Assembly (NCBI GenBank): GCA_001310715.1
Contig: BAXV01000044.1
Location: 1 to 32,517 of the forward strand
Direction: 5' to 3'
Source: Pseudovibrio sp. JCM 19062
GTDB taxonomy: Bacteria > Pseudomonadota > Alphaproteobacteria > Rhizobiales > Stappiaceae
DNA: 32,517 nucleotides
The position numbers and the translations under genes are program-made. The notes beneath the pieces were generated by a model. It ran no database searches. It was not told the DNA's origin and worked only from the letters and a program-made list of their open reading frames with translations. Positions 1-32,517 of the stretch are shown here, one piece after another. The number at the start of each line of letters is the position of its first letter. The stretch's first letter is position 1.

Positions 1-783
1 GTCACATCTGGCGGCGCTCCAGTTTCTCCTCCTGCCGGTCAAGGCTCATCTGGCGGCGCACCTGCTGTACCTCAACGGGGGCAACAGTCATGGAGTATGT
101 TTGAAGGTTCAAAGGCATTTGGAGACGCACCCATGGCTCGACAAAAGGGCCAGAGGGTATCTGACGGTATAAACTTGGCTTCCCCAGCAAGTGAATTGAA
201 TAGCGATAGGTTTGATGCCGAAATGCGTTTGCAAGAGTCTGATTTCTGGCGGCGATACAGCGCAAATAATCCGATTCATCAGCGTGGAACTCCAATGGCA
301 ATCCAACAGGATTTTGAAACTAATAAACAAAACACATTAGAGTCAGCAGAAGACATTAAAGATAACAGTGAGAACGTCAGATATGCTCGCGACCAGCTTT
401 TGAGTTTCGAAAATCCGCAAACTGCTTTGCAAACTGGTGGCCAATTCGTTCGGAGTGTTTTTGGAGAATTTAAAGAATACTTGGGATTGCAGCAGCAAGG
501 ATCTGATTATGACGTAAACCGTGTTTCAGAGAAATTGCAGACAAAATATGATCTCAATGAAAGCAGTGCTAATTACCTATCCTTGAGATTAATGGGGCGT
601 GATGAAGAAGCTGAAGCGGCTAAAAATGAAGTTGCCCACGATTTTGCAGCTGACCGCCAATTAGGAGATAAGGTGATATCAGTGCTGGATTACGCTGCAT
701 CCTCGCCAGTGAGCTTCCCAGAAGCTATGAGGCCGTTAATGGGATACTTCGGAGCGGTCAAAGGCTATGAGGTAAACAAGTAA
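1..783 (+). CDS. C-terminal end of a probable TraG-like mating-pair stabilisation protein (partial)
   Basis: The frame is open from the first base, so the gene begins outside the window; the internal ATG at 97 is not a convincing start. About 260 residues are visible. They begin with a Gly/Pro/Ser/Gln-rich low-complexity linker and continue as a soluble, charged, mostly helical tail without membrane segments. I do not recognise a diagnostic motif. The TraG assignment rests on position: in SXT/R391 and IncC elements traG is the last gene of the F-H-G block, just before the exclusion and regulatory genes, as here. In that family TraG acts in the donor envelope in pilus assembly and mating-pair stabilisation, and its C-terminal part is the partner recognised by Eex. 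It could instead be another accessory transfer protein. Confidence 0.45.
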   Translation, partial: VTSGGAPVSPPAGQGSSGGAPAVPQRGQQSWSMFEGSKAFGDAPMARQKGQRVSDGINLASPASELNSDRFDAEMRLQESDFWRRYSANNPIHQRGTPMAIQQDFETNKQNTLESAEDIKDNSENVRYARDQLLSFENPQTALQTGGQFVRSVFGEFKEYLGLQQQGSDYDVNRVSEKLQTKYDLNESSANYLSLRLMGRDEEAEAAKNEVAHDFAADRQLGDKVISVLDYAASSPVSFPEAMRPLMGYFGAVKGYEVNK

Positions 784-789
784 TATAAA

Positions 790-822
790 AGTGGAGTGTA
801 TGAGATCATGGTACACTCCACT
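790..822. terminator. Hairpin between convergent genes
   Basis: A perfect 11-bp inverted repeat (AGTGGAGTGTA at 790-800 and its complement at 812-822) encloses an 11-base loop. It begins 6 bases after the stop of the left-hand gene. Read on the minus strand the stem is followed by TTTTATATTA, so it fits a terminator for the minus-strand gene at 863-1183 and may also stop plus-strand transcripts. Confidence 0.6.
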
Positions 823-862
823 TACGATTCAACAGAGATACCCCTCGGACTCCGTTAAGCTA

Positions 863-1183
863 CTACGATGTTGGGAAATTTGCGTTGCTTGTAGGGTGAT
901 AATGGAAGGTTCCATCGGATGGAGCGTGTACCGAATAGCCCAATTCGTTGAAGGGTTGAATTGAGTTCGGAGCCTCACAGCCATTTTCTAAATCATTGAT
1001 AAGACCAGTTTCCGCAGCGCATAGCTCACTTTTATCGAAATCGACCAAGAAAATATCTCTGAACACTTTCGCAATGATGGCAAATGCGAATGGGAACAAG
1101 GCGCCATCAACATGCCCAGTGCTCAACACCAAAATCGCAATCAAAATGTAGGCCTGCCAACAAGTAATTAAACGCAACAACAT
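863..1183 (-). CDS. Small inner-membrane protein, entry-exclusion (Eex) candidate
   Basis: Minus-strand gene of 106 codons. I start it at the ATG at 1183 because GGAGA lies 7 bases upstream; the frame is open further back to 1327 but without a comparable ribosome binding site. Residues about 5-45 form two hydrophobic stretches (RLITCWQAYILIAILVL and GALFPFAFAIIAKV) and the last 60 residues are polar, with two Cys. SXT/R391 elements carry a small inner-membrane Eex protein beside traG whose C-terminal part blocks redundant transfer by recognising donor TraG. Size, topology and position fit that role; I cannot confirm it from sequence similarity. It converges with the left-hand gene and ends at the hairpin at 790-822. 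Confidence 0.45.
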   Translation of the reverse strand: MLLRLITCWQAYILIAILVLSTGHVDGALFPFAFAIIAKVFRDIFLVDFDKSELCAAETGLINDLENGCEAPNSIQPFNELGYSVHAPSDGTFHYHPTSNANFPTS

Positions 1184-1327
1184 AACGCCATCTCCGATAT
1201 AGTGTAATTGTAATATATCAAACCCTAGATTGTAAACAGTAGATGGAGTTAGATTCGGAGATATCTCCAAGTAATACGTAAGGTGCATTTCCGACATTGC
1301 TAGGTTGACCAATAGGGAAATATTCAC

Positions 1328-1642
1328 AACTAAGCTAAATTTGCCTATAAGATGAAGTTAATTCAAATCGAATTTGAAATAAAATTTAATTACAGAAGAT
1401 AATTGCGAGATGGCAATTATATTTGAAATTATGTGTCACGTTTGTTGCACCGTAACATAGCTAACCGCTTCAAACCTTCAAAAGCTAAACTTAATATGCG
1501 TGATGCAAGAAATAAATTAAATTAAATTAGTGGTAGATAAAAACGCGGGAGCATCCTGTAGTTGACACCCGCAATCTAACGCAACTAACTGACCCTCAAA
1601 TATTGACAAATATTATTGTCTTTCTTGGTCAGGAAACCAGAT
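1328..1642. promoter_or_regulatory. AT-rich control region with several palindromes
   Basis: No gene is visible in these 315 bases between the divergent Eex candidate and the regulatory operon. Four dyad symmetries stand out: TTCAAATCGAATTTGAA (1362-1378), ATAATTGC-N6-GCAATTAT (1399-1420), GCGGG-N18-CCCGC (about 1543-1570), and GACAA-N6-TTGTC (1605-1620). Consensus -35-like TTGACA hexamers lie at 1562-1567 and 1603-1608, the second one overlapping the last palindrome. No good -10 hexamer accompanies either. These look like operators and promoters for the downstream operon, plausibly bound by its first product, the Ner-like protein. Confidence 0.5.
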
Positions 1643-1927
1643 ATGAATGCACTGGATGTTGTCCCTAAAGATCCGGATGAAATCCCAAAAGATCGAAAGG
1701 GTAGAGTTGCTTGGCTAAAGTATCGTTTGTCTTTGAATGACTATACGATCAAGAAGCTTGCTGACGAGAATGATGTCACGAGGCAAGCTATGAGCGCTGC
1801 ATTGTCTAAACCAACGATGAAACTTCGATCCGCAATAGAACATGCGGTGAAAATGCCCGCATCGAAAATATGGCCAGAACAAGTTCCCTCTTTCATGGAT
1901 ACTTATAAGCCGGAAGAAGGTTCATGA
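1643..1927 (+). CDS. Ner/Nlp-type helix-turn-helix regulator
   Basis: Protein of 94 residues. I chose the ATG at 1643 because AGGAAA ends 6 bases before it; a TTG at 1616 would fall inside a palindrome and lacks a binding site. The body reads as the Ner/Nlp family of phage-Mu-type DNA-binding proteins: W-x-K-x-R-L, a helix-turn-helix around residues 27-50 (YTIKKLADENDVTRQAMSAA) and the family's terminal P-x-x-I-W-P motif at about residues 71-79. IncC plasmids encode a Ner-like repressor (Acr2) upstream of the FlhDC-type activators acaDC, and this gene is in the equivalent place. It probably represses its own operon and so the activators. Its stop overlaps the next start (ATGA), which indicates translational coupling. 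Confidence 0.75.
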   Translation: MNALDVVPKDPDEIPKDRKGRVAWLKYRLSLNDYTIKKLADENDVTRQAMSAALSKPTMKLRSAIEHAVKMPASKIWPEQVPSFMDTYKPEEGS

Positions 1928-2484
1928 AATTCACTCAAGTAGTCTATAAGACGCACTACTGCGTCTACTCTGCTTTGATTATCGTTCTTCTGTCCGTTTA
2001 TCCTGCTGCTGCCTTAGACCTCAATGGTACGATATTTTCGAAGGTTGGAGAGGAGCAACGGATAGACCCATTCCTGCTTTATGCTGTTGCTCTGGCTGAA
2101 TCTGCAAAAAGTGTTGGGAAGGGGAACATTGCACCTTCAATCTGGGCCTTACGAGCTCCTAGTGGTGCTGTGTATCCGTTTAGTTTGAAACAGGCTCGAT
2201 CAGAGCTTGCTCGCCTTACTGATGAGCATGGAAAGATGGTCGACGTAGGTCTAATGCAGGTCAATCTGCGTTGGCATGGGCATCGCGTAAAGCATCCTTC
2301 AGAGCTATTGGATCCATTGGTGAACATTGAGGTTGGCGCGCAGATCCTGGTTGAGGCGATACTTTCAGCGTCAGGTGATATCGAATTGGGTATAGGAAGA
2401 TATCACACATGGGCTGATGAAGTCCGAGCACGAAACTACGGTCAACGTGTCCTTGCGATCTGGCGAAATATACAGGGCAAATAG
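1924..2484 (+). CDS. Exported lytic transglycosylase (SLT domain)
   Basis: Protein of 186 residues with a signal peptide at about 1-30 (positive N-region, hydrophobic ALIIVLLSVYPAAA core). The remainder is a soluble lytic transglycosylase fold. The catalytic glutamate is E59 in YAVALAES, followed by the GLMQVN motif at 109-114 and GIGRYH at 156-161. Such enzymes cleave peptidoglycan between N-acetylmuramic acid and N-acetylglucosamine to open a path for the transfer apparatus. It overlaps the Ner-like gene by four bases and is followed directly by the FlhD-like gene. A transglycosylase inside the activator operon is also found in SXT/IncC elements. The frame is intact and the start is the ATG of the ATGA overlap. 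Confidence 0.85.
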   Translation: MKFTQVVYKTHYCVYSALIIVLLSVYPAAALDLNGTIFSKVGEEQRIDPFLLYAVALAESAKSVGKGNIAPSIWALRAPSGAVYPFSLKQARSELARLTDEHGKMVDVGLMQVNLRWHGHRVKHPSELLDPLVNIEVGAQILVEAILSASGDIELGIGRYHTWADEVRARNYGQRVLAIWRNIQGK

Positions 2485-2814
2485 ATGGCCTTTTCTGAGA
2501 TCACTGAAAGCTTGGATAAGAAAGCTAATGAACTCTATAAAGCCCGAGTTCCTCGTGACTTGTGTGACTTTGAGTTGGCGATGTGGTTTAGGCTGCGTAA
2601 AGCTGCCCATATTGGTGCAACACAAATCCTTAACCTGTCCAGCAGAGCAATTCGTTCTTTAAGCAAACTTGATGACTACCACCTTGAACTGTTGTCGAAG
2701 GGAGGGTGGTTGTCTTTCGGCTTAACGCTCGACGATTTTGACTTGCATAAGGTACTTGGCGACAGGAACAGCGCAAATATGTTCGTGGAGGATATTGCAG
2801 TTTCAGAGCATTAG
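2485..2814 (+). CDS. FlhD-like transcriptional activator subunit (SetD/AcaD-like)
   Basis: Protein of 109 residues starting immediately after the transglycosylase stop codon, with ACAGGG as binding site. By eye, residues 28-90 (FELAMWFRLRKAAHIGATQI onward to the LSFGLTLDDFDLHKVL segment) follow the E. coli FlhD pattern: an opening hydrophobic helix, A-x-x-x-L-x-I/L-S, L-x-x-L, a second helix ending in a small loop, and the hydrophobic strand V/L-x-F-x-F/L. FlhD-type proteins form dimers that join FlhC in a D4C2 activator. In SXT (SetCD) and IncC (AcaCD) the complex is the master activator of conjugation. The gene is intact, and its stop overlaps the GTG of the next gene (TAGTG). Confidence 0.7.
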   Translation: MAFSEITESLDKKANELYKARVPRDLCDFELAMWFRLRKAAHIGATQILNLSSRAIRSLSKLDDYHLELLSKGGWLSFGLTLDDFDLHKVLGDRNSANMFVEDIAVSEH

Positions 2815-3671
2815 TGCGCAACTACTGGCAGGTTCTGAAGATTGCGGTTGATCATGATATAGAGCTTGCCAGTCAATTGTGTGGTGTGTCTCCAGCGATA
2901 ATGCAGAAGCTTTCAATGGTGTCGCTTTCTGAGTTGTGTGTTATCGCGAGTAAGGTGGACTGTAAGCTATCGTTACGCTTTTCTGAGCAGATCATCTTTG
3001 ACATTCTCAATTTACAAAACCGCAAGCAGGAAGAACCAGTAAGGTGCTCAACTCCTGAACTGCTGGACGCCGAAGCGGATCTTGTTGCAAGAAAAACATT
3101 GCAGATGTTGACCAGCTGGATAACGAGGTTCGGTAATGCCTCAGGAGAGATTTCGGCGCGGGTCAATGCCGACATGTCCAGCTGGAAAAAGAAAGCTGTG
3201 GCTCGGTATCTTCTCGTTGCGGGGTTCTCTATCGACGCAGTAATCCCACACGTTGGTATGGGTGCCACTTCTATCAGAAATCTATATGACGACATGAGTC
3301 CGGAGACGGTACGGTTGGCGGAGGCCAGGAAGAAACGTGGAGACTACAAAAACGTTCTTTGCAATGCTGGTGATCTAATGCTCGCCGGTTTGGGGGCGCT
3401 CTGTTATCGCACGTATTTGTGCGGGGATATCGAAACAAAAGGTATCGATATCCCGACCTTGTGCAGGGCTTTTAAACTCTATACAGCCTCGCTCCGAGAG
3501 TGGCCTGCACGGTCGGATGGATGGCGCATTAATGCGATGCCGGTGCTGCATTCTTTACTGCTTCATATCGTCAATTCTGATGCATGGATAGATGAATGCC
3601 CTTCATGCGAAACAGATTATTACATGTATCTTGATCAGAGCAGCTACAAGAGCTGCCCCTTCTGCAAATAG
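2814..3671 (+). CDS. FlhD-FlhC fusion activator (SetC/AcaC-like, with an extra FlhD-like domain)
   Basis: Protein of 285 residues, about 90 longer than typical FlhC. It starts at the GTG overlapping the previous stop. The C-terminal part, from about residue 85, is FlhC-like: a helical domain with RNLYDDM (where FlhC has LYKEL), AFKLY (where FlhC has AYRLY), and a terminal zinc site C262-x2-C265 ... C281-x2-C284. Residues 3-66 (from NYWQVLKIAVDHDIELASQL to the SLRFSEQIIFDIL segment) match the FlhD pattern a second time. The protein therefore looks like a D-C fusion partnered by a separate D subunit. Its expected role is activation of transfer promoters. Identity to known SetC/AcaC needs alignment; the zinc site and operon position make the FlhC part secure. 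Confidence 0.75.
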   Translation: MRNYWQVLKIAVDHDIELASQLCGVSPAIMQKLSMVSLSELCVIASKVDCKLSLRFSEQIIFDILNLQNRKQEEPVRCSTPELLDAEADLVARKTLQMLTSWITRFGNASGEISARVNADMSSWKKKAVARYLLVAGFSIDAVIPHVGMGATSIRNLYDDMSPETVRLAEARKKRGDYKNVLCNAGDLMLAGLGALCYRTYLCGDIETKGIDIPTLCRAFKLYTASLREWPARSDGWRINAMPVLHSLLLHIVNSDAWIDECPSCETDYYMYLDQSSYKSCPFCK

Positions 3672-4524
3672 AAACCTGGGCAGTTGATGGCACTTGATCA
3701 TCCGTAGCAAGTCTATCCTGACATTTGTTGATGCACCTATCTTCACAGAAGTTCCGACTGTGATCCAACAGGTGTGTCTACGGTTCATGCTTGGGAAGTG
3801 ACCGGGACGTTTAGACTGGTAAACCAAATCAATAGTGTGCGTTATGGTTTTAAGCAGGTTTGCAAGCAATCAATGGCTCGCCCCAATACCGACGTAAATT
3901 CGATCTCGGTTGGCAGAAATTTTTCAATCATAAACGATTGCTTTTCTCATGATGCTTAGGGCGAACGACTTTTGAACAGTGCCAATGGGGTTGAGGCATT
4001 ACCTATGACCCTCTGCTTTCCTAGATAGTGTTTCAGTCCTTCATGTCCTGACAGACAAGAGCCTGCGCTGCAATATTTGAGCGGTGTGGTGTGTAAATCT
4101 TCTAGGTGAAAAGCGAAATCGTAGGGCGCTGGATTTGCAAGTTTTGATGTCATTCGTAGACACTAACTTGCTGCAGATATGCTCATTGCAAAGCGTGCTA
4201 TCCGCGCAGGAAGATAGCTAAGATGAGGCAGGCAGGATGTGTATACATAATACCATAATAGGACATTTCACTCCAAATATATGTGGAAATATATGGACCA
4301 AATACAAATAGAAGCAGACAAACTAACTACATCTAGTTTTAGTTCCAAATATATGTGGAAATAAGCCAACGGAATACGAATGTATAGGCTGAATACATAC
4401 TTTCAGTAGCTTAAGTTCCACATATATCTGGAAATTATGCTAGAAAAATGGAAAAATACCACCTAAGGTTTATCTGAGTAAATATGGTTGTAATTTCCAG
4501 ATAGATAGTAATGTGGAAAATGAA
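3672..4524. other. Gene-free region, oriT candidate
   Basis: These 853 bases hold no convincing gene; a 61-codon open frame at 3774-3959 and some minus-strand frames lack binding sites and family features. The left 500 bases show little structure apart from an inverted repeat GCTATC-N10-GATAGC at 4197-4218. The right 250 bases become AT-rich and carry the regularly spaced palindromes described separately. In IncC and SXT elements oriT lies in a non-coding stretch beside mobI, and the gene that follows here is MobI-like. I infer that oriT and the mobI promoter are here. No nic site can be named from sequence alone. Confidence 0.4.
4271..4518. repeat. Array of palindromic TTCCA-N8-TGGAA sites
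   Basis: Three palindromes of the form TTCCAnATATATnTGGAA start at 4271 (first base changed to C), 4343 and 4416, so they are 72 and 73 bases apart. A fourth, looser pair of half-sites (TTCCA at 4495-4499 and TGGAA at 4514-4518, 14 bases apart) overlaps the ribosome binding site of the gene starting at 4525. The spacers of the first two units also resemble each other (AATACAAAT / AATACGAAT, and ACAT...TAG before the next site), so the unit is about 72 bp long. These look like operator, iteron or oriT accessory-protein sites. Confidence 0.75.
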
Positions 4525-5061
4525 ATGAATTATGATGTCGAAGAATTGACAACTAAAAAGGACGATAATGCCGCAGAAGCGCGCCTTAAATACCTTGTAA
4601 ACGACAGGGCGCGGACAGAAACACGACAAGCCGAAATTATGGCATGGGTAGATGCCGAGTTGCGCGCAATATTGATTGAAGGGCAGGCCGAAGCCGATTG
4701 GTTTTGGAAAACCCACAAAGCCGCACGCAATGAAAAAGACGTAGAGTTAGCAACGTTTGGCACGCGAGTCCGGTTGGTAAAACAAACGACGTTTTCAGCA
4801 GAATGGTTTCGGAACCGCTACATGAAGTCGGCGGGTGGGACCACAAAAGTTTTCTCGACATATTTGAGCAAGCCGAAAGGCTTTAAGTACAATATGAACT
4901 CCTTCAGGGCAGCACTGGATTGGGAGCTGGAAATGATTGAATTCATCGAGCCCCGGTATGCGCTATTGCGCAAGAGAGCCGCTGCACTTACGACCATTCG
5001 CAAGACCGTTCAGGTCATTGAGAAGTGTCGCACGGACTCCTCAAGGAGGATTGATATGTGA
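4525..5061 (+). CDS. mobI: MobI-like oriT mobilisation protein
   Basis: Protein of 178 residues. I prefer ATG 4525, with GGAAAA upstream; GTG 4513 in the same frame has no binding site. It is soluble and highly charged, with no signal peptide. The segment with FWKTHKAARN (about residues 54-63), then FGTRVR, EWFRNRY, KVFSTYLSKPKGFKY and WELEMIE resembles what I recall of MobI(A/C)-type proteins. In IncC and SXT elements these are needed together with TraI to start transfer from the adjacent oriT. The position just after a non-coding, repeat-bearing region supports this. It heads an operon running to 8098, and the fourth palindrome half-site covers its translation start, which suggests autoregulation. 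The name rests on remembered family patterns, not on a search. Confidence 0.6.
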   Translation: MNYDVEELTTKKDDNAAEARLKYLVNDRARTETRQAEIMAWVDAELRAILIEGQAEADWFWKTHKAARNEKDVELATFGTRVRLVKQTTFSAEWFRNRYMKSAGGTTKVFSTYLSKPKGFKYNMNSFRAALDWELEMIEFIEPRYALLRKRAAALTTIRKTVQVIEKCRTDSSRRIDM

Positions 5062-5285
5062 AGCACTCCGTCACGCGGTTGGTTCAACACGCCAAAGATA
5101 AGCGTATTCAAGATCGTCGAAAACAAGGTCAGCTAGAGCACAGCATCTTTGAAAAAGAGGCGGCGCGGTATCTTAGTGAGAAGGCCGTGTTGCAACGGCG
5201 TGCGGATCAACGTCTGCACAAAATCATTATGTGGTGCTTATGGCTGTTACCCTGGATACCGCTCATTATTTTTTTTAAGGCTTAG
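5058..5285 (+). CDS. Small tail-anchored membrane protein of unknown function
   Basis: Protein of 75 residues starting at GTG 5058, which overlaps the mobI stop codon; AAGGAGGA at 5043-5050 is a very strong binding site 7 bases upstream and decides this start. The first 55 residues are basic and probably helical, and the C-terminal end is a single hydrophobic segment (IIMWCLWLLPWIPLIIFF), so the protein is likely anchored in the inner membrane with a cytoplasmic domain. I recognise no family. Its place between mobI and the nuclease operon suggests an accessory role in DNA transfer or maintenance. Confidence 0.65.
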   Translation: MKHSVTRLVQHAKDKRIQDRRKQGQLEHSIFEKEAARYLSEKAVLQRRADQRLHKIIMWCLWLLPWIPLIIFFKA

Positions 5286-5293
5286 ATTTGGTC

Positions 5294-5703
5294 ATGAGTT
5301 TACCCTCCAAAACAAGATGGCATGAGCATGTAGAACTGGCCCTTCTTTGCTGGGATGAATGTAGCGCCGACTGTGATGGCATGACCGCGATAATTTCACA
5401 TCATCTAAGACGTGCAAGTGTCTCCCACACATGTGTTCAAGGTGGGTTGTATGACCGAACAACGGGTGATCTCGTTGCCCCACATTTTTGGATCTGCCTT
5501 AATGATGAGTACTTAATTGATCTCCGCGCAAGGAAGTGGCTTGGAGAAGATGAGATGGTCCACATGGTGTATTCCACCCAAACACTTATCCGAACGTCCA
5601 CTACGCCGGGAAAGCAGTGGTCGACATCGGTTACGACGTAGAAACGCTAGAAGCCATAAGTGACTGGACCCTAGATAAATTGGAGATCCCAGATGCTGTT
5701 TGA
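5294..5703 (+). CDS. Conserved-looking hypothetical protein (frame interrupted)
   Basis: The start is ATG 5294, or TTG 5288, which has AAGG 7 bases upstream. The first frame stops at 5641. Switching frame by one missing base near 5550 continues naturally through HPNTYPN, YAGKAVVDIGYD and DWTLDKLEIPDAV to a stop at 5703 that overlaps the next start. The joined protein is about 137 residues, soluble and Cys-rich, with APHFWICLNDEYLIDLRARKW around residues 69-90 (a H-x-W ... I-D-x-R-A-R pattern). The pattern is suggestive of an enzymatic fold, but I cannot name a family. The frameshift is most likely a sequence error. Confidence 0.55.
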
Positions 5704-6297
5704 TGATACTGCTGCTTTTTGGATCTTTGCAGCAATCTGGGTCATTGCGATACTGTTGGCCGATCTGCGAGGTGGTACTCTACATGCAGAATTTATGCGT
5801 TGGTCATACAAGGAGCAACTTCCAGCTATCATTGGCGACTCTATCCTGGTTGGTTCTGAAGTTGAATTAGAAGGCACTCTCGGAGCCGGAAAACTAGAAG
5901 TGTGTGGCCGAGCTGACCAAATTATGCGGACCAATGACGATCAGTATTTTCCGGTTGATACTAAATTGCGGCGTTCACATCGAGTGAGTGAAGATGACCG
6001 TATCCAGCTGTCAATCTATGATCAGCTGATGAACGAAGGCCAATATCAGCTACATGCAACTTTGGGTTCATCCGGACAGTTGTTTATAACGATGGTGGCA
6101 AGACAGTCCAATATCACAAGGTTGAACTACTCGGAGCTGATCAGCTGAATGCTTTGTCTGATAGCGCGCTTCGACAGGTTGGCCTTGCGCCGGAGGTCAA
6201 TACTGATGAGCAGGAACACAAAGAGGTGGATAATGACCTCTCACCGCATAACGACTATCGAGGTTCGTTAAATTTTCGCCTGTGCGCTAAATTTTAA
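5693..6297 (+). CDS. Membrane-anchored PD-(D/E)XK nuclease, Cas4-like
   Basis: Joined protein of about 201 residues; one base is missing near 6055-6062, after which the frame continues YGFIRTVVYNDG-like ... KTVQYHKVELLGADQL to the stop at 6297. ATG 5693 has GGAGA upstream. Motifs of the PD-(D/E)XK superfamily as in Cas4/RecB nucleases are visible: GRADQ with D75, then PVDTK with D89 and K91, then DRIQLSIY (Q105, Y109). The four Cys ligands of an iron-sulfur cluster seen in many Cas4 proteins are absent. Residues 8-23 form a hydrophobic segment, so the enzyme appears tethered to the inner membrane. In the operon between MobI and ParB-like genes it may process transferred or incoming DNA. Substrate is unknown. 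Confidence 0.7.
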
Positions 6298-6308
6298 CTC
6301 TGGTTTGA

Positions 6309-7184
6309 ATGAACGAGGGAAGAAGAGCGGTGTCTACTCCAGATCAAAAGAGAAGCGAAGAACGCGGTCACTGGTGGCCATGGTTGTTGGCTCTGACCAT
6401 TGTAATCCAAACTGGTTTTGTGGTTGTTGCACTGCGGACGGTCTACACGGTTGAACAGCAAACTGAGACGTTGAGAAGTCTTGATAGCGAGCTCTTTCAA
6501 CTACGGAGTGTGGTGGATTCGAATGCAGTCAAAAAGAACGAACTTGGCTCTATGATCGAGTCTACCATTTTGTCTATGGCTGCAGCTCGTGAAGCTGAAA
6601 CCCAAGCAGCCCTCTATGCGCAGTGGCCGCTTGCAGACGACGACACAAGTGGACGACGAATATATGGAAACGTTGGAGCACGTTTTACCATTGTTGAGTA
6701 CACCGACCTTGAATGCCCGTTTTGTAAAAAGTTCCATGAGACACCAAAGCGTATTGTTGAAGGGGCTAAGGGCAATGTGAACTGGCAACTCAAACACTTG
6801 CCGCTCGACTTTCACAACCCTGCAGCAAAGCAGCAAGCCGTTGCAGCAGAATGTGTTCGTGAGCAAAAAGGGAACAAGGGTTTTTGGGTCTTCATGAACG
6901 AAGTTTTCCGCCATTCGAAAGGCAATGGGCAGGGGGTTAGCAACCTTCTAAAATTGACGCAAGATGTTGGTGCAAATGTTGAACAGATCAAGTCCTGCAT
7001 GCAAAGCGGAAGAGCAATCCAGATAGTTGAAAATGATTTACGGCGTGCCAATGAACTTAACCTTAGGTCAACGCCTTCTTCATTTGTCGTCGACAACCAG
7101 TCCGGCATCAGCATCCCACTGAATGGAGCGCAACCCTATGAGGCTGTGGTTGCAATTATCAGACGATTGGCTGCAAGGGGGTAA
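6309..7184 (+). CDS. Membrane-anchored DsbA-like thiol:disulfide oxidoreductase
   Basis: Intact protein of up to 291 residues. A transmembrane anchor lies at about 22-45 (after HWWPW), followed by a helical spacer likely to be coiled coil (about 48-75) and a DsbA/thioredoxin-like domain from residue 117. The active site is C136-P-F-C139 in YTDLECPFCKKFHE, and a later T-P in RSTPSSFVVD gives the cis-proline loop. Such proteins act on the periplasmic side and oxidise cysteines of exported proteins. The start is uncertain: ATG 6309 has a weak binding site and GTG 6330 is preceded by AGGGA. The ParB-like gene follows 4 bases after the stop. Together with DsbC at 30853 it gives this element its own disulfide machinery. 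Confidence 0.85.
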   Translation: MNEGRRAVSTPDQKRSEERGHWWPWLLALTIVIQTGFVVVALRTVYTVEQQTETLRSLDSELFQLRSVVDSNAVKKNELGSMIESTILSMAAAREAETQAALYAQWPLADDDTSGRRIYGNVGARFTIVEYTDLECPFCKKFHETPKRIVEGAKGNVNWQLKHLPLDFHNPAAKQQAVAAECVREQKGNKGFWVFMNEVFRHSKGNGQGVSNLLKLTQDVGANVEQIKSCMQSGRAIQIVENDLRRANELNLRSTPSSFVVDNQSGISIPLNGAQPYEAVVAIIRRLAARG

Positions 7185-7188
7185 GGCA

Positions 7189-8098
7189 ATGATTTCAGGT
7201 GGGAGCTTAGCGGAGTTAGGTAAGCTAGCTGATAAACAAACGACAGATCGCATTCTGTGTTTGCCTGTGTTGGATGTTGAGCCCAACCCCAATCAGGTCC
7301 GAAAAGAGTTTCGGGATATTGATCAACTTGCCGACTCCATTCAGCAAACAGGACTACAGCAGCCTATTCTGGTGTCAGCTAAGAAACAAAACGGCAAGTA
7401 TACAATAGTCAATGGCGAAAGGCGTTGGAGAGCTCATGTTGCGCTGAAGAAGGAAACGATTAAAGCTATCGTCAGCGCTGCTCCGGGCGAAGCTAAGCGC
7501 ATCGAGATGGAGCTAGTTGAGAACATACAGCGAGATAATTTAACACCTCAAGAAATTGGCAATTCACTTGCTAAGTTGGTTTCTTTGGGGTTCAAGCATC
7601 ACGAAGTTGCGAAAATTATCGGGAAGAACCGAGTATACGTGGTGAAACACCTCAAGCTTAACGAGAACCCAACGCTGGTTAAGAAGTTTGCTGAGCGCGG
7701 AGTGTCAGACGCTGAAACTTTAGCTGATCTCGTTAAAATACATAGGGAGTCACCTGCGCTGGCTGAGCAACTGCTCCAATCAACTGACACTGATGTTTTA
7801 AAACGAGAGCATGTACGCACAAAACTGAAACAAGCGAAGTCAACAAAAGTGAACAGAAAGGCATCCGTTGTTGGCAAAGGCATAACAAAAAAAGCCTGCA
7901 TCCCCGAAAGAGATGCCGCAAGTGCGTGTTATCGTTGCTGACGCTGATGTGCGTTATGATGCGGTTTTAGATTTGAGGCAGCTAAGCAGTCGAGAAGGAT
8001 TTGTGCGGGTAAGAAGAGAAAATACAAAACACTCCTTTGAAGTGTCATGTGACTGCGTTGCGGTGGTAGGCGTCTCTCATCAAGCAAGCGCAATTTGA
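7189..8098 (+). CDS. ParB-family DNA-binding protein (frame interrupted in an A run)
   Basis: ATG 7189 with AAGG just before it is the start. Residues 25-115 are a ParB/sulfiredoxin-type domain with GERRW at 76-80 and ENIQRDNLTP at 111-120, followed by a helix-turn-helix at about 133-158 (HHEVAKIIGKNRVYVVKHL). The first frame stops at 7941, but an extra A in the seven-A run 7887-7893 hides a continuation, KKPASPKEMPQVRVIVAD ... to 8098, giving about 303 residues. ParB proteins bind centromere-like sites and use CTP through the GERR region. No ParA gene lies next to it, so it may be a regulator or may work with a distant ParA. It ends the operon starting at mobI. Confidence 0.8.
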
Positions 8099-8164
8099 AA
8101 ACTCCCAAAAAAAACGGAATATTCAAAAAGATTTGAAAACTCCGCTAAAAATAGTAATTTTCAA
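8093..8164. repeat. TTTGAAAA repeats behind the parB-like gene
   Basis: ATTTGAAAACTCC occurs at 8093-8105 (overlapping the parB-like stop) and again at 8131-8143, 38 bases later. An inverted TTTTCAA lies at 8158-8164 and a related ATTCAAAAAG at 8121-8130. The cluster directly after a ParB gene could be a centromere-like binding site, or merely AT-rich repeat sequence. Confidence 0.4.
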
Positions 8165-8168
8165 AAAC

Positions 8169-8192
8169 AGTGGTCCTTGCAAAAGGGCCACT
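8169..8192 (-). terminator. Hairpin terminator for the minus-strand pair
   Basis: A 10-bp stem (AGTGGTCCTT with AAGGGCCACT, one G-T wobble) closes a GCAA tetraloop. On the minus strand it is followed by GTTTTTGAAAATT, giving a short T tail 24 bases past the stop of the gene ending at 8216. On the plus strand no T run follows, so it mainly serves the minus strand. Confidence 0.6.
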
Positions 8193-8215
8193 GAGCCAAG
8201 ATTAACGGGGGGGGG

Positions 8216-8431
8216 TCATTCCCCGCGACAGGATTGCTTCAAGTAGTACGGCATTTGGGTCGTTGTGACAATCCTTTGATCATCTGAAGATGTGTTGCCT
8301 GAGCAGTGCCTGCTCCACGCCTTGCTATACTCAGACAGCTTGAAAGATGGTGGTTCACAAGTTGCCCTGAGTGAGGCCGGTATATTTTGAACCCCAGTTC
8401 TTTGGATGAACTTTATGTCGTTCGAGTCCAT
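8216..8431 (-). CDS. Small hypothetical protein, second gene of a minus-strand pair
   Basis: Protein of 71 residues on the minus strand starting at ATG 8431 with CAGGG about 8 bases upstream, 22 bases after the lipoprotein stop. No signal peptide, membrane segment or known motif is visible; it has three Cys and is polar. Its stop abuts a run of nine G (C on this strand) at 8207-8215. It could be the misread C-terminal part of the lipoprotein gene, since this sequence has many frameshifts, but its own binding site argues for a separate gene. Confidence 0.4.
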   Translation of the reverse strand: MDSNDIKFIQRTGVQNIPASLRATCEPPSFKLSEYSKAWSRHCSGNTSSDDQRIVTTTQMPYYLKQSCRGE

Positions 8432-8453
8432 TCCATGTCCCTGGTTGCAATAC

Positions 8454-8846
8454 CTATCCAGCGTTCTTGCTCGTATATAGATCGCCCATAGATTTCGCTA
8501 TTGGTTCTACCTTTTGCACTGCTGAGAGAGCCGATGAGGATACGATGGGAGGGTAGACCATGGGTACAACTGCTCTATGTGAAGATTGGTTGTCCAAGAC
8601 ATGCACAAAGCCCTCCTGGCGGTATGCAGCACCACCTAAGGATCTCTCGCGGTGAGAAACCTTTGGAGGAGCCGCTTTACTCCGGTTCGACAGCCACATT
8701 TTCCGGTTTGGTTGCTCCATTGCAGCTGTATGGGCTGTTGGTTGTTCATTTTGGCTTACCCAGAATGGTAGCTGGGTTTTCTGGAGCGTATCGCAGCCGC
8801 CAAGTAAAGCTAGAAAGGCGACAGCAAGTGGTTTTGTCGGGTTCAT
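8454..8846 (-). CDS. Small exported lipoprotein, divergent from traI
   Basis: Protein of 130 residues on the minus strand; ATG 8846 has AAGG 7 bases upstream. The N-terminus is a lipoprotein signal: MNPTK, a hydrophobic stretch (PLAVAFLALLGG) and the lipobox LGGC with the lipidated Cys at residue 18. The mature part is polar, low in obvious structure, and contains Val/Pro-rich VVPMVYPPIVSSS. I do not recognise a family. It is transcribed away from traI, so the 165 bases between them hold two divergent promoters. An outer-membrane accessory role in transfer or surface exclusion is possible but unproven. Confidence 0.65.
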   Translation of the reverse strand: MNPTKPLAVAFLALLGGCDTLQKTQLPFWVSQNEQPTAHTAAMEQPNRKMWLSNRSKAAPPKVSHRERSLGGAAYRQEGFVHVLDNQSSHRAVVPMVYPPIVSSSALSAVQKVEPIAKSMGDLYTSKNAG

Positions 8847-9011
8847 GACCAGGCCTTCTGAGTTGAAACTGTGCGATCAATCTAAGACCTGCTATGTCTG
8901 ATCATCGCAGACTGACAACTTATTTTGTGAAATATCCTAGGAATGTGCGTTCCTCGGCCACGAACGCTTCAGTCTTTGGCAAGTTGATCCAAACATCAAG
9001 GATGACCAAAG

Positions 9012-11505
9012 ATGAAGCTGCTCTCACGTTTTTTTGCTACCTAACCGGAAATGGAAGGGCGATACAAAAAGCAAGACTGACTTGGCTGCACAAGGCAAAG
9101 AGCGAGACGATCAGAGCATTGACGATGAGATCCGGAATCTGCCTCGTTATCCGCCTTTTGCTACTGGAATGCCCTCAATCGGCGTGGACAAGATACTCCT
9201 CACTCAAAAAGATCTTCTATTGAAGATAAAGCAGTCTCTTGGACTGCATCCAACGCTCTATGAAGAGCTTGTAGCGCCTGCAGTTAGAAACTATGCGGCC
9301 TATGTGCATCTTCTACCTGCAAGTGAAAGCCATCATCATAGAGGCGCAGGAGGCTATTTCGCCATGGGCTCGAAGTCGCTCAGTTTGCGGCACAGACTGC
9401 CAATGGAGTAATCTTTGCAACAACAGGAACTCCAGCAGAGCGAAGGGAGATTGAGCCCCTTTGGAGAATAGCTTGTTGTCTAGCTGGACTTTGTCATGAC
9501 GTAGGCAAAGCAATGACAGATATTCGTGTGAGGACAGAGGATGGTGGGTTGGAGTGGAACCCGTACACCAGTTCTCTTAGCGACTGGCTCTCAAATAATG
9601 ATATCGAGCGTTACTTTCTGAGTTGGTATCACAACAGACATAAGCAGCATGAGAATTTTGCTGCACTGGCAGTTAATCAGATTGTGACGCCTGCGATCCT
9701 CGGGAAGCTTAGTGATCGTGGGCCAGAGATACTTCGAGAGTTGCTTGTTGCGATCAATGGAACAGGTGTCTCAAATCCGGTTGCAAAACAGGTGCTATCG
9801 GCTGACCAGGCAAGTGTTCAGCGCGATCTCAGATTGAATCGTTTGGACATCGACCAATACTCTTATGGTGTGCCGATTGAACGGTACGTGATTGATGCAC
9901 TGCGTCGTCTGGTGAGTAGTGGACAGTTACAGGTCAATAAGATCGGGGGGAGGGTCTGGCACACAAAGGAAGGAACATTTTTGGTTTGGCCACCCACGGT
10001 GCGAACTGTTCACGACCTTTTAAAGGAAGACAACATTCCAGGTGTTCCGAAAGACCCACATACATTAGCTGATATATTGATTGAAAAAGGCATTGCACTG
10101 GCGCCGAACGACGACGCTAATCTTCGCTATCATAAGATATTGCCAAAGCCACCGGAACAAACCGAAATCTGCCTATCGAGCCCTATTACAGTTTTAAAGG
10201 TTGTCAGTGAATACGTGTTCTCAAATGAGCTGCCGCCAACAGTTGAACTAAAGGGCTTCGAAGAGCCTAAACCTGCCCTCGATCAGAGCACTCAAACAGT
10301 AGAGCATCACGAGTATGATTATGACCCGTTGACGGGAGAGTTTCCAATGGACCCGGAAGAAATAGAGTTTTCGCCAGTTGCGGATTATTTTGATGCGGGA
10401 CCGCCACAGGACAAAATTGAGATTGCTCAAGAATACTCTTCAACGGAACATGGGATCCAAAAAGAGGGTGACGATGATGCAACCAGCTCTGTTGTGCCAA
10501 TGGCACCGGAGAAGCAGATATCCGAACCCAAAACAGCAGTTGCGACACCGGCCGATACAGCCAATCGCTTGACGGAGCATTTACAGCAAAATGTAAGCCG
10601 ACGACATAAAAAAAAGAACAAAAGAACAAAGCTCTTTCTCAGCCTGACAGACCCAATAAAATTCATAATGAAGAAACAAAGGGGCAAGCGCACATAAAGT
10701 GGGTGGATGTGTCAAAGGAAGATAAACCTTCAAGCGAACCTATCTCAGATATGGTTGAGAAGCCTGAGGCAGCTGGCTTATCCCCTCAAGCTGCTCTGAA
10801 GCAATTCCTGAGTAAGAATGATGCAGTAGCGGACCTATTGATTGCAATTGCGGACAAAGCGAGCTCAGAGCAAGGGAAGGGTGTGGATCGATTTCTCTGG
10901 CATGGAAAGAAGCTTTGTCTGGTATGGCCATCCTTCTCAAACAATATTGGTGAGCCCCTCAAGCTGCTTGCACTTCTCAACGCGGCTGGGGTGGTCGAAC
11001 CAGACCGTTTTAGTACAGGCAGAGCAACGCAAAAGGTAGGTGGCACCGATTGCTTGGTTCTAACAATACAGACCTCTCAATTTATGTCCGACTTAGTTCC
11101 TCAACCTTCTGTAACTGGCGGCGAGAAAACGGATAGTGTCGACAATAGTCTTGCCGTGGATGATGAAACAGAGGCTTCTCAACAAGAACCAGATCATATT
11201 CCTGAAAAGGAAAAAAAACACAGAGAGAAGCAAAGGCGCGGCGGAGCGGTACAGTGCGCCCACGGGCTATCGATAGCATTAGAGCTTTGAAAGAGATGAT
11301 TATTGCACGAGAGGGTAGGTGGCTTCGTTCCAATGTGCAGGTAGAGGGTGATGATCTGGTCACCAGTGCTGATGCCCTGCAAGAGATTATCAAAGAAAGC
11401 CCTAGTCTTAAACGGTTTCAATTGGTGCAGTTGCTTGGTGAGGAGGGGTTTGACTTGATTTCTGAAAACAACACTTTGCGATTAAAGGGGGCAGCGAATG
11501 ATTAA
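9012..11505 (+). CDS. traI: TraI, MOBH-family relaxase (frame interrupted at four places)
   Basis: Joined protein of about 830 residues starting MKLLSRF at ATG 9012 (AAGGA nine bases upstream). Apparent shifts: extra T in the T run 9029-9035, a missing base near 9348, and a missing A in each of the A runs 10608-10615 and 11211-11218. The N-terminal TraI_2/MOBH relaxase domain shows PRYPPFATGMP, LLPASESHHHRGAGG, then HGLEVAQFAA and LAGLCHDVGK, the HD-type metal-binding motifs of this family. A long charged linker (about 390-560) leads to a C-terminal domain of the TraI_2_C type (AALKQFL ... FLWHGKKLCLVWP). It nicks oriT and pilots the strand to TraD. Its last codons overlap the TraD start. Confidence 0.93.
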
Positions 11506-13372
11506 GTACAATCCAACGGAGTATGAAGTTCCTTGGCGCCCGAATTATGAGATGTGGGCTATATCAGGTTGGGTGTCGTCGTCAGCGCTTGCGTTGATGG
11601 TTCAACAGGTCTCCATGATGCCTGAAGATCCATTCTACTGGATGGCCGGTATCTGTGGTGCAATGGGGCTGGTGCGCTTACCAGCCGCATGGCGCCTTAA
11701 TCGGTTGCAGAAAAACCTTGGTGGTCGAGAACTTGAGTTTATCAACTTTGATGAACTCAAGAACAAAATGGGCAGTGACGGTAATCATGTCTGGTACGGC
11801 AAGGGGTTTGATTGGGAGAACCGGCACGCACAGCGCGTGTTTGAGATCACCAAGAGGGATTGGGCAACGTTTACCAAAAATCTTCACCAGAAGCCCTTAA
11901 AACTACCTTTCATGAAACAGAAGGATAGTGATCAAAACAAGAACATTGGACAGCCTTGGATTCATGGGGTAGAGCCAAGTGAAGGTGATATTTTCCAACC
12001 GATGGGACATGTGGAAGGCCATACGCTCGTCATTGGAACTACGGGTGCTGGAAAGACGCGATTGTTTGATATCGCAATTTCTCAGGCTATTGCCCGCAAC
12101 GAGCCTGTGGTGATCGTAGATCCCAAGGGCGACAAAGAAATGGCCCACAATGCAAAACAAGCATGTATAGCCCTTGGGCAACCGGATCGCTTCGTTAGTT
12201 TCCATCCAGCGTTCCCAGATCAATCTATTCGTATAGACCCGATGAAGAACTTCACAAGAGGCACACAGTTGGCGAGTCGGATTGCGGCTTTGCTACCGTC
12301 GGCTGGCGGCGGGATCGATCCGTTTGCTCAGTTTTCCTGGAGCGCTCTCAACAATATCGTGCAGGGTCTACTTATCATTCATGCCGCACCCAATTTGAGG
12401 CTCATAAAGCAATACCTAGAAGGTGGTGCTGCAAAGCTTGTTGAGCTGGCGGTTATTTCATACGCAGGGAAAGTGCTTCCCAATGGTGAAGATGAAGCTA
12501 AGCGGTTTATTTCTGAAAAGGACAAAGCATCCGTGGATAGGAGGGCCAAGGCGATGGCGGCGTTCTACGCCAAAAAGCTTCAATCGCACAGTCCAAACTC
12601 TGATCTGGAAGGACTTCTGTCTATGTACCAACATGACAGAACACACTTTGCCAAGATGGTATCCTCGCTGTTACCTATTATGAATATGCTAACCAGTGGG
12701 GAGATCGGCGCTTTGCTTTCTCCTGATCCGGAAGACCTGGATGATGAGCGGCCGATTATGAGTTTTGGGCAGCTGATCAACAACAACTGTGTAACCTATT
12801 TGGGTTTGGACTCACTGACTGATAATATGGTCGCGCAAGCTATCGGATCTCTGATGCTTGCTGATCTAGCAGCATTAGCTGGTGATCGATATAACTATGG
12901 TCAGGATCTTGCACCGGTAAATGTCTTTGTAGATGAAGCTTCAGAAGTAATGAACGTGCCGTTCATTCAACTTCTAAACAAGGGTCGCGGTGCACTCCTT
13001 CGCCTCTTTGTAGCAACGCAAACAACATCGGATATGGAAGATAAATTAGGGTCTAAAGCACGAGCTATGATGGTTCTGGGAAACCTGAACAACACATTTG
13101 CGTTGCGAACTATTGATAGTGATACTCAAGAGTATCTTGCTCAGAATTTGCCTAAAACTCGGGTCAATTACGTGATGAGAACACAGGGGCAAAACACTGA
13201 TTCAAATCATCCAATTTTGCACGGAGGGAACCAAGGAGAACGCCTTATGGAGGAAGAAGCGGAGATATTCCCATCTCAATTAATGGGGATGCTGCCAAAC
13301 CTTGAATTTATTGCTAAAATATCGGCTGGTCGTATTGTAAAAGGTCGAATCCCTATTTTGAAAGCAGAGTGA
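11498..13372 (+). CDS. traD: TraD, type IV coupling ATPase
   Basis: Intact protein of 624 residues. Two hydrophobic segments near the N-terminus (about 20-40 and 47-65) anchor it in the inner membrane. The ATPase domain has Walker A GTTGAGKT at 180-187, DPKGDKE shortly after, and Walker B VFVDEAS with D479-E480, then GRGALLRLFVATQT. It is a VirD4/TraD-type coupling protein that hands the TraI-bound strand to the channel. Length fits the SXT/IncC TraD family. GGGGG precedes the ATG, which overlaps the end of traI by eight bases. Confidence 0.95.
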   Translation: MIKYNPTEYEVPWRPNYEMWAISGWVSSSALALMVQQVSMMPEDPFYWMAGICGAMGLVRLPAAWRLNRLQKNLGGRELEFINFDELKNKMGSDGNHVWYGKGFDWENRHAQRVFEITKRDWATFTKNLHQKPLKLPFMKQKDSDQNKNIGQPWIHGVEPSEGDIFQPMGHVEGHTLVIGTTGAGKTRLFDIAISQAIARNEPVVIVDPKGDKEMAHNAKQACIALGQPDRFVSFHPAFPDQSIRIDPMKNFTRGTQLASRIAALLPSAGGGIDPFAQFSWSALNNIVQGLLIIHAAPNLRLIKQYLEGGAAKLVELAVISYAGKVLPNGEDEAKRFISEKDKASVDRRAKAMAAFYAKKLQSHSPNSDLEGLLSMYQHDRTHFAKMVSSLLPIMNMLTSGEIGALLSPDPEDLDDERPIMSFGQLINNNCVTYLGLDSLTDNMVAQAIGSLMLADLAALAGDRYNYGQDLAPVNVFVDEASEVMNVPFIQLLNKGRGALLRLFVATQTTSDMEDKLGSKARAMMVLGNLNNTFALRTIDSDTQEYLAQNLPKTRVNYVMRTQGQNTDSNHPILHGGNQGERLMEEEAEIFPSQLMGMLPNLEFIAKISAGRIVKGRIPILKAE

Positions 13373-14012
13373 TTGAAACCGCTGACATGAACAACTTTGC
13401 CCTAAATGTCGTAAAGCCTGATTTATCGACAGGTGAAGTTTATTTGCGTGTGCGCAAGGAGATAATGCCCCCAGAGCCTGATGGCAGTAGCGCAGGTAGT
13501 GTTTTAGAATATGAATTGCCAATTGCATTTGACGTAATTCAAAACGTTTGTCGTATATATGGCGATAGCGCCTATCTTGGTGAAAGACGGTTGGTTTCCG
13601 TTTTGGTGGACAATGCCCTGCAAGCGTATGAAAACCTGATCTACCGGACAAACTCATTGGAAAGCACGCAAGCAATGCGGTTGGCTGTTTTCGTCTCAAG
13701 CCTTGTTACACAGATTGCAGAAGTCTCAAAGTGCCGCATAAAATGTGCTTCAGGCGGGATGTGGAACCGCTGTTCGGTTCGTCCCTTGAGGCGTTCTGTC
13801 GGGGTAATAGTGGTCCATTTTCATGGCATCAGGCTAGTTTGCCGAATGTAGATGAATACAAGGTGCTTACGTATCGGGATATAACAACGAGAAAGGTCAC
13901 TCGACTGTTGTTAAGGAACGAATATGAGCAAGCCGTTTGTATGGGCGATGTTGGCGCTTTCACTCCAGATCCTGGCTATCGTGATTTTGATACCGGGGAA
14001 TTGGACACATAA
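13369..14012 (+). CDS. Conserved hypothetical transfer-region protein between TraD and TraJ (frame interrupted)
   Basis: It begins at GTG 13369 overlapping the traD stop, or at ATG 13387. A base is missing near 13725; the joined frame runs VTQIAEVSK to VPHKMCFRRDVEPLFGSSLEAF and on to 14012, about 214 residues. The protein is soluble, with no signal peptide or membrane segment and no motif I recognise. The frame as read overlaps the following traJ-like gene by 89 bases, which is unusual. One more missing base near 13920 would end it at an ATGA overlap with traJ instead (stop about 13927). Position in the traI-traD operon suggests a cytoplasmic transfer accessory role. Confidence 0.6.
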
Positions 14013-14561
14013 GGCTGTTACAAGCGAGTTGGCACTAATCGAATCTGCCTTGGCGAGGAAACTGCCAATTGGGTACAAGACAGGGCATCCAGTTGGTATG
14101 TCACAGCCTTCATAGATACCGGAATTCAAGAAGAAGCGTACCGCTTACTTATCCCAACAGCAGAACAGAAGCGTCGGTCAGTCGGGTTGGAGAACATGGG
14201 GGATTGGTGGTTTCCTTTGGTCGAGGATCGGTTAAATGGTTTATTTGCCACCATTTATCATTTGCTCATTCGTGTATCGCTTTTTGTGGTCTGGTCTCCA
14301 TACATGGCGCTGATCTTTGCTCCAGCTCTTTTTGATGGTTGGATGATGCGTAGTGTTAAGCAAACAAACTTCCAATACGCCAGCCCTGTCGTTCACCGGT
14401 ATGGAGTCAGGGGTGTTGCGTTTGTTGTTTTTGCGATGGTCTTCGCTTTCACCTTACCAATAGCTTTGGATCCTCGTATCATTCCTGTTGCACTCATACT
14501 GGTTGCGATTTGTCTCGGTTTGATCGTTAGTAACATGCAAAAAAAGAATATAAATCAATGA
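13924..14561 (+). CDS. TraJ-like inner-membrane protein (DUF4400-type, frame interrupted)
   Basis: ATG 13924 with AAGGA six bases upstream. A G appears missing near 14053; the joined protein of about 213 residues continues GEETANWVQDRASSWYVTAF to VGLENMGDWWFPLVEDR and to the stop at 14561. Four hydrophobic segments are visible: about 5-25, then ATIYHLLIRVSLFVVWSPYM, then a V-x-F-x-x-V-F-A-F segment and a final ILVAICLGLIVS. The topology and motif FDGWMMRSVKQTNF-x-Y-x-S-P-V-V-H fit the DUF4400 proteins found after TraD in SXT/IncC elements, annotated TraJ or OrfJ and required for transfer. It is unrelated to the F-plasmid regulator TraJ. Confidence 0.75.
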
Positions 14562-14568
14562 CGTATAG

Positions 14569-14592
14569 GAGGTGTTCGCATGCGAACACCTC
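14569..14592. promoter_or_regulatory. Perfect 24-bp palindrome after the traJ-like gene
   Basis: GAGGTGTTCGCA followed by its exact reverse complement, starting 8 bases after the traJ-like stop. No T tail follows, so it is not a standard terminator. It contains part of an AGGAGG sequence and, at its centre, an ATG. It could be a dimeric protein's operator or an RNA hairpin that covers a translation start. Confidence 0.65.
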
Positions 14593-14693
14593 GCGCTTAC
14601 GAGTGTATTTGGTGCCAGCTTCACGATGTTGATGCGTTGGTGTGTGGCCTAAGTTGTCACCCTATTTCCCTGAAAAGGAAACCAGCCTTGTAG
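14580..14693 (+). CDS. Possible 37-residue Cys-pair miniprotein
   Basis: AGGAGG at 14567-14572 lies 7 bases before ATG 14580, an excellent start signal, but the product is only 37 residues. It contains C-x2-C (ECIWC) and C-x3-C (CGLSC) pairs plus two His, a spacing that could bind zinc. Both start codon and binding site lie in the 24-bp palindrome, so translation may be controlled by the hairpin. Because the window has many indels, the frame might really extend further. I recognise no family. Confidence 0.3.
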   Translation: MRTPRAYECIWCQLHDVDALVCGLSCHPISLKRKPAL

Positions 14694-15062
14694 TGTTGGT
14701 GCATTGTCGGGGGGGGATGACATGGAGGGAGGTGCAAACTGCGCACTTTCGGCCCTCTTAAGAAGACAATTAATAAAATAATACAAAAGCTTATTGAGGT
14801 CTTGCGTTTGCGCAAGAATGATTTTGCGCATGCATGTGATGCCAGCGCTGCGATGATGTGTGCCAGAGAGCAGAAATAGTCCTGCCTGTACCTTCCTGAA
14901 TTGGGAATTGTCCGTTCGACGTGTGGCTGACCATCACCAATTGAGCAGTCGCGCTCACTTAAAGAAGGGGGAACTTAAAAAAAATAACGAAATGCGCCCG
15001 CTGCTGCGCTCAGGAAATTGGCAAGTCGCTATTTTAATTGAGACGAAAAAGCGAGGCAAGTG
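14694..15062. other. Upstream region of the traL operon, no clear gene
   Basis: These 369 bases hold no convincing gene. There is a run of eight G at 14709-14716, an AT-rich promoter-like stretch at about 14765-14795, and a hairpin CTTGCG-TTTG-CGCAAG at 14801-14816 followed by a further TTTGCGCA. A 67-codon open frame from GTG 14860 ends exactly over the traL start (TGATG), but it lacks a ribosome binding site and a recognisable product. The traL promoter, probably activator-dependent, should be here. Confidence 0.4.
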
Positions 15063-15341
15063 ATGAAACCAGTGCAAATCCCAAGCGTGTCGATGATCCA
15101 TCCATGTGTTGCTTTGGTCTCTTGATGAAGTGGCCCCGATCTTCATCGCCCTCTTTTTCGGAGTGCTGCTGGGGAAGGCTCATTACCTAATACCGATTGG
15201 TCTTATCGGAGCGCAGGTATATCGCCGCGTACGCGAAGGAAACCCCGATGGTTTATGTACCACGCTATCTATTGGGTTGGCCTGACCCCGCAGCTATGTC
15301 GGTCGTTCCGCAATCCGTTTGTGCGGAGGTATTTCCCGTGA
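15063..15341 (+). CDS. traL: TraL, inner-membrane mating-pair protein (three frame interruptions)
   Basis: ATG 15063, AGG upstream. Read literally, the frame stops after about 20 codons. Restoring one base near 15085 (C run), one near 15115 (T run) and one near 15250 (T run) gives a coherent protein of about 93 residues: MKPVQIPKRVDDP, CCFWSLDE, a hydrophobic segment (VAPIFIALFFGVLLG), a second one (LIPIGLIGAQVYRRV), then EGNPDGFMYHAIYWVGL and NPFVRRYFP. These are the usual TraL family features, including the R-x-G-x-P-D-G and N-P-x-x-R-R-F/Y motifs. TraL is an early assembly component of F-type channels. The stop overlaps the traE start. Confidence 0.8.
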
Positions 15342-15921
15342 AACTTCAGAGATTCCTCAATACGTGGGATGGAACCAAAATGGAGAATCGGTGGAACCGG
15401 CTCCTGTTACTTGGGTTCATCCTCTTGACCATCCTGCTCGCTGTTCTTGTGTTCAAGAAAGACACCGTTGTGGTGCTTCAGCCTTGGTCTTTGACTGAGG
15501 AGGCAGAAGTTATGAAGTCAAGCAGCACTCAGAGCTACAAGGAAGCTTGGGCTGGGCAATGGCCATGCTCATGGGAAATGTGACACCAGCAAGTGTCGAT
15601 CTGGTTGAAGAGCGCGTTGGGCCGCTCTTGCACCCCTCAATTTATGAGGACGTGATCTTGGCCATCAATCTCCAGGCAGAGGAGATCAAAGCAGACCGTG
15701 TCTCCATGCGTTTTGAACCTCGATTGCTTGAGTATGAACCGAGCTCAAACAAGGTTTTTGTCTATGGAACCTCATTCATGAGAGCTCCTTCCGGCACTGA
15801 GCGACGTACCGACCGCACATACGAATACATCGTTGAAGTCTCTGCTTATGCCCCAGTAATCACTGGCATGCAGACCTATGAAGGACGCCCGCGCACCGCC
15901 CGCGTTCTGAAAAAGAAATAG
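15338..15921 (+). CDS. traE: TraE, VirB8-like inner-membrane assembly protein (one frame interruption)
   Basis: GTG 15338 with GGAGG 8 bases upstream, overlapping the traL stop. One G is missing near 15550, where WGWAMAMLMGNVTPASVDLV is restored. The joined protein of about 195 residues has a single transmembrane segment at about 23-42 (LLLLGFILLTILLAVLVF) and a periplasmic domain ending in GMQTYEGRPRTARVLKKK, typical of TraE of F-type systems. TraE is a bitopic scaffold protein of the mating channel, comparable to VirB8. Confidence 0.9.
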
Positions 15922-15941
15922 AGTAAAGGGCGTAATAGCAA

Positions 15942-16988
15942 ATGCAGTCGAGAATATCCCTAGTTTCCGTTTTGTTGTTAGCGACCTGCTCTTCGGCATA
16001 CAGTTTAGATCTGCCGTTTGTTCGTGAAAGTGTCATGAAGAAAAACGTGCCTGCACCTGTTGCCGCACAGAAGGTAACGCCACCAGCAGCACAACCGGCA
16101 ATAAGTCCCGTTCAAGATGAACAGATTAAGTCTACTGTATCCGCGAAGGCACCTGCCCAACCGATAAAGAGTGCCTCATCTACCCCAAAAGCGCGTCCTG
16201 TGATCAATCCAGCGAACTACCCCAAGCGCAAGGATGAAAGATCACCTGCCGCTCAAAGCACTCTTAATATGGTGCCGGGAGTGAACCAGATTGTTCCGAT
16301 TGCACAAAATCACCCAAATCGGATTGTGACCCCGTTTGCCAACCCAGTTGTTAAATCGACTACGCTGGAAGCTGGCAGCACTACGGAGTGTGGAGAGGTC
16401 TGTATCACCGATAACGTAATCTACGTTGCAACCAACAAAGACTATCCGGTGACGATGTTCATTACTGAGCGTGGTTCCGAAGCCGTTGCTCTTAGCCTGA
16501 CTATGGTTCCAAAAAGAATACCTCCCAAAGAGATAAACCTTCAATTATCTCAGGGTGATGTGACGAATATCGTCGCGAACCGAAATGCTGAACGTTGGGA
16601 AACAAGCCAGCCATTTGTTGAAGTAATCCGAAACGTCTTCCGAGAGACAGCACAAGGCAGAGTTCCCCAAGGATACGTACTGTCAAAAACTCCGAGGTCA
16701 GCAGATCTACCCAACTGCACTCAGGCTGGCATTGAGACGAAATTTTCTTCTGGCCAACTCTACACCGGACATAACCTCTCTGTGTTCATCGGTGTGGCTG
16801 AAAATAAAACGAAGCGCGCTATTGAGTTTAATGAGCAGAGCTGCGGCGCGTGGAATGTCGCGGCTGTTACAACTTGGCCCTACTCGGTGCTCTTACCGGG
16901 ACAGAAAACTGAAGTCTTTGTTGCTGTTCGTCGAAATGTCGGCGGGCGCCCTGCAACAAAGCGAAAGTCGCTTCTGGGAGGTGGTTAA
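15942..16988 (+). CDS. traK: TraK, outer-membrane secretin-like channel protein
   Basis: Intact protein of 348 residues. A signal peptide covers about 1-21 (VSVLLLATCSSAYS). A Pro/Ala/Lys-rich disordered stretch (about 30-115) follows, then a globular TraK/VirB9-like domain with the ITDNVIYVATNKDYPVTMFI segment near 158-177 and a C-terminal beta-rich region. TraK joins TraB and TraV in the outer-membrane core complex of F-type systems. It starts 20 bases after traE and ends 2 bases before traB. Confidence 0.9.
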   Translation: MQSRISLVSVLLLATCSSAYSLDLPFVRESVMKKNVPAPVAAQKVTPPAAQPAISPVQDEQIKSTVSAKAPAQPIKSASSTPKARPVINPANYPKRKDERSPAAQSTLNMVPGVNQIVPIAQNHPNRIVTPFANPVVKSTTLEAGSTTECGEVCITDNVIYVATNKDYPVTMFITERGSEAVALSLTMVPKRIPPKEINLQLSQGDVTNIVANRNAERWETSQPFVEVIRNVFRETAQGRVPQGYVLSKTPRSADLPNCTQAGIETKFSSGQLYTGHNLSVFIGVAENKTKRAIEFNEQSCGAWNVAAVTTWPYSVLLPGQKTEVFVAVRRNVGGRPATKRKSLLGGG

Positions 16989-16990
16989 GT

Positions 16991-18340
16991 ATGCGAGCGT
17001 TGCTAGATAAGGTTGATCCCAAGCTCAAGAAGTGGGGTGCTGGTGGTCTTGCGGCTTTGGGTGTGGTGGGTCTCGTTACTTTGACATCGGGTCCAAGCAA
17101 TACCGAGCAAGTCAAAAAAGGGCGCGAAGAGACCATCCGTAATGTGCTGACGAGCGGCGACACTCGTAGGGTTAGCTTGGAAGCGTTGGATGCCAAGCTT
17201 GCGCGCGTTCTCAGTGATGTTCATGGCTTGAAGCGCGACGTTACAAACCAAGGAGAACAACTTAGTTCTGCGAGGTTCAAGGGCTTAAATGATGGAAACT
17301 TTGCTTCTCGTCTTGAGCGATTGAGTGAAACTGTAGAAAGGCTTGAGAATGAAAACAAAAGCCTTCAGCAACAGCTTTTTGAGACAGAAAAACAGGTTAT
17401 TCGTACGGTAAATGATGTTGTTTCAGGAGCGGGTACAGCAGACTTTAGCGATGAAGTAGGTGACGATGAGCCTCTGAGTGATGAGGTGAGCCTACAAGCC
17501 GAGCAAAATCCTAACAAGGTCTTTGAAACTGCCATCTATCCAGAGCCGGTTGAAACATCACCTAAAAACAAAAGATCTGGTGGCACAAATGCGGGCAGTT
17601 CTGCAGTACCGGAGCCAAGTGTGAGCGGCAACATAGTCACGATCACTCAAGTGGCATCTGAGGAAGGCGAACTTAACACTGAGGAAAAGGAAGATCCCGG
17701 CTTATTCCTAGCATCTGGTTCAATTCTGTCAGGTGTAATTCTCAATGGTATGGATGCTCCCACAAATACCAATGCTCGGAAAGAACCGTTCCCGTCTCTG
17801 TTGAGATTGCAAAAAGAAGCAATTCTACCGAATTACTTCCTTGCCGATATTCGCGAATGCTTTCTTATCATGTCTGGCTACGGTGATCTCTCGTCTGAGC
17901 GTGCCTACCTCAGAGGTGAAACCCTTTCTTGTATTCGTGAAGACGGCGGCGTGATCGAGGCCTCCTTAGCTTCGTACGCTGTCGGAGAGGATGGAAAGGC
18001 CGGTATCAGAGGCCGTTTAGTCAGTAAGCAAGGTGAAATCATTGGTCGCTCTCTCTTGGCTGGCTTTTTGTCTGGTGCAGCCGGTGCATTCAGCGCTCCT
18101 CCAGTTCCAGCTTTGAACACGAACGGCGATGCTAAAGCTCTCTATCAATCTCTCATGAGCGCGGACGCATTAAACAATGCGGGCGCTAAAGGAGCTTCTG
18201 AGGCGCTGGCGAAAATTGCAGACTATTACATCGAAAGAGCTGAAGGCGTGCATCCGGTTATCGAAATTGATGCTGGTCGCCAAATCGAAGTGATCGTCAC
18301 AAAAGGCGCAAAACTCAGCTTCAAAGGGGGGAAAGCATGA
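16991..18340 (+). CDS. traB: TraB, VirB10-like channel scaffold
   Basis: Intact protein of 449 residues. One N-terminal membrane segment (about 16-33, GAGGLAALGVVGLVTL) is followed by a coiled coil (about 95-140, with LERLSETVERLENENKSLQQ) and a linker rich in Glu, Ser and Pro. The C-terminal VirB10/TraB domain (about 235-449) shows the LASGSILSGVILNGMDAPT segment and the ADIRECFLIMSGYGDLSSER and RAYLRGETLSC motifs. TraB spans the envelope and links inner-membrane energy to the outer core. GGAGG lies upstream of the ATG; the stop overlaps traV by four bases. Confidence 0.94.
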   Translation: MRALLDKVDPKLKKWGAGGLAALGVVGLVTLTSGPSNTEQVKKGREETIRNVLTSGDTRRVSLEALDAKLARVLSDVHGLKRDVTNQGEQLSSARFKGLNDGNFASRLERLSETVERLENENKSLQQQLFETEKQVIRTVNDVVSGAGTADFSDEVGDDEPLSDEVSLQAEQNPNKVFETAIYPEPVETSPKNKRSGGTNAGSSAVPEPSVSGNIVTITQVASEEGELNTEEKEDPGLFLASGSILSGVILNGMDAPTNTNARKEPFPSLLRLQKEAILPNYFLADIRECFLIMSGYGDLSSERAYLRGETLSCIREDGGVIEASLASYAVGEDGKAGIRGRLVSKQGEIIGRSLLAGFLSGAAGAFSAPPVPALNTNGDAKALYQSLMSADALNNAGAKGASEALAKIADYYIERAEGVHPVIEIDAGRQIEVIVTKGAKLSFKGGKA

Positions 18341-18792
18341 CCTATCGGCGGCGCTCGCGGGGCATGTTTGCCTTGTTTGCAACAATGGCACTTGCTGGCT
18401 GCAGCAGTCTGGGACTTGGAGAGCCAGACTTCTCTTGCGGTGATAATCAGCAGGACGTGAGGTGCATGTCGACCTCGCAAATGTACGCAGCGACCAATAA
18501 TGGCCGCTTACCGTCGGATCTTGCAAGTTCAACTGGCGAACAAACCTCAGATCGTCCTCAGGGCATGCTTGACGACTTTGGTTATGTGTCTGGTCAACTT
18601 TCCGGGAAACCGACGCCAATACGATCCCCTGCGCAAGTAATGCGTATTTGGGTAGCCCCTCGTGAAGACACCAGCGGTGACTTGGTTATGTCCGGTTATG
18701 TCTTCACAGAACTTGAACCACGGAAATGGGTTGTTGGCACTCCTAATGGGAGAAAAACACCCTCTTTACACCCCTTACAAACCCACAATTGA
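18337..18792 (+). CDS. traV: TraV, outer-membrane lipoprotein of the core complex
   Basis: Protein of 151 residues starting in an ATGA overlap with traB after a purine-rich binding site. The N-terminus is a lipoprotein signal with lipobox LAGC (Cys at about residue 22), followed by GEPDFSCGDNQQDVRCMSTS, the Cys-containing motif of TraV. The C-terminal SPAQVMRIWVAPREDTSGDL and GYVFTELEPRKWVVG are also family-typical. It anchors the TraK-TraB ring to the outer membrane. I accept the stop at 18792 since the PSLHPLQ ending resembles other TraV C-termini. Confidence 0.92.
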   Translation: MTYRRRSRGMFALFATMALAGCSSLGLGEPDFSCGDNQQDVRCMSTSQMYAATNNGRLPSDLASSTGEQTSDRPQGMLDDFGYVSGQLSGKPTPIRSPAQVMRIWVAPREDTSGDLVMSGYVFTELEPRKWVVGTPNGRKTPSLHPLQTHN

Positions 18793-18827
18793 TGGCAAAT
18801 GGGCATATTTTTAAAGCGGAGATAACC

Positions 18828-19231
18828 ATGCAAACTATTGAAAAAAATGTTGGAAAAAAAGGCACCTGAAGATGCTGTCTTTTGTCGCAATGGCTGCAGT
18901 GCTTTTCATCGCAGTACAGCCTGACGTGGCGCATGCGGGTACTGGTGGTACTGAATTTGATGAAGTTTGGGAGGCTCTCAAAGACTGGACTGAGGGTACT
19001 TTGGGTCGAGTTGTAGCAGGCGCAATGATCCTTGTTGGGATCGTTGGTGGGGTTGCTCGACAGTCTCTTATGGCGTTTGCCGTAGGTATCGGTGGCGGGA
19101 TGGGGCTCAACTATTCCCCGACTGTCGTGGAATCTATCATGACCGCAACAATCACAGGGATCTCCTCAACTCCTGAGATTGTTAGCAACACCGCTGGCTT
19201 GATCACAGCCAGCGTTGGCCTTGGGATGTAG
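18828..19231 (+). CDS. traA: TraA, conjugative pilin precursor (frame interrupted near the start)
   Basis: ATG 18828 with GGAG upstream. Literal translation stops after 13 codons; adding one A to the seven-A run 18841-18847 joins MQTIEKKCWKKRHLK to MLSFVAMAAVLFIAVQPD, giving a normal prepilin with a basic N-region. The leader ends AHA, and mature pilin begins GTGGTEFDEVW, about 97 residues. It has two hydrophobic segments (VVAGAMILVGIVGGVA and SLMAFAVGIGGGMGL), as in F-type pilins. If the frameshift is real, a start at ATG 18872 would still encode the whole leader core. TraA is polymerised into the mating pilus. A terminator follows at 19320. Confidence 0.9.
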
Positions 19232-19319
19232 CAGCTGTCTGCAAAATCCCGCAGTCCTGATGAAAGGAGGAGGTAAACAGTAGTAGCATTGTTTTATACA
19301 CGTTAATGAACCCAACGAG

Positions 19320-19350
19320 CCCGTTCGCATGAAAGTGCGAGCGGGTTTTT
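19320..19350 (+). terminator. Rho-independent terminator after traA
   Basis: CCCGTTCGCA (19320-19329) pairs with TGCGAGCGGG (19336-19345) with one G-T wobble around a six-base loop, followed by five T. It closes the traL-traA operon and separates it from the duplicated unit. Confidence 0.85.
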
Positions 19351-19367
19351 CTTTGCTCATCCGCTCT

Positions 19368-19437
19368 CACCTTCCCAAGGTAACGGCTGCAGACCGATAG
19401 AATTGTGCCGATAATCGAAGCGTAGAGAGGTGCTGAG
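19368..19437 (+). promoter_or_regulatory. Leader of the first giant-protein gene (copy 1 of a direct repeat)
   Basis: These 70 bases from CACCTTCCCAAGG to the start codon are repeated almost exactly before the second copy (25059-25129). They hold a possible -10-like GATAGAAT, no clear -35 hexamer, and the binding site GAGAGG 8 bases before the ATG. The arrangement fits an activator-dependent promoter carried along in the duplication. Confidence 0.6.
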
Positions 19438-22400
19438 ATGAGAGTTTGGCGATTAGGCCTGTTGTCGGGGGTGGCTACAATGCTGGCCCTTACCAGCGCG
19501 CAGGCCGATCTTCTGGAGTACAGTTTTACTGATACTCAGGGAGAACAGAAGGTACTGCAGCCGGGGAGCGAATACGCAAACCCTGTCAGTGATTTGACGT
19601 TTACTCTTAGTGGTGGTGTGGACCGGAAAGTCCGGTTGCTGATCCGTGATGGGGAAGGGGCGGTTGTCTCGTCTGCGTCAAGTGAGCTGCTTGGGGCAAA
19701 CGACCGTATTCTGGTCGATGGTGGCGAGTATTACGGCGACCAGCTGCAGCTACCGGTGCCAGCAGATGGAAGCTATGAGTTTGTCGCACAAATCATATCC
19801 ACTGATGGGACGGTGGTTTCCGAGCAGATAGATCCGGTGCGGGTCCACACAACGCCGCCGACGTCTGGTGGGTTTGATGTTGTGCAGGTGGACGAAACTG
19901 AAGTTCCAGGATTTCCTTATCGATTGATCGGTGGCAACTATCTCAGCAATTTCAACATTAATGGGATTGTGTCTGACATTCCTCTTTCCAAAGTTAAACT
20001 CACGGTTAAAGACCTGGTTGGAAACGTACCAACCCGAACGGTAGACGGTGAAGTTCTGGAAGGCAGTGTAGAATGGAAACCTGAAGCACTCTTCGATAGT
20101 GAGGTTGAAAGCACTTTTGAATTAACCGCGAATGTGTGGGATCAGGCAGGAAATGTTAAGCGAGTATCGGAAACGTTTTATTACGATAAGTCAGCGACAA
20201 AGCGTGGAGATTTTGAACTGTTCGCGCTTTACGACCCGGACAATGCTCCCATTACACCTTTGCTGAACAACAGTAAATTTGAGGGCTTTGTTCCCTACAC
20301 AGATGGAATGCAAATAGCGCAAAACCCAATCCGCCTCCTTGCGAGAATACCGAAAGATAACTACAGAGATTTTACGCCATTTGGTCTTGGGAGGACAGTA
20401 GATTGCTATAATGATTGCTTATCATCAACACCGTTTTATATGGATGATGAGTATGTCTACGTAGAAGAGCTTGATCCAATAAACTTCTTCGAGACTGGCC
20501 CTACTAGTATAAGGTTAAAGACGAATGATAGATTGCGTAACAGGTCTCTACGCTACTTTGATGTAGATGTTTCGGAAGACACTGCGATCTCACCAGTGGC
20601 CACGAAATTCAGATTTGGTATTAAAGGGAGTGACCAGCTTTACGGCAACTCGTGGATTGGTCTTGATAAAAAAGACTGGATCGTTGATCGCGCAGTTGTG
20701 ACTGTTGAGCCTCGCCCTTATCGTCAACGTATTACTGTAGATAACAAAAGCATTCCAGGTATGGAAGCGAATGTTGTTATTGAGCCAAATACCAGCCAAG
20801 TCACTGTAGATCTTCCAGAATATAGTCCCTACGAAGATCATACGAATGACCCTGTGACCTATCGCACCGTTTTCCAAGCTATGCATATTCATATGATTTG
20901 CCAAACCAGCTTAAATCACGGCGAATTGATTTCATTATCGATTCAAACTTCACTCCGCCAGAAGTCAATGAAGTCAATGTCCTACAGCAGGATAAAGAGA
21001 TTCATGTTGAGGTAAACGAAGCTGATAGCTATCTGGTACGAACGACTGGTCATCGGGGCAAATGGTTTGTTGATCCAAACAAATCTAAGCTGGAACTTCG
21101 CTCATCTAATGGTGATTACGTGCAGGTCCCATTTATCCGTGAGTTGCAACACACCCACTGGAAGCGCCGCTTTATCTACGACCTCTCTAAGGTTCCGGAT
21201 GGCACCTATACGCATGTGAAGGCAACAGCGGTTGAAGCACAGAACAACAAGACTGTTCATGAGATCGCAGAAACGGTCGTAATCGACAATACCGCACCAG
21301 CTGTGCACTTCAATCTTGATGATGGCTCCGACGTGGTGTCGCTCGATGACATCTTCATCTCTGTCTCGGACAACATTGACAGCAATCCACAAATCGCTTC
21401 GGTTCTGCTGACCGGTGGCCCTACGAATGATCAGATCAACCTGCCAGTGCGCGAAGTGGCCGGTGGTCAATACCAGCTTGAGTACCCAATCCTCTTCCCA
21501 AGCTTTGAACCGAACAGCGGTTATTCGGCGGTTGTTGTGGTCAGGGATGAACACGGGAATACCGGCGAAGAAGCTTTAAGCTTTAATTACCAACCACACC
21601 AGATCACCTTGGAAGGTGGGTTTGACAGCAAGTTCTACATTCCAGCAGTGGCCACGGAGCTGCTGCACAAGGACGGGCGGCGCCTGATTGAGACCGAGCC
21701 GCTTACCCTTGCTGACGGTGCGCCGGTCACAGGGACGTATGACGTTCTGGCAACGCTTCGCGGGGATGCGCCATCAGCCTATATCATCAATGGGATGAGA
21801 ATTGAGCCTGGACAAACGCTGGCGATCTTGAGTGATCATGATTTCTCTACGACTTCAGGAAAGCTCAGCATTGGTGCGTTCCCTGCCGAGGAAGGCATTG
21901 AGGCACAGCGAACATTCTGGTGATGACCACAGCCCCCAACTCTCCGATCTTGTCTGCCGAGCTGACAACATGGGTTGGTCGGGCCAACTTGAGTTCCTCC
22001 AGCTGGACGGTGAAACAGGTTTTGGATCCTGTTTCGATTCAGGCCTCACCTGCTCCGGGCAATCCATGCCGTTTTACTTCCACTATGGAAGACGCTTTCC
22101 AATCTGATCCGATTGACGATCCTGTTTGTGAGTTTGTCTGGACAACCATCCCAGACGAGAGCGAGCGGGTTCTAAGTGAGAACGGTGAGTTCAAGATGAC
22201 CCAGATCGAAGGCGTGGCCTTTGCTTTGGGAACACAAACCATCACCTATGAAATGGCCCTTTATGGTGGTGACGGATCGCGCATTGTGGTGGGTACTGGG
22301 TCGCAGGATCTTGAAGTCGTTTCTGCCAATGGTTCTGTATCACTGGCGCCAACGGAAAATCTGAGAACGGTTCATCGTGGCATTGAGAATATTGCTCTTC

Positions 22401-24993
22401 AAATGAAGCAAGTGGATGGCGGTTCTTGTCCTCTGACCATGGATAGTGATCAGGCGATGCGGCAAAACAAATGCTTCTTCGAGTGGACCGATATTCCGGT
22501 TGGCCTGCAACAAAACTTCTACTCACACCCATATCTGACGGGATTGTTTGCAGATGAAGGCATATATCCAGTGCAATGGCGCGTGAGCAAGTTTGCGCCG
22601 TCGGGCAAGCGCGTCACTCTCAATGAACAATCCTACGACATTGAGGCTGTTAATCCTCCGGCGCCACAGGTCGAAATGGCCGAAGTTGGAGACAATGGCA
22701 GTATATTCTTCGCGCCCATGGGAGGCAGGCGTACCAGAGACATTGTAGTCACATCGCCAGCATCCAAGCTGCTGATTGATGTTGAGCGGGACAATGTCAC
22801 GGTTTTCAATGAAGTGTACAACCTGTCTTCTGGAGCGAGCAATCGGGTCTACTTGTCTCTTGAAACCCTGCCTTTGAACCTTTGGCAGGAACAGCAGTTT
22901 GATGTGTCCGCGCGCTATGCGGAGCTGGCTGATGTTAAGGGGACTGCCTCCATCACAGCAGTTGGCGTACCAGCTGAAACGGTTCGCCCTTACATCTTTA
23001 CTGAGCAGCGGGATGCGGTAGACACCGAGTTCCTACCGCTGACGGTTGACCTGCGTGATACGCAAAACTTCAATGGAGAGTATGACGCAGCCACGATGGG
23101 GCAGTGGGAGGCAAGGGTTGTATATGACACTCTTGAAGGTCCGGTTGCGCTTTCGAACTTTGAGCCGATGACAGGTGGCAGTCTTACCACCTCAGTCGAT
23201 ATCTCGGGTTTGGGAGCTTCCAGTCTACGCTTGTTTGCTGAAGCAAGATTGCTGAGTGAACATCCCGGCTATCAACGTATTGAGAGATCAGTCACCCCAA
23301 CGTTTGTTGCTGTTCTACGCGGCAATGAAATTGACGGTAGCGTTGTCAGTCGTGCCTTTAGCGGGCCTGCTCCTTTGAGCACCTATTTTAAGCTTGATGT
23401 AGCAGATCACTTGGACCGGCGTGCTGTTGGCGATGTAGTTTGGCAGGTCAGCTATGACACTGGAGGAACATGGACAGATTTTGTACCTGAAAGCGAGCGT
23501 AAGAAGCTGCAATTCCATCAGACATTTGATGTGGGCAGCTACTTGGTGCGCGCAAAGATTACAAACAGAAACTCGGGCGCAGTTTCCCATACTGAACAAA
23601 CGAGTGTTACAGCCTATGAGAGGCTCGATGTGGAGCTGAGCGGCCCAAGCTCGGTCGTCGTTGGTTCGAAGGGTACGGTCCTGGCACAAGTTACCAAGAA
23701 TGGCGTGGCGGCACCGAAGGACGGCTACGTTCTTGAATGGTCAACGGATGGAGGCGAAACCTTTGCAGCCGGTTCAGGAGAGGAATTGGTTGTTGAAGGG
23801 ACAGAAGAAGGCGTGCAGCGGATCCATGCGCGTGTACGGGCCGTAGAAGCTCCTGCAGAGGACCGGTATGCCTATTCTGTCGACCGGCACAATGTTGGTA
23901 TGCGGCGCGTCAAGGAAGCGCGGGCAACGCTTTACGGATCAAGAAAGCTTGAGATTGGTCAGACCTATGAGTTTCTGCGCGCTTGAAAGCCCCCTATCGT
24001 GACATGAACGTTGCCGTTAAGGGCGAGTTCGCGTTCCCGGATGGCACCGTAGTTGAAGGGGAGACTGGTAGCTACACCGTGCGTGAAGAAGACACGCAAG
24101 ATGGCAAGATTGCTATCAAATACACAGCTTGGCTTGAAGGCTTCAAAGCTGAAACCTCCAAGACCGTTGAGATGGTTGCGCGGGTCTGGGCCTATAAGTG
24201 GCCGGAATTTGTATTTGGTGTGAGTGCGGATACGAACCAAGTGCCTACGACGGTCAAAGCCAGCGTTCGGGCTTTGGGCGATACCCGCAACCTGGAAGAG
24301 GCGGTGTTTGAATGGATCCTGCCGGATGAAGCAAGTGATGTCATAGAGCGTGGTGATCGGTATCGGACGTTTGTTATTGACGAGCCGGGAGACCATGAGA
24401 TCGTTGCCAAGATCAGTGATGCGCGGGGTAATGAGACTGTCTTGCGAGAGACCTTGAGCCTTGAACCGGCACCTGACTACGAGGTGGGGATGACGTTCAC
24501 ACCGTCCAACAAGCATTTGCGTGCTCCATTGGGTGTGTTCCTGCGTCCACAGGTCTCGGGCGGACATCCGCGCGACCGTGTGGCCTCTTACACCTATTCT
24601 GTCAATGGAGAGGTGCTGGAAGCTAAAGGCTCATATGCGAAGACGGAACTTGAAGCTGGCGAGAACATGGTCGAGCTGGAGGTTCTGACAAGGATGGGCG
24701 TTGTGGCAACGGGAGAGCTTGTGATCCCTGTTGCGGAAAACCAGCCGCCTGTCTGTGATCTTGAGATCACGGATACCTCGCGGTCGTGGATCGGCAGGGC
24801 CAAGTGTGAGGATGTGGATGGCCGTGTTATCAAACACAACTGGAAGCTTGATGACCGTGACGTGTCGGTCAGTGGTAGCCGTATCACCATCTCCAAGTTT
24901 GATCAGGAGCATCTGCCACTGGTCACGCTGAGCGCGATTGATGATGCGGGTGCAGTATCAGAAGAGGTCACTGCTTCTCATCCCGTGAACTAG
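19438..24993 (+). CDS. Giant exported Ig/PKD-like protein, copy 1 (three frame interruptions)
   Basis: Joined protein of about 1,850 residues. Bases appear missing near 20880, 21903 and 23970; each repair restores alignment with copy 2. The signal peptide (about 1-23, ending SAQA) is followed by a conserved N-terminal domain (about 24-140, with LQPGSEYANPVSDLTFTLSG), which I take to be DUF4165-like. Next come many beta-rich Ig-like modules (recurrent IDNTAP, FYYDKSAT, DAHGN/DEHGN-type turns) and C-terminal PKD-like modules (NQPPVCDLEIT ... CEDVDGRV). A C-x3-C loop lies near residue 322. No LPXTG, autotransporter or membrane anchor is seen. Large Ig-like proteins occur between traA and dsbC in IncC-type elements; I infer an extracellular role in mating contact. 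Confidence 0.8.
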
Positions 24994-25016
24994 AAAACGG
25001 TTACACCAAGACAAAG

Positions 25017-25045
25017 AGCCGGGGCAATTGCTCCGGCTTTTTTTT
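25017..25045 (+). terminator. Terminator of giant-protein copy 1
   Basis: AGCCGGGGC-AATT-GCTCCGGCT, a nine-base-pair stem with one wobble, followed by eight T, 24 bases after the stop. The same hairpin with the same surroundings follows copy 2 at 30706-30736. Confidence 0.92.
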
Positions 25046-25058
25046 ATTGAAGTGTTGG

Positions 25059-25129
25059 CACCTTCCCAAGGTAACGGCTGCAGGCCGATAGAATCGCGTC
25101 GGTAATCGAAGCATAGAGAGGTGCTGAGA
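25059..25129 (+). promoter_or_regulatory. Leader of the second giant-protein gene (copy 2 of a direct repeat)
   Basis: Nearly identical to 19368-19437, with a few substitutions and one added A just before the ATG. It starts 13 bases after the terminator of copy 1, so copy 2 has its own promoter region and ribosome binding site and is not simply read through from copy 1. Confidence 0.6.
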
Positions 25130-28100
25130 ATGAAAACTTGGCGATTGGGCTTGCTGTCGGGGGTGGCCACGTTATTGGCTCTCCCCAATGCGCAGGCCGA
25201 TCTTCTGGAGTACAGTTTTACCGACACTCTGGGAGAACAAAAGGTGCTGCAGCCGGGGAGCGAATACGCAAACCCTGTCAGTGATTTGACGTTTACTCTT
25301 AGTGGCGGCGTGGACAGGAAAGTCCGGTTGCTGATCCGTGATGAGGAAGGGGCGGTTGTCTCGTCTGCGTCAAGTGAGCTGCTTGGGGCAAACGACCGTA
25401 TTCTGGTCGATGGTGGCGAGTTCTATGGCGAGCGTCTTCAGCTGCCGGTGCCTGCGGATGGAAGCTATGAGTTTGTCGCACAGATCATATCTACAGACGG
25501 GACGGTTGTCTCTGAACAGGTAGATCCGGTGACCGTTCATACAACACCACCGACCTCCGGTGGGTTTGATGTTGATCAGTCAAGGCCAACTGAGGCACCG
25601 GGTTTTCCCTATCGCTTGATTGGAGGGAGGTATTTTTCCTCGCTTCAGATTAATGGGATTGTCTCGACAATACCTTTGACCACTGCCGAAATTGCAGTGA
25701 AAGACATGGAGCAGACAAGCTAATTGGGATCATTCAGACTCCGATTTTGGAGGGCACTGCATTTTTGCAAGCAAAAGACTTGTTTGCATCGGGGGCAGAA
25801 AGCACTTTCGAATTGGTTGCAAAGGTTCGGGACATTGCTGGGAACGAGAGCGAAATCTCAGAGATGTTCTACTATGACAGCGCTAGTAATAAACGTGGAA
25901 GCCTTGAAGCCTTCGCGATTTACGATCCTGAGAATGCGCCTGTTCAACCTTTGCTGAATGATAGCAAATTCGAGGGTTTCGTACCTTTTACCTCGGGCAT
26001 GATAGTCTCTCAGAACCCCTTTAGGCTCTTGGCGAGAGTTCCCAAAGAAAATTACAAAGATTTTTCACCATTTGGCTTGGGATATCTTTGGGACTGCAAT
26101 AATCCATGCTTTGCGGAGGAGCCGTTTCATACGGACGATGATTTTGTTTATCTGGATACTGCAACCCCGTACACGTCCCGCGATGCTGGATTAAACAGAT
26201 TCCTGTTGTATTCTACTGATCTGGTTAGAAATCCAAATTCGAGCACTTTTGAAGTGAAGCTGTCTGATAGCACCGCAGTTGCACCAAGGATTATGGATCT
26301 GAAAGTCGGCTTTAAAGGCATCGACACTCTGAGAGGCGGGAGGCGGCTTGGTCTCGAAGAGAAAGACTGGATAATAAATCGCGCTTCTGTAACAGTTGCA
26401 CCTCGACCCTACCGACAGCGCATTATCGTAGACAACGTTAGTACAAGTGGGAATGATGCGGACGTTGAGATTGAACCTAATGAATCCATCGTTACTGTCG
26501 ACATACCCGAGTACAGTCCCTACGAATACCGACTTGAAAACAACAGAAGATACCGCACTACTGTCAGGGCAAGTCTATACGCTTGATCTACCGCTCGAAT
26601 TGAAACGGGACGATACGTATATAACTTTCGATAGCAACTTCACTCCTCCTGAAGTCAATGAAATCACAGTTTTCCGTCAGGAAAAAGAAGTCCATGTTGA
26701 GGTAAACGAGGATGATGGCGATATTGTCAGCGGAGCGACAGCGGCGGACATAAATTGGTTCGTTAGCCCAACCAAATCTAAGTTGGAGCTGCGCTCAGCT
26801 GGTGGTGACTTTGTTGAGGTTCCGTTTAAAAGCGAAGTCCAGCATACCCATTGGAAGCGCCGGTTCATCTATGACCTGTCAGAGGTTCCGGGTGGTGAAT
26901 ACACCCACCTGAAGATGACGGCTGTCGACGCGGAGAACAACACCACCGTCAAGGAAATTCCCGAAGCTGTTAGCATCGACAACACGGCGCCGACGGTCCA
27001 GTTCAACCTTGCTGACGGCATTGATGTGGCCACGCTGGACGATATCACGGTCACGGTTGGCGATGACGTTGACGACAACCCGCAAGTGGCCTCTGTGCGC
27101 CTGACGGGCGGTCCTTTGAACGATCAGATCAACCTGCCGGTGCGCGAAGTTGGCCAAAGCCAGTACCAGCTGGAATATCCGGTACTGTTCCCAAGCTATG
27201 AGGCTGGCACAGGCTACAGTGTTGTTGTGACGGCAAAGGATGCCCACGGCAACACCAGCGAAGGTGTTTTGGGCTTTAGCTACAAACCTCCGCGCATGGC
27301 TCTGGAGGGCGGCTTTGACGGCAAGTACCTCATTCCTGCTGTTGCGGCCGAGCTGGTGCACAAGGACGGCTCGCGCCTGATTGAGACGGTTCCGCTCACC
27401 TATGCAGACGGGGCACCGGTCAACGGCACCTATGACGTGTTTGCGGCCCTGCGTAGTGACGCGCCATCGGCTACATGTCAATGGTGTCAGGATCGAGCCA
27501 GGACAGACGCAGGAGATTGTGAGCAACCATGACTTTACCGCCTCATCCGGGCGGCTGAGCGTTGGGGCCTATCCTGCAGAAGCAGGGATTGAAGGCACGG
27601 CGCACATTCTGGTGATGACCACGATTGCCAACTCTCCGGTTCTGTCGGCTGAGCTGACAACGTGGGTCGCTCAGGCCAAGCTTGATGCACCGGACTGGAC
27701 CGTGCGTCAAGGCGTGGACCGTGTCCTGGTTCAAGCTTCTCCTGACCAAGGCACCCCGTGTCGCTTCACCACGTCAACGGATGAGGCTTATCAGTCAGAT
27801 CCGATCTACGGTTCCATCTGCGAGTTTGTCTGGACACAGCTTCCAGACGAGAGTGAGCAAGTTTTAAGTGACGCCAGCGATCTGGAGATGATGCAGGTTG
27901 ATGGTGTTGCCTATGCTTTGGGTCCGCAAACCGTTTCCTATGAACTGGCTCTTTACAATGGGGACGGCTCTCGCCTTGTTGTGGGCTCTGGCGCGCAGGA
28001 TCTTGATGTGGTGACGGCTGAAGGTTCTGTGTCTCTGGCACCAACGGACAGCCTCAATACAGTCTATCGCGGCATTGAAAATGTTGCTGTGCAACTGCAG

Positions 28101-30682
28101 CAGGTTGATGGTGCGGCCTGTCCACTGACGATCCATGCTGATGAAGCCGCGCGGCGCAATGAGTGCTTGGTTGAGTGGGTTGGCCTTCCGGCCGGTCTGG
28201 AGCAAAACGCGAGCTCTCAGCCGTATCTGACGGGGCGTGTGCAAGATGAAGCGTGAACAGCATTGCATGGCAAGTCAGCAAGTTCACACCGTCCGGTCAA
28301 CCGGTGCTTCTCAATGCGCAGTCCGTTGATATTGAGGCTCTCACTCCGCCAGCCCCACAAGTTGAGCTGGCCGATGGTGGGTCTTCGGATCGCATCGTCT
28401 TTGTGCCTTTGGAAGGGGATCAGGCCACAGACATTGTTGTGAGCGCACCGGCCTCTGACTTGCTGATTGATATCAAGCGCGACAGTGCCGGAATTTTCAA
28501 TGAGAAGTTCACCTTGTCGTCCAAAGATAACAACCGCGTTAATCTGGCGCTTGAACCGGAAGGCCTGCAGCTCTGGCAGGAACAGCAGTTTGACGTGACT
28601 GCCAGCTATTCGGAGCTTGCGGGCGTGGAGGGGTCTTTGAACGTCACGGTCGTTGGGGTTCCAATCGAGACTGTTGTGCCGTCTATCTCGGTTGAGCAAC
28701 GTGATGCGGTGAACACCGACTTGTTGCCGGTGACGATCAGTCTTCGCGACAAGCGCAAGACAGAGCGGGAGTATGATGCTTCTGTCATGGGGCAGTGGGA
28801 AGGACGGGTTGTCTATGACACGCCTTCCGGCCCTGTTGAGTTGACCCAGTTTGAACCGCTTGAAGGTGACACACTGGTGGCCATGGTTGATCTTTCTGCA
28901 GTCGATAAATCGAGCTTGCGGCTTTATGCGGAGGTTCGGTTGATCAGTGAGCACGCTGGTTATCAGCGTACGGTGCAGTCAGTCAGTCCTGCCTTTGTGG
29001 CGATATTGCTGGGAAATGCGATTGACGGGAATGTAGTCAGCCAGCGGTTTAGCGGGCCTGCTCCTTTGAGCACCTACTTCAAGCTGAAGGTCGACAATTC
29101 CGTTCAACGCCGCGCCATTGGCGATGTGATCTGGCAAGTGAGTGAAGATGACGGAGCAACGTGGACAGATTTTATCCCTGAACACGAGCGCAGTCGGACC
29201 CAATACAAGCGTGACTTTGACATGGGAACCTACCTGGTCAGAGCACAGATTGAAAACCTCAACTCCGGCGCTATATCCTACACCCCGCAAACGCAGGTCA
29301 CCGCCTATGAGGAACTGGATGTAGAGCTGACTGGCCCCAAAACGGTGATGGTTGGCTCCGATGGCACTCTTGTTGCGGAGGTCTCCAAAGATGGGGTGGC
29401 CGCGCCAGAAGAGGACTATGTACTTGAATGGTCCATGGATGGCGGCAAGACCTTTGCAGCCGGTTCAGGAAATGAATTGGTGATTGAAGGGATTGACGAA
29501 GGTGTGCAGCGTTCATGCGCGTGTGCGTTCTGTTGAGGCCCCTGCAGATGACCGGTATGCTATATGGTCGACCGGCACACCGTTGGTGTACGCCGTGTCA
29601 AGCCAGCACGGGCAACGCTTTATGGATCCAGAAAGCTTGAGATCGGACAGACCTATGAGTTTTCTGCGCGCCTTTATGCTCCGTACCGGGACATGAACGT
29701 CGCCGTCAAAGGCGAGTTTGTGTTCCCGGATGGCACCGTAGTTGAAGGGGAGAGTGGCAGCTACACCGTGCGTGAAGAAGACACACAAGATGGCAAGATA
29801 GCGATTGGATACACGGCATGGCTCGAAGGCTTCAAGGCTGAGACCTCCAAGAGTGTTGAGCTGAGCGCGCGGGTTTGGGCTTATGAGTGGCCGGACTTCA
29901 TGTTTGGCGTGAGCACGGACACAAATCAGGCTCCGGCGACAGTAAAGGCCAGCTTGCGGGCCGTGGGCGATACACGCAAGTTGGAAGAGGCGGTCTTTGA
30001 ATGGGTACTGCCGGATGAGGCTTCCCAGATCGTTGATCGCAGTGAGCGGTATCGCACGTTCGTCATCGAGAAGGCTGGAGATTACGAGATCGTTGCCAAG
30101 ATCAGCGATGCGCGGGGCAATGAGACTGTCTTGCGAGAGACCTTGAGCCTTGAGCCGGCACCGGCCTACGAGGTGGGGTTGTCGTTCACGCCGTCCAATC
30201 CGTACTTGCGTGCGCCATTGAGTGTGTTCCTGCGTCCGCAGGTCTCGGGTGGTCACCCACGCGACCGTGTGGCCTCTTACACCTACTCTGTCAATGGGGA
30301 GGTTCTGGAAGCCAACGGCTCTTATGCACGGGCAGAGCTTGAGGCTGGCGAGAACATGGTCGAGCTGGAGGTTATGACCAAGATGGGCGTTGTGGCAACG
30401 GGAGAGCTTGTGATCCCTGTTGCGGACAACCAGCCCCCGGTCTGTGATCTTGAGATCACGGAAACCTCCCGCTCGTGGATTGGCAAGGCCAAGTGTGAGG
30501 ATGTGGATGGCCGCGTTGTCAGACACAACTGGCATGTGGACGGCTACAAGGTGTCTGTCAGCGGAAGCCGGATTAGCATCTCCAAGCATGAGCAGGAGCA
30601 GCTGCTTCTGGTTACGCTGAGTGCCATTGATGATGCCGGGGCGGTCTCGGAGGAGGTTACACTCTCCCATGCCGTGAACTAG
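25130..30682 (+). CDS. Giant exported Ig/PKD-like protein, copy 2 (six frame interruptions)
   Basis: A tandem paralogue of the preceding gene, about 1,850 residues when joined. Apparent shifts lie near 25710, 26560, 27474 (two bases), 28251, 29512 and 29561; every repair restores colinearity with copy 1. Signal peptide about 1-23 (ending NAQA), the same N-terminal domain, Ig-like modules and C-terminal PKD-like modules are present in the same order. The first 150 residues and the last 340 are very similar to copy 1. Residues about 155-480 differ strongly, although the C-x3-C loop near 321 (DCNNPC) is kept. Start is ATG 25130 after GAGAGG. It probably functions like copy 1, with altered binding specificity. 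Confidence 0.8.
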
Positions 30683-30705
30683 AAAACAGTCACACCAAGA
30701 CAAAG

Positions 30706-30736
30706 AGCCGGGGCAATTGCTCCGGCTTTTTTTTTT
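30706..30736 (+). terminator. Terminator of giant-protein copy 2
   Basis: The same AGCCGGGGC-AATT-GCTCCGGCT hairpin as at 25017, followed by nine T, 24 bases after the stop codon. The remaining 116 bases to dsbC are AT-rich and probably hold its promoter. Confidence 0.92.
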
Positions 30737-30852
30737 ATTGAAAGTGTGAAATCAGAACAAAAAAATACACTCATCGCAAAATGGGTACAGAGCTGCGCAA
30801 GCATCAAATTAAAACTGGCTAATGTGCTTCCAGATTAACTGGATCGGAAATT

Positions 30853-31544
30853 ATGCGCAGATTGCTATTATCGTTATGTTGCTCATTGGCTATCTCAAGT
30901 GCGAGTGCGCTGGAGTTCAGCCCGGATGAACCACCCATTAACAGGATAGTTGAGTTGCCGGTAAACGGCTCAGAGCCATTGAAAAAGAAGGTAAAATTTT
31001 CTTCATATCGTCGAATGGTCGTTTTGTTTTGTCGGGGCAAATTATCGACGTATGGCAACGTAAACCTCTCGATACATTTGAGCAGATCAGAGAAGCAGCA
31101 CTAAAGCTCGATGTAAGGGCATATGGTGTTGAGCCTGACGATTTGAACACAATTACAATTGGTGCAGGGCCAAAAGAGGTGATTATGTTCACTGATCCGC
31201 TATGCAGTATTTGTCACAGTGTTTTGGATGAGGCCAAAGACCTCATGGAGGAATACACCTTCAAGCTCATTCTGGTTCCTGCGCTTGGCAACCGGTCCAA
31301 TCAGCTCATCCGCTCATTGTTCTGCTCTGACACTTCGAATGAAGAGAAAAGAGACCTTTATCTGCGCAAAGATATTGCATCTGTAAACAATGAGGGAACT
31401 TGCGACAGCAAAAGGCATGACCAGACGCTGACATTCGCTCAAATGATGGGCGTTAATGGAGTACCATTGATTATTAATCCAATGGGTACTGTCATTCGCG
31501 GACGCCCACCCGTCCTCAAACCATTTTTGGAGGGAAGCGAATGA
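30853..31544 (+). CDS. dsbC: DsbC-like periplasmic disulfide isomerase (one frame interruption)
   Basis: ATG 30853 with GGA upstream. An A is missing near 30984; repair joins EPLKK to EGKIFFISSNGRFVLSGQII, a DsbC dimerisation-domain feature, giving about 231 residues. The signal peptide is residues 1-19 (LLLSLCCSLAISSASA). The catalytic domain has C-S-I-C in FTDPLCSICHSVLDE, a later C-x-C-D-like pair of Cys (FCSD ... TCDS) and NGVPLIINPMG, the cis-proline loop. It isomerises wrong disulfides in periplasmic transfer proteins. It is encoded directly before traC, as in SXT/IncC elements, and overlaps it (ATGA). Confidence 0.9.
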
Positions 31545-32517
31545 GGTTCATCTCAATTAAAAACATTTTGAGTGATCATATTATTCCAGAAACGGTAAGG
31601 GCATCGAGCCTTATTCCAGTCTTAGCTTATAGCGAGACTGACCAACTGTTCCTAATGGACGACCAAACTTTGGGTTTTACCTTCATGTGTCAACCGATAC
31701 CGGCTGGCGATGAAAAAAATACAAGAGCGGGTTGTGGGGCTTATTAATCAAGACCTCCCTAAAGACTCAAGTATGCAGATTGTGTTGTTTCGGTCTCCTG
31801 ACATCAACATGCAGATGTACCAAATGGAAACTATGAGAGATGGTTTCCGAGATCCATTGCTGGATCAGGTGCTCAAGGAGCGTATTGATTTCTTGCAAGA
31901 GCACACTGTTGATAATGTCTCAGTTGCTACGGATATGGGCGTTTTTGATAACGGAATCGTACAAGACTTGAAGCTTATAATAAGCTGTAAAATACCAATT
32001 AAAAATCCAAAGCCTACTGAGAAAGAACTACTCGAAGTAAGTCAGATACAGGGCAAGTTGGAGTCTACTCTTAATCTTATCAAAGTCTCACCTCAGAGGC
32101 TTGATGCGCGCGGCTACATACGGTTGATGTCGACGTTGCTTAATTGGGGGCGAAACGCGAGCTGGCGAAATGATGCAACAGGGTACGAAACAGATCGAAC
32201 AATTAATGAGCAATTGTTTGATCCTGAAACACAGCTTGATGTAGAGCCGCGAGCGCTTTGTTTAGGAGATCAACACCTCAAAGTGCTTAGCGCTAAGAAG
32301 CTGCCGGATGCATACTACTTTGGCGACGCAATTACTTACATTGGCGATATTTCAGGCGGCAACTCTTCAATCAAAGAGAACTATTTCGTCGTCATGAATA
32401 TTATGTATCCGGATGCGGAGCAGCTTAAAAATCAGCTTGAACGCAAAAGACACTTTACTGTGAACCAGGCCCACGGACCAATGACAAGCCTGGTTCCGGT
32501 TTTGGGTGACAAAAAAC
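31541..32517 (+). CDS. traC: TraC, VirB4-like assembly ATPase (N-terminal part, cut by window edge)
   Basis: ATG 31541 with GGAGGG upstream overlaps the dsbC stop. An extra A in the seven-A run 31713-31719 breaks the frame; afterwards it reads IQERVVGLINQDLPKDSSMQ to the window edge, about 325 residues in all. The visible part is the N-terminal TraC domain (DQTLGFTFMCQPIPAGDEK, IVLFRSPDI, then a segment with LMSTLLNW and the SLVPVLGD end). The Walker motifs would lie beyond the edge. TraC powers pilus assembly at the inner membrane. Confidence 0.88.

What the first reader, a model, noticed from the sequence alone, without database searches (positions are those of the whole stretch)
19368..30736. 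Tandem duplication of an entire 5.7 kb transcription unit for a giant surface-type protein inside the tra operon region
Leader (19368 and 25059), coding frame and terminator (25017 and 30706) are all repeated head to tail, so two paralogues of about 1,850 residues each have their own promoter region and stop. Related elements are expected to carry one Ig-like gene between traA and dsbC. Two retained, diverged copies suggest selection for two adhesin or receptor-binding variants used during mating, for example for different recipients.
Basis: partly seen in the sequence, partly recalled or inferred. Interest (0 to 1): 0.8.

Follow-up and report, generated by a model that had tools for sequence, protein, structure and literature searches.

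The report
Tandem twin mating-surface protein genes
A conjugative element carries two diverged, head-to-tail copies of a giant Ig-like protein gene where the relatives examined carry one, with ends kept alike and middles different, so it may make two versions of a protein that helps cells mate.

Summary
The duplication is real. Two units of about 5.7 kb (19368-25046, 25059-30740) lie head to tail between traA and dsbC of a MOBH, IncC/SXT-like transfer region, each with leader and terminator. They are 70.5% identical in DNA, too diverged to be an assembly echo. Shared codons show purifying selection (dN/dS about 0.20, no internal stop).

Correction: neither copy is open as written. Copy 1 changes frame 3 times, copy 2 six times; traE, dsbC and traC are broken too, so sequencing error is likelier than decay.

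The closest relative found (Pseudovibrio sp. Ad37) has one intact gene. In the middle copy 1 groups with Ad37; at the ends, the 3' end above all, the copies are most alike: a gene-conversion pattern. Family-wide, residues about 145-600 look swapped as a cassette (IncC type 1 versus 2: 25% identical there, 99-100% from residue 784 on).

Best reading: two variants of the secreted conjugation-aiding Big protein (IncA/C ALG87338.1; RSP/RSP2 of R27). Different recipients are untested; TraN is the published specificity factor. Tandem arrays of shorter Ig-like genes exist on IncHI1B plasmids, so this is a new variant of a known kind.

The parts
18872..19231 (+). traA-like pilin ORF just upstream
   Evidence: 67% identity to IncC TraA over 107 aa
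19317..19348 (+). terminator hairpin after traA, separating unit 1 from traA
   Evidence: 14-pair stem then T-rich tail; a like hairpin aligns in Ad37
19368..19437 (+). leader of unit 1, with likely ribosome-binding stretch
   Evidence: 64 of 70 nt identical to leader of unit 2; 25-nt pattern found only twice
19438..24993 (+). Big gene copy 1 (DUF4165, Big_3_2, Big_3_3; PKD just below cut-off), broken as written by 3 frame changes
   Evidence: Pfam; frames; closest to Ad37 in the middle
25013..25042 (+). terminator of unit 1
   Evidence: 13-pair stem plus T tract
25059..25129 (+). leader of unit 2
25130..30682 (+). Big gene copy 2, the more divergent paralogue, broken as written by 6 frame changes
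   Evidence: DUF4165 and Big_3_3 hits in two of its pieces; frames; dN/dS
30702..30731 (+). terminator of unit 2
   Evidence: 13-pair stem plus T tract
20000..20870 (+). most variable part of copy 1 (about residues 190-475; inside the family's swappable region, residues about 145-600)
   Evidence: 40-56% aa identity to copy 2; family R2 mean identity 24.6% against 47-52% elsewhere
25690..26560 (+). corresponding variable part of copy 2
   Evidence: 54.4% to copy 1 and 57.6% to Ad37 (R2)
30801..31544 (+). dsbC-like gene downstream (broken as written)
   Evidence: 43% to IncC DsbC; broken

Best explanation
The element carries an old, diverged tandem pair of the Big-protein gene that IncC-type MOBH elements keep between traA and dsbC. 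Shown: two units, each with leader and terminator; purifying selection on both; ends more alike between the copies than to Ad37; middles diverged, with copy 1 the Ad37-type gene. Inferred: recombination between the two units (gene conversion or unequal crossing-over) keeps about 0.4 kb at the 5' end and 0.7-1.2 kb at the 3' end alike, while the middle stays different through selection or lack of homology. Both proteins are secreted by the transfer system and act on pilus, flagella or the partner cell to help mating, as published for the IncA/C and R27 homologues. The shared signal/DUF4165 end and C-terminal end would serve export and attachment, the variable part would contact the target, and two versions would widen the conditions or partners under which mating works. 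The frame breaks are most likely sequencing errors.
For: Unit structure. Selection: 1805 codons, pS 0.589, pN 0.200, dN/dS 0.20, no stop but the shared TAG; against Ad37 dN/dS 0.12 (copy 1) and 0.17 (copy 2). Mosaic: copy1=copy2 sites are 20% of informative sites inside 21222-23719 and 39% outside, reached in 0 of 2000 permutations; trees put copy 1 with Ad37 in R4 and R5 (support 0.93, 0.97) and copy 1 with copy 2 in R6 (0.957). Synteny. Function of homologues: PMC8730810 (abstract, sections 11-13) and PMC6764697 (passages). Errors: copies 1 and 2 have 3 and 6 frame breaks in about 5.55 kb each, seven other genes about 4 in 5.6 kb; 12 of these 13 are deletions of 1-2 bases.
Against: The R1 tree does not pair the copies; it puts copy 2 nearer Ad37 and P0002 (0.895), although R1 identity is highest between the copies (87.0% against 81.0 and 83.7), so the 5' tract is less firm than the 3' one. 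Copy 2 has twice as many breaks as copy 1 and the longest branch of its clade in R4-R5, so slow decay of copy 2 is possible. No promoter was recognised in the leaders. No binding, export or transfer data exist for this element. A study of IncC plasmid pMS6198A found no effect of the Big gene on conjugation at 37 C (told in PMC8730810 discussion). The variable parts of copies 1 and 2 are 54% identical, more alike than typical cassette swaps (about 25%), so they may not differ in target.
Confidence: 0.6

Rival explanations
1. Copy 2 (or both) is a decaying duplicate: a past duplication now a pseudogene.
For: Neither copy is open as written; copy 2 has 6 frame breaks against 3 and the longest branch of its clade in R4 and R5.
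Against: No in-frame stop in 1805 shared codons but the final one, and dN/dS about 0.2; copy 2 against Ad37 dN/dS 0.17; traE, dsbC and traC are broken too, which a transferring element could hardly afford.
Confidence: 0.15
2. The pair works together like RSP and RSP2 of R27, as two interdependent partners, not as alternative specificities.
For: R27 has two Big proteins; RSP2 export appears to depend on RSP (PMC8730810 abstract and discussion). Both copies keep like ends.
Against: RSP and RSP2 differ in size (155.4 and 86.75 kDa; PMC11268884 passages) and lie at different loci; here both are full-length paralogues. Relatives examined manage with one.
Confidence: 0.25
3. The variation is driven by attack or recognition (pilus phages, protists, immunity of an animal host), not by choice of recipient.
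For: TraN is the published recipient-specificity factor of IncA/C and IncH plasmids (PMC13104618); the family-wide cassette pattern does not say what is avoided or bound.
Against: No such attacker of these proteins turned up in what I read; nothing was tested here.
Confidence: 0.25
4. Neutral duplication or dosage: two copies by chance, not yet lost.
For: Unequal crossing-over between direct repeats makes and removes copies easily (general knowledge); Ad37 has one.
Against: 32% amino-acid divergence with purifying selection on both is not expected of a short-lived neutral copy.
Confidence: 0.1
5. Assembly artefact joining two strains' alleles of one gene.
For: The record looks error-rich and seems to be itself a 32,517-base contig; a mis-join of two haplotypes could place diverged alleles in tandem.
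Against: The junction is a complete terminator plus leader with no partial gene; the copies are most alike at their ends, which two independent alleles need not show.
Confidence: 0.1

Closest known systems
Pseudovibrio sp. Ad37 Ig-like gene (L006:5450-11011, P0001)
   Same: traA-like ORF before, dsbC-like ORF after, same domains; copy 1 is 80-88% identical to it in R3-R5
   Different: One intact copy of 1,853 codons; the gaps on either side are about 190 and 121 nt, so no second copy or large relic fits
IncC orf1832 / orf1847 Big protein (ALG87338.1 of pKAZ3)
   Same: DUF4165, Big_3_2, Big_3_3, PKD; between traA and dsbC in L002; about 42% identical at the C-terminal end
   Different: One copy; its two types are alternatives in different plasmids, differing mainly over codons about 100-610
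RSP and RSP2 of IncHI1 plasmid R27
   Same: Two Big proteins in one MOBH element, exported by means of the transfer system, aiding conjugation (PMC8730810)
   Different: Different sizes and separate loci, not tandem twins; C-terminal end of RSP homologues about 30% identical to copy 1
Tandem arrays of about 800-aa Ig-like genes on IncHI1B plasmids (NZ_CP098133.1: 3 genes; NZ_AP028315.1: 2 genes)
   Same: Head-to-tail Ig-like paralogues; in NZ_CP098133.1 the two compared are 72% identical, 87-89% in the last two stretches
   Different: Half the length, not between traA and dsbC, 20-27% identical to the first 475 residues of copy 1 (which also holds one IncHI2A plasmid)

Membership tests
IncC-type Big protein (traA-Big-dsbC) | DUF4165 at the N-terminal end | tested here: met
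   Copy 1 E 4.9e-33; copy 2 E 2.2e-33
IncC-type Big protein (traA-Big-dsbC) | Big_3_3 domain (residues about 578-724 in Ad37) | tested here: met
   Copy 1 E 4.2e-37; copy 2 E 6.9e-37
IncC-type Big protein (traA-Big-dsbC) | Big_3_2 domain after DUF4165 | tested here: inconclusive
   Copy 1 met, 27.9 bits against 23.3; the matching piece of copy 2 was not scanned; Ad37 itself is just below cut-off, 22.2 bits
IncC-type Big protein (traA-Big-dsbC) | gene lies between traA and dsbC | tested here: met
IncC-type Big protein (traA-Big-dsbC) | one intact frame of about 1,800-1,870 codons (2,050 in Hydrocarboniclastica) | tested here: not met
   Frames broken as written in both copies; intact relative exists
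IncC-type Big protein (traA-Big-dsbC) | single copy per element | tested here: not met
   Two units here; one in each of the 14 genomes with strong matches
IncC-type Big protein (traA-Big-dsbC) | secreted and aids conjugation | not testable with these tools
   Published for pKAZ3 at 25 C (PMC8730810 section 12)
RSP/RSP2 pair | two Big proteins in one MOBH element | tested here: met
   MobH 204.9 bits against cut-off 200; two Big genes
RSP/RSP2 pair | unequal partners at separate loci | tested here: not met
   Equal-length tandem units
SXT/IncC-type MOBH element | SXT-type TraD | tested here: met
   TIGR03743, 688.7 bits against cut-off 366
SXT/IncC-type MOBH element | MobI | tested here: met
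   PF19456, 87.2 bits against cut-off 26.6
SXT/IncC-type MOBH element | integrase or IncC replicon | not tested
   The contig is only 32.5 kb; neither was sought specifically

The most novel reading that the evidence does not exclude
IncC/SXT-like elements carry a giant secreted mating protein with a swappable recognition region, a second specificity layer beside TraN; this element stores two versions in tandem, with recombining ends that can make hybrids or drop one copy, so one donor can meet two kinds of partner or condition.
Probability: 0.27. Interest if true: 0.75.

Novelty: new variant of a known kind. Interest (0 to 1): 0.5.

Why it matters
Big proteins aid conjugation of major plasmid groups, yet in the papers seen here how they choose a target is not settled. 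A region that is swapped between otherwise near-identical proteins, and an element that keeps two diverged versions side by side, point to the part worth testing for binding. If the pair has two targets, mating contact in these elements is set by more than TraN.
Full report
What is there. Between a traA-like pilin ORF (18872-19231) and a dsbC-like gene (from about 30800) lie two head-to-tail units. Matching blocks sit 5688-5692 nt apart. Unit 1 has its leader at 19368-19437, coding span 19438-24993 and terminator 25013-25042; unit 2 has its leader at 25059-25129, coding span 25130-30682 and terminator 30702-30731. A further hairpin after traA (19317-19348) separates unit 1 from traA. Over 5733 aligned columns the two are 70.5% identical. 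The surroundings are a MOBH transfer region: MobH relaxase, SXT-type TraD, MobI, TraK, TraB and TraV, and TraL, TraE, DsbC and TraC by comparison with named plasmids. No drug-resistance gene was among the families matched in the ORFs that I scanned; not every ORF was scanned.

Frames. Copy 1 runs through four ORFs and copy 2 through six of at least 100 aa. Compared with the intact gene of Pseudovibrio sp. Ad37, copy 1 has 3 and copy 2 has 6 frame-breaking length differences. In seven other genes compared (traE, traK, traB, traV, traA, dsbC and the start of traC; about 5.6 kb), traE has 1, dsbC 2 and traC 1 inside the gene, and traK and traB none; the remaining listed differences lie at the ends of the stretches that I cut or, in traA, near its start, where I cannot judge them. 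Of these 13 internal breaks 12 are deletions of 1-2 bases and 1 is an insertion. The relaxase match begins at position 117 of the profile and traL is found in two frames. An error-rich record is therefore likelier than decay of these two genes, but reads are needed. One search lists the window's own fragment on a contig of 32,517 bases, so the window appears to be the whole record; no genome is held for it.

Selection. In 1805 codons where both copies are in frame (codons next to frame changes left out), amino-acid identity is 68%; differences at codon positions 1, 2 and 3 are 415, 298 and 888; pS is 0.589, pN 0.200, dN/dS 0.20, and the only stop is the shared final TAG. Against Ad37 dN/dS is 0.12 for copy 1 (1826 codons) and 0.17 for copy 2 (1789 codons). 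Synonymous differences are near saturation in parts, so these ratios are rough.

Relatives and copy number. The gene lies alone between traA and dsbC in an IncC plasmid (1843 aa, L002), a Vibrio alginolyticus plasmid (1838 aa, L003) and a Hydrocarboniclastica marina plasmid (2050 aa, L001). In Pseudovibrio sp. Ad37 a single 1,853-codon frame fills the place. With the C-terminal alignment A1, 35 of 227 genomes in the genus of L009 (Vibrio sinensis) had any match, 10 below E 1e-30, each with one such match; in the order of Ad37 2 of 397 had any match and 1, Ad37 itself, a strong one; in the class of L009 11 of 369 had any and 1, that genome itself, a strong one. Weaker matches were not counted as the gene. 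Seven genomes searched with the whole Ad37 protein had one gene each, two of them listed in two pieces. Together these are 14 distinct genomes with a strong match, none with two; five of the 14 have shorter frames of 1,410-1,449 aa and so are more distant. In the family of Ad37 2 of 87 genomes matched, Ad37 itself and one over 23 residues only; its TraB was found in 1 of 16 genomes of the genus, itself. In PLSDB the C-terminal piece of copy 1 matched 2954 records at 3004 places; of the 60 rows listed 59 had one place. The exception, NZ_CP025236.1, holds two equal-scoring copies in opposite orientation, not a tandem pair. The other extra places, about 50, were not looked at one by one. Against a simple single-copy picture: the N-terminal piece matched 3042 PLSDB records at 7265 places, and many listed IncHI-sized records have 2-4 places; in the three that I opened these are separate genes of about 800 codons.

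Mosaic history. With Ad37 as third sequence, 1861 informative sites split into 559 copy1=copy2, 867 copy1=Ad37 and 435 copy2=Ad37. Copy1=copy2 sites are depleted between 21222 and 23719 (20% against 39% outside; 0 of 2000 permutations as extreme; permutations ignore linkage between sites). Protein trees by region: R4 and R5 pair copy 1 with Ad37 (0.93, 0.97) with copy 2 next and P0002 outside; R6 pairs copy 1 with copy 2 (0.957); R2 and R3 put copy 2 outside copy 1, Ad37 and P0002 (0.925, 0.921); R1 does not pair the copies but puts copy 2 nearer Ad37 and P0002 (0.895), although identity is highest between the copies there. DNA identity between copies is 90% over 423 nt at the 5' end, 65% over 3955 nt in the middle, and 83% over 1247 nt at the 3' end. 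So the duplication, or the gain of copy 2, looks older than the split of copy 1 from Ad37, and the ends, the last third above all, were made alike later.

A swappable region in the family. IncC type 1 and type 2 genes are known alternatives (orf1832 and orf1847; PMC6872532, passages). Here they are 20-40% identical in aa in each 100-codon window from 101 to 600, 87% in the next, and 97-100% in all later windows; codons 1-100 are 99% identical. Among 25 family members (near-duplicates included; 300 pairs) mean identity is 24.6% in residues 150-560 and 47-52% in the other five regions. Of 18 pairs that are at least 80% identical in R5 and 85% in R6, 13 are at most 35% identical in that region and 5 are 66-100%; the 18 fall into six groups and include near-duplicate rows. 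I saw no statement of this family-wide pattern in the listings or the passages that I opened, which is a narrow check. Copies 1 and 2 are 54% identical there, so they are not an extreme case of this swap. Copy 1 and Ad37 are 59% identical there and 86-88% in R4-R5, while Ad37 and P0002 are 73% there and 65-72% in R4-R5, so the region moves on its own in this lineage too.

Function. The IncA/C homologue was found in the secretome, and its loss lowered conjugation at 25 C, not at 37 C, without changing motility (PMC8730810 section 12); the same paper's discussion tells of a study that saw no effect for the pMS6198A gene and explains it by the use of 37 C only. R27 has two such proteins, RSP and RSP2, that bind flagella and pili (PMC8730810 discussion; PMC6764697 passages). 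For recipient choice the published factor in IncA/C and IncH is TraN (PMC13104618: title, start of abstract, passages; PMC11493245 passages on surface exclusion). By inference the two copies here are two versions of the secreted mating aid. Whether they have two targets is open.

Precedent for tandem Ig-like genes. IncHI1B-type plasmids carry head-to-tail Ig-like genes of about 800 codons: three in NZ_CP098133.1 (two of the three compared: 72% identical, 87-89% in the last two stretches) and two in NZ_AP028315.1 (29%). Tandem Ig-like genes in MOBH plasmids are therefore not new as such; full-length twins at the traA-dsbC place are what I did not find elsewhere.

Verdict. A real, diverged tandem pair; frames broken in the record; new variant of a known kind.

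Noticed in passing
window: relaxase (from 9513), traL and traE (15.1-15.95 kb), dsbC (30.8-31.5 kb), traC (from 31.5 kb): Other transfer genes are also broken or truncated as written, mostly by short deletions: the record looks error-rich.
   Followed up: partly
family alignment (L002, L003, L004, L005, L009, P0005, P0008-P0015), residues about 145-600: A region swapped as a cassette between otherwise near-identical Big proteins, in six groups.
   Followed up: partly
L063:2551-10041 (NZ_CP098133.1): Three head-to-tail Ig-like genes of about 800 codons beside parAB on an IncHI1B plasmid.
   Followed up: partly
NZ_CP025236.1 61370-66853 and 74886-80369: Two equal-scoring IncC Big genes in opposite orientation on a rearranged plasmid.
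   Followed up: no
window 4250-4500: By eye, a repeated AT-rich motif (about AAATATATGTGGAAAT) upstream of the mobI-like gene, perhaps an origin or regulator site.
   Followed up: no
window 8093-8167: Two copies of a 38-bp AT-rich repeat downstream of the parB-like ORF, perhaps a partition site.
   Followed up: no
window 2814-3671: ORF ending in a CPxC...CPxC pair; place and ending recall AcaC/SetC-type activators (recalled); only a below-cut-off DUF2857 match (13.4 bits against 36.8) in Pfam and none in NCBIfam.
   Followed up: partly
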